Below are positions 1-64,000 of a stretch of 64,000 nucleotides of DNA, in pieces. The notes under the pieces are model-generated. The model saw nothing but the letters and a program-made list of their open reading frames with translations. It was not told where the DNA came from and ran no database searches. This DNA is from Halothiobacillus sp. (GTDB taxonomy: Bacteria; Pseudomonadota; Gammaproteobacteria; Halothiobacillales; Halothiobacillaceae). Both the position numbers and the translations under genes were made by a program. The DNA is taken from assembly GCA_016278265.1 (NCBI GenBank), contig JADQCE010000002.1, positions 496,001 through 560,000 of the forward strand, in the 5' to 3' direction. The number at the start of each line of letters is the position of its first letter. Position 1 is the first letter of the stretch.

Positions 1-369
1 CTCGAGGACGATCCGTTGTCCAACTGGGCCGCCGATAACCCGAAGGGCACTATCGTCAAGGGCACGCTGCGTGAAGTCGACGCCCGCGGCGCCGTGGTCG
101 AATTGGCCGAAGGTATCGAAGGCTACATCCGTGCCTCCGACATCGCTCGCGAGCGTATTGACGACGCCCGCACCGTCCTGAAGGAAGGTGAGGAAGTCGA
201 GGCCAAGTTCATGGGGATCGATCGCAAGAACCGCATGATCAGCCTGTCGATCCGCGCCAAGGATCACGCCGAGGAAGCCGAGGCGATGGACGAGCTGAGC
301 AAGGCGCCGAGCACCTCGTCGCCGACCCTGGGTGACCTGCTCAAGGAACAGCTCGGCCGCTCCGAGTAA
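1..369 (+). CDS. rpsA: 30S ribosomal protein S1, C-terminal end (partial)
   Basis: The window opens inside this gene: the frame is open from base 1 and stops with TAA at 367-369. The 122 visible residues hold the last S1 (OB-fold) repeat, with the characteristic run GTIVKGTLREVDARGAVVEL and, further on, ASDIARERIDDA and FMGIDRKNRMISLSIRAKD. The end, DLLKEQLGRSE, resembles the usual S1 tail. S1 binds mRNA on the 30S subunit and helps start translation of structured messages. It lies directly before ihfB, the usual gammaproteobacterial order. The 5' part lies outside the window. Confidence 0.94.
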   Translation, partial: LEDDPLSNWAADNPKGTIVKGTLREVDARGAVVELAEGIEGYIRASDIARERIDDARTVLKEGEEVEAKFMGIDRKNRMISLSIRAKDHAEEAEAMDELSKAPSTSSPTLGDLLKEQLGRSE

Positions 370-387
370 CTCGGAACCGTCGTGTCC

Positions 388-420
388 GAAAAACGCCATC
401 CTTCGTGATGGCGTTTTTTA
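388..420 (+). terminator. Rho-independent terminator after rpsA
   Basis: A 9-bp perfect stem, AACGCCATC (392-400) with GATGGCGTT (407-415), loop CTTCGT, preceded by A residues and followed by a T run (TTTTTT). It begins about 20 bases after the rpsA stop codon. Confidence 0.87.
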
Positions 421-573
421 TGGTTATCCCGCAAGCGCCGGCATCAGTGGTCGAACCACGACCCTAGAGGCGAGCGGATACCCACGAATTGCCATGGAAT
501 CCCCTGACTTTCTGGGGCTTCCGCCCAACATTAGCTGTGCGCCCTTTTGGGCGCGGCAACGGGAGTTTGACCG

Positions 574-870
574 ATGACCAAGTCGGAGCTGATCGAACGG
601 CTGGCCGATCGCCAGCAGTACCTGCCCATGCGCGATATCGAGACCTCGGTTCGCCTGATGCTCGACGAGATGATGGATGCGTTGAGTACCGGTGACCGGA
701 TCGAGATCCGCGGTTTTGGCAGCTTCTCGCTTAATTACCGCCGTCCGCGCTTGGGTCGCAACCCCAAGACCGGCGAGACCGTATCGCTGGGGGCAAAGTA
801 CGTGCCGCACTTCAAGCCGGGCAAGGAATTGCGTGAGCGTGTCAACGCGGCCGTGAAGCAGGGGGACTGA
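574..870 (+). CDS. ihfB: Integration host factor subunit beta
   Basis: 98 residues, the normal length for IHF-beta, starting [14 protein letters not shown]. The DNA-binding arm signature is present: [14 protein letters not shown] followed by [10 protein letters not shown] and the [12 protein letters not shown] tail. IHF is an alpha/beta heterodimer that bends DNA sharply at specific sites and acts in recombination, replication and sigma54 promoters. The order rpsA-ihfB is conserved. The start ATG has a GGGAG-type ribosome binding site in the preceding bases. It lies 2 bp upstream of pyrF, so the two are probably cotranscribed; lapA-lapB, which often sit in between, are absent here. Confidence 0.96.
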
Positions 871-872
871 GT

Positions 873-1577
873 GTGGCTCGGCACCGCTCCCAGCCATGTA
901 TCTACGTGGCGCTGGATGCCGCGAACGAGAGTCGGGTGCGGGAATTGCTCGCCGCTCTCGACCCGTCACTCTGCGGGATCAAGATCGGCAAGGAAGCCTT
1001 CACGGTACTCGGGCCGAGGGCAGTCGAATGGGCTCGTCAGCTCGGCTTTCCGGTCTTTCTTGACCTGAAGTTTCACGATATCCCCAACACGGTGGCCCAG
1101 GCTTGTCGGGCGGCGTCTGATCTGGACGTCGCCTTGGTGAACGTCCATGCCAGTGGGGGACGGCGGATGCTCGAGGCCGCCCGAGAGGCGATCGGTGCGT
1201 CTGAAAACGCGCCTGCCCTGATTGCCGTGACGGTGCTGACCTCGATGGAGGATGCCGACTTGGCCGAGGTCGGCGTGACCGACGGTGCGGAAATTCAGGT
1301 TGGTCGGCTTGCCCGACTGACTGCCGAGGCCGGGCTCGACGGGGTGGTGTGCTCGGCCCGAGAAGCGGCGTCCATGCGAGCGATCTTTCCGGGCGAGGAC
1401 GGGCTGGTGGTCACGCCGGGGGTGCGCCCAGCGGGTAGCGCCCGCGACGACCAGCGCCGCGTCGTTACGCCCACCGAGGCGCTTGCAAACGGCGCGACTA
1501 GCCTCGTTATCGGTCGGCCGATTACGGCAGCGGCAGATCCGGGTCGGGCGCTGGAGACGATTGTCGCCGGGCTCTGA
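873..1577 (+). CDS. pyrF: Orotidine 5'-phosphate decarboxylase
   Basis: 234 residues, normal for bacterial PyrF. It converts OMP to UMP, the last step of de novo pyrimidine synthesis. The catalytic motif [12 protein letters not shown] is at residues 63-74 (Asp64, Lys66, Asp69), with the N-terminal VALDAANE and the phosphate-binding end VTPGVRP and LVIGRPIT also clear. The start is GTG at 873, which begins just after the ihfB stop; a GTG at 871 is in another frame. Translation coupling to ihfB is likely. A strong hairpin follows at 1611. Confidence 0.97.
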
Positions 1578-1610
1578 CCCGAGTATCGCTCGCATGATGC
1601 CAATACCAGG

Positions 1611-1644
1611 AACGCCCGTGTCGATTTGCGACACGGGCGTTTTC
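1611..1644 (+). terminator. Terminator after pyrF (possibly bidirectional)
   Basis: A 13-bp perfect stem, AACGCCCGTGTCG with its complement CGACACGGGCGTT, loop ATTTG, then TTT. It lies between the converging pyrF and mltF genes and could serve both strands. Confidence 0.85.
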
Positions 1645-1688
1645 CATGGTGGAGTTTTTTTCATCGCCATCCCTGGCGAAGGCGGGGC

Positions 1689-3158
1689 TTACTGCCGTTC
1701 GGTGAGCAGATTCTTGCGGGTGGCCACCCAGATCATCAGGTCGTGGAAGGCGCGAATGTTCTCGACGTAGTTGACGGTCTCGTCGCCGTGGGCGTAGCCA
1801 TATCGCATGTCCCGGTAGATTGCCGGATCGGAGAGCTGGGGAAGGCGTTCGCGGACATCTGCCCACTGAGTGGGGTCACCGCCTTGTTGGCTCGTCAGTT
1901 CGAGCGCATCGCGCAGATGGCCGATGCCGACGTTGTAGGCGGCCAGCGCCAGATAGGTTCGATCGGGTTCGGTCGCCTGTTCGGGGACGAGCTCACGCAG
2001 TTGGGCGATGTATTTTGCCCCGCTCATGATATTGGCGGTGGGGTCGGCGGGATTGGTCAGGCCGAGATCGCGTGCCGTAGGCAGGACGATCTGCATCAGC
2101 CCATAGGCGCCCTGGTGTGAAACGGCATCCGGTTGCCATTTCGATTCCTGGTAGCCCACCGATGCCAGCAGCCGCCAATCGATCTCGTAGCGCTCGCCGG
2201 CCCGGCGAAAGGTGGCCAGATAGGGACGGGCGTGCGTTTCCAGATCCTGGAGGAATCGTCGCGAGAGCGACTCGTCGAGCCGTTCAAACTGGGCGTAATG
2301 GCGGTCGACCAGCATCTTGAGCTGCTGGTTGCTGCGGGCCTCGGCGAAGAAACGACGCGCGACCTGGTGCAGTGAGTCGTCCGCCTGGCGCGAGAATGCC
2401 CAGGCCAGGGCCACCGGAGGGCCGACGATCGGCCCGATCGCGACCTCGTCGGAGAGCTTGTGCGCCAACAGGGCGATATGCGACAGGGCCAACGCGTAGT
2501 CGATGTCGCCGTGCCGAATGCCCTCTAGGATCGCGAGCTTGTCCTGCGCCTCCACCACGTTTAGGCGAACGGTGTCGTTCTGGGCGGCGACGCGTTCGAG
2601 CCAGAACCGGCTCGCCGACCCGGTCGGCAGTGCAATGGTCGCGCCGTCGATGGCGGCAAGATCGGTAGGGGTGGGTTGGTCGGTGGCATGGATGAGCTTG
2701 CGACTGACCGAGAGGTAGGGCGGCCCGAAACGAAAGCGCTGCAGGCGGGCCGGGTCGATAGCCAGCCCCGCCGCAGCGAGATCGACCCGATTGTCGGCGA
2801 CGGCCTCGTAGGCGGCCTCGATGGTCGGTACCACCACGTATTCCACCTCGACGCCGAGGCGCTCGGCAAATCGGCCCGTCAGGTCGTACTCGAGCCCCTG
2901 GGGTCGGTAACTGTCGGGGATGTACAGGGTCGGTTCGATCAGGGTGGCGACCCGAAGCACACCGCGATCACGCACCTGTTCCAGCTGCGGGCTGCGCTTG
3001 AAGCTCTCGGCGACATCGATGGCGGCCAGTCGGGCGGGGTGCTCGGCGGGCGTCCAAGTCTGGATCCACCAGGCCAATGGGGCGGCAAACAGGGCGCCCA
3101 CGCCGATCAGCGGGATCAGCCAACGGCCGATCCCGCGTTGCCGCGGGGGCCTCGTCAA
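1689..3158 (-). CDS. mltF: Membrane-bound lytic murein transglycosylase F
   Basis: 489 residues (E. coli MltF is a little longer). An N-terminal hydrophobic segment (about residues 12-31) is followed by a periplasmic solute-binding-protein-type domain (about 50-280: [22 protein letters not shown]) and then a lysozyme-like SLT domain with the catalytic Glu in [11 protein letters not shown], plus GAYGLMQI and [10 protein letters not shown]. It cleaves peptidoglycan to 1,6-anhydromuropeptides at the cell envelope. Its ATG overlaps the ubiE stop in an ATGA, so the genes are cotranscribed. In many relatives ubiE is followed by ubiJ-ubiB instead; neither is present here. Confidence 0.93.
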
Positions 3159-3898
3159 AACGTGAAGCCCACGTGGATGGCGACCACGCCGAAGGTGAGG
3201 TTGTGCACGTCGACGTGATCGAAACCGTTGTCGAGCATCATGCGCTCGAGCGTCTCCTGGTCGGGGTGCATGCGGATCGACTCGGCCAGGTAGCGATAGC
3301 TGTCGGCGTCATTGGCCAGCAGCTTGCCCATCACCGGCAGGGCGGAGAAGGAGTAGGCATCGTAGATCCGCCCGACCAGCGGGTTGGTCGGTTTGGAGAA
3401 CTCCAGGATCACGACGCGACCGCCGGGCTTGACCACCCGGGCCATTTCGGCCAGCGCGCGGGCCTTGTCGGTGACGTTGCGCAGGCCAAAGCCGATGGTC
3501 ACGCAGTCGAAGCGATTGCTTTCGAACGGCAGGTCTTCGGCGTTGGCCAAGCTGTACTCGACATTGTTGAAGAGGCCTTGTTCGTCGAGCTTTTCGCGCC
3601 CGATCGAGAGCATGCTGGCATTGATGTCGGAAAGTACGACCAGTCCCGTGTCACCGACGATGCGCGCCATGCGCGCGGCCAGATCGCCGGTGCCCGACGC
3701 CAGGTCCAGGGCCTGGCCGCCGCGCCTGAGGCCGGTGTATTCCAGCGCCACGCGTTTCCACAGCCGATGGATACCCAACGACATCGCATCGTTCATCAGG
3801 TCGTAGCGTCCGGCCACCGAGTCGAAGACCGAACCCACCAGCCGGGACTTCTCCTCGCGCGGGACTTCCCGGTAGCCAAAGTGCGTCTTCTCGGTCAT
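3155..3898 (-). CDS. ubiE: Bifunctional demethylmenaquinone / 2-octaprenyl benzoquinol methyltransferase
   Basis: 247 residues, close to E. coli UbiE. It carries out the C-methylation step of ubiquinone and menaquinone synthesis using SAM. Family signatures are visible: [18 protein letters not shown] near the N-terminus, the SAM-binding [30 protein letters not shown], and [13 protein letters not shown]. The stop overlaps the mltF start by 4 bp, and the DUF971 gene lies 36 bp upstream, so it sits in a long minus-strand unit running from hslV. Confidence 0.97.
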
Positions 3899-3934
3899 GG
3901 TCGGTTCTCTCGTCAGGGATGCGGGGTCGACCGC

Positions 3935-4393
3935 TCAGTCGCGCGTCGATGACCCCGATGAATCGTCGGCCTGGGTTGCCGTGCTGGTTGACGATAATAC
4001 ATCGTAAGGGGCGGCCGGTTCGGCACCCTCGGGGTCGCGCTCGACGCCCGCGAAAGACAGGCGCTCGAGGTAGTAGTTCCAGTGCTCGTCGCGTCGGTCG
4101 CCCAGTTCGCGCAGTAGCCCCCAGTCGTACAGGCCGCTGTCGTGGCCGTCGTCGAACACGAGTTTGACCGCGTAGCGACCCACCGGTTGCACGTCGAGGA
4201 TCTTCACCCGCTCCTTGCCCAGCACCAGCATCATCTCGCCCCCGCCGTGGCCGCGCACCTCGGCCGAGGGGCTGAACACGCGCAGGTACTCGGCGGCGAG
4301 ATCGAAGGCCGCCCCGTCCGGGAAGACGAGGCTCAGCGAGCGGCGGTCCTTGGCCAGGCGAATCTGCCGCGGCGCGGGTTGGTTGGTTGCCAT
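3935..4393 (-). CDS. DUF971 domain protein (gamma-butyrobetaine hydroxylase-like N-terminal fold)
   Basis: 152 residues. The core, with FPDGAAFDLAAEYLRVFSPSAE and then VGRYAVKLVFDDGHDSGLYDW, is the DUF971 signature: a small zinc-finger-like beta domain also found at the N-terminus of gamma-butyrobetaine hydroxylase. Here it stands alone. No catalytic domain follows; the C-terminal 30 residues are Ser/Thr/Asp-rich and look disordered. It lies between hslU and ubiE, a neighbourhood commonly seen for this family in gammaproteobacteria. Function unknown; a role in Fe-S or quinone biology has been suggested for the family but nothing here tests that. Confidence 0.85.
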   Translation of the reverse strand: MATNQPAPRQIRLAKDRRSLSLVFPDGAAFDLAAEYLRVFSPSAEVRGHGGGEMMLVLGKERVKILDVQPVGRYAVKLVFDDGHDSGLYDWGLLRELGDRRDEHWNYYLERLSFAGVERDPEGAEPAAPYDVLSSTSTATQADDSSGSSTRD

Positions 4394-4412
4394 GCGATAC
4401 CTCGTTGTTCCC

Positions 4413-5744
4413 TTACAGGATGTAGCGACTGAGGTCTTCGTCGCGGGCCAGTTCGCCCAGGCGTTCCTCGACGAAATCGGCGTCGAGCGAGAGCGTCTGG
4501 TGCTCCCCGCTCGCCTCGAAGCTCAGTTCCTCGAGCAGGTGCTCCATCACCGTGTGCAGACGGCGGGCGCCGATGTTCTCGGTCCGATGGTTCACCTCGT
4601 AGGCGATCTCGGCAATGCGCCGTATCGCATCGTCGCTGAACTCGATGGTCAACCCGTCGGCGGCCAGCAGGGCGATGTGCTGGCGCGTGAGTGCCGCATC
4701 CGGCTCGGTGAGGATGCGGACGAAGTCGTCGCTGGTCAGGGCCTCGAGCTCGACCCGGATCGGCAGGCGCCCCTGCAACTCGGGGATCAGGTCTGATGGG
4801 CTGGAGACGTGGAAGGCCCCCGAGGCGATGAACAGGATGTGATCGGTGCGCACCATGCCCACCTTGGTGTTGACGGTCGAGCCCTCGATCAGCGGCAGCA
4901 TGTCGCGTTGCACCCCTTCGCGCGAGACCTCGCCGCCGCCCTGTTCGGCACGCTTGGCGACCTTGTCGATCTCGTCGATGAACACGATGCCGTTCTGCTC
5001 GACACGGTCGGCGGCCTCGGCACGGATCTCTTCCTCGTTGACCAGATTCGCGGCCTCCTCGTCGGTCAGCGCCGAAAGGGCTTCAGCAACGGTCATGCGC
5101 CGGGTCTGGGTCTTGTCCTGGCCCATGTTCTGGAACACCGAGCGCAACTGGCTGGCCATTTCCTCCATGCCCGGCGGGGTCATTACGTCGATGCCGGCCG
5201 GGGCCTGGCGCAGTTCGATCTCCACCTCGCGGTCGTCCATCTCGCCCCGGCGGATCTTATCGCGAAACTTCTCTCGGGTGTTGCGATAGGCCTCCTGGCC
5301 GTGGCTGTCGTCGTTCTGCCACGGGTCGCGCGGGGCGGGAAGCAGGGCGTCGAGCACGCGGTCTTCTGCAGCCACCTTGGCGCGATCCCTCACCTCGACC
5401 ATGGCCTCCTGGCGCACCATCTTCAGTGCGTATTCGGCCAGGTCGCGGATCATCGATTCGACGTCACGACCGACATAGCCCACCTCGGTGAACTTGGTCG
5501 CCTCGATCTTGAGGAAAGGCGCGTTTGCGAGCTTGGCCAGCCGGCGAGCAATCTCGGTCTTGCCCACGCCGGTCGGGCCGATCATCAGGATGTTCTTGGG
5601 CGTGATCTCGCTCTTCAGGGGCTCGTCGACCTGCTGGCGACGCCAGCGATTGCGCAGGGCGATGGCGACCGCCTTCTTGGCGGCCTGTTGGCCGACGATA
5701 TGCTTGTCGAGTTCCGAGACGATCTGTGCGGGTGTCAGGTTCAT
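4413..5744 (-). CDS. hslU: HslUV protease ATPase subunit HslU
   Basis: 443 residues, matching E. coli HslU. This AAA+ hexamer unfolds substrates and feeds them to HslV. Visible: the N-terminal [18 protein letters not shown], Walker [16 protein letters not shown], the pore-loop region [16 protein letters not shown], Walker [15 protein letters not shown], the sensor region [14 protein letters not shown], and the extreme C-terminus LSRYIL that docks into HslV. The start overlaps the hslV stop by one base, which indicates translational coupling. Confidence 0.97.
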
Positions 5745-6292
5745 CAGTCGAGTTCTTCGATGGTGAGCTTGTGATTGGTGTAGATGCAGATATCGCCGGC
5801 AATGTGCAGGGCGGTTTCCACCGTCTCCCGGGCGGAAAGATCCGAGTGGCGCATCAGCGCGGTGGCGGCCGACTGGGCATAGGCACCGCCCGAGCCGATG
5901 GCGATCAGCGCATCTTCCGGTTCGATCACGTCGCCGTTGCCGCTAATGGTGAGCATCGCATTGCGATCGGCGACCACCAGCATGGCCTCCAATTTCCGCA
6001 TCATGCGGTCGGTGCGCCAGTCCTTGGCCAGTTCCACGGCCGAGCGCAGCAGGTTACCGCTGTATTTCTCCAGCTTCGCCTCGAAACGCTCGAACAGCGT
6101 GAAGGCATCGGCGGTCGCGCCGGCAAACCCGGCGATCACCTTGCCGTCGTAGAGCGTGCGCACCTTGCGCGCATTGCCCTTGACCACGGTATGGCCGAGC
6201 GTGACCTGGCCATCGCCGCCGATGACGGTATGGCCGTTCTTGCGCAGGCAAAGGATGGTGGTGCCGTAAAGGGTTTCTTCGTGGTGAGCCAT
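5744..6292 (-). CDS. hslV: HslUV protease peptidase subunit HslV
   Basis: 182 residues. It is the proteasome-beta-like dodecameric peptidase. Its N-terminal nucleophile Thr is in [20 protein letters not shown]; alignment to the usual TTI(V/L) start puts the catalytic Thr at residue 11, so about ten residues must be removed before the enzyme is active. E. coli HslV needs removal of Met only. The core contains [19 protein letters not shown] and [13 protein letters not shown]. It overlaps hslU by one base and lies 79 bp from xerC. Confidence 0.96.
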
Positions 6293-6371
6293 GGAAGCGA
6301 TCGGATCCGGTTGATGGGTGGGCCGATGGGGCGATCTGAAGGGGAGACAGTGTAGGCGATCGATGGGCTTT

Positions 6372-7373
6372 TCAACCCGGCTCGTCGTCGCCCTTGGTGT
6401 CGCCCTCGGTTTTGTCCGGCTGGCGCATGGCGCGAGGATGTGCGCGTTCGTAGACGCCCATCAGGTGCTGGAAATCGAGGTGGGTATAGATCTGGGTGGT
6501 CGAGAGGCTCTCGTGACCCAGCATCTCCTGGACGGCGCGCAGGTCGCCCGAGGATTCGAGTACGTGCGTGGCGAAGGCGTGACGCAACTGGTGCGGATGT
6601 AATGGCGCCTCGAGCCCGGCCTGACGCGAGGCGAGGTTTAGGCGCAGTTGCACGGAGCGGGCCGACAGCCGTCGGCCGCGATCGTTGATGAACACGGCCG
6701 TGGTGCCGGTCCGATCCCATTCGCGGCGGGCGGCGAGCCAGTGCTGCATCGCGGTACGGGCCTGGCGGCCGACGGGCACGATGCGGGTCTTGTCGCGTTT
6801 GCCGGTGACCCGTGCCTGACCAGCGGCCAGATCGAGATCGGTCAGGTCGAGGCCCACCACTTCGGCCAGTCGCAGGCCGCTGCCGTAGAGCCACTCGAAC
6901 AGGCAGCGATCCCGCAAGGCGCGTATTTCCCTGGTGCGTTGCTGCGCCGGGGTTTTCTGTGTTTTCTCTGAAGCGTCGGTCGACGCGCTCGGGCCGTCGA
7001 GCAGGCGGGTCAGCGTCTCGACATCCGGGGCGTCGGGTAACCGCTTCGGGGCTTTCGGCGCCTTGAGCAACAGCGGGTCGGCCGGGCAATCGAGGCCAAG
7101 GCGTTGCCAGAATCCCAGTAGGCGCTTGACCGCGCTGACGTGGCGGGCGATCGAGCGCGGTGATTGGCCGGCGCGGGCCAGCTCGGCGAGAAAGCGACGC
7201 AGCGATCGATCGTCGATCGCGTCACTCGACTCGATGCCGATGTTGTTGAGGTGGTCGACCAGCCGCGACCACGAGGCCTGATAGGCCTTGCGGGTGAGCG
7301 GGTTGAGTCGGTGATCGGCGTCCAGTGCCTCGGTCGCCCGGTCGAAGGCCGTTTTCAGCGGGGCGGCTGGCAC
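6372..7373 (-). CDS. xerC: Tyrosine recombinase XerC
   Basis: 333 residues, longer than the usual ~300. With XerD it resolves chromosome dimers at dif during division. The full catalytic set is visible: Arg168 (YGSGLRLAE), Lys192 (GKRDK), His261/Arg264 (HQLRHAFAT), His287 ([10 protein letters not shown]) and the nucleophile Tyr296 (IYTH). The extra length is a polar linker at about residues 127-148, between the SAM-like N-terminal and catalytic domains. The position after dapF and DUF484 is the classic xerC locus; a XerC assignment over XerD rests on that context. Confidence 0.94.
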
Positions 7374-7379
7374 GATCGG

Positions 7380-8081
7380 TCAGTGGCGCTCGTGGTCGCT
7401 CGCGCTCTGCCCGAGAAACGCACCGGCGAGCTCGCCGATCTGTTCGAGAAAGTGCGTGCCCTGGGCGGGATTGAAGCCATCCGGCAGGCGGCGGCCCAGT
7501 GCGATGATGTGCTGTGTGGGGCCGGACTCTCGTGACGGCACGGTGATCAGCGCCACCGAACCGGTCTGCGGCAACGCATCACCGAACAAGGTCTCGCGCA
7601 CCGTGTCGTGGGGGCGGCCGCAGAAGGGGGTGGGGTTGTCCAGCCAGCCGGCAAGCAGCTTGCGGGTCTCGGCATCGAGATCGGCCAGCGGCACGACGCG
7701 GCATGCGTCGATCTCGAAATCGGCCTGCATCTGTTTCTCGAGCGTGGGCGGTGAGCGATCCGTGGTGTTCAGTAGCCCTTCGCAGAAGCGATGCAGCAGA
7801 CGGTCTGCCTCGGCGTTGTCGGCAGCCACCTGATGGAGTTGATCCAAGGCATGGCGATGACCGAGGGCCTGACCGCGCCAGCGCCGCAACTGCCAGTGGT
7901 GCAGGGAGGCCACCGGCTCGGGCGGGCCGGGCAGTTCAATGTGATCGAGGATTTCCGGGTGCTCGAGAAACAGGTCCGGATGGGCGCGCAGATAGGCAAG
8001 TACCGCCTCCGCGCTCGGTGTTTGCTGATTGCCGACCTCGGCGTCCGTATCGGCAAGTTCGAAGGCCACGTTCTCGCTCAT
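7380..8081 (-). CDS. DUF484 family protein (GAF-like)
   Basis: 233 residues. The N-terminal part has AVLAYLRAHPDLFLEHPEIL, the hallmark of DUF484, and the remainder matches the GAF-like fold with TVRETLFGDALPQTGSVALI and the end FLEQIGELAGAFL. It sits between dapF and xerC exactly as in pseudomonads, 6 bp from xerC. The biochemical function of the family is unknown; the fold suggests ligand or signal sensing. Confidence 0.88.
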   Translation of the reverse strand: MSENVAFELADTDAEVGNQQTPSAEAVLAYLRAHPDLFLEHPEILDHIELPGPPEPVASLHHWQLRRWRGQALGHRHALDQLHQVAADNAEADRLLHRFCEGLLNTTDRSPPTLEKQMQADFEIDACRVVPLADLDAETRKLLAGWLDNPTPFCGRPHDTVRETLFGDALPQTGSVALITVPSRESGPTQHIIALGRRLPDGFNPAQGTHFLEQIGELAGAFLGQSASDHERH

Positions 8082-8188
8082 GCGTAATCCCTTGATGGTT
8101 ATTGGCAGCTTGCGCCTCTCCGGGCGCTGATGGCGTTCACCTTACCCCCGCATGCCAGACTCGGCAATGCGGTCGTCATTGAGGTCAA

Positions 8189-9082
8189 TCAGCCGGGGTG
8201 ATCAGCCGGGGTGATCGGAATTTCGCCGTCGAAGACGAAGGTGGCCGGGCCGGTCATGAATAGGGAGTCGCCCTCGCGGCCGGACCACTCGATCGACAAC
8301 GTACCCCCTCGCAGATCGACCCGGCAGGGCGAGTGCAGTCGCCCGGCCTGAATGCCGGCGGCGACGGCCGCACAGGCACCGGTTCCGCAGGCCAAGGTCT
8401 CACCGGCCCCCCGCTCAAATACCCGTAGGCCGATGTGGTCGGGGCGATGCTGCTGGACAAAGCCGACATTTACCCGTCGCGGGAAGGCCGGGTGCGACTC
8501 GAGTGCTGTGCCCACGGCCTCCACCGGGAAGCCCTCGAGATCCTCGACCTGAACCACGGCATGCGGGTTGCCGATCGAGACGGCCTCCAGCGTGACTCGG
8601 TCGAACCCACCGGGCTGTCCGCTGAGCATCAGGGTGTAGGGCGGTTGGCTAGCCGTGATCGGTGGTTTGAACGGAATGGTCTCGGGGGCGAAGCGGGGCC
8701 TGCCCATGTCGACCCGGACGTGGTCGTCGTCGGTCAGGTGCAACACGATCGACCCGCCGGTAGTCTCGACGTGAATCTCGCGCCGGTCGGTCAGTCCGCG
8801 TTCGGAGACGAAGCGTGCAAAGCAGCGTGCGCCATTGCCGCACTGTTCCACCTCGCCGCCATCGGCGTTGAAGATCCGGTAGCGGAAATCGGCTTTCCTG
8901 CCGCTTGGCGGCTCGATCAGCAGCAACTGGTCGAAGCCGATACCGAAGTGACGGTCGGCCCAGCCTTGGATACGCGTCGGAGTCAGCCAGTCGGCGACCG
9001 GGAGGTGGTGAGAGACGGCATCGACCACCATGAAGTCGTTGCCCAGTCCGTGCATCTTGGTGAATGCCAGCCGTTCGCTCAT
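8189..9082 (-). CDS. dapF: Diaminopimelate epimerase
   Basis: 297 residues, slightly longer than E. coli DapF. It interconverts LL- and meso-diaminopimelate for lysine and peptidoglycan synthesis, without a cofactor. The two catalytic cysteines are Cys81 (VEQCGNGARC) and Cys232 (LACGTGAC). The N-terminal KMHGLGNDFMVVDAV is diagnostic. It begins the long minus-strand unit dapF-DUF484-xerC-hslVU, with a 107-bp gap before DUF484 where I see no gene or terminator. Confidence 0.97.
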   Translation of the reverse strand: MSERLAFTKMHGLGNDFMVVDAVSHHLPVADWLTPTRIQGWADRHFGIGFDQLLLIEPPSGRKADFRYRIFNADGGEVEQCGNGARCFARFVSERGLTDRREIHVETTGGSIVLHLTDDDHVRVDMGRPRFAPETIPFKPPITASQPPYTLMLSGQPGGFDRVTLEAVSIGNPHAVVQVEDLEGFPVEAVGTALESHPAFPRRVNVGFVQQHRPDHIGLRVFERGAGETLACGTGACAAVAAGIQAGRLHSPCRVDLRGGTLSIEWSGREGDSLFMTGPATFVFDGEIPITPADHPG

Positions 9083-9142
9083 GTCTGCCCTCTGATCGTG
9101 GGATGGCCGTGTCGATCGGTTTATCCCGGAAGTTTTAACTCG

Positions 9143-9151
9143 ATTCTATCA
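9143..9151 (-). promoter_or_regulatory. Extended -10 element upstream of dapF
   Basis: Read on the minus strand, the bases give TGATAGAAT, an extended -10 (TGn plus TAGAAT), about 60 bp before the dapF start. No good -35 is seen, which is common for extended -10 promoters. Confidence 0.4.
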
Positions 9152-9441
9152 TTGCGCCTGTCGGGATTCGGTGACGCTCGGCGGCCCGGGTGGGGTTTTC
9201 CGGATGCGCCCAAGGTGGTGACTGTAAGGCCGGGGAGGGATTGAGCGCCCACAGACTAGGTGGGTGGAGCGTCGCCCGGGATCCATCCCTGGCTCGGCAT
9301 TTGGGCGTCACGCGAGGAAAAATCCGGTTGTAGTCGTGGGGGAGGTGGTGGGATCCGACGGATGCCTCTGAGGCGCGTTGGGAGACTGCTGCCTTGTGAC
9401 CGGCGTGAGGACGGTTTTGCCGCGGCGCTGGTGGATAAGTC
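9152..9441. other. Non-coding part of the dapF/typA divergent region
   Basis: About 290 bp of the dapF-typA intergenic region without a convincing gene. An open frame at 9260-9553 gives a Gly/Arg-rich and Cys-rich translation with no recognisable family and a frame that runs through the typA promoter. No hairpin followed by a T run is visible. Confidence 0.5.
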
Positions 9442-9470
9442 ACTTACTTTGGCGTCAATCCCTGTACAAT
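9442..9470 (+). promoter_or_regulatory. Probable sigma70 promoter of typA
   Basis: A good -10, TACAAT at 9465-9470, with a weak -35 (ACTTAC or CTTACT, 16-17 bp spacing). The predicted transcript has a leader of about 90 nt, in which GTGCATG is repeated at 9532-9538 and 9546-9552 just before the typA start. Confidence 0.55.
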
Positions 9471-9568
9471 GCGCGTCATTCGAAGCCGGTCATCGATGTG
9501 CTAGAGCGCGTCATGGCCCTCATTTTTTTGTGTGCATGTTCATATGTGCATGATCGACGGAAACCTGA

Positions 9569-11422
9569 ATGTCAGACGCCAATAACACTAGCGCAGTCAA
9601 GAACCTGCGAAACATCGCCATTATCGCCCACGTTGACCACGGCAAGACCACTCTGGTCGACCGCCTGTTGCAGCAATCCGGCACCCTCGATGCCCGCACC
9701 GACCACGGTGAGCGGATCATGGACTCCAACCAGATCGAGAAGGAACGTGGCATCACGATCCTGGCCAAGAACACGGCGATCAAATGGCACTCTCCTGAGG
9801 GTGAGGACTGGCGCATCAACATCGTCGACACCCCGGGACACGCCGACTTCGGTGGCGAAGTCGAGCGGGTCATGTCGATGGTCGACTCCGTGCTGCTGCT
9901 GGTCGACGCGGTCGACGGGCCGATGCCGCAGACGCGCTTCGTGACCCAGAAGGCCTTCGAGCACGGCCTCAAGCCCATCGTGGTGATCAACAAGATCGAT
10001 CGCCCGGGCGCACGCCCGGACTGGGTCATCAACGAGGTCTTCGACCTGTTCGACCGCCTGGGTGCCACCGACGACCAGCTCGATTTCCCGATCGTCTACG
10101 CCTCGGCGCTCAACGGCTACGCGGGCCTGAACGATGACGTTCGCGACGGCGACATGACCCCGCTGTTCGAGACGATCACCAAGCGCGTGCCGGCCCCGGA
10201 CGTCGATCCGAACGGCCCGTTCCAGATGCAGGTCTCCAGCCTCGACTACAACTCCTACGTCGGCGTGATCGGCATCGGCCGGATCAAGCGCGGCCAAGTC
10301 AAGACCAACACCCAAGTCAAGATCGTCGGCCGTGATGGCGAGGTCCGCAGCGGCCGCATCCTGCAGATCATGGGCTTCCACGGCCTCGACCGCGTCGAAG
10401 TCGACACGGCCCAGGCCGGCGACATCATCGCCTTCTCCGGCGTCGATCCGCTCTACATCTCCGACACGCTCTGCGATCCGGAAAACGTCGAGGCGCTACC
10501 GGCGCTCACCGTCGATGAGCCGACCGTCTCCATGACCTTCCAGGTCAACACCTCGCCGTTTGCCGGCCGTGAGGGCAAGTACCTCACCAGTCGCCAGATC
10601 CGCGAGCGCCTCGATCGCGAACTGGTGCACAACGTGGCGCTGCGCGTCGAGCAGGGCGAGGATCCGGACAAGTTCCGCGTCTCCGGCCGCGGCGAGCTGC
10701 ATCTGTCGGTGCTGATCGAGAACATGCGTCGCGAGGGCTACGAGCTGGGCGTCTCTCGTCCCGAGGTCATCGTCCGCGAGGTTGACGGCGAGAAGCAGGA
10801 ACCCTACGAGCAGCTGGTCGTCGACATCGAGGAGCAGCACCAGGGTGGGGTCATGGAAAAGCTCGGCCTGCGCCGCGGCGAGATGCGTAACATGGAACCC
10901 GATGGTCAGGGCCGCGTGCGCCTTGAGTTCATGATTCCCTCGCGTGGCCTGATCGGTTTCCGTACCGAGTTCCTCACCGCCACGCAGGGCAGTGGCCTGT
11001 TGTTCTCGGTCTTCGATCACTACGGTCCGTATCAGTCGGGCATGGTCGGTCAGCGCAACAACGGCGTGCTGATCGCCTCGGATACCGGCAAGGCGCTGGC
11101 CTATGCCTTGTTCAACCTGCAGGACCGCGGCCGTCTGATGATTGGTCACAGTGACGAGGTCTACGAAGGTCAGGTGGTGGGCATCCACGCCCGCGACAAT
11201 GACCTGACGGTCAACGTCCTCAAAGGCAAGAAGCTGACCAACGTCCGCGCTGCCGGAACCGACGAGGCGCTGACCCTGTCCCCGCCGATCCGCTACACGC
11301 TTGAGCAGGCGCTGGAATTCATCGACGATGACGAACTGGTCGAAGTGACCCCCGAGTCGGTCCGGATCCGCAAGAAGTTCCTGACCGAGAACGAGCGCAA
11401 GCGAGCCGGTCGGGGATCCTGA
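9569..11422 (+). CDS. typA: Ribosome-associated GTPase TypA/BipA
   Basis: 617 residues, normal length. The GTPase domain starts with [20 protein letters not shown] (G1), then ERGITI (G2), [19 protein letters not shown] (G3) and [14 protein letters not shown] (G4). Translation-factor domain II and the EF-G-like domains III and V follow, then the BipA-specific C-terminal domain ([39 protein letters not shown]). BipA binds 70S ribosomes and aids 50S assembly, especially in cold or stress. The ribosome binding site is weak. Confidence 0.97.
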
Positions 11423-11473
11423 TCGCCGGTATCGTTCCGGCACCACGATGCACCGGGTTGAGAGTGGCAAGCG

Positions 11474-12829
11474 ATGTTTGACAACCTTTCCCAGCGGCTT
11501 GGTGGGCTGTTCGATGGCCTGAAGGGCCAGGGGCGCCTGACCGAGGACAACATCAAGGATGCCCTGCGCGAGGTGCGCATGGCGCTGCTGGAGGCCGACG
11601 TGGCCTTGCCGGTGGTGCGCGAGTTCATCAAGGACGTGCGCGAGCGGGCGGTCGGTGCCGAGGTGGCCAAGAGCCTCCAGCCGGGTCAGGTGTTCGTCAA
11701 GATCGTCAACGACGAGCTGACTCGCCTGATGGGCTCGGAAAACGCCGAGCTCGACTTGGCCGCGCGTCCGCCGGCGGTCATCCTGATGGCCGGCCTGCAG
11801 GGCGCGGGCAAGACCACCACGGCAGGCAAACTCGGCCGCTGGCTCAAGAACAACCAGAAGAAAAAGGTGCTGGTCGTCTCCGCGGACGTGTATCGCCCGG
11901 CGGCGATCGACCAGCTCGAGACGGTGGCCAAGCAGGTCGGCGTCGATTTCTTCCCGTCCTCGAGTGATCAGGATCCGGTCGAGATCGCGAAGGCCGCCCG
12001 CAAGGAGGCAGAGCTCAAGTTCTACGACGTGCTGATCGTCGACACCGCTGGCCGCCTGCACGTCGACGAGGAGATGATGGGCGAGGTTGCCCGCATCCAC
12101 GAGGCGGTCGATCCGATCGAGACGCTGTTTGTCGTCGACTCGATGACGGGCCAGGACGCGGCCAACACCGCCCAGGCCTTTCACGAGCAACTGCCGCTGA
12201 CCGGCGTGATCCTGACCAAGGCCGATGGCGATGCCCGGGGCGGTGCCGCACTCTCGGTGCGGCAGGTCACCGGCAAGCCGATCAAGTTTCTGGGTGTGGG
12301 CGAGAAGCTCGATGCACTCGAGCCGTTCCACCCGGATCGGATCGCCTCGCGCATCCTCGGCATGGGCGATGTCGTCTCGCTGGTCGAGCAGGCGCAGGAA
12401 TCCGTCGATGCCGACAAGGCCAAGGCCCTGGCCGACAAGGTGCGCTCGGGCAAGGGCTTCACGCTCGAGGACATGCGCGACCAGTTCAGCCAGATGCTCA
12501 AGATGGGTGGCATGGGCGGTCTGATGGACAAGTTGCCCGGCATGGGCAAGCTCGGTGCCGATGCGAAGCAGAACATCGACGACAAGGACATCAAACGCAT
12601 GATCGCGATCATCGACTCGATGACGCCGGGCGAGCGTCAGCGTCCCGACATCATCAAGGGCTCGCGCAAGCGCCGGATCGCGAACGGTTCAGGCATGCAG
12701 GTCCAGGACGTCAATCGTCTGCTCAAGCAGTATCGCGACATGCGCGACATGATGAAGAAGCTTTCGGGCGGCGGCATGAAGAAGATGATGCGGTCGATGA
12801 AGGGGCGCATGCCGGGCCTGCCTTTCTGA
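11474..12829 (+). CDS. ffh: Signal recognition particle protein Ffh
   Basis: 451 residues, as expected for Ffh (SRP54). It delivers nascent inner-membrane proteins to FtsY together with 4.5S RNA. N and G domains: Walker A GLQGAGKTTTAGKLGRWL, then DVYRPAAIDQLE, VDTAGRLHVDEEMM and TKADGDARGGAALS. The M domain is methionine-rich (MLKMGGMGGLMDKLPGM) and ends in SGGGMKKMMRSMKGRMPG. It follows typA by 51 bp; no terminator is seen between them. Confidence 0.97.
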   Translation: MFDNLSQRLGGLFDGLKGQGRLTEDNIKDALREVRMALLEADVALPVVREFIKDVRERAVGAEVAKSLQPGQVFVKIVNDELTRLMGSENAELDLAARPPAVILMAGLQGAGKTTTAGKLGRWLKNNQKKKVLVVSADVYRPAAIDQLETVAKQVGVDFFPSSSDQDPVEIAKAARKEAELKFYDVLIVDTAGRLHVDEEMMGEVARIHEAVDPIETLFVVDSMTGQDAANTAQAFHEQLPLTGVILTKADGDARGGAALSVRQVTGKPIKFLGVGEKLDALEPFHPDRIASRILGMGDVVSLVEQAQESVDADKAKALADKVRSGKGFTLEDMRDQFSQMLKMGGMGGLMDKLPGMGKLGADAKQNIDDKDIKRMIAIIDSMTPGERQRPDIIKGSRKRRIANGSGMQVQDVNRLLKQYRDMRDMMKKLSGGGMKKMMRSMKGRMPGLPF

Positions 12830-12858
12830 CGACAGGCGGCGCAACGGACCGGTGCGCT

Positions 12859-12886
12859 TTGGGCGTGCGTTCGGCTCCGGTATACT
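12859..12886 (+). promoter_or_regulatory. Promoter of tRNA-Leu
   Basis: TTGGGC (12859-12864), 16-bp spacer, TATACT (12881-12886), about 50 bp before the tRNA. The bases between the -10 and the tRNA are GC-rich (CCCGGC), as in stringently controlled stable-RNA promoters. Confidence 0.65.
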
Positions 12887-12937
12887 TCCCGGCTTTGAAC
12901 GTCAGGGAACTCGGCGGTGTGCAGGGTTCCCTAGCTA

Positions 12938-13022
12938 GCGAGAGTGGCGGAATTGGTAGACGCACTGGTTTTAGGTACCAGCGCCTGACGGCGTGAGAGT
13001 TCGAGTCTCTCCTCTCGCACCA
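12938..13022 (+). tRNA. tRNA-Leu (anticodon UAG)
   Basis: 85 nt with an encoded CCA end. The acceptor stem pairs GCGAGAG with CTCTCGC, discriminator A. The anticodon stem is CTGGT/ACCAG with loop TTTAGGT, giving anticodon UAG (reads CUA/CUG). A long variable arm (GCCTGACGGC) marks a class II tRNA. The T arm contains GTTCGAGTC. Confidence 0.96.
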
Positions 13023-13098
13023 GACCCGATAGACGTCCTGCCAGTTGGTGGCGGGACGAACGACATCCAGACATTTGTTTTTTTGAGGTATCGCATCC

Positions 13099-14391
13099 AT
13101 GCAGGTTGAATTGCAGCCGGCCGAAGGCCTGACCCGTCGCCTGGCGATCGAGGTCCCCGCCCACGAAATCGACGAGCAGGTCGAGAAGCGTCTCAAGGAC
13201 ATGCGCGGTCGCGCCCGCATTGACGGCTTTCGTCCGGGCAAGGCGCCGCTGTCGGTCATCCGGATGCAGTACGCCGGTCGAGTCCGCGACGACATCATCG
13301 GTGACGTCATGGGTCAGAGCTTCCAGAAGGCCGTCGAGGAAAACGACCTGCGCGTTGCTGGTCAGCCGAGCATCGAGTCGATCGAGAACAACAAGGCCGG
13401 CGAGCCGCTGAAGTTCACCGCGGCGGTCGAGGTCTACCCGGAGATCGAGCTGGGTGACCTGTCCAAGCTCAAGGTCGAGACCCTGACCAGTGAAGTGGCC
13501 GACGAGGATGTCGACGAGATGATCGACACCCTGCGCAAGCAGAACGCGGACTGGAAAAAGGTTCGCCACAAGGCACGCAAGGGCGAGAAGGTCACCATCA
13601 ACTTCGTCGGCAAGATCGACGGCGAGGCCTTCGAAGGCGGCTCAGCCGAAGGCGTCGAGGTGATCCTGGGCGAAGGGCAGATGCTGCCGGACTTCGAGAA
13701 GGGTCTGAAGGGCATCAAGCCGGATGAGCCGGTCACCATCGAAGTGACCTTCCCCGAGGAATACCAGGCCGAGCATCTGGCCGGCAAGACCGCCGAGTTC
13801 GAGATCGAGGCGACCCAGGTCGAGGAGCAGGTGCTGCCGGAGGTGGACGACGAGTTCGCCAAGAAATTCGGCGCCGATTCGGCCGACAAGCTGCGTGAAG
13901 ACGTGCGCGAGAACATGGAGCGCGAGCTCAAGCAAACCATCCGTCGTCGCAACAAGGACCGCACCATCGAGGCACTGACCGAGTCGCTCGAGTTCGACGT
14001 GCCCTCGACGTTGATCGACGACGAGTCGGTGTCGATGCGCGACCAGTTCGTCCGCAACCAGATGCCGAACGCGGATGCCTCCAAGCTCGATCCGACGCTG
14101 TTCCGCGAGCAGGCCGAAAAGCGCGTTCGCATGGGTCTGGTGATCATGGAAGTGGTCAAGGAGGCCGACCTCAAGCCAGAAGATAAGCGCGTCGACGACT
14201 TCATCAACGAGATCGCCGCGGCCTATGACGAGCCGGAGCAGGTGGTGGCGCACTACAAGGGCGATCATCAGATGATGAGCAATGCCCGCACCGTGGTCCT
14301 TGAAGAACAGGCGGTCGAGCATATCCTTGACAAGGCCAAGGTCAGCGAGAAGAAGGTTCCCTTCAAGGAACTGATGAACCCGCAGGGCTGA
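13099..14391 (+). CDS. tig: Trigger factor (ribosome-associated chaperone / PPIase)
   Basis: 430 residues, as in E. coli. The ribosome-docking signature FRPGKAPLSVIRMQYAG is at about residues 43-60. The FKBP-type PPIase domain follows (EKVTINFVGKIDGEAFEGG, GEGQMLPDFEKGLKG), then the helical chaperone domain ending in VSEKKVPFKELMNP. It meets nascent chains at the exit tunnel. It is preceded by a GAGG ribosome binding site after a T-rich run. Tig-clpP-clpX is a conserved order. Between tig and clpP an imperfectly terminated hairpin (GGCCGCC 14429-14435 with GGCGGCC 14441-14447) has no T tract. Confidence 0.97.
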   Translation: MQVELQPAEGLTRRLAIEVPAHEIDEQVEKRLKDMRGRARIDGFRPGKAPLSVIRMQYAGRVRDDIIGDVMGQSFQKAVEENDLRVAGQPSIESIENNKAGEPLKFTAAVEVYPEIELGDLSKLKVETLTSEVADEDVDEMIDTLRKQNADWKKVRHKARKGEKVTINFVGKIDGEAFEGGSAEGVEVILGEGQMLPDFEKGLKGIKPDEPVTIEVTFPEEYQAEHLAGKTAEFEIEATQVEEQVLPEVDDEFAKKFGADSADKLREDVRENMERELKQTIRRRNKDRTIEALTESLEFDVPSTLIDDESVSMRDQFVRNQMPNADASKLDPTLFREQAEKRVRMGLVIMEVVKEADLKPEDKRVDDFINEIAAAYDEPEQVVAHYKGDHQMMSNARTVVLEEQAVEHILDKAKVSEKKVPFKELMNPQG

Positions 14392-14471
14392 TTGCCCACG
14401 CGGCTCTCGACCAACCCGACAGGACCCAGGCCGCCTTCATGGCGGCCGAACCGTTTATACCGAGGTGATGA

Positions 14472-15119
14472 ATGAAAGAGGCGTTTGATAGCCACAATGG
14501 CGGCCAACCGGAAATGAATGCCCTGGTGCCGATGGTCGTCGAGCAGAGCTCCCGCGGCGAGCGCGCCTACGACATCTACTCGCGCCTGCTCAAGGAGCGG
14601 GTAATCTTCATCGTCGGTCCGATCGAGGACCAGATGGCCAACCTGATCGTCGCCCAGTTGCTGTTCCTCGAGTCCGAGAACCCGGACAAGGACATCCACC
14701 TCTATATCAACTCGCCGGGTGGTGTGGTCACCGCCGGCATGGCGATCTACGACACCATGCAGTTCATCAAGCCGGACGTCTCGACCCTGTGCATCGGCCA
14801 GGCGGCCAGCATGGGCTCGTTCTTGCTCGCAGGCGGGGCGGAAGGCAAGCGCTACGCGCTGCCCAACTCGCGCATCATGATCCACCAGCCGCTCGGCGGC
14901 TTTCAGGGTCAGGCCTCGGACATCAAGATCCACGCCGAGGAGATCATCAAGCTGCGTGAGCGCCTGAACGGCATCCTGTCCCATCACACCGGTCAGAGCC
15001 TCGAACAACTTGAGCGCGATACCGATCGGGACAACTTCATGACGGCCGACCAGGCTTGCGACTACAATCTGGTCGACAAGGTACTGACTAGCCGCCGGAA
15101 GGCCGGCAAAGCGGATTAA
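14472..15119 (+). CDS. clpP: ATP-dependent Clp protease proteolytic subunit ClpP
   Basis: 215 residues. Catalytic triad Ser113 (GQAASMGSF), His138 ([10 protein letters not shown]) and Asp187 (ERDTDRDNF) is in the expected spacing. The N-terminal part before [20 protein letters not shown] is a short propeptide of about 17-20 residues. It forms the 14-mer peptidase that works with ClpX (next gene) and ClpA (46.3 kb). Confidence 0.97.
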
Positions 15120-15177
15120 CCTAGATTAATCAAGGCCGTCTGCGACCGTTTACCGGCGGCGACCCCATTCAGTCGAT

Positions 15178-15203
15178 CGGCCGAGCCGGGTAACGCTCGG
15201 CCG
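15178..15203 (+). other. Intercistronic hairpin between clpP and clpX
   Basis: CGGCCGAGC (15178-15186) pairs perfectly with GCTCGGCCG (15195-15203) around an 8-nt loop. No T tract follows, so it is more likely an mRNA stability or processing element than a terminator. Confidence 0.4.
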
Positions 15204-15234
15204 CATCGACCCACGAGGTTCGACGAGAACAGCC

Positions 15235-16563
15235 ATGGCTGAGAAGACGAAAGACACGCAGGATCTGATCTGCTCGTTCTGCGGTAAGAGCCAGGACGAG
15301 GTCAAGAAGTTGATTGCTGGCCCGAATATTTATATCTGCGACGAATGCGTCGAGCTGTGCAACGACATTCTGCGTGAAGAAGTAGAAGCCGAGGGTGAGG
15401 GCGGCCCTGAGCGTCTGCCGACCCCGCACGAACTGGTCGCCGCACTCGACGAGTACGTCATCGGCCAGATGACGGCCAAACGCGCGCTAGCGGTGGCGGT
15501 CTACAACCACTACAAGCGGCTGAACCTGTTCGGTGAGCGTCGCCGTAATGCCGAGGATGACGACGTCGAGCTCTCGAAGTCGAACATCCTGCTGATTGGC
15601 CCGACGGGTTCGGGCAAGACCCTGTTGGCCCAAACGCTCGCCCGCGTGCTGGACGTGCCGTTCACCATCGCCGATGCGACCACGCTGACCGAGGCGGGCT
15701 ACGTCGGTGAGGACGTCGAGAACATCCTGCAGAAACTCCTGCAGCGCTGTGACTATGACGTCGAGAAGGCCCAGCACGGTATTATCTATATCGACGAGAT
15801 CGACAAGATTACCCGCAAGTCGGAGAACCCGTCGATTACCCGCGATGTCTCGGGCGAGGGCGTTCAGCAGGCCTTGCTGAAGATGATCGAGGGCACCACC
15901 GCCTCGGTGCCGCCGCAGGGTGGGCGCAAGCACCCCCAGCAGGAATTCGTCCAGATCGACACCAGCAACATGCTGTTCATCGTGGGCGGGGCGTTCGCCG
16001 GTCTCGAAAAGATCATTCGCCAGCGCGTCGAGAAGGGCGGTATCGGCTTTTCGGCCGAGGTGAAATCCGAGCTTGACCGGAAGGCCACCGACGAGCTGAT
16101 GAACCAGATCGAATCGGAGGACCTGACCCGCTTCGGCCTGATCCCCGAGTTCATCGGCCGTCTGCCCGTGATCGCCACGCTCACGGAGCTCGACGAGGAC
16201 GCGCTGATCCGCATCCTCACCGAGCCGAAGAACGCGCTGACCAAGCAATACGAACGCCTGTTCGAGATGGAAGACGTCGAGCTCGAATTCCGCGAGGACG
16301 CGCTGCGCGAGATCGCGAAGAAGGCCATTCGGCGGCACACTGGCGCGCGTGGCCTGCGTACGATCATGGAGCACATCCTGCTCGACACGATGTATGAGGT
16401 GCCGTCCCTGTTCAACGTGGAGAAGGTGGTGGTCGACGGCGCGGTGGTTCGCGCCGAGTCCGAGCCGTACCTCGTCTACGGCAAGGGAGAGTCGGGTACC
16501 AAGGTCGACGCTGATGCCGACGAGACGGCCGCCAAACACGACAAGGCCTCCTCGGATCGCTGA
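15235..16563 (+). CDS. clpX: ATP-dependent Clp protease ATP-binding subunit ClpX
   Basis: 442 residues. An N-terminal C4 zinc-binding domain (CSFCGKSQ, later CDECVELC) recognises adaptors and substrates. The AAA+ core has Walker [16 protein letters not shown], the pore loop region [17 protein letters not shown], Walker [15 protein letters not shown], and the sensor-2 region [14 protein letters not shown]. The ClpP-binding loop (I/L)GF is represented by IGF in [11 protein letters not shown]. The C-terminal tail is acidic and Lys-rich. Confidence 0.97.
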
Positions 16564-16592
16564 TCCACCGGTTGTCCCTGTCGCATCTTGCG

Positions 16593-16617
16593 CACCCCGG
16601 CTTGTCCGGGGTGTTTT
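16593..16617 (+). terminator. Terminator after clpX
   Basis: CACCCCG (16593-16599) pairs with CGGGGTG, followed by TTTT. It lies about 30 bp after the clpX stop and separates clpPX from lon. Confidence 0.75.
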
Positions 16618-16669
16618 CGTATGCGCGCGAGATTGTGCTCAGGATGGGGCGGTTTCCTGACAGAGCACG

Positions 16670-16677
16670 CTTGAAAA
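16670..16677 (+). promoter_or_regulatory. Heat-shock (sigma32)-like -35 element before lon
   Basis: CTTGAAAA matches the sigma32 -35 consensus CTTGAAA, about 115 bp before the lon start and after the clpX terminator. The matching -10 (CCCCAT-type) is poor: only CTCCAGTCAT is near the right place. The call rests on the -35 and on lon being a classic heat-shock gene. Confidence 0.35.
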
Positions 16678-16788
16678 GCTATTCTCCAGTCATACGTTCA
16701 GGGAAGACCACTGACTTCCGGCCGCGCGTTTCGTCGCGGCCGATCATCCGAATACACCGCCATCACGGCGCTACAGGTATACCCCTAT

Positions 16789-19224
16789 ATGAGTCACAGC
16801 GAAGAATCCTCTGCCGTCATCTCGGGCTCGCCGCGTCAGGTCGACGTGCTGCCACTACGCGATGTGGTCGTCTACCCCCACATGGTGATCCCGCTGTTCG
16901 TCGGGCGGCCGAAATCGGTGGCCGCGCTCGACGAGGCGGTCAAGGGCAGCAAGCAGCTGCTGCTTGTCGCGCAGAAGGATGCCGAGAATGACGATCCGGG
17001 TGTCGGTGACCTGCACCAAGTTGGTACGCTCGCCTCCATCCTGCAGTTGCACAAGCTCCCGGACGGCACGATCAAGGTGCTGGTGGAGGGTATTGAGCGG
17101 GTCGAGCTCGACCGCGTGCATGAGCTCGACGGGCATCTGACCGCCGAGGTCCACTCGATCGAGTCCACCTCGGAGACCGACGAACGTGAGGTCGAACTCG
17201 AATCACGGGCGTTGCTCAACCAGTTCGAGAGCTACGTCAAGCTCAACAAGAAGACCCCGCCCGAGGTGTTGACCTCGCTGTCGGGCATTGACGATGTATC
17301 ACGTCTGGCCGACACCATTGCCGCACATATGGCCTTGGGGTTGGAAGAAAAGCAGGCGATTCTCGAGACCATCGACCTGCATCAGCGCATCGAGCGCCTG
17401 ATGATGTTGATTGAATCCGAGATCGACACGCTGCAGGTCGAGCGCCGCATCCGCGGTCGCGTCAAGCAGCAGATGGAGAAGAGCCAGCGCGAGTACTACC
17501 TCAACGAACAGATGAAGGCGATCCAGAAGGAACTGGGCGACCTTGAGGACGGCGGCAACGAGCTCGACGATCTCGAGAACAAGATCGAGAAGGCCGGCAT
17601 GACCAAGGAGGCCCGCGACAAGGCGAAATCCGAGCTCAACAAGCTCAAGATGATGTCGCCCATGTCCGCTGAGGCCTCGGTGGTGCGTAGCTATCTCGAC
17701 TGGATGCTCGCGGTGCCCTGGAAGAAGCGCACGCGCATCAAGCACGACCTCGAGGCGGCCGAGGCGGTACTCGAGGCGGATCACTTCGGCCTGGAAAAGG
17801 TGAAGGAGCGGATCATCGAGTATCTCGCGGTTCAGACACGCGTGCGCAAGATGGCCGGCCCGATCCTTTGCCTGGTGGGCCCGCCGGGCGTGGGCAAAAC
17901 GTCGCTGGGCCAGTCGATTGCCAAGGCGACCAACCGCAAGTTCGGTCGCATTGCCTTGGGCGGTGTGCGCGATGATGCCGAGATCCGTGGTCATCGGCGC
18001 ACGTATGTCGGCGCGCTGCCGGGCCGGATCGTTCAGGCCCTTTCTAAGGTTGGCACCAAGAACCCGCTGATCCTGCTCGACGAAATCGACAAGATGGCCT
18101 CGGACTTCCGTGGCGATCCGGCGGCGGCCATGCTTGAAGTGCTCGACCCCGAGCAGAACAAGGCCTTCGCCGATCACTACATGGACGTCGATATCGACCT
18201 GTCCGAGGTCATGTTCGTCTGCACGGCCAACAGCTACAACATCCCGGGGCCGCTGCTCGACCGGATGGAGACCATCCGCATCGCCGGCTACACCGAGGAC
18301 GAGAAAACCGAGATCGCCAGGCGGTATCTCTTGCCCAAGCAGGTCAAGGCCAACGGCCTCAAGGAGGGCGAGCTGACGGTCAGCGACAACGCCATCCGTG
18401 ACATCATCCGTCACTACACTCGAGAAGCGGGCGTGCGTAATCTCGAGCGCGAGTTGGCGAAGATCTGCCGCAAGGTGGTGCGCGAGTTGATCACCGCCAA
18501 GGACAAGAAGGGGGTCTCGGTCACGCCGAAGAACCTCGACAAGTATCTCGGCGTGCAGCGCTTCGACTTTGGTCGCGCCGAGGAGTTCGACCAGGTGGGC
18601 CAGGTCACGGGATTGGCCTGGACCGAAGTGGGCGGCGAGCTGCTGACCATCGAAGCCACTACGATGCCTGGCAAAGGCAGCCTCAAGTACACCGGCAAGC
18701 TCGGCGAGGTGATGCAGGAGTCCATTCAGGCCGCGCTGACGGTCGTGCGAGCACGTGCCGAAACCCTGGGTATCGATCCGGACTTCAACCAGAAGAGTGA
18801 CATCCACGTGCACGTGCCGGAAGGCGCGACACCGAAGGATGGCCCGTCGGCGGGCAGTGCGATGTGCACCGCGATCGTCTCGGCCCTGACCGGCATCCCG
18901 GTCAAGGCGTCGGTCGGCATGACCGGCGAAATCACCCTGCGCGGAGAAGTTTTGCCCATTGGTGGGCTCAAGGAAAAGCTCCTCGCGGCACAGCGTGGCG
19001 GCATAGAGACGGTGTTGATTCCTGAGCAGAATCGCAAGGATCTCGCGGAAATTCCTGACCAGATCAAGAAGAAACTCGACATTCGGCCGGTTCGCTGGAT
19101 TGACCAGGTGCTTGAGGCGGCGCTTGTGCGCATGCCGATGCCCAGTGAGACCACGCCGCCGAGTGACGTGGGTTTGATCGAGAAGAAAAAGCGCGGCGGC
19201 AAGGGCAAGAACCTGGCGCACTGA
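16789..19224 (+). CDS. lon: ATP-dependent protease La (Lon)
   Basis: 811 residues, a standard LonA. N-terminal substrate-binding domain ([20 protein letters not shown]), coiled region, AAA+ with Walker [18 protein letters not shown] and Walker [15 protein letters not shown], then the Ser/Lys protease domain: Ser in [11 protein letters not shown] and Lys in [12 protein letters not shown]. It degrades misfolded and short-lived regulatory proteins. The C-terminus is Lys/Gly-rich. Located clpX-lon-hupB as in E. coli. Confidence 0.98.
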
Positions 19225-19308
19225 GCTGAGCCGCGGTCCGCGTCGGCGCGTTATCGGTCGCGTTTGCGAACTGGCTTGCGTCCGGGCGTGGTGTCCGTCG
19301 TGCAAGAA

Positions 19309-19348
19309 AACCACACCGCCCCTCCGCAAACGGAGCGGCGGTGTGGTT
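19309..19348 (+). terminator. Terminator-like hairpin after lon
   Basis: Outer arms AACCACACCGC (19309-19319) and GCGGTGTGGTT (19338-19348) pair perfectly, and an inner stem CTCCG/CGGAG closes the loop CAAA. The T run is short, so termination strength is uncertain. Confidence 0.65.
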
Positions 19349-19446
19349 GTGTGGGTGTGCAGCGATCGTCGGGCTATTGGATGGATTTGGCGGTTTGCCT
19401 GGCTACCTGTCGCGCCAGAATGCGCGCTGCGTGGGCAATTTGCGTG

Positions 19447-19476
19447 TTGACACGCCGAAGGTCGCACTTGTATAAC
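19447..19476 (+). promoter_or_regulatory. Sigma70 promoter of hupB
   Basis: A consensus -35, TTGACA (19447-19452), 18-bp spacer, and TATAAC (19471-19476), about 107 bp upstream of the hupB start. Confidence 0.8.
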
Positions 19477-19582
19477 TGTTTTCGCTGTTTCCGTGCGGTG
19501 GCCAGCTGCGCCGCGACCTGACGCTGACGCGCGGTGAGCCGGAACCCGAACAGACACTTTTTTCACCAAGGGATGACAAGGT

Positions 19583-19855
19583 ATGAACAAATCTGAACTG
19601 ATCGATGCGATGGCCGATAACGCTGGCATTTCCAAGTCGGCGGCCGCGAGTGCCCTGGATGGCTTCATCGATGCCGTTGGTGGCGCGCTGAAAAAAGGCG
19701 ATCAGGTCACGCTGGTTGGCTTTGGCACTTTCCTGGTTCGTGAGCGTGAGGCCCGGACTGGCCGCAACCCGCGCACCGGCGAGACGATCAACATCAAGGC
19801 CTCCAAGCTGCCGTCGTTCAAGGCAGGCAAGGGCCTCAAAGACGCGGTCAACTGA
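19583..19855 (+). CDS. hupB: DNA-binding protein HU-beta
   Basis: 90 residues, the typical HU length. [20 protein letters not shown], then [19 protein letters not shown] and [20 protein letters not shown]: the prolines and basic residues of the DNA-binding arm are intact. HU is an abundant nucleoid protein that bends DNA nonspecifically. A good AAGGGATGACAAGGT ribosome binding region precedes it. The order lon-hupB-ppiD supports HU-beta rather than HU-alpha. Confidence 0.96.
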
Positions 19856-19915
19856 TCGATCCGAACGGAATATATGCGGGAAGCGGGCCAGCATAACGGC
19901 CCGACACCCGGCGAG

Positions 19916-19942
19916 AAGGGGCGGCAACGCCCCTTTCTTTTT
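19916..19942 (+). terminator. Terminator after hupB
   Basis: AAGGGGCG (19916-19923), tetraloop GCAA, CGCCCCTT (19928-19935), then TCTTTTT. It separates hupB from ppiD. Confidence 0.87.
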
Positions 19943-20192
19943 GCCTGGCGCATGGGTGGTCAGTGCGATGGGAGAAGGCTCCGCCCGGCACCTGGCGGCT
20001 ATCGGTCCACCGCTCGACTGGCTTGTTCGAGTCGAGTATCCCTCTATGGGTGGCAGCGCAAGTCTGGGTGGCATGGGTTGGCGGCGTCGCCCCTGCTATC
20101 ATGCGGCTCGATTTGCGCCGATCATCGTGCCGTCGGATTGACGGCCGCGCCCCACACCACCAAGACAGACCCGAAGCGGGAGTGACGTAGAC

Positions 20193-22121
20193 ATGTTGAT
20201 GGATATCCGCGAGAAGATTCGCGGCTGGCTGGCTTATGTAATCGTTGGTTTGATTAGCATCCCGTTCGCGCTGTGGGGTGTGGGCGAGTACCTGGGTGGC
20301 GGCAAGGACACGCTGGTCGCCGAGGTCGAGGGCCAAGAGATCACCGCCCGTCAGTTGGACCAGGCGTTCAGCGAGCGCCGTCAGCAGTTGATCGCTCGCA
20401 GCGATCGGCAGATCACCGCCGAGATGATCGAGCAGATGGGGCTCAAACGTCAGGTGCTCGACCAGATGATTAACGAGCGCCTCCTAGTCCAGTTCATCCG
20501 TGAACAGGGCTACGTGGTCCCCGACGAGCTGGTGGCCGCCACGATTCGCGGCATCTCTGCCTTCCAGCGCGACGGACAGTTCGATCGCGAGGCCTACGAA
20601 CGTCGCCTCGCCCAGCAGGGTATGTCGGTCGAACAGTTCGAGAACGACGTGCGGCGCGACCTGCTATTCAACACCCTCGACAATGCCCTGATGGGTAGTG
20701 CCTTCGTCACGGAACCCGAGGTGCGCCAGCTAGTCGCGCTGCGTGACCAGTCGCGTGAAATCGGGCTGGTGCGTATCGATCGCGAGGCGGTCGCTGCCAA
20801 CATCGATAATCCCGACGAGTCCACCCTCAAGGCTTACTACAACGAGCGCGTCGACACCTTCCAGCGTCCCGAGCAGGTCAAGTTGGCCTACGTTGAGATC
20901 ACGCCGGAGAGGCTTGCGGCCTCGCAGGAGATCAGTGAGGCGGCCCTGCAGTCCGCCTACGAGGACTATCGCGAGCGCAAGGCCAGCGAGGCCGTTCGCC
21001 GTGCCCGTCACATCCTGATTCAGCTGCCCGGCGATGCCGATGCCGCTACGGTCGACAAGGCACATGAGCGCCTGGAAGCAGCTCGCGAGGCGATCGAGTC
21101 GGGCGAGGCCACCTTCGAGGAAAAGGCCGCCGAGCTGTCGGATGACAGCAGCACCCGCGATAGCGGCGGCGATCTCGGTCGTGTCGGCGAGGGCGATATC
21201 GCCGAGTCCTTCGATCGCGCCGTTGCCGAACTGGGCGAGGGCGAAATCAGCGAGCCGGTGCGCACCCGCTTCGGTTGGCACCTGATCCAGGTCTACGAGG
21301 TCAGTCAGGCCGTGGTGCCGCCGCTGGAAGCGGCGCGGGGCGAGTTGATCGAACAACTCAAGCAGGACGCCGCCGAACGCGCCTACTATGACGCCGCCGA
21401 GCAACTGGCCAGCGTGAGCTACGAGCAGCCTGACAGCCTGGTGCCGGCCGCCGAGGCCGTTGGCCTGGAGATCGAGACCAGTGACTGGATCAGCCGAGAG
21501 GCCGGAGACGGCATCGGCGAGCTTCGCGCCGTGCGCGAGGCCGCGTTCGGGGAGGCCGTGCTCGATGAGCGTTTCAACAGCCAGCTGATTGACCTCGACA
21601 ACAGCCACGCCGTGGTCCTGCGTGTCGAGGAACATCGCGACGCCCAGCCGTTGCCGTTCGAGCAGGTGCGCGACCAGGTGGTCGCGCAATGGCGTGCCGA
21701 ACAGATAGAGGTGGCGGTCGCCGAGCTGGCTGAGGCGATCGAATCCGATCTCGCCGCGGGCAAGAATCCGGCCGAGCGTGTGGCCGAGATCGACGCGGCC
21801 AGCTGGACCCCGGCGCAATGGTATGGCCGGGCCGATGCCAGCGACGCGATGCCTTCCGATGCCCTGTCGGCCGCCTTTGGTCTGACGAGGCCGGGTGACG
21901 GCGCGTTGGCTACCACGACGGCCCGCCTGGCCGATGGTGACACCGCCGTGGTCGTTCTTAGCGACGTGCGCGCCGGTGAGCCGGCCGAACTGGATGCCGA
22001 GACCCGCAACCTCCTGGCCGCTCAGTTGGAGAACAATCAGGCCAATCGCCTGATCGATGCCTTCATGCGCTCGTTGCGCGCCGAGGCAGACGTCGAGATT
22101 CGCGACAACGCCTTCGATTGA
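20193..22121 (+). CDS. ppiD: Periplasmic folding chaperone PpiD (SurA-like)
   Basis: 642 residues, close to E. coli PpiD. One N-terminal membrane anchor (about residues 12-32), a SurA-like N-terminal chaperone region (AEVEGQEITARQLDQAF), then a parvulin domain (about 270-365: ARHILIQL, DLGRVGEGDIAESFDRAV, RFGWHLIQVYEV) and a long C-terminal chaperone region. It helps newly translocated envelope proteins at the Sec translocon. The bases 19943-20192 upstream hold no gene that I can support. Confidence 0.93.
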   Translation: MLMDIREKIRGWLAYVIVGLISIPFALWGVGEYLGGGKDTLVAEVEGQEITARQLDQAFSERRQQLIARSDRQITAEMIEQMGLKRQVLDQMINERLLVQFIREQGYVVPDELVAATIRGISAFQRDGQFDREAYERRLAQQGMSVEQFENDVRRDLLFNTLDNALMGSAFVTEPEVRQLVALRDQSREIGLVRIDREAVAANIDNPDESTLKAYYNERVDTFQRPEQVKLAYVEITPERLAASQEISEAALQSAYEDYRERKASEAVRRARHILIQLPGDADAATVDKAHERLEAAREAIESGEATFEEKAAELSDDSSTRDSGGDLGRVGEGDIAESFDRAVAELGEGEISEPVRTRFGWHLIQVYEVSQAVVPPLEAARGELIEQLKQDAAERAYYDAAEQLASVSYEQPDSLVPAAEAVGLEIETSDWISREAGDGIGELRAVREAAFGEAVLDERFNSQLIDLDNSHAVVLRVEEHRDAQPLPFEQVRDQVVAQWRAEQIEVAVAELAEAIESDLAAGKNPAERVAEIDAASWTPAQWYGRADASDAMPSDALSAAFGLTRPGDGALATTTARLADGDTAVVVLSDVRAGEPAELDAETRNLLAAQLENNQANRLIDAFMRSLRAEADVEIRDNAFD

Positions 22122-22173
22122 CGGCAACCGTCCACGCCCGCCGTCAGGGTGATGGGCGAGCAGGAGTGATTGC

Positions 22174-23481
22174 ATGGCCTTGCACTGGCAGATCCTGACC
22201 GCGCTGGCGGCGGCCTTCCTGGTCGGCGCCGTGTTCGGCACCGAGGCGGCCGGCATCCCATTGCTGGCGGTCTACGATTTCGTCGGCGGCCTGTTCCTCG
22301 ACGCGCTCAAGATGCTGATCGTGCCGTTGATCACCGCCTCGATCATCACCGGCGTGGCAAGCATCGGTAGCGCCGGCGGGGTGGGCATGATGGCCGGTCG
22401 CACGGTCATCTACTACCTGTTCTCGACCACCCTGGCCGTCACCACGGCCCTGATGGTGATGAACCTGTTCCAGCCCGGGATGTCCGGCGGCCAGCCGTTA
22501 TCGGAAACGGTTGCCCTGCCGCCGATCGGTGACGAGGTCAGCGGCCGGCTGGAGGGCAAGGAGCTGTCCGAGTTTTTCAACATCCTGCGCGACATGGTGC
22601 CGTCCAATATCGTCGAGGCCGGTGCCGAGGCGCAGATGCTGGGCCTGATCTTCTTCTCGGTGCTGTTCGGTATCGCGCTGACCCGCGCGACTTCGCCGGG
22701 GATGCAGACGGTCAAGGATTTCTGGGCCGGCGTGCAGGACGTGATGATCCAGATCACCCACTGGGTGATGAAGACGGCGCCGATCGGCGTGTTCGCGCTG
22801 GTGGCCGGCGTGATCGCCGAAAGCGGTCTGTCGGTGATCCTGCCGCTGATCGACTTCTTCCTGGCCGTAGTCATGGGGCTGGCGATTCATGCCCTGGTCG
22901 TGTTGCCGCTGCTGCTGTGGCTGGTCGCAAGGCGTTCGCCGATCCGGTTCATCCGGGCGATCTGGCCAGCCCTGCTGGTCGCCTTCTCGACCTCCTCGTC
23001 GGCCGGCACCCTGCCGATCACCCTGCAGGCGCTCACGCAACGGGCCGGTGTGTCACGCGAGACCTCCTCGTTCGTGCTGCCGTTGGGCGCAACCATCAAC
23101 ATGGACGGCACCGCGCTCTACGAATGCGCCGCGGTGCTGTTCATCGCCCAGGCCTACGGCGTGGACCTCTCCCTGTCGATGCAAATCCTGATCGTCGTGC
23201 TCGCTCTGGTGACCTCCGTCGGCGTGGCCGCCGTGCCGTCGGCAAGCCTGGTCGCGATCGCCCTGATTCTTGGTGTCCTCGGCCTGCCGCTGGAGGCCAT
23301 GGGGCTGTTGCTGGTGGTCGACCGCTTGTTGGACATGCTGCGCACCTCGGTGAACGTCTACAGCGACGCCACCGGCGCGGTAATCGTCGCTCGTCTGCGC
23401 GGCGAGGATCGCGTTCTGATGGATACGCGCCCGGAGGGAGACGAGGCGGGTGAGCCTGCCTTGAGTGGCGAGCGTGGCTGA
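22174..23481 (+). CDS. Sodium/proton:dicarboxylate or amino-acid symporter (DAACS/SDF family)
   Basis: 435 residues, about eight membrane segments plus two re-entrant hairpins. Family signatures: DALKMLIVPLITASIITGV, the serine-rich hairpin STSSSAGTLP, and NMDGTALYE in TM7, followed by ASLVAIALILGVLGLP (HP2). It imports glutamate/aspartate or C4-dicarboxylates with Na+ or H+. The exact substrate (GltP, GltT, DctA) cannot be read from this sequence with confidence. It follows ppiD by 52 bp and could be read through from it. Confidence 0.9.
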   Translation: MALHWQILTALAAAFLVGAVFGTEAAGIPLLAVYDFVGGLFLDALKMLIVPLITASIITGVASIGSAGGVGMMAGRTVIYYLFSTTLAVTTALMVMNLFQPGMSGGQPLSETVALPPIGDEVSGRLEGKELSEFFNILRDMVPSNIVEAGAEAQMLGLIFFSVLFGIALTRATSPGMQTVKDFWAGVQDVMIQITHWVMKTAPIGVFALVAGVIAESGLSVILPLIDFFLAVVMGLAIHALVVLPLLLWLVARRSPIRFIRAIWPALLVAFSTSSSAGTLPITLQALTQRAGVSRETSSFVLPLGATINMDGTALYECAAVLFIAQAYGVDLSLSMQILIVVLALVTSVGVAAVPSASLVAIALILGVLGLPLEAMGLLLVVDRLLDMLRTSVNVYSDATGAVIVARLRGEDRVLMDTRPEGDEAGEPALSGERG

Positions 23482-23538
23482 TGTCTCGCTGATTGACTCG
23501 ATGGCCTGCCGCGCGTCTCGGCGAGGGATAGCGCCAAC

Positions 23539-23571
23539 AGAAAGCCCGCCAGTGATGGCGGGCTTTCTGCA
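23539..23571 (+). terminator. Terminator after the symporter gene
   Basis: A 13-bp perfect stem, AGAAAGCCCGCCA (23539-23551) with TGGCGGGCTTTCT (23556-23568), loop GTGA. It lies between converging genes and could act on both strands. Confidence 0.85.
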
Positions 23572-23604
23572 TTCGAGATGGCTGGTTCCTCGGCCGAACC
23601 GCTA

Positions 23605-24291
23605 TCAGTACTCCAGAGTGTCCAGATCGATGGTCTCGAAGTTGCGATCATCGACCTCCACGCTGTCCTGAATGTTCCAGAGATTGTATTCCGGGATCGC
23701 CCACAGCAGGGCGAGGAAGGCCACGACCAGGATCACCTGCCACCACTTGATCCGCTGGATCGGCTCGAGCTGCTTGATGCGGCAGGCGCCACCCGGGCAG
23801 AGTTGCGCCTGCTTGCCAGTAAGCAGGTTGTAGGCCACGCAGCCCAGGCAAATGCCGAAGGCCGATTCGAAGGCCAGGAACAGCAGGCAGGCGGAACAGC
23901 CGACCAGGTTCATCAGGCCGGTGTTCGCCTCGATGAATACCACCCAGATCATGACGGCCGCGATCAGCAGGCCGATCCCCCAGGCCACCCGCTTTTGCGG
24001 AGCCCCGACGTACTCGACCTCCTGATTGCGCGTGATCAGGCGTCCCATGATCATGAACGGGGCGTACTGTGGATTGACCAGTACGCGGACGGCAAACTCC
24101 ACCGTGAAGGCGAGGATCAGCAGGCGTTCCCACATGAAATCGCCGGTGAGAAACCCCTGGGCGAAGGCAAAACCGGCAAACAGCGCCAGCAAACCGGCCG
24201 CCGCGCGGGCCTCGCGCTCGTTGATGACTCGAACCGGGTACTCGTCGACCTGCTCGCCAAAATGAAACACCTTGCGGATGCCGGTATCCAT
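23605..24291 (-). CDS. DUF4395 integral membrane protein
   Basis: 228 residues from the ATG at 24291, chosen because GGAGGAGACAGGGAG lies just upstream on the minus strand; the frame is open further but has no such site. It starts MDTGIRKVFHFGEQVDEYPV, and the family core GFLTGDFMWERLLILAFTVE and NPQYAPFMIMGRLITRNQE is plain. Five or so membrane segments. Six cysteines in GCSAC, CLGC and CPGGAC pairs could bind metal or form disulfides. Function unknown; it is a single-gene unit between two terminators. Confidence 0.82.
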   Translation of the reverse strand: MDTGIRKVFHFGEQVDEYPVRVINEREARAAAGLLALFAGFAFAQGFLTGDFMWERLLILAFTVEFAVRVLVNPQYAPFMIMGRLITRNQEVEYVGAPQKRVAWGIGLLIAAVMIWVVFIEANTGLMNLVGCSACLLFLAFESAFGICLGCVAYNLLTGKQAQLCPGGACRIKQLEPIQRIKWWQVILVVAFLALLWAIPEYNLWNIQDSVEVDDRNFETIDLDTLEY

Positions 24292-24433
24292 GCTCCCTGT
24301 CTCCTCCAGTATGTCCTGATTCACTGATATTCGTGTACGGGAATGGTGGTGGCGGGGAAAGACCTTTTCCAATCAAAGTTTTCTCGGCAAGACCTCGCGT
24401 TTTTATCGGTCTTGTTGGAACGCCGCGGCCTGA

Positions 24434-24459
24434 AACAAAAAAGGCGCCCTAAGGCGCCT
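24434..24459 (-). terminator. Terminator after fabI (minus strand)
   Basis: AGGCGCC (24442-24448) and GGCGCCT (24453-24459) form the stem; on the minus strand it is followed by TTTTTTGTTT. It lies 27 bp after the fabI stop. Confidence 0.85.
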
Positions 24460-24485
24460 GGATCGTCGACGGTCGAACCACCGTG

Positions 24486-25277
24486 TCAGTCTTCGCAGCG
24501 ACCCATGCCGGTGATGAAATAGCCGGAATCGACGTGCACGTTCTCGCCGGTGATCCCCGAGGCCAGGTCCGAGCAGAGGAAGGCGGCCGTGTTGCCGACT
24601 TGCTCGATCGTGACGTTGCGACGCAGCGGGGCGTTGGTGGAAACGTAGTCGAGGAAGCCCTTGAAGTCGCCAATACCCGAGGCGGCCAACGTCTTGATCG
24701 GGCCGGCCGAGATCGCGTTGACCCGGATGCCGCGCTCGCCCAGCTTGGAGGCAGCCAGGTAGCGGACCGTGGCCTCGAGCGAGGCCTTGGCCACGCCCAT
24801 CACGTTGTAGTTCTTCATGACGCGCTCGGCGCCGAGGTAGCTCAGCGTCAGCATCGCGCCCTCGTCACGAAGGTGCGGCTCACCGGCCTTGGCCAACGCG
24901 GCCAGCGAATAGGCGGAAACGTCGTGCGCCTGGGCAAAGGCCTCGCGAGACATGCCGTCGAGGAAGTCGCCGTCGAGCGCTTCGCGCGGGGCGAAGGCCA
25001 TGGCGTGAATGATGATGTCGACACCCTCCGGCCAGTGTTCGGCCAGCGCCGGGAAGAGTGCGTCGATCTGGGCGTCATCGGTGGCGTCCAGCGGCAGGTA
25101 GATCGAGGATCCCAGATCCTTGGTGGCCTTCTCGACCTTCGGCTTGAAGCGGTCGTTGAGGTAGGTGAAGGCCAGCTCGGCACCCTCGCGGTGCATCGCC
25201 GCGGCGATCCCGTAGGCGATCGAGCGGTTGTTGGCAATGCCGGTAATCAGGGCGCGCTTGCCGGATAGGAATCCCAT
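24486..25277 (-). CDS. fabI: Enoyl-[acyl-carrier-protein] reductase [NADH] FabI
   Basis: 263 residues from the ATG at 25277 ([20 protein letters not shown]), preceded by an AGGAGA ribosome binding site. It carries out the last reduction in each cycle of type II fatty-acid elongation. The SDR-type active site is visible: Tyr147 (SYLGAE), Tyr157 and Lys164 (YNVMGVAK), matching E. coli Tyr146/156 and Lys163. NAD-binding [11 protein letters not shown] is intact. The frame extends upstream to 25448 without a family match; that part is the intergenic region. Confidence 0.97.
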
Positions 25278-25386
25278 GGGTCTCTCCTGTTTTCCAAAGG
25301 TGGGGGCGGCGGCATCGATGCGGGCGGGTAAAACCGTCCGGTGATGCTTGGCCTGCGTTCGACTTTCACCGTATTGTATTCGCCTG

Positions 25387-27354
25387 ATGACTAACAAGCA
25401 CCCCACACCCGCCAGGTCGCGGTCGACCCATGGTATCGAGGCAGCCAATGCCCCCGGCGACGGGGTGAACCGGCTGTTGCCCGACCGGCGTGCCTTCCTG
25501 CGTCACATGGTCGGGCTGGGCGGCCTAGCCGCGATGTCGAGCATGCCGACGCTCACACGCGCGGCCGGCTTTGCCGAGGGATTGGGCTATTCGCCGGCTT
25601 ACCCGGTGGAGTTCCCGCATTTCGATTACGTCAACCCGGCCGCACCGCGCGAGGGGTCGCTGACGTTGTCGGTATTCGGCTCCTTTGATTCGCTCAACCC
25701 CTTCCTGCTCAAGGGGCTGGCCGCCACCGGGACCAATACCTTGCTGTTCGACACGCTGGTGGTGCGGGCTTGGGACGAGCCGTTTTCCGTCTACGGCCTG
25801 CTGGCCGATCGGCTCGAGCTGGCCGATGACGGCCTGTCGGCGACGTTTCGCATCAACCGCGAGGCGCGTTTCGTCGATGGACGGCCGGTCACCGCCCGTG
25901 ACGTGGTGTTCACTTTCGAGACACTGGTGGGAGAGGCCGCGCACCCACGCTATCGCTATTACTGGGCCGACGTGGCCGCGGCCACGGCCGTCGATCCCTC
26001 GCACGTGCGGTTCGATTTCCGTCGCGCGAATCCCGAGTTGCACATGATCGTCGGCGAGTTGCCGGTGTTTTCCCGCGATGCCCTGATCGACATCGACTTC
26101 GCCGAGCATTCGCGCACGCCGTTGCCGGGCAGCGGCCCCTACCAGATCGAGGCGTTGAACTTCGGTCGTGACATCCGCTATCGCCGTCGCGACGATTACT
26201 GGGCGCGGGATCTGGGCGTGAACCAGGGCATGCACAACTTCCGCACGCTGGAGTTCAAGTACTACAAGGACGAGACGGTGGCGCTCGAGGCGTTCAAGGC
26301 GGGCGAATTCGACGTCTTCCATGAGACTAACTCCAAGCGCTGGGCGCGCGCCTACCACGGCGAGCCATTTGAGGAAGGGCGCATCCGTCGTCGCGAGATC
26401 CCGCATCACAACAACGCCGGCATGCAGGGCTTTGCCATGAACACGCGCCGGTCATTGTTCCAGGATCGACGTGTGCGGCGCGCCCTGAATCTCGCCTTCG
26501 ATTTCCACTGGTCCAACGTTCACTTGTTCTACGGTCAGTACAGTCGTTGCGAGAGTTACTTTTCCAACAGTGAGCTGGCGGCGACTGGCGTTCCGGAAGG
26601 TCGCGAGCGGGAGCTGCTCGCACCCTTCCGCGACGCATTGCCAGCCGAGCTGTTCCGAGAGCCGCACGTCGTGCCGTTCGCACCGGATCCCGAGGCCCAG
26701 CGGGCAAACTTGATCGAGGCGCAAAGGCTGCTCAAAGAAGCCGGCTGGGAGGTGGTCGACGGGTGGCTGCGCAACCCGAATGATGAGCCGTTCCGTTTCG
26801 AGATCATGCTGGCGCAGCGCGGTTTCGAACGCATCGTCGCGCCGTTTGCCTACAACCTGCGTCGGCTGGGGATTGATGTCTCGTATCGCACCATCGATGT
26901 GGCCCTCTACCAGCGGCGCATGAACCGCTTCGAATTCGACATGACCGTCGTCTCCTACGGCCAGTCGCAGTCGCCGGGCAACGAGCTGCGCGAGATGTTC
27001 GGCAGCGAATCGGCGCAACGCGAGGGCTCGCGCAACTACAGTGGTATCGATGATCCCGTGGTCGATGCGATGATCGAGGCGGTGATCTACGCCGAGGATC
27101 GCGAGGCGCTGGTTACCGCCTGCCGGGCACTCGACCGGGTGCTGATGTGGCACGAATACCTGGTGCCGAACTGGTACATCGGCGCGCATCGACTGGCATG
27201 GTGGAACCGCTTTGACTACCACGACAAGCCGCTGCCTCGTTATTTCAGCGGGGCGGAATGGGTGATGCAGACCTGGTGGGAGACACACGCCGAACCCCAG
27301 CCGGGGCCGGTGGTCAACGACGTGAGCAGCCTGAATGGAGGGAGCCCGTCATGA
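25387..27354 (+). CDS. yejA: Peptide ABC transporter substrate-binding protein, YejA type (SBP family 5)
   Basis: About 655 residues from ATG 25387. A Tat-type signal ([19 protein letters not shown], residues 32-50) shows export in the folded state, unlike the Sec signal usual in E. coli YejA. The mature part has the family-5 features: [58 protein letters not shown] and [17 protein letters not shown], all typical of YejA. Cytoplasmic-membrane importer component for oligopeptides. No clear ribosome binding site is seen, so the start is uncertain; an upstream ATG at 25348 is less likely. Its stop overlaps the next gene. Confidence 0.9.
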
Positions 27355-28031
27355 AAGCAGACGACCAACCGGTGTTACGCACCGGAACGCATAATCGGAT
27401 CGGCGCGGGGCGGATGGTCCCCATATTGGCCCTGTTGGCCCTGGCGGCCGCCGTGGCACTGGCCGGCTGTGCTGGTCCGCGCTATGCCACCGAGGTGCGC
27501 TACCTGCCGCCGACGAGCCAGGCGGGGCTGTCCTGCCTGCAGGGCTGCCAGACCGGCATGCAGGCCTGTCAGGCCGATTGCCAGTCACGCCGCCAGAGCT
27601 GCATCGCGGGCATCCAGCCGCGGGTGGACGCCGCCTTCGATCAGGCCCTGCGCCAGTACGAGGCCGAGCGTCGCGTCTACATGCGCGAGCGCCAGTACTA
27701 CCAGCTCGACCGGGCCATGCAGTTTGGCCTGTACCGCGACCCGTTCTACTACGGCTACCCGGCCTCGTTCTGGTACACGGATCGTTTCTACGACGATCCG
27801 CCGGTGCCGCCGCGGGCGCCGAGTCGCGACGAGGTTCGCGCCGCGGTGATCGATCGCGAATGCAACTTCGATTGCGGCTGCCAGACCGCCTTCGACCAGT
27901 GCTACATCGGCTGTGGCGGTCAGGTCGAGCGGCGCGTGGTCTGCGTGGAGAACTGTGACGGCGAGGCGCCAGTCTCGCGCATCCCGGTCAATCCGAATAG
28001 CGGCCCCAACGACAGGGGCGGGGCAGAGTAG
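27351..28031 (+). CDS. Cysteine-rich lipoprotein with twin CX3C motifs
   Basis: 226 residues from the ATG at 27351, which overlaps the yejA stop (ATGA) and has GGAGGGAG upstream. A lipobox ALAGC puts the lipidated Cys at residue 40, after an unusually long, partly charged N-terminal region. The mature part has two clusters: C-x3-C-x6-C-x3-C-x6-C just after the lipobox, and another seven cysteines near the C-terminus, again with repeated C-x3-C. Between them lies a Tyr/Arg/Phe-rich helix-prone stretch (YMRERQYYQLDRAMQFG). I do not recognise the family. It lies inside the yej operon, which suggests a link to peptide uptake. Confidence 0.78.
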   Translation: MKADDQPVLRTGTHNRIGAGRMVPILALLALAAAVALAGCAGPRYATEVRYLPPTSQAGLSCLQGCQTGMQACQADCQSRRQSCIAGIQPRVDAAFDQALRQYEAERRVYMRERQYYQLDRAMQFGLYRDPFYYGYPASFWYTDRFYDDPPVPPRAPSRDEVRAAVIDRECNFDCGCQTAFDQCYIGCGGQVERRVVCVENCDGEAPVSRIPVNPNSGPNDRGGAE

Positions 28032-29090
28032 ATGGGCGCGTATATCGCCAAGCGCCTGGCCCTGATGATCCCGACCTTGTTCGGGATCCTGCTGATCTCG
28101 TTCGCCGTGATCCAGTTCGTCCCCGGCGGGCCGGTCGAGCAATTGATGATGCAGCTCAAAGGCGGCACCCAGGGCGCGGCGGCCGAAGCCGGCGGTCAGT
28201 TTAGCGGCGGTCTGTATCGTGGCGAACAGGGGCTGGGCGAAGAGCAGATCGAGCAGTTCCGCGAGTTCTACGGCTTCGACCAACCGGCCTGGCAGCGCTT
28301 TGGCGACATGCTCGTCAACTATCTGACCTTCGATCTGGGCGAGTCGTACTTCTACCAGCGGTCCGTCGGTGAGCTGATCGTCGAGAAGCTGCCGGTCTCG
28401 ATCAGTCTTGGGATATGGACCTTCCTGCTCACCTATTTGGTCTCCATTCCGCTCGGGGTAGCCAAGGCGGTGCGCGATGGCAGCAAGTTCGACTCGATCA
28501 CCTCGACGGTCATCCTGGTTGGGTATGCCATCCCCGGCTTCGTCCTGGGCCTGGTGCTGCTGGTGCTGTTGGGCGGCGGCAGCTTCGTGCAGTGGTTCCC
28601 GCTGCGCGGGCTGACCTCGGACAACTTCGAGCAGTTGTCTCTCATGGGCAAGATCCTCGACTACCTCTGGCACCTGGTGCTGCCGATCACGGCGATGGTG
28701 GTGGGCAACTTCGCCGTGATGACCATGCTGACCAAGAACAGCTTCCTCGAGGAGATCCGCAAGCAGTATGTGCTGACCGCTCGGGCGAAGGGGCTGGCCG
28801 AGCGCACGGTGCTCTATCGTCACGTGTTCCGCAACGCGCTGATTCCGATCATCACCGGCTTTCCGGCGGCGTTCATCGGCGCATTCTTTACCGGCAGCCT
28901 GCTGATCGAGACCATCTTCTCGCTCGACGGGCTGGGGCTCTTGTCCTACAACGCCGTGCTGCAGCGCGACTACCCAGTGGTGCTGGGCACGCTGTACATC
29001 TTTAGCCTGATCGGTCTGTTCGGCAAGCTGCTGTCGGATCTCATCTACGTCTGGGTCGACCCACGCATTCATTTCGAGGCGGTGCGCTGA
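28032..29090 (+). CDS. yejB: Peptide ABC transporter permease YejB
   Basis: 352 residues, begins immediately after the lipoprotein stop. Six membrane segments in the binding-protein-dependent permease fold: AKRLALMIPTLFGILLISF, then after a YejB-type periplasmic insertion the EAA-loop region QYVLTARAKGLAERTVLYRH, followed by FRNALIPIITGFPAAFIGAFF. It forms the membrane channel with YejE. Overlaps yejE by one base. Confidence 0.93.
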   Translation: MGAYIAKRLALMIPTLFGILLISFAVIQFVPGGPVEQLMMQLKGGTQGAAAEAGGQFSGGLYRGEQGLGEEQIEQFREFYGFDQPAWQRFGDMLVNYLTFDLGESYFYQRSVGELIVEKLPVSISLGIWTFLLTYLVSIPLGVAKAVRDGSKFDSITSTVILVGYAIPGFVLGLVLLVLLGGGSFVQWFPLRGLTSDNFEQLSLMGKILDYLWHLVLPITAMVVGNFAVMTMLTKNSFLEEIRKQYVLTARAKGLAERTVLYRHVFRNALIPIITGFPAAFIGAFFTGSLLIETIFSLDGLGLLSYNAVLQRDYPVVLGTLYIFSLIGLFGKLLSDLIYVWVDPRIHFEAVR

Positions 29091-30163
29091 TGTCGATCGT
29101 CGATGCCGGAGCCGAATCCGCGGTTGCCAAGGGAAGTGGCGCCGAGACGCAGATCTCGACGGCGTCGCGTGCCTGGAAGCGCTTTCGTCGCCACAGGCGC
29201 GGCTGGATTAGCCTTTGGCTGTTTCTCGCCCTGTTTGTCCTCAGCCTTGGCGCCGAGCTGATCGCCAACGACCGGCCGCTGCTCGTCAAACACCAGGGCG
29301 AGTTGCTGTTTCCGTTGTGGAACGATTATCCCGAGACGCGTTTCGGCGGGGATTTTGCCTCGGCCGCCGACTACACCGATCCGCATGTCGTCGAGCTGAT
29401 CGAGCGCGATGGCTGGGTGATTCGCGCCCCGATCCCGTTTTCCTTCGACACGATCGACTACTACAACGAGGAGCCCAACCCGGCCGCACCCAACAGCCGG
29501 CACCTGCTGGGCACCGATGACCGCGGCCGCGACGTCGCCGCCCGGCTGATCTATGGCTTTCGCATTTCGGTGCTGTTCGCGCTGGCGTTGACGGTGATCG
29601 GCACGGCCGTCGGCGTGCTTGCCGGGGCGGTGCAGGGGTATCTCGGCGGCAAGACGGATCTCGTCTTCCAGCGATTCATCGAGGTCTGGGCGGCGCTGCC
29701 GGAGCTGTATCTGCTGATCATCTTCGCCTCGATCTTCGAGCCGTCGATCGGGCTGTTGCTGGCGTTGCTGGCGCTATTCGGTTGGATGGGGCTGTCGGAC
29801 TACGTCCGTGCCGAGTTCCTCAAGGGCCGCAACCTCGACTACGTGCGCGCCGCGCGGGCGCTTGGGGTCTCCGGCTCGCGGCTGATGTTCCGCCACCTGC
29901 TGCCCAACGCCATGACCCCGGTGATCACCTTTCTGCCTTTCCGCATCTCCGGGGCGGTGCTGGCGCTGACCAGCCTCGACTTCCTCGGACTGGGCGTGCC
30001 GCCGTCTACCCCCTCGCTGGGCGAGCTGCTCTCGCAGGGCAAGAACAACATCGATGCCTGGTGGCTGTCGGTCTCGACCTTCTTCGTGCTGGTCGGCACG
30101 CTGGTGCTGTTGATCTTCGTCGGCGAGGCCACGCGCGACGCGCTGGACACCCGCCGGGGCTGA
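29090..30163 (+). CDS. yejE: Peptide ABC transporter permease YejE
   Basis: 357 residues. The N-terminal RFRRHRRGWISLWLFLALF and the YejE-type PLLVKHQGELLFPLW with YPETRFGGDF are distinctive. The EAA loop is EFLKGRNLDYVRAARALGVS and ends with LDFLGLGVPPSTPSLGELL. It pairs with YejB. The usual next gene, yejF (ATPase), is missing: a REP doublet and unrelated genes follow. Confidence 0.93.
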   Translation: MSIVDAGAESAVAKGSGAETQISTASRAWKRFRRHRRGWISLWLFLALFVLSLGAELIANDRPLLVKHQGELLFPLWNDYPETRFGGDFASAADYTDPHVVELIERDGWVIRAPIPFSFDTIDYYNEEPNPAAPNSRHLLGTDDRGRDVAARLIYGFRISVLFALALTVIGTAVGVLAGAVQGYLGGKTDLVFQRFIEVWAALPELYLLIIFASIFEPSIGLLLALLALFGWMGLSDYVRAEFLKGRNLDYVRAARALGVSGSRLMFRHLLPNAMTPVITFLPFRISGAVLALTSLDFLGLGVPPSTPSLGELLSQGKNNIDAWWLSVSTFFVLVGTLVLLIFVGEATRDALDTRRG

Positions 30164-30175
30164 TCGGACCCCGCC

Positions 30176-30247
30176 GTAGGAGCGGCTTTGGCCGCGATAG
30201 GCAGGGTTTCCCGCGATTGGATTTCGCGCCTGAAGGCGCTCCTGCGG
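30176..30247. repeat. REP doublet (BIME-like inverted pair)
   Basis: GTAGGAGCGGCTTTGGCCGC (30176-30195, then GA) is one REP unit with the 5' GTAG head seen in REPs mobilised by RAYT transposases. It is matched in inverse orientation by 30223-30247, whose complement reads GCAGGAGCGCCTTCAGGCGC. Both fold into stem-loops (GCGGC/GCCGC type). A further hairpin, GGCCGC (30282-30287) with GCGGCC (30292-30297), may end the yej transcript. The rest of 30248-30420 holds no gene. Confidence 0.75.
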
Positions 30248-30420
30248 AATTCACAATCGTGAGGCAAACCTCGCTCAATAAGGCCGCCCTAGCGGCCGTT
30301 CTGGCGACGATGGACTAAAGCACCAGATTCCTGTCCTTCCCTTGCCACCCGGTCGACCCGCTCGGGTATCATGGCGCGTCGAGAGAGTCCTCCAACCGCC
30401 CCGTCACGGATCGATCGCGC

Positions 30421-30819
30421 ATGCCGAAGAAATCCCGCCAGAATCGTCTTCCCGGAGAGGCCTACGCCCCGGGCATCCACGCCCGACTGTGGCTGATCGA
30501 CGAGGCGGGCGAGCATTACCTGGGCGTGGGCAAGGTGCGGCTGATGGAGGCGATCGACGAGCTGGGTTCGATCAGCCACGCCGCCCGCACGCTGGGCATG
30601 AGCTACAAGCGTGCTTGGTCGCTGATCCAGGAGGTCAACCAGCTCGAGGACGAGCCCTATGTCTCCAAGGAGGTCGGCGGCGCTGGCGGCGGCCATGCCA
30701 CGGTCACCGACACCGGCCGCGCCGCGATCGCCCGCTACCGCGAGCTCGAGGACGATCTGCGCGCCTTTCTCGCCCGGCGCGCCGAGAAGCGGGACCGAAA
30801 CCGGGGAGGGCGCTCATGA
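30421..30819 (+). CDS. ModE N-terminal-type winged helix transcriptional regulator
   Basis: 132 residues. The winged-helix domain has IHARLWLIDEAGEHYLGVGKVRLMEAI, then SISHAARTLGMSYKRAWSLI as the recognition helix and EVGGAGGGHATVTDTGRAAI as the wing: these are signatures of the ModE/LysR-type N-terminal domain of molybdate regulators. There is no C-terminal molybdate-binding (TOBE/MOP) domain, so the signal it senses is unknown. Its stop overlaps the start of the DUF455 gene (ATGA). Confidence 0.85.
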   Translation: MPKKSRQNRLPGEAYAPGIHARLWLIDEAGEHYLGVGKVRLMEAIDELGSISHAARTLGMSYKRAWSLIQEVNQLEDEPYVSKEVGGAGGGHATVTDTGRAAIARYRELEDDLRAFLARRAEKRDRNRGGRS

Positions 30820-31652
30820 CCGACACGCTGCGTGAGCGCGCCGGCCGGGCCCTGCGCGACCGCGACCCGGCGACCAAGGCCGACGCCGTCCGCGCGCTCT
30901 ATGACGAGGCGATGGCCATGGCGGACGCTGAGGTGCCGTTGCCGCCTTCGTCAATCGAACCGGTGCCCGACCCGGGCCGCCCGACGCGCCCCGAACTGGT
31001 CGCTCCCCGTGACGTCCCCAAGCGCGGCCCGGCCACGCCTGAGGGCCGTGCCTCGATGGCGCATTCCTTCGCGCATATCGAGTTCAACGCCATGAACATC
31101 GGTCTTGATGCCTGCTACCGCTTCGATGCCATGCCCGCGGATTTCTACCGCGACTGGCTCTCGGTGGCCCGTGACGAGGCCAAGCACTTCGAGTTGCTGA
31201 ACGCGTATCTGGGTGAGCGTGGCTACGAGTACGGCTCGTTCCCGGCGCACGCCAGCCTGTGGGAGACCGTGCACGGCACCGAGCACGATGTGCTGGTGCG
31301 CATGGCACTGATCCCGCGCGTGCTCGAGGCGCGCGGTCTGGACGTCACCCCCGGCATCCAGCGCAAGCTCGCCCAGTACGACGACCAGCCGCTGATCGAC
31401 ATCCTCGATGTGATCTACAACGAGGAGATCCAGCACGTGCACATCGGTACCCGCTGGTTCCGCTTCGCCTGCGAGCAGCGCGGCGTCGATCCGCGTGTGA
31501 CCTTCCGCGAGCTGTTGCAGCAATACATGGCCGGGCGCATCCGCGGCCCCTACGACGAGGTCGGTCGCAAGGCGGCCGGCTTCACCGACGGCGAGATGGC
31601 CGACCTGAAGGACATGGAGGCCGAGACGCTCGCCATGCTGGAGGGCAAATGA
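30816..31652 (+). CDS. DUF455 ferritin-like domain protein
   Basis: 278 residues from ATG 30816, overlapping the regulator's stop. It begins TLRERAGRALRDRDPATKAD and has the ferritin-like diiron ligand pattern: Glu in FAHIEFNAMNIG, Glu and His in ARDEAKHFELL, and Glu/His in IYNEEIQHVHIG. The family is widespread in proteobacteria; its substrate is unknown, though distant similarity to MiaE-like hydroxylases has been noted for the fold. Its own stop overlaps the dnaE start. Confidence 0.88.
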   Translation: MTDTLRERAGRALRDRDPATKADAVRALYDEAMAMADAEVPLPPSSIEPVPDPGRPTRPELVAPRDVPKRGPATPEGRASMAHSFAHIEFNAMNIGLDACYRFDAMPADFYRDWLSVARDEAKHFELLNAYLGERGYEYGSFPAHASLWETVHGTEHDVLVRMALIPRVLEARGLDVTPGIQRKLAQYDDQPLIDILDVIYNEEIQHVHIGTRWFRFACEQRGVDPRVTFRELLQQYMAGRIRGPYDEVGRKAAGFTDGEMADLKDMEAETLAMLEGK

Positions 31653-34600
31653 GCTTCGTCCACCTCCACGTGCACAGCGAGTACTCGCTGATCGACGGCA
31701 CCCTGCGCGTCAAGGACGCCGTCGCCCAGGCCAAGGCCCGCGGCATGCCCGCCATCGCCCTGACCGACCAGGGCAACCTGTTTGCGATGGTGAAGTTCTA
31801 CAAGGCCGCGCTGGGTGCGGGCATCAAGCCGATCTTCGGCGCCGACTGTCTGGTCTACGAGAACGCCCAGACCCCGCCGTCGCGCGTGGTGCTGCTCGCG
31901 CAGAACGACACCGGCTTTTTGCACCTGACCGAGCTGCTCTCGCAGGCCTACTGCGAGGGCCAGCACGACGACAAGCCCTGCCTGAATCGTGACTGGCTCA
32001 CCCCCGAGAAGACTGATGGGCTGATCGCCCTGATCGGCGTGGACAGCGACCTCGGTCGCGGCCTGGTCCACGGGCTGGATCACGTCGTCGACGAGGCGCT
32101 GGCCTTCTGGACCCAGCGCTTCCCCGATCGGCTGTACCTCGAGCTCACGCGCACCAACCGCGTCAACGAGGGCGCGTTCATCGAGTCGGCGGTGAATCTC
32201 GCCATCGCCAATGATCTGCCGGTGGTCGCCAGCAACGACGTGCGTTTTCTCGACCAGTCGGACTTCGATGCCCACGAGGTGCGGGTCTGTATCAACCAGG
32301 GCCGCACGCTCGAGGACCCGCGCCGGCCGCGCGACTACTCCGACCGCCAGTACCTGCGCACCGCCGCCGAGATGCGCGAGCTGTTCGCGGACCTCCCCGA
32401 GGCGATCGACAACAGCGTGGCCATCGCCGAGCGCTGCAATGTCACGCTGAAACTGGGCGAGAACTTCCTGCCCAACTTCCCGACGCCCGCGGGTCAGACC
32501 GAATCGGACTACCTGCGCGAGCTCTCCGCGCAGGGGCTGGCAGCGCGCCTCGAGCGCGTCCCGGCGCAAGACCACCAGACCTACCGCGAACGGCTCGAGC
32601 GCGAGCTGGACGTGATCATCCAGATGGGTTTTCCCGGCTACTTCCTGATCGTTGCGGACTTCATCCAGTGGGCCAAGCGCCAGGATATTCCGGTTGGGCC
32701 GGGCCGGGGTTCGGGCGCGGGCTCGATCGTCGCCTGGGCGCTATTGATCACCGACATCGATCCGATGGCCTACGACCTGCTGTTCGAGCGGTTCCTCAAC
32801 CCCGAGCGGGTCTCGATGCCCGACTTCGATATCGACTTCTGCATGGAAGGCCGCGATCGGGTGATCGACTACGTCGCCGAGCGCTACGGCCGTGATGCCG
32901 TCTCGCAGATCGCCACCCACGGCACCATGGCCGCCAAGGCGGTGGTCCGCGACGTCGGCCGGGTGCTGGGCTATCCCTACGGCTTCGTCGACCGGATCGC
33001 CAAGCTGATCCCGTTCAAGCCGGGCATGGACGTCACGCTCGACGATGCCCTCGGGCGCACGGAAAAGAGCCAGAAGGAGCCCGAGCGCTACTCGGCCGAC
33101 CTGAAGGAGCTCTACGACCGCGACGAGGAAGTCCAGGCCGTCATTGACATGGGCGGGGCACTGCAGGGACTGCCGCGTTCGGTGGGCAAGCACGCCGGCG
33201 GCGTACTGATCGCCCCAAGCAAGCTCACCGACTTCACGCCGATGTTCTGCGAGGCCAACCACGCCTCGCCGGCATCCCAGCTCGACAAGGACGACGTCGA
33301 GGCCGTCGGTCTCGTGAAGTTCGACTTCCTGGGCCTGCGCAACCTCACCATCATCGACTGGGCGCTCAAGGCCATCAACGCCACGCGCGCGCAGACCGGT
33401 GAAGAGCCGATCGACATCTCGGCGATCCCGATGGACGACCCCAAGAGCTTCGAGTTGTTGAAGCGCTGCGAGACCACCGCGGTGTTCCAGCTCGAGTCCA
33501 AGGGCATGAAGGGCCTGATCAAGAAGCTCCAGCCGGACAACTTCGAGGAAATCATCGCCCTGGTGGCCCTTTTCCGCCCGGGGCCGCTCGATTCGGGCAT
33601 GGTCGACGACTTCATCCTGCGCAAGAAGGGCGAGCAGGAGGTCGAGTACCTCCACCCCTGGCTCACGGAGGTCTTGAAGCCCACCTACGGGGTGATCGTC
33701 TACCAGGAACAGGTCATGCAGATCGCCCAGATCCTGGCCGGCTACACGTTGGGCGGCGCGGATCTCTTGCGCCGGGCGATGGGCAAGAAGAAGGCCGAGG
33801 AAATGGCCAAGCAGCGCCAGATCTTCCTCGATGGCGCCCAGGAAAAGGGCGTCGACGTCGAGCAGGCCGGCTACATCTTCGATCTGGTAGAGAAATTCGC
33901 CGGCTACGGCTTCAACAAGTCGCACTCGGCCGCCTATGCGCTGGTCGCCTACCAGACCGCCTGGCTCAAGGCCCACTACCCGGCGTTCTTCATGGCCGCC
34001 GTGCTGTCTGCGGACATGGACAACACCGACAAGGTGGTTGGCCTGATCGAGGAATGCCGCCGCATGGAGCTCGACGTGGTGCCGCCGTCCGTGCAGCGCT
34101 GTGCCTACCGCTTTACCGCCGGCGGCGAGCGCGAGATCGTCTACGGTCTCGGCGCGATCCGCGGGGTGGGCGAGGGCGTCATCCAGCGCATCGTCGAGGA
34201 GCGCGCCGAGCACGGCCCCTTCAAGGACATGAACGAGTTCTGTCAGCGCGTCGGTGCGCAGGCCCTCAACAAGCGCGTGCTCGATGCCATGGTCTGCGCC
34301 GGCGCACTCGACGAGCTGGGTCCGTCACGCGCGGCCCTGCAGGCCCACATCCCCGAGGCGATGAAGGCGGCCAGCCAGGTCGCCAATGCCGCCGAGGCGG
34401 GCATGAGTGATCTGTTCGGCGGCATGGACGAGCCGGAGACCGCCGTCGCCAGCCCGATCAAGCCGCTGCCCGAGTGGTCGGATGACGAGCGCCTGCGCCT
34501 CGAGAAGAACATGCTCGGGCTTTACCTCACCGGTCACCCGATCAACCAGTACATCGACGAGATCAAGTGCTTCATCACCGGGCGGCTCGACGAGCTGACC

Positions 34601-35167
34601 GACAAGGCCGAGGCCGCCGCGGCGGCCGCCGGTGGTGGCTTCGTGCGCGGCACGCCCGCGGTGGTGGCCGGGCTGTGCGTCGCCGAGCGCACCATGCGCA
34701 CGCAGAGCGGCGACAAGCAGCTGTTCGTCACCCTGGACGATGGGCACGGTCGCGGCGAGATGCGGCTGGTGGGTGACGACATCGACACCCTGGCCGACCG
34801 CGTCGGCCGCGACCAGCTGGTGATCGTCGAGGGTGACGTCTCCTTCGATTCGTTCAACGGCAACCTGCGGATTCGTCACAAGCGGCTCTATACGCTGGGC
34901 GAGGCGCGGGCGCGGTTCGCGCAGTGCGTCACCATCGCGCTCACTCCCGACTGCGGCATCGAGGCGACCGAGCGGTTGCTCGATATCGTCGAGCCGTTCC
35001 GCGAGGCGGAGGGGTTGCCGGTGATTGTCGAGGTGCAGAGTGAGTTGGGGCGGGGGGCATTTCGTTTGTCCGACGAGTGGCGGGTGGCGCCGGAGGCTAC
35101 GTTGATGGAGCGGTTGGAGGCATTGGATACCGTGATGCGTGCCTTCGCCTACTACCAACGCCGTTGA
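31649..35167 (+). CDS. dnaE: DNA polymerase III subunit alpha
   Basis: 1172 residues, a normal DnaE1 length. It starts MSFVHLHVHSEYSLIDGTLR, the PHP domain. The polymerase palm has PDFDIDFCMEGRDRVIDYVA near residue 390, with the catalytic aspartates. Then GRGSGAGSIVAWALLITDIDP (just before), FQLESKGMKGLIKKLQPD, the fingers GADLLRRAMGKKKAEEM, the tandem HhH and an OB domain near the C-terminus. It copies the chromosome in the replisome. The start overlaps the DUF455 stop (ATGA). The last 100 bp drift to less typical codon use. Confidence 0.97.
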   Translation: MSFVHLHVHSEYSLIDGTLRVKDAVAQAKARGMPAIALTDQGNLFAMVKFYKAALGAGIKPIFGADCLVYENAQTPPSRVVLLAQNDTGFLHLTELLSQAYCEGQHDDKPCLNRDWLTPEKTDGLIALIGVDSDLGRGLVHGLDHVVDEALAFWTQRFPDRLYLELTRTNRVNEGAFIESAVNLAIANDLPVVASNDVRFLDQSDFDAHEVRVCINQGRTLEDPRRPRDYSDRQYLRTAAEMRELFADLPEAIDNSVAIAERCNVTLKLGENFLPNFPTPAGQTESDYLRELSAQGLAARLERVPAQDHQTYRERLERELDVIIQMGFPGYFLIVADFIQWAKRQDIPVGPGRGSGAGSIVAWALLITDIDPMAYDLLFERFLNPERVSMPDFDIDFCMEGRDRVIDYVAERYGRDAVSQIATHGTMAAKAVVRDVGRVLGYPYGFVDRIAKLIPFKPGMDVTLDDALGRTEKSQKEPERYSADLKELYDRDEEVQAVIDMGGALQGLPRSVGKHAGGVLIAPSKLTDFTPMFCEANHASPASQLDKDDVEAVGLVKFDFLGLRNLTIIDWALKAINATRAQTGEEPIDISAIPMDDPKSFELLKRCETTAVFQLESKGMKGLIKKLQPDNFEEIIALVALFRPGPLDSGMVDDFILRKKGEQEVEYLHPWLTEVLKPTYGVIVYQEQVMQIAQILAGYTLGGADLLRRAMGKKKAEEMAKQRQIFLDGAQEKGVDVEQAGYIFDLVEKFAGYGFNKSHSAAYALVAYQTAWLKAHYPAFFMAAVLSADMDNTDKVVGLIEECRRMELDVVPPSVQRCAYRFTAGGEREIVYGLGAIRGVGEGVIQRIVEERAEHGPFKDMNEFCQRVGAQALNKRVLDAMVCAGALDELGPSRAALQAHIPEAMKAASQVANAAEAGMSDLFGGMDEPETAVASPIKPLPEWSDDERLRLEKNMLGLYLTGHPINQYIDEIKCFITGRLDELTDKAEAAAAAAGGGFVRGTPAVVAGLCVAERTMRTQSGDKQLFVTLDDGHGRGEMRLVGDDIDTLADRVGRDQLVIVEGDVSFDSFNGNLRIRHKRLYTLGEARARFAQCVTIALTPDCGIEATERLLDIVEPFREAEGLPVIVEVQSELGRGAFRLSDEWRVAPEATLMERLEALDTVMRAFAYYQRR

Positions 35168-35202
35168 TCTTTGTAGGTTCTCGAACTTTTCTTGAGGTGC
35201 TC

Positions 35203-35685
35203 ATGGAGGAATTTAACGAAAAAATAAATCGTCTAAATAGGCTGTCTTCGAGGTATCCGAGTCAGTCGAAGCTTCAGATGTATCGGAATCTATGCTTTAG
35301 TGCGGCAGGTGTCTGTCTGGTTGTGATATTGGTTGTTTTTCAATCAGGTGAAGACACGCTGCCGCTGACTATTTCTATCTATAGCGCATCTATTTCTATT
35401 CCTCTTTGGCTCGCTTATGGCTCGCTGTATGAGTTCTACATTCTGATAGGGCCAAGGAGTTATTCCCATTTTAGAAACAGATTTAATGGAAACTGGGACG
35501 TGGTTCCGGTTTTGGTTGCAGGGACTGGCCTCATAGCAACTGTTGGTGGTGTTTTATATCAGATCCGGCCACTCGCTTTGTATTTGTTTCTGGGGGCGGG
35601 GGCTGTTGGGATGGCTCTGATTTATTTGTTTAGCTTCAGTCTGTCGGACCATATTTTTGGAGATAGGGAGCGCTCATCGGATTAG
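35203..35685 (+). CDS. Hypothetical small membrane protein, AT-rich
   Basis: 160 residues from ATG 35203, supported by TTGAGG eight bases upstream. I do not recognise the family. Charged N-terminus (MEEFNEKINRLNRLSSRYPS), then about four membrane segments (around 33-49, 57-76, 100-121, 124-149) in two hairpins with a soluble loop (IGPRSYSHFRNRFNGNWDVV). Codon use is strikingly AT-rich (AAA, ATA, TTT, TTG, TCT), unlike the GC-rich genes on both sides, which points to horizontal acquisition. It lies next to the inverted-repeat element at 35.8-36.2 kb. Confidence 0.7.
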   Translation: MEEFNEKINRLNRLSSRYPSQSKLQMYRNLCFSAAGVCLVVILVVFQSGEDTLPLTISIYSASISIPLWLAYGSLYEFYILIGPRSYSHFRNRFNGNWDVVPVLVAGTGLIATVGGVLYQIRPLALYLFLGAGAVGMALIYLFSFSLSDHIFGDRERSSD

Positions 35686-35764
35686 AGGCGCAGATCCATT
35701 TTCGATCAGACAAAGAAATGATTTCACGCGCCGCTTGGATTGGGTGTGCCTGCCGCCATTCGCA

Positions 35765-36250
35765 CTGCATGGCGCGCGAGCCCCTTTTCTTGCTTGTCCA
35801 AGAAAAGGGGCGAAAAGAAGGACACCCCGACGCCTTGGCGGCCCGACCCTGCGATTCCCCGCTCGCGAGGCAAGGCGTAAGGGGCCTCGCCCTCCGATTG
35901 GAATTATTGGGCGCGCTCAAGCGGCGTGGTTGTCTTTGGCTCCGGCAGCACGAAACGCTGAAGGGATGCAGACGCTACTCGGTCAGCGCGGCGGTGAACG
36001 AAGGTTTCGCCCCCTTTCGGCTTGCCTCACGGCCGGCGGCTGGCCGGGGTCGGAGCGACAGGGACGTCGCTCCGAGGCTCGCCGCGACACGACGTCGCGT
36101 CGAGCCGGCCCCGAGCCAGCCGTCGGTCGTGAGGCTTCGAGGTCGGACACCGTCCGGCCTCGAAGGCCCGAAGGGCCAAGCCGTGGGGTGTCCTTCTTTT
36201 CGGGTCTTTTCTTGGACAAGCAAGAAAATACCCTCGCACGCCGCGCACGG
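35765..36250. repeat. Inverted-repeat-bounded intergenic element, about 0.5 kb
   Basis: A 44-nt sequence at 35785-35828 recurs inverted at 36185-36228 with three mismatches; weaker similarity extends about 20 nt further out. Each arm contains its own palindrome (CCCCTTTTCTTG 35781-35792 with CAAGAAAAGGGG 35799-35810) and the block GAAAAGAAGGACACCCC. The interior is GC-rich with more hairpins, such as CGGAGCGAC/GTCGCTCCG near 36051-36074. No transposase is encoded. Translations (LACPRK-type, Arg/Pro-rich) look spurious. The layout resembles a non-autonomous mobile element. Confidence 0.65.
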
Positions 36251-36403
36251 CGATCAGTTCGTGCCACATCACTTGACCGGCGTGCGAAATCCACCTCCTG
36301 CGCCAGAACGCTGGATTGCCACTGAATCTTCGATTGGCTGATAAATGGCCTTGCAACAGGGTTTTGGGCGTTGATGGGGCATAAAACCCTATGCCGTTAC
36401 CTG
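36251..36403. other. Intergenic region before the acyl-CoA ligase
   Basis: No gene is supported. An inverted repeat GGGTTTT (36360-36366) with AAAACCC (36383-36389) could form a hairpin in the leader or be part of the control region. Confidence 0.4.
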
Positions 36404-36423
36404 GTGTATCGGCACTGATACAC
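36404..36423 (+). promoter_or_regulatory. Palindromic operator candidate upstream of the acyl-CoA ligase gene
   Basis: GTGTATC, 6-nt spacer GGCACT, GATACAC: a perfect 7-bp inverted repeat 33 bp before the start codon, a typical size for TetR or GntR dimers. Which regulator binds is unknown; no regulator gene is adjacent. Confidence 0.5.
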
Positions 36424-36456
36424 TCCGGCCACTATCAGGATGTTAGCCGGAGGAAA

Positions 36457-38298
36457 ATGATGTCCCCGCCCAACCCGACCCACGCCAGTAACTCGGCGGA
36501 TCACCGCGTCACGCCTGCCCAGGCCGTCAACCTGAGCGGGCTTTTTTTCGAGCGCGTCGAGCGCACGCCGCAGGCGATCGCGTACCGCCAGTACGATCCC
36601 GGTTGCCAGGACTGGATCGACACCACCTGGGCCGACATGTCCTTCGAGGTGGGGCGCATTCAGGCGGCGATGACGCGCGACGGGCTCGCATCTGGCGATC
36701 GCATCGCGATCATGCTCAAGAACGCCCGCGAGTGGGTGCTGTTCGATCAGGCTGCGCTCGGTCTTGGGCTGGTGACGGTGCCGCTCTATACCGACGACCG
36801 GCCGCTCAACGTGGCGAAGATCATCAAGGAGACAGGCGCGAAGCTTCTGGTGGTCGACGGGCGGCGCCAGTGGCGGGGTCTCGAGGCGGTCGCCGACGGT
36901 TTCGAGACCCTCAAGCGCATCATCACGCTGGCACCGGTCGACGCCGAGGATGGCTCCAAGGACAAGCATCTGGAGTCCTTCGCCGACTGGACCTTCGGCG
37001 CGCGCGGCGAGCCGGTGCGGTTGGAGGCCGGCGGCCAGACGCTTGCCTCGATCGTCTACACCTCCGGCACCGCCGGGCGGGCCAAGGGCGTGATGCTCAC
37101 GCACAGCAACATGCTGGAAAACGCCTTCGCCTGCTCGAAGGTCGCCTCGATCACCGGCGACGACCTGTTCCTCTCCTTCCTGCCCCTGTCGCACACCCTT
37201 GAGCGCACCGGCGGCTACTACCTCCCGATGATCTGCGGCTCGACCGTGGCCTTCGCGCGCTCGGCACAGCAGCTGGGCGAGGATCTCGGAATCATCAAGC
37301 CGACGCTGCTGATCTCCGTGCCGCGTGTCTACGAGCGCGTCTACGACCGGATTGGCTCGGCGCTGAAGAAAAAGGGGGCGTTCGCACAGAAGCTGTTCGA
37401 GCGCACCGTCTTGGTCGGTACCGCCCGATTCGAGCGGTCGCAGGGTCGCGAAGGCAGTGCGTGGGAGGCGGCCTTCTGGCCGCTGTTCGATCGACTGGTG
37501 GCGACCAAGCTGCGCGAGCGCCTCGGTGGGCGGCTGCGTTACGCCATCTGCGGTGGGGCGCCGCTCTCGCCGGAGCTGGCGACCGTGTTCACCGGCATTG
37601 GTGTGCCGGTGCTGCAGGGTTACGGCCTGACCGAGGCGAGTCCGGTGGTGTCGGTCAACCGCCCGGATGACAACCGGCCCGAGACCATCGGCACGACGCT
37701 TGAGGGCGTCGAGGTGCGCCTGGGCGAACACGACGAGCTGCTGGTCAAGGGCGCGGGCGTGATGCAGGGCTACTGGAAGAACGACGAGGCCACTGCCGCG
37801 GCCATCGACGCGCAGGGCTGGCTGCATACCGGCGACCAGGCGGCGATCGACGAGGATGGCCACATCCGCATCACCGGCCGGCTCAAGGACATCATCGTCA
37901 TGGCCAACGGCGAGAAGGTGCCGCCGGCGGCGATGGAGACGGCCATCGGGCTGGACCCGCTGGTCGACCAGGTGATGGTGCTGGGCGAGGGGCACCACCA
38001 ACTGGCCGCCCTGGTGGTGGTCGAGCCCGAGGCCTTCGCCGAGCTGATGCACGAGTTCGGCATGGATTCCGAGGATCCGGAAACGCTCACCGACCGTTTC
38101 GTCGAGCGGCTGGTGCTCAAGCGCGTCAATGCCCGCCTCGAGGACTTCCCCGGCTATGCGCAGATCCGCCGCGTGAAGATCCTCACCGAGCCGTGGACCA
38201 TCGAGGACGGGCTGATGACGCCTACACAAAAGCTCAAGCGCCCGCTGATCGAGAAGGAACACGCCGAGGACATCGCCGAGCTGTTCGCCGGACGCTAG
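36457..38298 (+). CDS. Long-chain acyl-CoA synthetase (AMP-binding, FAA1/FadD15 type)
   Basis: 613 residues from ATG 36457 (a second ATG follows at once; GGAGG lies upstream). It activates fatty acids to acyl-CoA through an acyl-adenylate. Motifs: P-loop IVYTSGTAGRAKGVMLTHSN near residue 200, FLPLSHTLERTGGYYLP, ISVPRVYERVYDRI, GYGLTEASPVVSVN, GWLHTGDQAAIDEDGHIRIT, KDIIVMANGEKVPP. The long-chain subfamily (about 600 residues) is indicated by length and by the EAAFWPLFDRLVATKLRERL region. With the FadL porin next to it, a fatty-acid uptake pair. Confidence 0.92.
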   Translation: MMSPPNPTHASNSADHRVTPAQAVNLSGLFFERVERTPQAIAYRQYDPGCQDWIDTTWADMSFEVGRIQAAMTRDGLASGDRIAIMLKNAREWVLFDQAALGLGLVTVPLYTDDRPLNVAKIIKETGAKLLVVDGRRQWRGLEAVADGFETLKRIITLAPVDAEDGSKDKHLESFADWTFGARGEPVRLEAGGQTLASIVYTSGTAGRAKGVMLTHSNMLENAFACSKVASITGDDLFLSFLPLSHTLERTGGYYLPMICGSTVAFARSAQQLGEDLGIIKPTLLISVPRVYERVYDRIGSALKKKGAFAQKLFERTVLVGTARFERSQGREGSAWEAAFWPLFDRLVATKLRERLGGRLRYAICGGAPLSPELATVFTGIGVPVLQGYGLTEASPVVSVNRPDDNRPETIGTTLEGVEVRLGEHDELLVKGAGVMQGYWKNDEATAAAIDAQGWLHTGDQAAIDEDGHIRITGRLKDIIVMANGEKVPPAAMETAIGLDPLVDQVMVLGEGHHQLAALVVVEPEAFAELMHEFGMDSEDPETLTDRFVERLVLKRVNARLEDFPGYAQIRRVKILTEPWTIEDGLMTPTQKLKRPLIEKEHAEDIAELFAGR

Positions 38299-38411
38299 CG
38301 GCGCCGTCTCCCCCGATACTCGACGAACGCCGGTCCGTAACGGGCCGGTTTCGGCCGAGTCACGCATGAAATCCCGAAGAAAAGCTCAAGAAAAGAAGAG
38401 GAGTTAGAGTC

Positions 38412-39689
38412 GTGAAACCCTTCAAGAAAACCGCCCTCGCGGCGGCTGTGTCGCTGTCGACGGCCGTGATGGCCGGCCAGGCTCAGGCCGCCGGCTTTGC
38501 CTTGATGGAGAAGGACGCCACCGGCCTCGGCCAGGCCTTCGCCAATCTGGCCACCGGCAACGGCGAGTCCAGCGGCCTGGTCGGCAACCCGGCCGCCATG
38601 ACACAGGTCGATGGCACCGCTGTCTCCGGCGGCGTGAACTACGTCATGCCGTCGTTCGAACTGCAGCCGGGCGCGGCGTCAAGCGGGGGTGGATCGACCG
38701 GTCTCGGCGGCGATGCGGGCGAATCGGCTGCCATCCCCAATGCCTCGATCGTCCATCAGCTCAATGAAAAGACCCGTGTGGGCATGGCGCTGACCGTGCC
38801 CTTTGGTTTGGCCACCAAGTACGACGAGGGTTGGTTGGGTCGTTACCACGCGATCGAGAGCCACATCGAGGTAATCGACATCAGTCCGTCGGTTAGCTTC
38901 GATGTCACGCCGGCTTGGACGGTGGGTGCTTCGATCAACATCCAGCGTGCCGAGGCAAAGCTGACTTCCGCAATCAATTCCAGTGCGCTTGCACCAAGCC
39001 AGTCAGATGGCCATGTTGAGGTTGAGGGGGACGACTGGTCGATCGGGTATAGCCTCGGTGCGTTGTGGCAGGCGAGTGAGGCAACCCGTATTGGTGTGAC
39101 CTATCACTCAGGAATAAAGCATGAGTTGTCCGGGGATGCGGACTACACGATGCCGGCCGCTCTGGCGGCCTTGCCAAATTTTGCCGACAGCCCGGCGAAG
39201 GCTGACCTTGATCTTCCCGCGAGCGTCGCGGCGAGTCTGACGCACGAATTCAGCGATACGCTCACCGGTTCGTTCGGCCTGCTCTGGACCGGCTGGTCGA
39301 GCTTCGAGGAGCTCAAGGTTGAGCAGAGCGGTGGTCGCGAAGCGATCACGACCGAGAACTGGGAGGACACCCTGCGCGTCGCGGTGGGTGGCGAATGGCA
39401 GTTCGCGCCGCGCTGGACGCTGCGTGCCGGTGCCGCCTACGACCCGACCCCGGTGCCAAATGCCGAATTCCGCACGGCGCGCCTGCCGGACTCTGACCGG
39501 ACGTGGGCGTCCGTGGGGCTGGGTTACGAGATCAACAAGCAGTGGTCGGTGGACGTGGGCTACACCCACATCTGGCTTAACGACAGCACGATCGACAACC
39601 GGACGGAGTCGGATATTCCCGATACGCTGCAGGGACAGTACAAGGGCAAGGTCGACATCCTCGGCCTGCAGCTGAACGCGCACTTCTGA
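38412..39689 (+). CDS. FadL/OmpP1 family outer-membrane long-chain fatty acid transporter
   Basis: 425 residues. Sec signal peptide ending AGQAQA (cleavage near residue 26), after which the mature protein opens with AGFALMEKDATGLGQAFAN: the FadL hatch-domain start (usually AGF/LxLxExxxxxxGxAxAG). NPAAMTQ and PFGLATKYDEGWLGRYHAI are family hallmarks, and the C-terminus ends ...QLNAHF with a terminal Phe, as in beta-barrels. Codons in about 38955-39190 are less GC-rich than in the rest of the gene. It follows the acyl-CoA ligase by 113 bp. Confidence 0.92.
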   Translation: MKPFKKTALAAAVSLSTAVMAGQAQAAGFALMEKDATGLGQAFANLATGNGESSGLVGNPAAMTQVDGTAVSGGVNYVMPSFELQPGAASSGGGSTGLGGDAGESAAIPNASIVHQLNEKTRVGMALTVPFGLATKYDEGWLGRYHAIESHIEVIDISPSVSFDVTPAWTVGASINIQRAEAKLTSAINSSALAPSQSDGHVEVEGDDWSIGYSLGALWQASEATRIGVTYHSGIKHELSGDADYTMPAALAALPNFADSPAKADLDLPASVAASLTHEFSDTLTGSFGLLWTGWSSFEELKVEQSGGREAITTENWEDTLRVAVGGEWQFAPRWTLRAGAAYDPTPVPNAEFRTARLPDSDRTWASVGLGYEINKQWSVDVGYTHIWLNDSTIDNRTESDIPDTLQGQYKGKVDILGLQLNAHF

Positions 39690-39766
39690 TCGGGGAGGGC
39701 AGGCCGATGCCCGAGTGCATTACTCGGGGGACGCCTGTCGCATTCAGCGCTATGATCTAGGCTTGT

Positions 39767-39795
39767 GACGGCCGGGCGTTCCGGCCCGTCTTTTT
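39767..39795 (+). terminator. Terminator after the fadL-like gene
   Basis: GACGGCCGG (39767-39775) pairs with CCGGCCCGTC (39781-39790, one bulged base), followed by TTTTT. A TATGAT -10-like box lies at 39751-39756, just before it. Confidence 0.7.
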
Positions 39796-39815
39796 ACCCC
39801 AAACAGAGGTGACCG

Positions 39816-40052
39816 ATGCAGGTAGACCATCACGATCTGGCGCACGAATTCCCGGAGTTCAAGGAGCGCATCCACGAGCTCAAGACCAGCGACACTCATT
39901 TCCACAAGCAGTTCGAGCGTTACGACGAGCTGACCAAGGAAATCGAGGGGCTGGAAAAGCAGGATGAGCCGGTCACCGACGAACACATGGAAGAGCTCAA
40001 GAAGCAGCGCCTCGCGCTGAAGGATGAGCTCTACGCCATGCTCAAGGGCTGA
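39816..40052 (+). CDS. DUF465 / YdcH family protein
   Basis: 78 residues. HHDLAHEFPEFKERIHELKT and FERYDELTKEIEGLE, then EELKKQRLALKDELYAMLK: the small helical-hairpin YdcH family. Function unknown. A GAGGTG ribosome binding site precedes the ATG. It lies between two terminators. Confidence 0.9.
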   Translation: MQVDHHDLAHEFPEFKERIHELKTSDTHFHKQFERYDELTKEIEGLEKQDEPVTDEHMEELKKQRLALKDELYAMLKG

Positions 40053-40075
40053 TCGTCCCGCGGATGGCCATGCCG

Positions 40076-40110
40076 AGGGCCCGCCTGATGCAGGTGGGCC
40101 CTTTTCTTTT
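40076..40110 (+). terminator. Terminator after the DUF465 gene
   Basis: An 11-bp stem, AGGGCCCGCCT (40076-40086) with AGGTGGGCCCT (40092-40102), loop GATGC, then TTTCTTTT. Confidence 0.9.
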
Positions 40111-40140
40111 GTCGGTCGGTGGCGTGAGGGGAGGCAGCCG

Positions 40141-40536
40141 ATGCGGGACTTGAAGGCCGGAACGGCCTATTTCCTTTGGGTATTCGGCGCGGGGTTTGTC
40201 CTCGGCGTAGTGCGCGAGCTGTGGCTGACCCCCTGGCTGGGTACGCGCGTCGCGGAGCTGGTCGAGATGCCGGTGATGCTGGTGGTGGTCGTGCTGGCCG
40301 CCCGCTGGACGGTGCGTCGCTTCGCATTGCCGGGGAGGATGCCCACGCGCGTGGGTGTCGGGCTCTTGGCCGTGGGGTGGCTGCTGCTGGCGGAGATCGT
40401 CCTCGTACTCGGTCTGCGTGGACTGACGCTGGCGGAGTACCTGGGTGGACGTGACCCGGTCGCCGGCATGGCCTACGCGCTCAGTTTGCTCCTGATGGCG
40501 GCGATGCCGTGGTTATTGGGCCGGGCAGGGCGGTGA
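40141..40536 (+). CDS. Conserved hypothetical membrane protein
   Basis: 131 residues from ATG 40141, preceded by GGGAGGC. Four predicted membrane segments: about 8-26, 42-55, 70-91 and 107-126. Distinct features are VLGVVRELWLTPWLGTRVAELVEMP and VLAARWTVRRF. I recognise the general pattern from other proteobacteria but know no function. It converges on purN with 61 bp between them. Confidence 0.72.
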   Translation: MRDLKAGTAYFLWVFGAGFVLGVVRELWLTPWLGTRVAELVEMPVMLVVVVLAARWTVRRFALPGRMPTRVGVGLLAVGWLLLAEIVLVLGLRGLTLAEYLGGRDPVAGMAYALSLLLMAAMPWLLGRAGR

Positions 40537-40597
40537 GGATTCTCTCCCGCTGGTCGCCGGAAACCACGGCGACACGGCACCGAACGTCCAGAGCGGC

Positions 40598-41263
40598 TTA
40601 CGGACTTGGCGGGACGATCAGTGCGCCAGAGGCATCGACCACGGCCGGGCTGGTCTGCGTAGCCGCCCCGTCGAAGTCGATCTTGCCCTTCACCAGCCAG
40701 TCGATCGCCAGTGGATAGATGCGGTGCTCGACGCCATGGATGCGCTGCTTGAGCGACTCGACGTCGTCGTTGTCGAGTATCTCGAGGCGGCCTTGCACGA
40801 TCGGCGGGCCGGCATCCACCGTCGGGGTGACGAAGTGGACGGTCGCACCATGTTTCAGGTCGCCGGCTTCCAGTGCCCGGGCGTGGGTATTCATGCCCGG
40901 GTATTTCGGCAGCAGCGAGGGATGAATGTTGATCAGCCGGCCGCGGAAATGGTCGACGAAGCCATCGGTGAGGATGCGCATGAAGCCGGCCATGATGATC
41001 CAGTCGGGCCGCGCCTCGTCGATGGCCTCGGCCATGGCGGCATCGAAGGACTCGCGGTCGGCATAGGCCTTGTGGTCGATCAGGCGGCAGGGGATGCCGT
41101 GGCTGGCGGCGCGCTCGAGGGCGTAGGCGCCGGGGCGGTTGACCACCAGCAGCACGATCTCCGCATCCAGCCGGCCGTTCTCGCAGGCGTCGATGATCGC
41201 CTGGAAGTTCGAGCCGTTGCCGGAGGCCAGTACCACCAGCCTCGCTTTGTTCGCCGCTGCCAT
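40598..41263 (-). CDS. purN: Phosphoribosylglycinamide formyltransferase
   Basis: 221 residues. Transfers formyl from 10-formyl-THF to GAR in purine synthesis. Motifs: LVVLASGNGSNFQAIIDAC (phosphate-binding), MRILTDGFVDHFRGRLINIHPSLLP with the catalytic Asn and His, and HGATVHFVTPTVDAGP with the catalytic Asp. Start overlaps the purM stop by one base, so purM-purN are translationally coupled. Confidence 0.97.
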   Translation of the reverse strand: MAAANKARLVVLASGNGSNFQAIIDACENGRLDAEIVLLVVNRPGAYALERAASHGIPCRLIDHKAYADRESFDAAMAEAIDEARPDWIIMAGFMRILTDGFVDHFRGRLINIHPSLLPKYPGMNTHARALEAGDLKHGATVHFVTPTVDAGPPIVQGRLEILDNDDVESLKQRIHGVEHRIYPLAIDWLVKGKIDFDGAATQTSPAVVDASGALIVPPSP

Positions 41264-42312
41264 CAGCGGTAGGTGACGGGCTCGCCGTTACCCCGCTCGA
41301 CGATCTCGCCGATCACCCAGGCGTTCTCGCCGGCCGCCTGCATGGCCGAGACGGCCTTCTCGGCCTGGTCGGCGGCGACGATGACCACCATGCCCACGCC
41401 GTTGTTGAAGGTGCGGCGCATCTCCGCGATCTCGACGTTGCCCTGCTCGGCCAGCCAGTCGAACACGGTCGGGCGCTGCCAGCTCGACCAGTCGATCGCC
41501 GCGGCCAGGTGATCCGGGTAGACGCGCGGCAGGTTCTCGGTCAGCCCGCCGCCGGTGATGTGGCTCATGGCGTGGATGTCGACCTGCTCGCCCAGGGCCT
41601 GCAACGACTTGGCGTAGATGCGGGTCGGGGCGAGCAGTTGCTCGATCAGTTGCTTGCCCTCGGCGCTGTTCCAGTCCGGCTGGGCGCGCTCGATGACCTT
41701 GCGGATCAGCGAGTAGCCGTTGGCGTGCGGACCGGAGGCGGGCAGGGCGATCAGCTTGTCGCCGGCGGCCACCTTGCTGCCGTCGATCAACTGGTCCTTC
41801 TCCACCGCACCGACGGCAAAGCCGGCGAGATCGTAGTCGCCTTCCTCGTACATCGAGGGCATCTCGGCGGTCTCACCGCCGATCAGGGCGCAGCCGGCCT
41901 GCTCGCAGCCATTGGCGATGCCCTCGACCACCTGGGCGGCGACGTCGACGTCGAGCCGGCCGGTGGCGTAGTAGTCGAGGAAGAACAGCGGTTCGGCGCC
42001 GGTGACCAGGATGTCGTTGACGCACATGGCGACGAGATCGATGCCGATGGCGTCATGCTTGCCGAGATCGATCGCCAGGCGCAGCTTGGTGCCGACCCCG
42101 TCGGTACCCGAGACCAGTACCGGCTGCTTGAACTTGGATGTATCCAGTGCGAATAGGCCGCCGAAGCCGCCCAGGCCGCCCATGACCTCGGGGCGCTGGG
42201 TGCGCTTGACCGCCGGCTTGATGCGTTCGACCAGGCTGTTGCCGGCATCGATGTCGACGCCCGCGTCGCGGTAGGTGAGGGGGGTGTTTTCCGGGGGAAT
42301 TTCCTGGGACAT
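41263..42312 (-). CDS. purM: Phosphoribosylformylglycinamidine cyclo-ligase
   Basis: 349 residues. Makes AIR from FGAM with ATP. Starts after a short leader with [21 protein letters not shown], then [49 protein letters not shown] and the C-terminal [13 protein letters not shown] and [12 protein letters not shown]. Divergent from the DUF2007 gene, which is the usual arrangement's neighbour site for a shared control region (42313-42423). Confidence 0.97.
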
Positions 42313-42423
42313 GTCGGTAGGCTGAACGCTTGGATTGGAATGGCGCGTAGTCTACATCAATCTCGGCTTCCCGCGCCCCCTGCCGGGTGTCCGGAACGCG
42401 CGAATCAACCCACTGGAGCGGAC

Positions 42424-42768
42424 ATGAAGACCATCTATCGGGCAGCGGACATCCTCGAGGCGCATATCGTCTGCGGCATGCTGAATGCCGAGGGCATCGA
42501 GGCCGAGGTGGCCGGCTTCTATCAGCAGGGTGCGGTGGGCCAGCTGGCCCCGCAGGATTTCGCTCGGGTGATGTTGCTCGACGAGCGGGACGAGGATCGG
42601 GCCGAGCGCCTGATCGCCGACTACGAGCAGCGCGATCCCGATCCACCGGGTCAGCATGAGCAGTCGAGCGAGGAGGGCGCGCCGGAAGCGGAAGAATCGT
42701 CACGGCTGGCCTGGTGGCTGGTGATTGCCGCCCTGGTGGTGCTGGTGGTGAGCTGGGGGATGTCATGA
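42424..42768 (+). CDS. DUF2007 domain protein with a C-terminal membrane anchor
   Basis: 114 residues from ATG 42424 (GGAG upstream). MKTIYRAADILEAHIVCGMLNAEGIEAEV is the DUF2007 (putative signal-transducing, ferredoxin-like) domain start. A Glu/Asp/Pro-rich linker (about 70-95) joins it to one membrane segment at the C-terminus (WWLVIAALVVLVVSWGM). Function unknown. Confidence 0.85.
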   Translation: MKTIYRAADILEAHIVCGMLNAEGIEAEVAGFYQQGAVGQLAPQDFARVMLLDERDEDRAERLIADYEQRDPDPPGQHEQSSEEGAPEAEESSRLAWWLVIAALVVLVVSWGMS

Positions 42769-42793
42769 GACAAACACGAGTGAAAGTGCGAAT

Positions 42794-42830
42794 GATAACC
42801 GTTTGTATATTAACAAGTTAGCGTTATCTA
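42794..42830 (+). promoter_or_regulatory. AT-rich control region of the HiPIP gene
   Basis: A markedly AT-rich stretch in a GC-rich genome. A promoter can be drawn as TTGTAT (42803-42808), 16-bp spacer, TATCTA (42825-42830). It is flanked by the inverted pair GATAAC (42794-42799) and GTTATC (42823-42828), and TTGT/ACAA arms lie between, all possible operator elements. Confidence 0.45.
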
Positions 42831-42900
42831 AATGGTTTTCCTGCGGGTGGAAAGCGCGCTACAGTCGAGAGGCTGTCAATCCATCCAAGGGAGAGGAAAC

Positions 42901-43245
42901 ATGACGGATAAGCAATCATCGGAATTTGATGTGCCGATGGATCGTTCGCGCCGGCGCTTTGTGGGTGGGGCACTGGCCTCGGCCGTGATCCCGCTGATGG
43001 CGATTGCCCCGGCGCGGGCCCAGGAACTCGAGCGGTTGTCCGAGGACGACGCCATGGCCAAGTCGCTCCACTACAAGCACGAGGCCAGCGAGGTCGAGCA
43101 CGCGTCCTACAAGGAGGGTCAGACCTGCGCCAACTGCGCGCTCTACAAGGCCGATGCGGCCGGTGACGGCTGGGGCGGTTGCGCGATTTTCCGCGGCAAG
43201 GCGGTCAAGGGCACCGGCTGGTGCAGTTCCTACGTCAAGGGATGA
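42901..43245 (+). CDS. hip: High-potential iron-sulfur protein (HiPIP), Tat-exported
   Basis: 114 residues from ATG 42901, with GGGAGAGGAAAC upstream. A twin-arginine signal (RSRRRFVGGALASAVIPLM, residues 15-33) ends at ARA (38-40). The mature domain has the four cluster cysteines, Cys76, Cys79 (CANC), Cys94 (GGCAIF) and Cys108 (GWCSSY), and the conserved Tyr in LHYKHEASEV. HiPIPs carry a [4Fe-4S]3+/2+ cluster in the periplasm and pass electrons from the cytochrome bc1 complex or sulfur oxidation to terminal oxidases. Confidence 0.95.
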   Translation: MTDKQSSEFDVPMDRSRRRFVGGALASAVIPLMAIAPARAQELERLSEDDAMAKSLHYKHEASEVEHASYKEGQTCANCALYKADAAGDGWGGCAIFRGKAVKGTGWCSSYVKG

Positions 43246-43281
43246 GTCCTGCGGCCGGGATCGTTTGATCTGGCCACACAA

Positions 43282-43318
43282 CAAGAAAACGGCCCGGGAG
43301 TTCCGGGCCGTTTTCTTG
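43282..43318. terminator. Bidirectional terminator between HiPIP and glnS
   Basis: A 16-bp perfect stem, CAAGAAAACGGCCCGG (43282-43297) with its complement at 43303-43318, loop GAGTT. T-rich on both strands, so it can end the hip and glnS transcripts. Confidence 0.9.
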
Positions 43319-43360
43319 CGTCTGCTCAAAGCGTGACGGGATTCACGCCAGGGGCGTGGC

Positions 43361-45076
43361 TTATTTTCCCTGCCCCCAGGAATCGCGCAGTGTCACGGCC
43401 CGGTTGAATACCGGGCGCTGACCGGGGGCGTGTTCCTTCTGGTCGGCGACAAAGTAGCCGTGGCGCTCGAACTGATAGATCGATTCCGGCTCGGCATTCG
43501 CCGCGCGCGCCTCGATAAAGACGCTCAGGGTATGGATCGAGTCGGGGTTGAGATCGTCGAGGAAGTCGCGCTCGACGTCCGGCTCGTCGCCTTCGCGGCG
43601 CGCGCCCGGGGCCGGGACATTGAACAGTCGGTCGTATTGGCGGAGCTCGGTCTCGACGGCATCACGCGCCGACAGCCAGTGGATGTTGCCCTTGACCTTG
43701 CGCGCGTCCGAGCCCGGTGTGCCGGACTTGGTGTCCGGGTCGTACTCGGCGTAGACGCAGGTGACGTTGCCGTCGTCGTCCAGGTCGTGGCCGACGTGCT
43801 TGATGATGAAACCGTAACGCAGGCGCACCTCGCCGTCGGGCTTGAGGCGGAAGTACTTCTTCGGCGGGTCGAGCGCGAAGTCGCCGCGCTCGATCCACAG
43901 CTCGCGGGTGAGTGTGACCTCGCGTTTGCCCCAGTCCGGCTTCTGCGGGTGGTTGGGGGCAAAGCACGTCTCCTCGTGATCCTCGGGGAAGTTCACCAGC
44001 ACGAGCTTCAATGGGTCGAGCACCCCGATGCGACGCTCGGCCGACTCGTTGAGCGTCTCGCGCATGCAGTCCTCGAGCACGCCGAAGTCGATCAGGCTGT
44101 CGGACTTGGACACGCCGATGCGGTCGGTGAACAGCTTGAAACCCGCCGGGGTGAAGCCGCGACGACGCGCGCCCTTGAGCGTCGGCATGCGCGGGTCGTC
44201 CCAGCCGTCGACAAAGCCACCCTCGACCAGTTGGATCAGTTTGCGCTTGGAGAGTGGCATGTAGGTGAGGTTCAGCCGCGAGAACTCGATCTGCTGTGGC
44301 AGCGGGCGCTCGAAGAAGCCCAGGTCCGCAAGCTTGTCGATGAACCAGTCGTACAGAGGACGGTGATCCTCGAATTCCAGCGTGCACAGCGAGTGCGTGA
44401 CCCCCTCGATGGCGTCCGACACGCAGTGGGCGTAGTCGTACATCGGGTAGATCGGCCAGTCGTCGCCGGTGCGGTGGTGATGTGCATGGCGGATGCGGTA
44501 GATGGCCGGATCACGCATGTTGAGGTTCGCCGCGGCCATGTCGATCTTCGCCCGCAGGATGTGCTCGCCGTCCTTGAACTCGCCCGCGCGCATGCGGGTG
44601 AGCAGATCGACGTTTTCCTCGATCGAACGGTCGCGATAGGGGCTGTTGCTGCCCGGCTCGGTCAGCGTGCCGCGGTTGGCCCGCATCTGTTCGGCCGACT
44701 GGGAATCGACGTAGGCCAGCCCGGCCTTCACCAGCGCCACCGCGCCTAGGTAGAGCGTCTCGAAGTAGTCGGAGGCGAAGTGCTCGTGCGCCGGGTCACG
44801 AAAGCCCAGCCACTCGATGTCTTCGCGGATGGCATCGACGTACGCCTGCTCCTCCTTGACCGGGTTGGTGTCATCGAAGCGCAGGTGGCAGATGCCGTCG
44901 TAATCCCGTGCCAGGCCGAAGTTTAGGAAGATGCTCTTGGCGTGCCCGAAGTGCAGGTAGCCGTTGGGCTCTGGCGGGAAGCGCGTGGTCACCTTGCCGC
45001 CGTAGGTGCCCTTCTCCTGGTCGGCTTCGATGCGGTTGCGGATGAAGTGACTGATCGGCTCGTTGGATTCGGACAT
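43361..45076 (-). CDS. glnS: Glutamine--tRNA ligase
   Basis: 571 residues from ATG 45076 (SESNEPISHFIRNRIEADQE); the frame is open to 45127 but without family similarity. Class I synthetase: the HIGH-type motif PPEPNGYLHFGHAKS, then FDDTNPVKEEQAYVDAI and YPMYDYAHCVSDAIEGVTHS. The KMSKS-type motif reads PLSKRKL rather than the VMSKRKL of E. coli. The two C-terminal beta-barrels bind the anticodon. Confidence 0.97.
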   Translation of the reverse strand: MSESNEPISHFIRNRIEADQEKGTYGGKVTTRFPPEPNGYLHFGHAKSIFLNFGLARDYDGICHLRFDDTNPVKEEQAYVDAIREDIEWLGFRDPAHEHFASDYFETLYLGAVALVKAGLAYVDSQSAEQMRANRGTLTEPGSNSPYRDRSIEENVDLLTRMRAGEFKDGEHILRAKIDMAAANLNMRDPAIYRIRHAHHHRTGDDWPIYPMYDYAHCVSDAIEGVTHSLCTLEFEDHRPLYDWFIDKLADLGFFERPLPQQIEFSRLNLTYMPLSKRKLIQLVEGGFVDGWDDPRMPTLKGARRRGFTPAGFKLFTDRIGVSKSDSLIDFGVLEDCMRETLNESAERRIGVLDPLKLVLVNFPEDHEETCFAPNHPQKPDWGKREVTLTRELWIERGDFALDPPKKYFRLKPDGEVRLRYGFIIKHVGHDLDDDGNVTCVYAEYDPDTKSGTPGSDARKVKGNIHWLSARDAVETELRQYDRLFNVPAPGARREGDEPDVERDFLDDLNPDSIHTLSVFIEARAANAEPESIYQFERHGYFVADQKEHAPGQRPVFNRAVTLRDSWGQGK

Positions 45077-45178
45077 GCTTGCTCGATGGCCTCGGCTGGC
45101 TCGGGTGTATGTAGAGGAAGCGGGCATTGTACGAAAAATCGGGCCGCCCGCCGCGGTTCCGGGACGAATGCGGGTCGT

Positions 45179-45760
45179 TCAGCCATCCCAGCGCTCGATC
45201 ACGGCCTGGCGGCGGCGCTTGCCGCGCGTCGGGGCGCCTTCCGTGATCTGGCCGATATTGATCAGCCCGATCAGGCGCTCGTTCTCGGCCAGGCCCAGGG
45301 GGCGCATGACGTTCTCGTCGTAGACCCGCAGGCCGGTCAGCCAGATGGCGCCGAACCCCAACGCCTGGGCGGCGAGTAGTACCTGGTGGGTCGCGATGCC
45401 AGCAGAGAGCAGTTGCTCGATCTCGGGGATCTTGGCGTGTTCGGGTTCCTCTCGGGCGATTGCGGCGATGATCATCGGCGCTCGCTGCGCACGGACTCGT
45501 TCGCGCTCCAGGGTTTCCTCCTTGGCGTCGGGGTCCTTCTGGCGCATTGCCTCGACGAAGATTTCTCCAAGACGGTCGAGGGCCGGGCCGTCGATGACCA
45601 GGAAACGCCACGGGTGAAGCCCGCCGTGATCCGGCGCGCTTTCGGCGGCCTGGAGGATGCGCTGGAGCGTGTCGTCGTCGGGCGCCGGCCCGGTCAGACA
45701 GCTCGGCGGCGTGGAGTGGCGGTGAATCAGGGCGTCCACCAGATCATGCTGTTCGGTCAT
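45179..45760 (-). CDS. Nitroreductase family protein (YdjA-like)
   Basis: 193 residues from ATG 45760; an alternative start at 45802 would add 14 residues. Small FMN-dependent nitroreductase fold: LIHRHSTPPSCLTGPAPDDD, ILQAAESAPDHGGLHPWRFL, IATHQVLLAAQALGFGAIWLTG and ENERLIGLINIGQI. The compact length and the HGGLHPWRF motif match the YdjA group. Substrate unknown. It diverges from infA. Confidence 0.9.
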   Translation of the reverse strand: MTEQHDLVDALIHRHSTPPSCLTGPAPDDDTLQRILQAAESAPDHGGLHPWRFLVIDGPALDRLGEIFVEAMRQKDPDAKEETLERERVRAQRAPMIIAAIAREEPEHAKIPEIEQLLSAGIATHQVLLAAQALGFGAIWLTGLRVYDENVMRPLGLAENERLIGLINIGQITEGAPTRGKRRRQAVIERWDG

Positions 45761-45890
45761 GGGATTGGGATCTCGATATCCGGTTGGGCGATTTTCGTTC
45801 ATAATGGCGCCCGGTCGACTTGATTGGCCATCGAACGGGCCACCTGTCTCAACATTCTGATATAGGGCGTGGCTCGAAAGGGGCGTTTTC

Positions 45891-45919
45891 TTGGCGCGAG
45901 CTCGGTTTTCGTCGATAAT
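45891..45919 (+). promoter_or_regulatory. Promoter of infA
   Basis: TTGGCG (45891-45896), 17-bp spacer, GATAAT (45914-45919), about 31 bp before the infA start. Confidence 0.75.
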
Positions 45920-45949
45920 CACGCCCCATTTCAACCTGCTAGAGGATTT

Positions 45950-46168
45950 ATGGCAAAAGAAGATTACATCGAGATGCAGGGCGTGGTGATCGACACCCTG
46001 CCGAACACCATGTTCCGGGTCGAGCTGGAAAACGGCCACGTGGTGACCGCCCACATCTCCGGGCGCATGCGTAAGAACTACATCCGCATCCTGACCGGCG
46101 ACAAGGTCACGGTGCAACTGACCCCGTACGACCTGACCAAGGGTCGCATCTCCTTCCGCTCCCGCTGA
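45950..46168 (+). CDS. infA: Translation initiation factor IF-1
   Basis: 72 residues from ATG 45950, the usual length, with AGAGGA upstream. [20 protein letters not shown], then [20 protein letters not shown] and [20 protein letters not shown]: the OB fold that occupies the 30S A site during initiation. The clpA-infA pairing on opposite strands is typical of gammaproteobacteria. Confidence 0.97.
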
Positions 46169-46283
46169 TCCCGCGCCCGCTCTAACGAGCCGGTCGCCAC
46201 CGATCCCGACGGACGATATCACCCGGCCGCGCCTTGCGTGAGCCGGGCGAGCGCGTTTGTGCGCGCGAAACTATCCGAACAAG

Positions 46284-46312
46284 AAAAACGGCGCCCGAAT
46301 CGGGGCGCCGTT
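46284..46312 (-). terminator. Terminator after clpA (minus strand; may also end infA)
   Basis: AACGGCGCCC (46287-46296) with GGGCGCCGTT (46303-46312). On the minus strand TTTCTTG follows, giving the T run. Confidence 0.85.
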
Positions 46313-46340
46313 GGTCGTTAATCGGCTCGCTTGCCCGACG

Positions 46341-48629
46341 TCAGGCCGTGGAGGATTCCTCGGCCACGGACTCGGCGGCCGGCGTGGCGATCAGGGCCGG
46401 CTCGTCCTCGTCCATGGTGAAGCGTGCCTTGCCGCCGTCGGCGAGATCGCCGAACAGCATCTGTTCGGCCAGCGGCCGTTTGAGCTTGTCCTGGATCAAG
46501 CGGGCCATCGGCCGCGCGCCGAGCACCACGTCGTAGCCGTTCTCGCCCAGCCAGCGGCGCACCTCGTCGTCGACCTGCAGGGTGACGTGGTTTGCCTCGA
46601 GCTGCTGCTCGAGCTCCAGCAGCAGCTTGTCGACCACGTTGGCGATCTGCCGGGTGCCGAGCGACTGGAACTGGATGATCGCGTCCAGCCGGTTGCGGAA
46701 TTCCGGCGTAAAGCCGCGCTTGATCGCCTCCATCCCGGACGAGCCGATGTCCTGGGCGACGAAGCCCATGCTGTTCTTGGCCATTTCCTCGGCGCCCATG
46801 TTCGAGGTCATGATCAGGATGACGTGGCGGAAGTCGATGCTGCGGCCGTTGGTATCGGTCAGCGAGCCGTTGTCCATCACCTGCAGCAGCACATTGAACA
46901 CGTCCGGGTGCGCCTTCTCTATCTCGTCGAGTAGCAGCACGCAGTGCGGGTTCTTGTGGATCTTCTCGGTGAGCAGACCGCCTTCGTCGAAACCGACATA
47001 CCCCGGCGGCGCGCCGATCAGGCGCGAGACGCTGTGGCGCTCCATGTACTCGGACATGTCGAAGCGCACCAGCTCGATGCCCAGCAGGCGGGCAAGCTGC
47101 TTGGACACCTCGGTCTTGCCCACGCCGGTCGGACCGGCGAACAGGTACGAGCCGATCGGCTTGTTGTCCGGGCGCAGGCCCGAACGAGCCAGGCGGATCG
47201 CGGTGGTGATCTGCGCGATCGCCTCGTCCTGGCCGAAGACCACCATCTTGAGGTTGCGGTCGAGGTGGCGCAGGACCTCGCGATCCGAGGTGGAGACGCT
47301 GCGCTCCGGGATACGTGCCATCCGGGCGACCACGCGCTCGATGTCGCTGGCGGTGATGTGGTTGTCCTCGGGGCGCGGGTGGAGCAGGCGATACTGCGCG
47401 CCCACCTCGTCGATCACGTCGATCGCCTTGTCCGGCAGGTGGCGGTCGTTGATATGGCGCGTCGAGAGCTTTACCGCCGCCTCGATCGCCTCGTCGGTAT
47501 AGACCACATGGTGATGCTTCTCGTAGCCCTCGCGCAGGCCGCGAATGATGTCGACGGTCTCGTCCTCGGTCGGTTCGGGAACATCGATCTTCTGGAAGCG
47601 ACGGGTCAGCGCGGCATCCTTCTCGAAGATGCTGCGATATTCCTGGTGCGTGGTCGACCCGATGCAGCGCAGTTCACCCGAGGCCAGTGCCGGCTTGATC
47701 AGGTTGGAGGCGTCCATCGAGCCGCCGGAGGCCGAGCCCGCGCCGATCAGGGTGTGGATCTCGTCGATGAACAGGATCGCGTCGGGCACCGAGCGGACCT
47801 TCTTGAGCACGATCTTGAGGCGCTTCTCGAAGTCGCCGCGGTACTTGGTGCCGGCGACCAGCGCGCCCAGATCGAGCGCGTAGATGGTCGCCTCGGACAA
47901 CGCCTCGGGGACCTCGCCGTCGACGATCTTGCGCGCCAGGCCCTCGGCGATGGCGGTCTTGCCCACGCCGGCTTCGCCGACCAGCAGCGGGTTGTTCTTG
48001 CGGCGGCGGGAGAGGACCTGCTGGACGCGCTCGAGCTCGGCGCTGCGGCCGATCAGCGGATCGATCTTGCCCTCGGCCGCCTGCTTGTTGAGGTTGATGG
48101 CGAAGTTCTCGAAGGCGTTCTCGTCGGCGGGCTGCTCCTCGGCGGCCTCGACGTCGGCCTGGTTGATCTCTGGCTCCTCGTCATCGACGCCCTCGTCGTC
48201 GGCCTCGGGGCCGTGCGAGATGAAGTTGATCACGTCGAGGCGAGTGACGCCGGCCTTGTGCAGCAGGTGCACGGCATGGGCATCCTGCTCGCCGAAGATC
48301 GCGGCGAGCACGTGTGCGCCGGAGACTTCGCTGCGCTGGGCGGCCTGTACCTGCATCACCGCCCGCTGCAGCACACGCTGGAAGCCCAGCGTCGGCTGGG
48401 TCTCGCGCGGGTCGTTTTCCGGGATGCGCGGGGTGGTGCGGCGGATGTGCGCCTCAAGGTCCATGGCGAGCTGCGAAATATTGGCGTTGCAGCCCTCCAG
48501 CACCATGCGCGCGTCGGGGTCCTCGAGCAGCGTGTGTAGCAGGCTCTCGAGGGTAACGAATTCGTAATTCTGGCGCCGGGCACGATCGAACACGCGGCTC
48601 AGAGTGGTTTCGAGGGATTTGCTCAGCAC
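46341..48629 (-). CDS. clpA: ATP-dependent Clp protease ATP-binding subunit ClpA
   Basis: 762 residues, as in E. coli. N-domain ([20 protein letters not shown]), an acidic linker, AAA+ module 1 ([30 protein letters not shown]) and module 2 ([30 protein letters not shown]). The ClpP-binding IGL-type loop is MGF in [11 protein letters not shown]. It unfolds substrates for ClpP; the ClpS adaptor gene lies just upstream (149 bp), as expected. Confidence 0.97.
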
Positions 48630-48778
48630 CGATCCTCTCCTCCGGTCTGGTGAGGGAACCTGTTAGCGGTTCCCTGGGGTGGCCTGGCATCGGCTGATGG
48701 CCGGGCCGTTGCCCATGTCCCGATGATACGCCGGATTGCGGCGTTGCCAACGGGGTGAGGAATTTCCAATTTCATGAT

Positions 48779-49153
48779 TTATTCGGCGCGTTCCATCACG
48801 CACATCAACGGATATTCGTGTTCTCGCGCGATCTGGTTCACTTGGCCGACCCGGGTCTCGGCGATCTCGCGGGTGAATTCGCCGCAGACCCCGCGCCCAT
48901 AGTGGTGTACTTCCAGCATGACGGCGCTGGCCTGATCGAATGTCATCCCGAACAGCTGCATCAGGATCTGCACCACGAAATCCATGGGGGTGAAGTCGTC
49001 GTTCAACAAGAGCACCCGGTACATGGGGGGCTCGTCGCTGACCGCCTGTTCCGAGGCTTCCTCGGTCTCCAGCGGGCGGTAGGTCGTCTGCGGGCCGGCG
49101 ATGATGCCGGCGGTAAACGGTATGCGGGTCTGGCTGGTCTGAGTCATCCTCAC
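48779..49153 (-). CDS. clpS: ClpS adaptor protein
   Basis: 124 residues (a Met two codons later is an alternative start). [20 protein letters not shown] is the N-degron binding face (Asn and Asp residues that hold the substrate amino group), followed by [20 protein letters not shown] and the ClpA-binding surface. ClpS brings N-end-rule substrates to ClpAP. The N-terminal extension (about 40 residues) is longer than in E. coli and unstructured in appearance. Confidence 0.94.
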
Positions 49154-49179
49154 AGTCTAACCCGAGCAAGCCCAGGTCC

Positions 49180-50247
49180 TCAGGGCAGCATCATTGGCCG
49201 TGCCGGCTCGCTTTTCACGCCGGTGAGGGCCGAGCCGAATTCCGCGGCGGTCACGCCCAGCAGTTTCTCTAGGCGATTGCTGCGCGGGGTGAGATCGATC
49301 TGGTGCTCGACGCCGATGCGGTCGCGGATCACGCCGCGCACGCTGTCCAGGCCGTCAATCAGACCATTTTCCACGGCGGTTTCACCGGTGTAGAACAGCC
49401 CGGAGAAGATCGCCTCGTCATCGTCCAGTCGGTCGCCGCGGCCGATTTTGACCGCCTCGATGAACTGTTCGTGGATCTCATCGAGCACGCCCTTGAGGTA
49501 CTCGGTCTCCTCGGGATCGGTCGGGCTGAATGGGTCGCCGATCGCCTTGTTCTCGCCGGCGGTGAGCAATCGGCGTTCGATGCCGAGCTTTTCCATGGCA
49601 TCGACGAAACCGAAGCTGTCCATGCGCACCCCGATCGATCCGACGATCGAGGAGGGGTTGGCATAGATCTCGTCGGCCGCGGCGGCGATGTAGTAGCCGC
49701 CCGAGGCCGCCATGTCCTCGGCCACCGCGTAGACCGGCTTGTCCGGGTATTCCTCTTTGAGCTCGCGGATGGCATTGAAGATCGCGCTGGACTGGACCGG
49801 GCTGCCTCCGGGCGTGTTCAGGCGCAGGACGATGCCCTTGATGTTGTCTTCCTTAAACGCCTTTTCCAACTGCGGGATTATGCGACGGGCCTCGGTGGTC
49901 TCACCCGCGGCGATCAGGCCGGTGATGTCGATCACCGCCGCCGTGGGCTTGGATAGGCCGGGCGCGCTGCGATCCCCGGCCGTGAACAATAGAGTGATCA
50001 GGGACAACGACCAGACCACCAGGGCGACAGAGACGAACCGGAAGAACACCTTCCAGCGGCGCGCGCGCCGCTGCTCGACCAGCCCATGACGAGCCATGTC
50101 CAGCAGGGCATCTCGTGCCCAGTCCGGTGAGGCCTCGCCCTTTTCGTGACGATGCGGTTTTTCCCCGTTGCGCGGTTCGCCGGGGTGATAGTCCGGACCA
50201 CCGGGCGGTTCGATGCGCACGTCGTCTGGCGGGATGTTCTGGCTCAT
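49180..50247 (-). CDS. sppA: Signal peptide peptidase SppA, 36K type
   Basis: 355 residues from ATG 50247; the frame runs on to 50307 without homology. A long charged cytosolic N-terminus and one membrane segment (about 67-88), then a protease domain with LRLNTPGGSPVQSSAIFNAI, the Ser nucleophile in DMAASGGYYIAAAADE (about Ser182) and GSIGVRMDSFGF. It degrades cleaved signal peptides in the inner membrane. It belongs to the rluC-HAD-sppA unit divergent from rne. Confidence 0.93.
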   Translation of the reverse strand: MSQNIPPDDVRIEPPGGPDYHPGEPRNGEKPHRHEKGEASPDWARDALLDMARHGLVEQRRARRWKVFFRFVSVALVVWSLSLITLLFTAGDRSAPGLSKPTAAVIDITGLIAAGETTEARRIIPQLEKAFKEDNIKGIVLRLNTPGGSPVQSSAIFNAIRELKEEYPDKPVYAVAEDMAASGGYYIAAAADEIYANPSSIVGSIGVRMDSFGFVDAMEKLGIERRLLTAGENKAIGDPFSPTDPEETEYLKGVLDEIHEQFIEAVKIGRGDRLDDDEAIFSGLFYTGETAVENGLIDGLDSVRGVIRDRIGVEHQIDLTPRSNRLEKLLGVTAAEFGSALTGVKSEPARPMMLP

Positions 50248-50364
50248 GGAGGTCTTGCCTGCGTTGTCGTCCAAGATGGTCGCCCGGAATGACCAGGTGG
50301 ATCGCATGGGTGGCTCACCGATGTGGTGAGGTGGGGCGGCTTAGGCGGCAGCCCAACGATCGAA

Positions 50365-51135
50365 TCAGACGGCGGGATGGGCCCCAGGTTCCCCGGATTT
50401 CGCCGGTTCGCTAGGCGCGTTTGGTTTGCCGAGGCGTGGATCGCCGTCGTGGGGCTGCCCTTCATGCAGCTGGGCCAGCCGCTCGATCAACCAATCCGGT
50501 CGTGCGGCGGCCAGTCGCTCGCGCGGATGCGCGCCGTGGGTAATGCCGATCGCGTGGGTGCCGGCGTTGCGCGCCATCAGGAGGTCGAAGTCGGTATCGC
50601 CCACCATCCAGGTTTCGGTCGGTTGGCTGCCGCTGAAGTCGAGAATCCCCTCGAGCATTTCCGGATGCGGCTTCGAACGGGTCTCTTCGGCGGTGAGCGT
50701 GTGGTGAAAGTAGTCCGCTGTCGCCGTCTGCGCAAGGGCGCGATCCAGTCCACGGCGCGACTTGCCGGTGGCCACGGCAATCAGGCAGCCGGTTTCCGCC
50801 AGCGCCTTGAGCAATGCTTCGGCTTCGGGGTAGAGCGCCACCGGCTCCTCGTTGGCGAAGTAGCAGCGGTGGTAGGCCTGGGCGAGCGCCTCGCGGAAGT
50901 GCCCCTCTCCTTCGGGGAACAGTTCGGCAATGGCGTTGGCCAGCGACAGGCCGATGATGCCGCGAATCGACTCGTCGGGCAGGGGTGGGTGGTCCACCGA
51001 GGTCAGCGCCTCCTGGAAGGCGGTGACGATCCGCCCGGTTGAGTCGGCCAGCGTACCGTCCCAGTCGAACACGACCAGTCGGGGCGGGACGGCCAGATGT
51101 TCCGGGCGGATCAGGAGTTTGCTGATGTCGGTCAT
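50365..51135 (-). CDS. HAD-IA family phosphatase (phosphoglycolate phosphatase-like)
   Basis: 256 residues. Motif I VVFDWDGTLADSTG (nucleophile Asp), motif II in VATGKSRRGLD, motif III Lys in SKPHPEMLE, motif IV VGDTDFDLLMARNAG. The DxDGT-type start and the cap domain after motif I fit the Gph/PGP group. It follows rluC by 8 bp and precedes sppA, an order common in pseudomonads. The C-terminal 30 residues are a low-complexity tail. Substrate not determined; in an autotroph, 2-phosphoglycolate would be a relevant candidate. Confidence 0.88.
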   Translation of the reverse strand: MTDISKLLIRPEHLAVPPRLVVFDWDGTLADSTGRIVTAFQEALTSVDHPPLPDESIRGIIGLSLANAIAELFPEGEGHFREALAQAYHRCYFANEEPVALYPEAEALLKALAETGCLIAVATGKSRRGLDRALAQTATADYFHHTLTAEETRSKPHPEMLEGILDFSGSQPTETWMVGDTDFDLLMARNAGTHAIGITHGAHPRERLAAARPDWLIERLAQLHEGQPHDGDPRLGKPNAPSEPAKSGEPGAHPAV

Positions 51136-51143
51136 GAGAGCGG

Positions 51144-52190
51144 TTATCGGGGCGGCTGGTGGTTTTTCAAGGCGAGCCCGGCGTTATCCAACAACGGTTG
51201 CCAATAATCCGGCGGGTTGCTGGTAATGGTGAGTCGCCCGCCGTGAGTCGGGTGGGTGAGGGTGAGTCGGTAGGCGTGCAGCAACAGCTCGGGCCGGCGG
51301 CGTGCCAGTGGCCGGTCGAGGGTGCGGTCGCCATACTTGCTGTCCCCGACGATCGGATGACCCGCATGCCGGCAGTGCACGCGGATCTGATGCGTGCGTC
51401 CGGTATGCAGCGTGGCTGCCATCAGGCTGACCGCCGGGCCGCGATGGCTGGTGCCCAGACGTTCGAAGTCGGTGCGGGCGGGCTTGCCCCCGCGCGGATC
51501 GACAACGACGCGATGGGCGCGTCCATCGCCCTGGTCCTTGCGCAGCGGGGCGGTGATGGTCTGGTGCGCGTCTCGCCAATGGCCGTGACAGAGAGACAGA
51601 TAGCGCTTTTTCGCTGCGCCCTCGGGGCGGAATTGTTCCTGGAGATCGAGCAGCGTGGCCCGTGATTTGGCCACCACGATCAGACCGCTGGTTTCACGGT
51701 CGATACGATGGACCAGTTCCAGCATGTCGCTGTCCGGGCGGGCGGCGCGCAACAGTTCGATCAGGCCGAAATCGAAGCCACTGCCGGCATGCGCGGCCAG
51801 CCCGGTCGGCTTGTCGACCACCAGCAACGCCTCGTCCTCGTGGCGAACGAGCGTCTCGATGCGCTCGAGCCAGCCGGCCGGAATCCGGGCCGCGGGTCTT
51901 GCCGTGTCGGGATCGCCACGCAGATCGCGCACCGGTGGGATTCGCACGACGTCGCCCGCGCGCAGGCGCTGCATTGGCTTGGCGCGCTTCTTGTTGACCC
52001 GCACTTGTCCCTTGCGGATCAGGCGGTAGATCAGCGCCCGTGGCTGCTTGTCGTGCTGGGCGCCCAGCTCGCGCAGGAGGAAGTTGTCGAGGCGCTGACC
52101 ATCGCTGCGCGCGTCGACGGTTTCGAGGCGGACGCGTGGGCGATCGGCGGGCACGTGTTCGGCGGTGGCTTGGCGGTTCTCGGCTGTCAT
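51144..52190 (-). CDS. rluC: 23S rRNA pseudouridine synthase RluC
   Basis: 348 residues. N-terminal S4 RNA-binding domain (DGQRLDNFLLRELGAQ, then VRVNKKRAKPMQRLRAGDVV), then the RluA-type catalytic domain with Asp in VHRIDRETSGLIVVAKS and the HTGRTHQIRVHCRHAGHPIV motif. RluC makes pseudouridines at 23S positions 955, 2504 and 2580 (E. coli numbers). The position divergent from rne is diagnostic for RluC over RluD. Confidence 0.95.
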   Translation of the reverse strand: MTAENRQATAEHVPADRPRVRLETVDARSDGQRLDNFLLRELGAQHDKQPRALIYRLIRKGQVRVNKKRAKPMQRLRAGDVVRIPPVRDLRGDPDTARPAARIPAGWLERIETLVRHEDEALLVVDKPTGLAAHAGSGFDFGLIELLRAARPDSDMLELVHRIDRETSGLIVVAKSRATLLDLQEQFRPEGAAKKRYLSLCHGHWRDAHQTITAPLRKDQGDGRAHRVVVDPRGGKPARTDFERLGTSHRGPAVSLMAATLHTGRTHQIRVHCRHAGHPIVGDSKYGDRTLDRPLARRRPELLLHAYRLTLTHPTHGGRLTITSNPPDYWQPLLDNAGLALKNHQPPR

Positions 52191-52241
52191 TGGCTCGGGT
52201 TTGCTGGCGGCGTAAATGGCGGCCGTGCGCTGGCGGGGTTG

Positions 52242-52695
52242 TGATAGTATCAGCGCACTGTGGCGAAAGTCAGGTGGTGTGGCATGTGCCGACCACCCGC
52301 GGCAGCCAGCGAGCGCTCGGATTCTTCATTAAAGCCGGCGATCCATGCCAGCCTATCCCGCTTGCCCACGATGCGGCCTCGCCAACACCATTGGCTCGGT
52401 CTCGACGGGCACGACCAGCCTCGGGCTGCCGCCCGCTCACAGTTTTCAAGAACGATCAACGGTTGTTACGTCCTGTACTCAATGCGCCTTTTCCGTTTCC
52501 TTTCCCTGCCGCTCTCCGTCCTGTACCGCCTCGTTGCGGTCGGACGGCAGGCGTCGTGGTCGCGTTTCTGCGCGGCTCGACGACTGGCGGGATGGTCGGA
52601 AAGCGCGCGTCGGGGCGTTCCTCTGAACTCAAGTCACCTGTCGCGCGCGGCCCGTTGCCAGCCGCGGCTTGTGCAGAAACGTCGAGATTTTTTCC
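52242..52695 (+). promoter_or_regulatory. rne promoter and long 5' leader
   Basis: An extended -10, TGATAGTAT (52242-52250), would start an rne transcript near 52257 and leave a leader of about 440 nt before the start codon. The leader holds no gene with family similarity, though a frame with several Cys residues is open in part of it. A T/C-rich stretch around 52485-52530 is notable. In E. coli the rne leader lets RNase E repress its own mRNA; the same layout here suggests conserved feedback. Confidence 0.55.
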
Positions 52696-55551
52696 ATGAA
52701 ACGAATGCTAATCAACGCAACGCACTCCGAGGAGATCCGCGTTGCGCTCGTAGACGGGCAACGCCTCTATGACATCGACATAGAGACCCCGTCCCGGGAG
52801 CAAAAGAAGGCCAACATCTACAAGGCCATGATCACGCGCATCGAGCCCAGCCTCGAGGCCGTTTTCGTCAATTACGGCGCCAATCGCCACGGTTTCCTGC
52901 CCTTCAAGGAGATCTCGCCCGAGTACTTCGACCCCAAGGCGGTCGATGACAAGGGCCGTCCGATCATCAAGGACGCGCTCAAGGAAGGCCAGGAACTGGT
53001 CGTCCAGGTCGAGAAGGAAGAACGTGGCAACAAGGGCGCGGCCCTCACCACGCTGGTGAGCCTGGCCGGGCGCTACTTGGTGGTCATGCCCAACAACCCC
53101 AAGGCCGGCGGCGTCTCGCGCCGCATCGAAGGCGATGACCGCGCCGAGATCAAGGCCGCGCTGGCCCAGCTGAACGTGCCGGCGGGCATGGGCCTGATCG
53201 TGCGCACCGCCGGGGTGGGGCGCGACGTCGAGGAACTCCAGTGGGACCTCGACTACCTCGTCCAGGTCTGGACTGCGATCCACGAGGCGGCCGAGGGCCG
53301 TCCGGCCCCCTTCCTGATCTACCAGGAAAGCAACCTCATCATCCGGGCACTGCGCGACTACATGCGCAACGACATCGGCGAGATCCTGATCGACGAGCCG
53401 ACCATCTACCAGCAGGCGATGGATTTCGTCCAGATGGTGACGCCCAAGGTCGCCGAGAAGATCAAGCTCTACGACGATCCCACGCCGCTGTTCTCGCGCT
53501 ACCAGATCGAGTCCCAGATCGAATCGGCCTACCAGCGCAACGTCACGCTGCCCTCCGGCGGCGAGCTGGTATTCGACGTCGCCGAGGCGATGACCGCGGT
53601 CGACATCAACTCCGGGCGCAACACCAAGGGCCAGGACATCGAGGACACCGCCTTCAACACCAACCTGGAGGCGGCCGAGGAAATCGCGCGGCAATTGCGC
53701 CTGCGGGACCTGGGTGGGTTGATCGTGATCGATTTCATCGACATGGGCTCGTCAAAGCACCAGCGTGACGTGGAAAACCGCCTGCGCGATTCGCTCAAGT
53801 ACGACCGGGCCCGCGTGCAGACCAGCCGCATCTCGCGTTTCGGCCTGCTGGAGATGTCCCGCCAGCGCCTGCGCGCCTCGCTGGAGGAATCCAGTCAGCA
53901 CATGTGCCCGCGTTGCAATGGACAAGGCGTGATCCGTTCGGTCGAGTCGCTGTCGCTGGCAATCCTGCGCCTGCTGGTCGACGAGGCGATGAAGGACAAC
54001 ACCGGGCGCGTGATCGCCCAGGTGCCGATCGATGTGGCCACCTATCTCCTCAACGAGAAGCGTGACCAGATCAACGAGATCGAACAGTCGAACAACGTCG
54101 ACCTGCTGCTGATCCCGAACATCAATCTCGAGACCCCGCACTACGAGATCGAGCGTGTGCGCGCCGACGACAACGAGGCGCAGGCCCGTGACGTGCAGCA
54201 GATGATCGAGCCGCTGAACGTGGAGACCCCGGCGCCGGAACCGCGTCATCGTCAGGCCGAGAAGGCCGCTGTCCAGACCATCCCGCGGGCGGTCCAGCCG
54301 GCCGCGGAAAAGCCGGCGAAGGCTGCCGAGCCGGCACCGGCCGCTGCGGCTGCCCCGTCCTCCCCGGCCGCCGAGAGCGCGCCGCTGCGTCCGATCGCCA
54401 ATGGGGCGGTTTCCCTGTTGCGTCGCGTCGTGGGTCAGCTCTTTGGTGCCCGTGCCGACGAGAACGAAGCGACCGAAACCGACCCACGCAAAGGCCAGGC
54501 TAAGGGCTCCGGCAAGGGCAAAGGTTCTGGTCAGGGTGGCGAGAAGTCCGGTGATCGAGCCGGTCGCAAGGGCGGTGGTCGCCGCCAGTCGGGCGGTGAA
54601 GGAGGCGAGAAAGCCAAGTCCGCCCGTGACGATGCCCAGGACAAGGGCCAGGATAAGGACAGCGGTCAGGGCAAAGGTAAATCGGGTAACCGACGTCGTC
54701 GCGGTCGCGGTCGTCGCGGCAGCGGTGGCAACCCGGCTCAGCAGGATGCCGGCCAGAAGGCCGAGCAAAAGAACGAGCAGCCGGCCGAGGCCAAGGCCGA
54801 ACAAAGCGCGGGCAAGCCGTCGGCCGAGGGCGAGAGCAAGAAGGATGGTGGCCAGCCTGGCCGCGGCGGCGCTGGCGGCAAGGGCCGTAGCCGCGGTGAT
54901 CGTGGGCCGAAGAGCGAGCCGCGCACCCCGCCGCCGCTCGGCGAGCGCGAGCGTCAGTTGGTCGAGCAGCAACTGGCCGCCCCGATCAGCGAAGGCAAGA
55001 GGCTGCCGCTGGACGTCTCGAGGAAGAAGGGCGTGGCGGAAGAGCTGCCCCCCAACGCCGCCGTTCGACTGGAGGCCAGTGATCGGTTGGTCAAGGCGAG
55101 TGATGCCAAGACCGCCAAGGCCGCCACACCCAAGGCCGTACCCAGCAGTGCCGGTTCCGACGTGGCCGCCGAGGCAGTAACCGGCGCGGATGCCTCCAGC
55201 CAGGTGGAGGCGAAATCCCCGGAGACGGCCTCTGAAACGGTCTCCGAGACGCGGCAGGCACAGACAGAGGCGCCGGTCGAGACGCCGAAGGCCACCGAGT
55301 CGACGCCGGCTCGCGAGGACTCGGTTGACGCCGAGACCAAGCCGCCGGCGACCGAGACCGTGCCGTCATCGAGTGCTGCGGATGTAAAAGCCGAGCCCGA
55401 GCCGACGACATCGACGAAGTCTACGGTCGAGCAACCGGCGGAAAAGACGCCGGTGGCCGAGACCCGGGAGCCCGAGCCCGAAAAGGCGCCTGCCTCCGAG
55501 CAGCAGGCCGGCGGCGAAACGTCGGACGACGAGGAAAAGCGCGAGCGCTGA
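52696..55551 (+). CDS. rne: Ribonuclease E
   Basis: 951 residues from ATG 52696 ([20 protein letters not shown]). Catalytic half: S1 domain ([20 protein letters not shown]), 5' sensor, DNase I-like domain with [20 protein letters not shown] (Mg-binding Asp) and the zinc-link CPRCNGQG near residue 405. The C-terminal half (from about 520) is disordered: Ala/Pro-rich, then Gly/Lys/Arg/Gln repeats that bind RNA, then an acidic Ser/Thr/Glu-rich tail. It is the degradosome scaffold and the main endoribonuclease for mRNA decay and rRNA/tRNA processing. Confidence 0.97.
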
Positions 55552-55577
55552 TCTCGCGCCATCTCGCCGGGAACAAC

Positions 55578-55613
55578 AACGCCCCGCTTAATCTAAGTGG
55601 GGCGTTTTCTTTT
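55578..55613 (+). terminator. Terminator after rne
   Basis: AACGCCCCGCTTA (55578-55590) pairs with TAAGTGGGGCGTT (one G-T wobble), loop ATC, then TTCTTTT. Confidence 0.9.
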
Positions 55614-55673
55614 GCGGCTCTCCTATCGGCTTGGCAGGAGGGCGGGCTAAGCAGGGAGTTGGGCTTGTCCGGT

Positions 55674-56165
55674 TTAGCCGAGGTGACGGCGACGGATGTC
55701 CTCAAGCAGGTTGCCGGCCGCGGCCTCGACCATGTCGAGCACCTGCTCGAAGCCATTGCCGCCACCGTAATACGGGTCCGGCACCTCGTCGAGGCCGTAG
55801 TCCGGCGCGTAGCTCATGAACAGGTGCGGCTTGTCACGCAGCGCCTCGTCGGCAAGTGACTGCAGGATCTCGAGGTTGGCGAGGTCCATGGCGAGCACGT
55901 AGTCGTATTCGGCGATGTCCTCGGGACGTACCTGGCGAGCCGTGAGGTGGTCCATGCGGTATTGACGGGCCATCGCGGCCCGCATGGCGCGTTCATCGGG
56001 CGGATTGCCGACGTGATAGGCATGGGTGCCCGCCGAATCGACGCGGATGCGGTCGGCCAGCTCGGCCTGCTCGACCAGTCGCTCGAATACGGCGTGGGCG
56101 GTGGGCGAACGGCAGATGTTGCCCATGCACACGAACAAAACGCTCGGGGCGTTGGTCTCCGTCAT
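55674..56165 (-). CDS. Low-molecular-weight protein-tyrosine phosphatase
   Basis: 163 residues from ATG 56165; the frame extends upstream but only the part from here aligns to the family. The P-loop C-x5-R is VCMGNICRS (Cys13, Arg19), and the general acid is Asp130 in PDPYYGG. It dephosphorylates tyrosine-phosphorylated proteins or small substrates in the cytosol. No partner tyrosine kinase or polysaccharide locus is near, so its substrate is open. Confidence 0.95.
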   Translation of the reverse strand: MTETNAPSVLFVCMGNICRSPTAHAVFERLVEQAELADRIRVDSAGTHAYHVGNPPDERAMRAAMARQYRMDHLTARQVRPEDIAEYDYVLAMDLANLEILQSLADEALRDKPHLFMSYAPDYGLDEVPDPYYGGGNGFEQVLDMVEAAAGNLLEDIRRRHLG

Positions 56166-56353
56166 GTCGTACCTCGTCGGTTGAAGGGGGTGGGGCGGGC
56201 AGGCGAAACGGGCTGCCCGATCGATTGGCGGTAATGTAACCAAAATCCCGGCGCCTTGCTCGGCGTGGGCGGTATTTCCTCCGATCCTTCGCCTCCCCAT
56301 CGACGAGGATTCAGGGGCTTGCCGTGATCGGCGCAAATCCCGGTGACAGGGTG

Positions 56354-56381
56354 TTGACAGTCTCCGCCGTGCCGGTACAAT
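56354..56381 (+). promoter_or_regulatory. Promoter of tRNA-Ala
   Basis: Consensus -35 TTGACA (56354-56359), 16-bp spacer, TACAAT (56376-56381), about 21 bp before the tRNA; GCGCGC follows the -10 like a discriminator. Confidence 0.85.
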
Positions 56382-56402
56382 GCGCGCATTCCTCAGGTAC
56401 GA

Positions 56403-56478
56403 GGGGCCATAGCTCAGCTGGGAGAGCGCCTGCGTGGCACGCAGGAGGTCGGCGGTTCGATCCCGCCTGGCTCCACCA
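56403..56478 (+). tRNA. tRNA-Ala (anticodon GGC)
   Basis: 76 nt with encoded CCA. Acceptor stem GGGGCCA with TGGCTCC, including the G3-U70 pair that identifies alanine tRNAs. Anticodon stem CCTGC/GCAGG with loop GTGGCAC, anticodon GGC. T arm GGCGGTTCGATCCCGCC. Confidence 0.97.
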
Positions 56479-56486
56479 AATATCAG

Positions 56487-56525
56487 AAAATCCCGGGTTC
56501 GCGGTAGCGAACCCGGGATTTTTTC
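56487..56525 (+). terminator. Terminator after tRNA-Ala
   Basis: A 16-bp stem, AAAATCCCGGGTTCGC with its complement, loop GGTA, then TTTTTT. On the minus strand the same hairpin lies after the next gene. Confidence 0.92.
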
Positions 56526-56549
56526 GTTCTGGCCGGCATGCCCAGTTTC

Positions 56550-57044
56550 TCAGTTGAAGTTGATCGAGCGACTGACCTGGCCATTGGCGGGGACCTGCAG
56601 GGTGAAATCGCGGTCATGTCCCTGATAGCTGGCCGTGGCCGTGTAGCGCCCAGCCGGCAGGTCGATGTATATCATCGGCCCGTCCGTCGTGGCCTCGAAT
56701 CGTGTCTCTCCGTCGGCGGCACGGATGTTCACCTCCACCGATGAGACGAACGCGCCGCGCGCGCCCTTCGAGAACTGCAGTACCACCGGGTAGGACGAGC
56801 CGTGCTCCTCCAGCCAGGCGCGCTCTCCGAGGCCCAGCCCGCCGGTCAGGTAGCGAATTCCCTGGAATTCTTGCGTGTCAACGGCGCTGTTCGCCACCGC
56901 CTCGGGGCTGGGCGGTTGGCGTTCCTGTTCGGTGATCGGCTCCCACCCGGGCTTTTCCCACGGCTCCTCATCGACCGCCCAGGCGGTCTGTGCGATCAGT
57001 GGCAGTGTCAGGGCGAGACTCAGGGCAAGGGTTCTTCTCGGCAT
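56550..57044 (-). CDS. Secreted periplasmic protein, carboxypeptidase-regulatory-like
   Basis: 164 residues. A Sec signal peptide (LALSLALTLPLIAQTAWA, cleaved near residue 23). The C-terminal 90 residues look like a beta-sandwich: VVLQFSKGARGAFVSSVEVN, TTDGPMIYIDLPAGRYTATA and FTLQVPANGQVSRSINF, the pattern of carboxypeptidase-regulatory-like/transthyretin-type domains. Function unknown. No operon partner. Confidence 0.75.
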   Translation of the reverse strand: MPRRTLALSLALTLPLIAQTAWAVDEEPWEKPGWEPITEQERQPPSPEAVANSAVDTQEFQGIRYLTGGLGLGERAWLEEHGSSYPVVLQFSKGARGAFVSSVEVNIRAADGETRFEATTDGPMIYIDLPAGRYTATASYQGHDRDFTLQVPANGQVSRSINFN

Positions 57045-57112
57045 GGTGCACCTCCTCGGTTTTCCGTTCGGATCAGTGTGTGGCTCTTCCTTCGGTGATC
57101 TAGGTTAGTCCA

Positions 57113-57604
57113 ATGACATTCAAGACAAGTTTCCTCGACCCTGCCGAATCGGATCGTTGGCATGCCGTTAACGATGGAGTAATGGGTGGTGTATCCGCCG
57201 GTGCGTTTCATTTCGACGCCGGGGCCGGCGTGTTCAGCGGCGAGCTATCGCTCGATCATGGCGGCGGATTTGCTTCCGTGCGGCGAGCGGTGTCACCGGG
57301 AGTGCTGGCGGACAGCCGCGGCATGGTGATGCGGGTGCGTGGTGACGGTCGGCGCTATCAATGTCGGGTAGGTTCGAGGGACATGGCACCTGAAATCTCC
57401 TACGCCGCCGGTTTCGACACGATTGCCGGCGAATGGCTGGACGTCCGCATTGCGTGGCAGGAGTTCGAGGCAGTGCGCCGGGGGCACGCCGTGCCCGATG
57501 CACCACGCTTGTCGCCCGCAGGTATCAATCGATTGGGCTTTCTGCTGGCGGATCGTCGAGCCGGGCCGTTTCGTCTCGAGATCGCCTCCATCCGGGCGGC
57601 GTAA
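57113..57604 (+). CDS. CIA30 family protein
   Basis: 163 residues. WHAVNDGVMGGVSAGAFHF is the signature of the CIA30 (complex I intermediate-associated protein 30) fold, followed by FSGELSLDHGGGFASVR and a galactose-binding-like beta-sandwich ending GPFRLEIASIRA. In eukaryotes the family helps assemble complex I; bacterial members are uncharacterised. No signal peptide. No complex I genes are nearby. Confidence 0.85.
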   Translation: MTFKTSFLDPAESDRWHAVNDGVMGGVSAGAFHFDAGAGVFSGELSLDHGGGFASVRRAVSPGVLADSRGMVMRVRGDGRRYQCRVGSRDMAPEISYAAGFDTIAGEWLDVRIAWQEFEAVRRGHAVPDAPRLSPAGINRLGFLLADRRAGPFRLEIASIRAA

Positions 57605-57793
57605 GGCGGGGCGTATCCAGTTCCCGCCCGGCTGTGTCCCGCCGGTGATCTGTGTTCGATTGCCATCTGAGGCGCCCCCTGATTGCCCGAAAACGGTTTC
57701 GTTTTCAATCGTGACGACGCCTGATGCTCGTTATCGGTGGGACGAATCGCCACGTCAAACTCACTGGCAATACCGGCCCAGCTCAAGGAGCGT

Positions 57794-58456
57794 ATGCAGC
57801 AACGAGGAATTCACCAACGGGTCACCCTGGTCATTCAGGCAATCATGCTGGCCGAACTGGCCTTCGCCCTCTGGGAAGGCCTTTGGCTGATCGCGGCCAT
57901 GACAGTACTCATCCTGCTGTTGACCGTGGCGCCGGTATTGATGTTCAAGCGCTTCGAGGTATTCATCCCCTCGGAGTTCAAGCTGCTGGCCACGGGGTTT
58001 ATCTTTGCCTCGTTGTTTCTCGGCGAGGTGCAGGGCTACTACACCCGTTTCTGGTGGTGGGATCTTGTCCTGCACACGGCTTCGGGCTTCCTGCTCGGGA
58101 TCTTCGGTTTCCTGCTGGTCTACATCCTCAACGAGAAGAAGAATCTCCACTTTCACATGACGCCGGGGTTCGTGGCGTTCTTCGCCTTCATGTTCGCCGT
58201 CGGGGTGGGCGCACTCTGGGAAATATTCGAATTCACCATGGACCAGTTCGCGGGCACCAACATGCAGAAACCGATGCTCGGTGACCCGTCGGGGCTGACG
58301 GATACGATGCTGGACCTGGTGGTCGATACGGTCGGGGCCGCGGTGATCGCCGTGCTGGGTTACGGCTATCTCAGGGTGGCAGCAGGGAAGTCGTTTCTCG
58401 AGCAGTGGATCGCGGCGTTTCTTGACGCCAACCCGCGGCTTTTCAATCGACGCTGA
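57794..58456 (+). CDS. DUF2238 (YjdF-like) membrane protein
   Basis: 220 residues if started at ATG 57794, which has AAGGAG three bases upstream; a GTG at 57737 would add 19 residues but has no ribosome binding site. About six membrane segments. Family features: ASLFLGEVQGYYTRFWWWD, VLHTASGFLLGIFGFLLVY and GALWEIFEFTMDQFAGTNMQ, then DTMLDLVVDTVGAAVIAVLGY. Function unknown. Confidence 0.85.
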   Translation: MQQRGIHQRVTLVIQAIMLAELAFALWEGLWLIAAMTVLILLLTVAPVLMFKRFEVFIPSEFKLLATGFIFASLFLGEVQGYYTRFWWWDLVLHTASGFLLGIFGFLLVYILNEKKNLHFHMTPGFVAFFAFMFAVGVGALWEIFEFTMDQFAGTNMQKPMLGDPSGLTDTMLDLVVDTVGAAVIAVLGYGYLRVAAGKSFLEQWIAAFLDANPRLFNRR

Positions 58457-58877
58457 GATGCCGTGGCAACGCTCAGGGCAGGGCGGCTGCCACCTCCTTG
58501 GGGGCAACGGTGCCAAACGGGTTCCTCATGCGAGGGGGATGCGCTCGGTTCCTTTGAGGGCGCGACGGTCTAGCCAGTCTGTCTGGCTTAGATAAAGGCG
58601 CCGTTTCCCAGTCGCTCAAGTTGGCCGCCCCGAGGGCCGTGGCCGCAAGCACGGATAGTCGTTCCGGTCGCGCATCGGAGTCCTTTTTCCGGAATCGCGG
58701 GTTTCCGCTCGCTTACACAAGGGATCGCTTGGATCGTCGCGCGGCGGCTTTGATCGATTGCGTGGGGATGGACATGGCGGCTGTCGATGCCTTCGTGTTG
58801 CTTGTCACCCAGTATCAGTTGGGCAGATCGTCTCTACGCACGCGGAACCTTGTGCGTTGCCGGCACCTGTCCAGGAC
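58457..58877. other. Gene-free interval before cbbR
   Basis: About 420 bp between the converging DUF2238 and cbbR genes. An open frame at 58621-59013 is Ser/Arg-rich and runs into cbbR on the opposite strand; I do not believe it. No clear terminator is visible. Confidence 0.45.
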
Positions 58878-59795
58878 TCACTCAACCCCATCGAGCCGCG
58901 CCACCCGTTTGGCTTCCGTCAGCACGAAGTCGGAGAAGGCCCGCGCGGCCGGGCTGAGGCGCTTGCCCTCCCGCTGGACGAGGTACCACTCGCGCATCAG
59001 CGGGAACCCCTGAACGTCGAGCACGCACAACTCCCCGGAGGCAAGCTCCGACTGGACGATATGCAGCGAGACCACCCCCAGGCCGAGGCCGGCCTCCACG
59101 GCCTGCTTGATGGCCTCGTTCTTGTTCATTTCCATGGCGACCTTGAGCTCGAGACCGTGCTCGGCGAAGACCTTCTCCACCGCCCCGCGCGTGCCCGAGC
59201 CCGACTCGCGTCCGACCAGCGGCTCCTCGGCAAGACGGGCGAGGGGAATGTTCCGGAGCTTGGCGAATGGATGGCTCGGGGAGGCGATGACCACCAACGG
59301 ATTGTCCATGAACGGCTCGGCGACCAGGCCCAGCCCCTCTGGCGGCCGTCCCATCAGCGCCAGGTCGATGCTGTTGTTGGTCAAATGCTGGAGCAGCATT
59401 GCTCGATTGACGACGTTCAGGCTGATGCGCACCTCGGGGTGAACCTGGCGGAACAGGGCCATCAGCCGCGCGGCGAAGTAGCTCGCCGTACTTGCCACCG
59501 AGACCTTCAGGGTTCCTCCCTTCAGCCCCCGCAGATCCGCCAGGGTGTGCTCCAGGTTGCCCAGCTCCCGGCCGATGGCATGGCTGGTCGTCAGGGTTTC
59601 CCTGCCCGCCTCGGTGAGGTGGATCTTCTTGCCGACATGCTCGAACAGGGGCAGGCCCAGGGATTCCTCCAGTTGCTTGATCTGCATGGAGACCGCGGGC
59701 TGGGTGAGGTGGACGTCCTTGCTGGCACGGGAAAAGCTGCCGTGACGGGCAACGGCCTCAAGGATCTCAAGTTGGCGCAGGGTTAGTCTGATCAT
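58878..59795 (-). CDS. cbbR: LysR-type regulator CbbR
   Basis: 305 residues. N-terminal HTH: TLRQLEILEAVARHGSFSRA and VHLTQPAVSMQIKQLEESLG, then a periplasmic-binding-like inducer domain with GLPLFEHVGKKIHLTEAGRE between. It lies divergent from cbbM, the standard CbbR arrangement. CbbR activates Calvin-cycle genes in response to metabolites such as RuBP, PEP or NADPH depending on the organism. Confidence 0.94.
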   Translation of the reverse strand: MIRLTLRQLEILEAVARHGSFSRASKDVHLTQPAVSMQIKQLEESLGLPLFEHVGKKIHLTEAGRETLTTSHAIGRELGNLEHTLADLRGLKGGTLKVSVASTASYFAARLMALFRQVHPEVRISLNVVNRAMLLQHLTNNSIDLALMGRPPEGLGLVAEPFMDNPLVVIASPSHPFAKLRNIPLARLAEEPLVGRESGSGTRGAVEKVFAEHGLELKVAMEMNKNEAIKQAVEAGLGLGVVSLHIVQSELASGELCVLDVQGFPLMREWYLVQREGKRLSPAARAFSDFVLTEAKRVARLDGVE

Positions 59796-59860
59796 AAGAA
59801 AAATTGATTATAAGCTGTGGTTTGAGGTGTGATTATAAACTCTGAATTTTGTTTATAAAC
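59793..59860. promoter_or_regulatory. CbbR operator region between cbbR and cbbM
   Basis: Three copies of the 8-mer TTATAA(G/A)C, at 59808-59815, 59833-59840 and 59853-59860, in an AT-rich stretch. These fit the T-n-A type half-sites of LysR/CbbR operators. Further TnA boxes (CATAAG at 59793) lie upstream, overlapping the cbbR start. Confidence 0.65.
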
Positions 59861-59941
59861 CCCACCGATTATGGTGTTTTCCGCAACGCACACCCGGCGG
59901 CCGATACACGGCCGCTCCTTGATGCCAATCCGGAGGACACC

Positions 59942-61327
59942 ATGGCTCACGATCAATCCAGCCGTTACGCCGATCTCACGTTGAAGGAAGAGGATCTGAT
60001 TGCTGCAGGCAAGCACATCCTCGTCGCCTACCAGATGAAGCCGCAGCCCGGCCACGGCTACCTGGCGACCGCCGCCCACTTCGCGGCCGAGTCGTCCACC
60101 GGCACTAACGTCGAGGTATCCACGACCGACGACTTCACCAAGGGCGTCGATGCCCTCGTCTACCACATCGACGAGGCCAACGAGGACATGCGGATCGCCT
60201 ATCCGCTGGAGCTGTTCGACCGCAACATGACCGATGGCCGGATGATGCTGGTCTCCTTCCTGACCCTGGCCATCGGCAACAACCAGGGCATGGGCGACGT
60301 CGAGCACGCCAAGATGGTCGACTTCCACCTGCCCAAGCGCGCCATCGAGCTGTTCGACGGCCCGGCCAAGGACATTTCCGACCTGTGGCGCATCCTCGAC
60401 CGTCCGGTGGTCGACGGCGGCTACATCGCCGGCACCATCATCAAGCCCAAGCTCGGCCTGCGTCCGGAGCCGTTCGCCCAGGCCGCCTACGAGTTCTGGC
60501 TCGGCGGTGACTTCATCAAGAACGACGAGCCGCAGGGCAACCAGGTCTTCGCACCGCTCAAGAAGGTGATGCCGCTGGTGGCCGATGCCATGAAGCGCGC
60601 CCAGGACGAGACCGGCGAGGCCAAGCTGTTCTCCGCGAACATCACCGCCGACGACCACTTCGAGATGTGCGCTCGCGCCGACTTCATTCTCGAGACCTTC
60701 GGCGAGGACGCCGACAAGGTGGCCTTCCTGGTCGACGGTTACGTCGGCGGCCCGGGCATGATCACCACCGCCCGTCGCCAGTACCCGAACCAGTACCTGC
60801 ACTACCACCGTGCCGGTCACGGTGCCGTGACCTCGCCGTCCGCCAAGCGCGGCTACACCGCCTTCGTCCTCGCCAAGATGTCCCGCCTGCAGGGTGCCTC
60901 GGGCATCCACGTGGGCACCATGGGCTACGGCAAGATGGAAGGCGGCAAGGACGATCGCGACATCGCCTACATGATCGAGCGCGACTCCGTCGACGGCCCG
61001 GTCTACCACCAGGAGTGGTACGGCATGAAGCCGACCACGCCGATCATCTCCGGCGGCATGAACGCGCTGCGTCTGCCGGGCTTCTTCGAGAACCTGGGCC
61101 ACGCCAACGTGATCAACACCGCCGGTGGTGGTGCCTACGGCCACATCGACTCCCCGGCCGCCGGCGCTACCTCCCTGCGCCAGGCCTACGAGTGCTGGAA
61201 GGCCGGTGCCGACCCGATCGAGTTCGCCAAGGAGCACAAGGAATTCGCACGGGCGTTCGAGTCCTTCCCGCACGACGCCGATGCCATCTTCCCGGGCTGG
61301 CGGGAAAAGCTGGGCGTGCACAAGTAA
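59942..61327 (+). CDS. cbbM: Ribulose bisphosphate carboxylase, form II
   Basis: 461 residues from ATG 59942 (GGAGGACACC upstream). Form II large subunit, which needs no small subunit. Active site: Lys168 in [11 protein letters not shown], carbamylated Lys193 with metal ligands Asp195 and Glu196 in [14 protein letters not shown], loop 6 near [11 protein letters not shown] and the C-terminal [18 protein letters not shown]. It fixes CO2 onto RuBP in the cytosol; form II enzymes work best at high CO2 and low O2. Next to cbbR (divergent), with cbbQ-cbbO downstream. Confidence 0.98.
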
Positions 61328-61377
61328 GCACGGTCCGGCGTGATCGGGAGCGATCCCGGTCATTGATAGTTCCTATC

Positions 61378-61407
61378 GGCCGCCCGGCGACGGGTGGCCC
61401 TTTCTTT
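61378..61407 (+). terminator. Terminator after cbbM
   Basis: GGCCGCCCG (61378-61386) pairs with CGGGTGGCC (61391-61399, one G-T), loop GCGA, then CTTTCTTT. It may limit readthrough into cbbQ-cbbO. Confidence 0.8.
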
Positions 61408-61479
61408 CCGCCCATTCCCGAGCGTTTCGCTTGGGAAATCCGGAACGATTCGATGACGTCTCTGCGGGCTCTCCAAGGG

Positions 61480-61660
61480 CCCAGATGCAAGGCGCAGTCC
61501 GCTATGAAGGGCCGTCGCCCTTTACAAGGGCTGCAACGCCGCAGATGAGCGCCCGGATGGGGCTCGCGGGTTTGCCCGCAGTCGGCGTTGCCGTCCCTCG
61601 ACGGGCAACGAGCCCGTCTTCGGTCCGGCGCCTTGATTGCGAACAAACCCGCGAGCCAGA
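61480..61660. repeat. Structured intergenic element between cbbM and cbbQ
   Basis: GGCTCGCGGGTTTG (61561-61574) is perfectly complementary to CAAACCCGCGAGCC (61644-61657). Inside, GTTGCC...GGCAAC arms, and before it AAGGGC (61507-61512) with GCCCTT (61517-61522), give further stems. The whole looks like a palindromic intergenic repeat; no protein is supported. Confidence 0.5.
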
Positions 61661-61739
61661 GATGCCATCGAATCGTGCAGAGTTTCCCTTGGAGACGTTG
61701 GGGAATGGGCAGGAGTGACGTGTTCAGGCAGGTGAGGCA

Positions 61740-62552
61740 ATGAGCGAACGATTCGAGATCGAGCAGTACCTCGTTACCGAGGAACCTTTCTATGAGGCGC
61801 AGGGCCGTGAGGTCTCGGCCTACGAGACCGCCTACTCGGCCCGGATGCCGGTGATGATCAAGGGCCCGACGGGCTGCGGGAAGTCGCGGTTCATCGAGTA
61901 CATGGCCTGGAAACTGGGCAAGCCGCTGGTCACGGTCGCCTGCAACGAGGACATGACCGCCGCCGACCTGGTGGGGCGCTTCTTGCTCGATGCCGACGGT
62001 ACCCGCTGGGTGGACGGCCCGCTGACCCAGGCCGCTCGGCACGGCGCCATCTGCTACCTCGACGAGGTCGTCGAGGCCCGCCAGGACACCACGGTGGTCA
62101 TCCACCCGCTGACCGACCACCGCCGCAACCTGCCGCTGGACAAGAAGGGCGAGCTGGTCGAGGCGCACCCGGATTTCCAGTTGGTGATCTCCTACAACCC
62201 CGGCTACCAGAGCTTGATGAAGGACCTCAAGCAGTCCACCAAGCAGCGTTTCGCCGGGTTCGAGTTCGACTACCCGGGCGCCGACGTCGAGCGGGAGATC
62301 ATTGTCGGGGAGACCGGCCTGGACGAGAACACGGCTGCCAAGCTGGTGCAGGTCGCCGACACGGCGCGCAACCTCAAGGGACACGGTCTGGCCGAAGGGA
62401 TATCCACCCGGCTGCTGGTCTACGCGGCGACCCTGATCGGCAAGGGCATGGAGCCGGCGGAGGCGGCACGCATGGCCATGGTCGTGCCGCTGACCGATGA
62501 TGCCGACATCCGGGATACGCTGTATCACGCCATCGACACCGTCTTCGGCTGA
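61740..62552 (+). CDS. cbbQ: RuBisCO activase ATPase CbbQ (MoxR AAA+)
   Basis: 270 residues. AAA+ of the CbbQ/NirQ/NorQ group: Walker A GPTGCGKS at 42-49, CNEDMTAADLVGRFLL, Walker B ICYLDEVVEA near 104-113, HRRNLPLDKKGELV and VISYNPGYQSLMKDLK. With CbbO it removes inhibitory sugar phosphates from RuBisCO. Starts with ATG after a 410-bp interval from cbbM. Confidence 0.95.
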   Translation: MSERFEIEQYLVTEEPFYEAQGREVSAYETAYSARMPVMIKGPTGCGKSRFIEYMAWKLGKPLVTVACNEDMTAADLVGRFLLDADGTRWVDGPLTQAARHGAICYLDEVVEARQDTTVVIHPLTDHRRNLPLDKKGELVEAHPDFQLVISYNPGYQSLMKDLKQSTKQRFAGFEFDYPGADVEREIIVGETGLDENTAAKLVQVADTARNLKGHGLAEGISTRLLVYAATLIGKGMEPAEAARMAMVVPLTDDADIRDTLYHAIDTVFG

Positions 62553-62568
62553 GCCGGGGAGCCGACCG

Positions 62569-64000
62569 ATGCCCAAGGACTCGACCCGTCAGGCCTATCG
62601 CGACCGCTTCAAGTGCGGCTTCGACCAGGCCCGAGAGATCTTCGATCCCTGCCTGAGCAACGCCCTGGAGAAGCTGGCTTCGGACCAGGCCATGGATGAC
62701 TTCCTCCAGGGCGCCAACCTGCTGTGCATGATGGGGCAGGGCGTCGAGCCGGTATTGATCTATTTGGAGGAGGGGCCGGATACCGCCGCACTGGTGGGCG
62801 AGGCCATGATCGGGGATCTGGCCCACTACGCTTACAAGCTGGCCACGTCCACCAACGCTCCGGCGGTGGTGCCGTTCCTGCAGTCCATGCTCTCCGTGTC
62901 GCGGCGGCTGGAAAGCCGTGACGCCATGCAGGCCTTTCTCGATCTCGGCCTGGAGCTCATGCGCGAGACCACGCCGTCGATCCATGGTCATCATGCCATC
63001 CACCCCAGCCCGGTGCTGGATCGCTTTTTCGAGACCGCGCCCCGGGTGCTGGCCTGGCTCAACCTGGCCGGGCTGGCCAACTGGGCCCGCTTCGGCGCCC
63101 GGGTGCATGCCAACGACCCCGATGCCCTGAAGGCCTTCTTCGGCCTTGATTCGGCGGACAGCCGCACCGTGCTTCAGCGCGAGAGACACGGCACCCTGCT
63201 TGCCGACAACGAGCGCCGCCTGGGCTACTACCTGCAGGCCCTGTGGGCGTCCGACGAGCCCCTCGTGCCGTACCCGACGCTGGAGGCGGAGACCCCGCAG
63301 CGACCGTACTTCGACGAGTACGGGCTGCGTGTTCCCGATCTCTTCGACGATCACGGGAGCATCCCGGGCATCGATCGTTACCGGGCACTGCTTGCCCACA
63401 TGATGGCTCACCGGCAGTGGAGCGGGACGATCGTCGCCGATAACTACAGCCCCATGCAGCGACTGGCCATGGAGGTCTTCGAGGATGCCCGGGTGGAATA
63501 TCTGGCGATGGCACGTTACCCGGGCCTGCGTCGACTCTTCCTGGCCCTTCACCCCCGGGTGGAGGCGGACGCCTGCGACCCCGCACGGCAGTCTTGCGTT
63601 AACCACCGGCTGATGATGCTTTCCTACGCGCTGCTCGATCCCGGCGGCCACGGGTACGAGGACACGGTCATCGACGAGTTCGTGGCCCGATTCCACGAGC
63701 ACATGGCGGAAGGTAACTCGCGCACTCGGGATGCCGCCGAGCAGGGCGTGGCCTTCATGGCACGCACCCGACGGCCGTCGGATGCCTTCGCCGAGGTGTG
63801 GTTTCCGTCCGAACGGGTCGAGTTCCGGGATGACAACCGCCACCTGTGGCGCTTTATCGAGGAGGGCGACGAGGAGGAACTGTTCGACCTCGGAGCGAAC
63901 GCCGACGCCGAGGAGCCCCGACCGGAGGCGGGGCTGCCGCCACGGCTCTACCCGGAATGGGACCCGGCCGCCGGGCTCCATCGCCCCGACTGGGTGAGCG
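62569..64000 (+). CDS. cbbO: RuBisCO activase adaptor CbbO (partial)
   Basis: The frame runs from ATG 62569 to the window end, giving 477 codons without a stop. It begins MPKDSTRQAYRDRFKCGFDQ, then MQRLAMEVFEDARVEYLAM. CbbO proteins are long and end in a von Willebrand A domain with a MIDAS that contacts RuBisCO; that part is beyond the window. A GGGGAG site precedes the start, 16 bp after cbbQ. CbbQ and CbbO act as one complex. Confidence 0.92.
   Translation, partial: MPKDSTRQAYRDRFKCGFDQAREIFDPCLSNALEKLASDQAMDDFLQGANLLCMMGQGVEPVLIYLEEGPDTAALVGEAMIGDLAHYAYKLATSTNAPAVVPFLQSMLSVSRRLESRDAMQAFLDLGLELMRETTPSIHGHHAIHPSPVLDRFFETAPRVLAWLNLAGLANWARFGARVHANDPDALKAFFGLDSADSRTVLQRERHGTLLADNERRLGYYLQALWASDEPLVPYPTLEAETPQRPYFDEYGLRVPDLFDDHGSIPGIDRYRALLAHMMAHRQWSGTIVADNYSPMQRLAMEVFEDARVEYLAMARYPGLRRLFLALHPRVEADACDPARQSCVNHRLMMLSYALLDPGGHGYEDTVIDEFVARFHEHMAEGNSRTRDAAEQGVAFMARTRRPSDAFAEVWFPSERVEFRDDNRHLWRFIEEGDEEELFDLGANADAEEPRPEAGLPPRLYPEWDPAAGLHRPDWVS

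Follow-up and report, generated by a model that had tools for sequence, protein, structure and literature searches.

Gene X and its operon

A gene that we call X lies at positions 27351-28031 (+) of the window, the whole 64,000-nucleotide stretch of Halothiobacillus sp. DNA that was analysed. According to the list of open reading frames and the sequence, X runs from an ATG start codon to a TAG stop codon and encodes a protein of 226 amino acids. Upstream lies the yejA-like gene (25348..27354, +), the product of which is a family-5 solute-binding protein (SBP_bac_5, PF00496, E 3.1e-62); its listed TTG start may be too early. The TGA stop codon of yejA (27352-27354) overlaps the start of X as ATGA, and the ATG of the permease gene yejB (28032..29090, +; NF011712, 451.7 bits vs the NCBIfam cut-off of 445) stands immediately 3' of the TAG of X, with a gap of zero. 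A gene for a yejE-like permease follows (29090..30163, +; NF011596, 407.9 bits, below the cut-off of 439, with an OppC_N match). X is likely co-transcribed with yejA and yejB, judged from the spacing. The original prediction had noted both the overlap and the zero spacing, which we confirmed, and had proposed coexpression from them. A scan of positions 25150-30500 gave no promoter-like sites, and 6 terminator-like sites compared with a mean of 3.8 in shuffles, none of them within X. Further upstream of yejA, Pfam recognizes genes for an SDF symporter (22174-23481, +), a DUF4395 protein (23605-24372, -) and an enoyl-ACP-reductase-like protein (24486-25448, -).

We analysed whether an ATPase accompanies these genes. 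A pattern scan found no Walker A plus ABC signature anywhere in the 64-kb window, and no yejF lies beside yejABE. The same pattern was missing from 13 of 14 further Halothiobacillaceae yej loci (L054, L056-L060, L062-L064, L068, L076, L078, L095 and L098), the exception being L095, with one ATPase signature about 5 kb off that looks LolD/MacB-like by eye. The oligo_HPY model (PF08352) had zero matches in the whole source genome, as against matches in 11 of 14 control genomes. The apparent absence of a YejF-type ATPase poses the question of how YejABE is driven here.

The product of X starts with a signal peptide and the lipobox LAGC at residues 37-40 (27351..27470, +; seen in the sequence), with Cys40 as the lipid cysteine and Ala as the +2 residue. 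Besides Cys40 it has 12 cysteines, at 62, 66, 73, 77, 84, 171, 175, 177, 184, 188, 198 and 202. A lipoprotein with this number of further cysteines between yejA and yejB had been predicted, and here the lipobox and a count of positions bear the prediction out. The cysteines had also been described as C-x3-C pairs spaced by six residues, which is exact for the first five (C-x3-C-x6-C-x3-C-x6-C) and fails for the second half, C-x3-C-x-C-x6-C-x3-C-x9-C-x3-C. On the alignment and the modelled helix 57-86, the first five make up an N-terminal cysteine helix, C62-x3-C66-x6-C73-x3-C77-x6-C84 (27534..27602, +). It is followed by a long helical arm (residues 89-127; 27615..27731, +; model and alignment), which in the alignment is absent or reduced in short homologues of X, an aromatic-rich tip (residues 128-150; 27732..27800, +) of low model confidence by pLDDT, and a C-terminal cysteine segment, C171 to C202, containing a CGG motif (27861..27956, +; alignment and model).

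The lipid cysteine could be located in all 68 rows, two of which have an atypical box. The +2 residue was Ala in 53, Gly in 9, Ser in 4 and Val in 2, and never Asp. Under the E. coli Lol sorting rule, a +2 residue other than Asp directs a lipoprotein to the outer membrane; from this residue and the E. coli rule, we infer that X would be placed in the outer membrane. The source genome encodes a DsbA (L144) with a signal-like start and a CPHC motif, as read by eye, and models of DsbB (PF02600) and VKOR (PF07884) had zero matches in it.

X was detected in all 11 genomes of the genus and in 25 of the 27 Halothiobacillaceae genomes (the order-level search covered the same 27), counting G025, whose sole representative is a short homologue. 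In an alignment of 52 rows, ten of the twelve cysteines never vary. Compared with seven congeners, X has a dN of 0.064-0.275 and a dS of 0.333-0.725, giving a dN/dS of about 0.2-0.4; against G005, dN was 0.072 for X, 0.057 for most of yejA and 0.019 for yejB. As dN is well under dS, these comparisons indicate that X is a real gene under purifying selection, which is looser than that on its neighbours.

Probable cysteine pairing and predicted fold

We analysed how the cysteines vary in 78 rows, made up of the 52-row alignment (without duplicate locus copies, the frame-broken L094, L098 and L100, and the short L101 and L102) and 26 short or diverse rows; L110, L118, L121, L122, L124 and L156, with frames cut or fused or a motif missing, were left out. 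Both cysteine motifs were required of every row, so that those six cysteines are fixed by the choice of rows, and because the rows share ancestry, the counts do not represent independent events. C77 and C175 were both present in 62 rows and both absent in 16, and were thus concordant in 78 of 78. This count accepts C175 over a range of positions that was widened after inspection, without which L148 and L149 would not count as pairs; under the strict placement, all of 69 rows were concordant. After the CGG motif there were two cysteines in 65 rows and zero in 13. The total without the lipid cysteine was even in 76 of the 78 rows, L006 and L096 being odd. Taken by themselves, the 26 short or diverse rows have both C77 and C175 in 10 cases and neither in 16, with an even total in all 26. 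Covariation of C84 and C171 was imperfect, as the partner of C84 moves or is absent in several short rows. The smallest member found, the six-cysteine L123, keeps only C-x3-C-x6-C ... C-x6-C-x3-C, two mirror-image motifs that would suit an antiparallel helix pair. The five N-terminal cysteines follow one another at alternating steps of 4 and 7 residues, and an ideal helix would bring them all into an arc of 60 degrees; C177, C184 and C188 would share one of 40 degrees.

Structure prediction of X alone, which had been proposed as a check, returned confident cores of helices and strands. The AlphaFold model (pTM 0.58) has pLDDT block means of 90-98 over residues 51-120 and 151-200. Its elements are a strand (44-52), helices 57-86, 89-127, 159-171 and 177-187, and a strand (191-200), the last two helices and this strand belonging to the C-terminal cysteine segment. 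The long arm has block means of 91-98 up to residue 120 and 65 for 121-130; the tip is poorly modelled, with means of 65, 52 and 58 over residues 121-150. The short homologue L112 was modelled with a mean pLDDT of 93.2 and a pTM of 0.70, and its elements come in the same order as in X: strand, helices, strand. With the paired loss of cysteines and the mirror-image motifs of L123, the models suggest that the core of X is a hairpin of antiparallel helices held together by disulfides nested within one another. From the spacing and the paired loss, the predicted rungs are 62-188, 66-184, 73-177, 77-175 and 84-171, with 198-202 in addition; 84-171 is the weakest of them because of the shifting or missing partner of C84. 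The disulfide map of X is thus predicted and testable.

Searches of Pfam and NCBIfam found no relative of X, and no convincing one when ten relatives were used with each; a match to a known unrelated family, which the original prediction had named as telling against its proposal, did not turn up. The 52 members matched 20 Pfam families at E up to 1, the best at E 0.012 and unrelated. A profile of the 52 rows had 3 matches among PDB sequences, the best at E 0.75. At a threshold of E 0.001, fold searches had no match, either for the two models in the PDB or for the L112 model among viral proteins; the best Z values in two follow-up comparisons, 4.5 and 5.4, were to generic alpha-hairpins and were not treated as evidence of kinship. 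A match of the short homologue L114 to the EexN family of lipoproteins (E 0.0014, 18.5 bits vs a cut-off of 33) covers the signal peptide and the first cysteines and was taken as signal-peptide likeness. No description of such a protein was found in the portions of the open-access literature that the search covered.

Place of X within Halothiobacillaceae

The survey of yej operons suggested by the original prediction agreed with it inside the family: of the 26 Halothiobacillaceae genomes with detected yej genes, 24 have X next to yejA and/or yejB, one side being hidden by a contig end in G006 and G013. The overlap of X with yejA recurs in G005, G010 and G001. The other two genomes, G022 and G024, have yejABE and no match to X. 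In G025, where X is represented by the short homologue, there is no YejB match, and G021 carries a short homologue at another site in addition to the X of its operon.

The interval between yejA and yejB also accepts unrelated genes. In the genus g2, X and yejB lie about 700 bases apart at six of nine loci with a visible interval; in the four such loci read fully, one gene fills this space, and in L064 it is FMN_bind_2 by Pfam. In the genus g4, a CxxCxxCC gene (PF03692 in L133, the other copies assigned by likeness) lies within the interval of four genomes, accompanied by two X genes in G023, by one in G026 and by none in G022 and G024, where yejA, yejB and yejE surround it. In these last two (L134 and L133, respectively) yejB and yejE are separated by a gene on the other strand, whose 197-residue product has a signal-like start. 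In G023 (L023/L095, G023:C52) the two X genes between yejA and yejB are diverged tandem copies, of which the second has two extra cysteines in the arm, as do the Sulfurospirillum and Persephonella members of the family.

Relatives outside Halothiobacillaceae

A single degenerate pattern built around the CGG motif was used to scan a collection of named genomes, and yej neighbours of the 49 loci found were sought with yejA, yejB and yejE of the window as queries. There were yej genes beside X at 18 of these loci, all Halothiobacillaceae, and none at 31, some flanks being cut by contig ends. The yej-free loci belong mostly to Thiobacillus and other Hydrogenophilales and to some unplaced proteobacterial bins; the others are two from Persephonella and one each from Sulfurospirillum, Pseudomonas, a Lysobacterales bin and a Thermoflexus bin. 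At 22 of the 31, a gene like the Methyltransf_32 gene of L069 lies directly upstream on the same strand (the contig of L077 holds just the end of it), and 20 of these 22 have a convergent YaeQ gene on the downstream side; the Pfam assignments of both neighbours are those of the L069 copies. The locus in the bin named Thermoflexus (Chloroflexota), L080, has an X of the Thiobacillus type with the same methyltransferase and YaeQ neighbours, and is probably a misbinned contig. A plasmid search with one Thiobacillus homologue as query had zero matches.

The profile of the X family matches 22 of 369 genomes of the class, 18 of them outside Halothiobacillaceae. YejB exceeds the cut-off in 63 of the 369, 59 of them outside the family; G000 itself barely exceeds it (449.9 vs 445). 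Not one of the 365 class genomes outside Halothiobacillaceae has both, where the totals would predict 2.9 (18 x 59 / 365); for the 18 genomes with X, the best YejB row listed has 131.1 bits (G100). A broader profile matches 11 of 398 genomes of the phylum. Short homologues have about 125 amino acids and no long arm. Those of three genomes (L112, L115 and L117) are flanked by an ampE-like and an aceE-like gene, a context assigned by Pfam for L112. L117 carries two short homologues in tandem.

A tree was built from 56 rows, and in it a branch with full support sets the 21 methyltransferase-linked rows apart from all others. For the rows from the yej slot, in which X lies between yejA and yejB, the best tree requires three label changes: 21 of 25 are in one starred clade, and the g3 and g4 rows stand apart among long branches. 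As these rows are not one clade in the best tree, there is room for repeated entry. A single clade of them was not rejected (p-AU 0.06; 39 rows, near copies and four extra rows having been dropped, and the tested clade picked after seeing the tree). The simplest reading of these sequences would be one origin in the Halothiobacillaceae ancestor with fast divergence.

Interpretation

The yej-free loci and the separate occurrence in the class argue that X is very probably not a general subunit of YejABE, and with so many relatives elsewhere in genomes, it looks like a member of an unnamed family of envelope lipoproteins. The original prediction had suggested that it could be a membrane-anchored partner or redox-sensitive docking factor for the binding protein, and had taken a gene found mostly away from yej as evidence against this; the 31 of 49 loci without yej, 22 of them behind a methyltransferase gene, and the two genomes with yejABE alone largely answer to that description. 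We consider X to be, with fair probability, an outer-membrane lipoprotein of a scattered unnamed family, a disulfide-clamped hairpin adaptor and no needed part of the importer. X would be exported and lipidated and then reach the outer membrane. Its core would fold as an antiparallel hairpin, of which the nested disulfide ladder would clamp both legs, together with 198-202, and which one strand from each end would close; the ladder would make it a rigid pin. The long version would add the helical arm and an aromatic and proline-rich tip, probably docking on an envelope protein or peptidoglycan. The role we favour, a rigid structural pin or adaptor of the outer membrane, is a guess from this shape. 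The gene would have entered the yejA-yejB interval in the ancestor of Halothiobacillaceae and be co-expressed with yejA and yejB without being needed by the importer.

A place beside yej in 24 genomes of four genera, however, exceeds what a neutral passenger needs. X might instead be a lineage-specific accessory of YejABE, recruited from the wider family in Halothiobacillaceae, that as an outer-membrane or periplasmic lipoprotein catches peptides or tethers YejA near YejB. The 24 of 26 genomes, the recurring ATGA overlap and the zero gap, the diverged tandem copies of G023 and the three label changes, which could mean repeated entry, all speak for such an accessory. We nevertheless regard it as unlikely: G022 and G024 have yejABE without X, the interval also holds unrelated genes (FMN_bind_2 at several Halothiobacillus-type loci, CxxCxxCC in four g4 genomes), a single clade of yej-slot rows is not rejected, and X and YejB never occur together in the 365 genomes outside the family.

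The cysteines invite two further explanations. It is possible to see X as a redox switch or thiol-disulfide partner, some of whose CX3C rungs would open and close and so relay the redox state of the envelope to a partner, given that this exported protein has 12 conserved cysteines and comes from a genome with DsbA in which DsbB and VKOR went undetected. Cysteine pairs that are lost or gained together behave like structural disulfides, however, and no oxidoreductase family is among the Pfam matches of the 52 members, which makes this explanation improbable. X might also buffer a metal such as Cu(I) with cysteine-lined helices, since CX3C helices can bind metal in Csp proteins and the five N-terminal cysteines share a 60 degree arc. 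Here too the even totals and pairwise loss are what disulfides predict, and the Pfam matches of the 52 members are unconvincing (two touch ZnuA, at E 0.22 or worse); we find a metal buffer very improbable. A bolder form of our preferred reading is speculative and improbable. In it, X-type proteins would be a widespread, undescribed class of outer-membrane pins, helical hairpins held by a mirror-symmetric disulfide ladder and thus a bacterial counterpart of the twin-CX3C design of mitochondria; Halothiobacillaceae would have recruited one, perhaps repeatedly, to a Yej system without YejF, which would be driven by other means or act as a passive complex for handling peptides.

A nameless conserved lipoprotein family gains a working definition, a lipobox followed by CX3CX6C ... 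CX6CX3CGG. The unrelated contexts of the family in other lineages are a caution against inferring function from operon neighbourhood.

Comparison with known systems

In the Csp copper-storage proteins, cysteines with CX3C spacing line helices and bind metal. X is like them in the spacing and the cysteine-lined helices and unlike them in being a lipoprotein whose cysteines vary in pairs, and no Csp family is among the Pfam matches of the 52 members.

YejABEF is an importer of peptides, microcin C and muropeptides. Described Yej systems, in the sections of the sources consulted, consist of YejA or YepA, YejB, YejE and YejF (PMC10924461, PMC9790009), and the word 'lipoprotein' has 0 occurrences in the main text of either paper. 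X shares an operon with yejABE in Halothiobacillaceae; no Pfam match of X to a solute-binding protein, permease or ATPase was found. A component of YejABEF should be encoded with yej wherever it occurs, which is so at 18 of 49 loci and not at 31, and be present wherever yejABE is in the clade, from which G022 and G024 depart. YejBEF-YepA has been linked with peptidoglycan recycling in Agrobacterium, according to the part of PMC9790009 consulted. A similar link for X, to which the ampE beside short homologues also pointed, was dropped because the methyltransferase context does not fit.

In the small Tim proteins (Tim8/9/10/12/13), two CX3C motifs about 11-16 residues apart face each other across nested disulfides. 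The original prediction had likened X to them; the idea of a CX3C-stapled helical hairpin is likely to hold by analogy, and neither the Tim spacing nor a family match does. X has six residues between CX3C units and five cysteines in the first helix; it is a bacterial lipoprotein with five plus seven cysteines rather than two CX3C motifs, and its family has a mirror-image CX3CX6C/CX6CX3C core with flanking strands. Tim and CHCH families are absent from the 20 Pfam families matched by the 52 members at E up to 1, and, on these comparisons of sequence, X is not a member of the small Tim family. Twin CX3C is described as a feature of small Tims of the mitochondrial intermembrane space in the portion of PMC5203823 that we drew on. 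If the nested ladder of X is true, it would be an independent bacterial answer to the stapling of hairpins in mitochondria.
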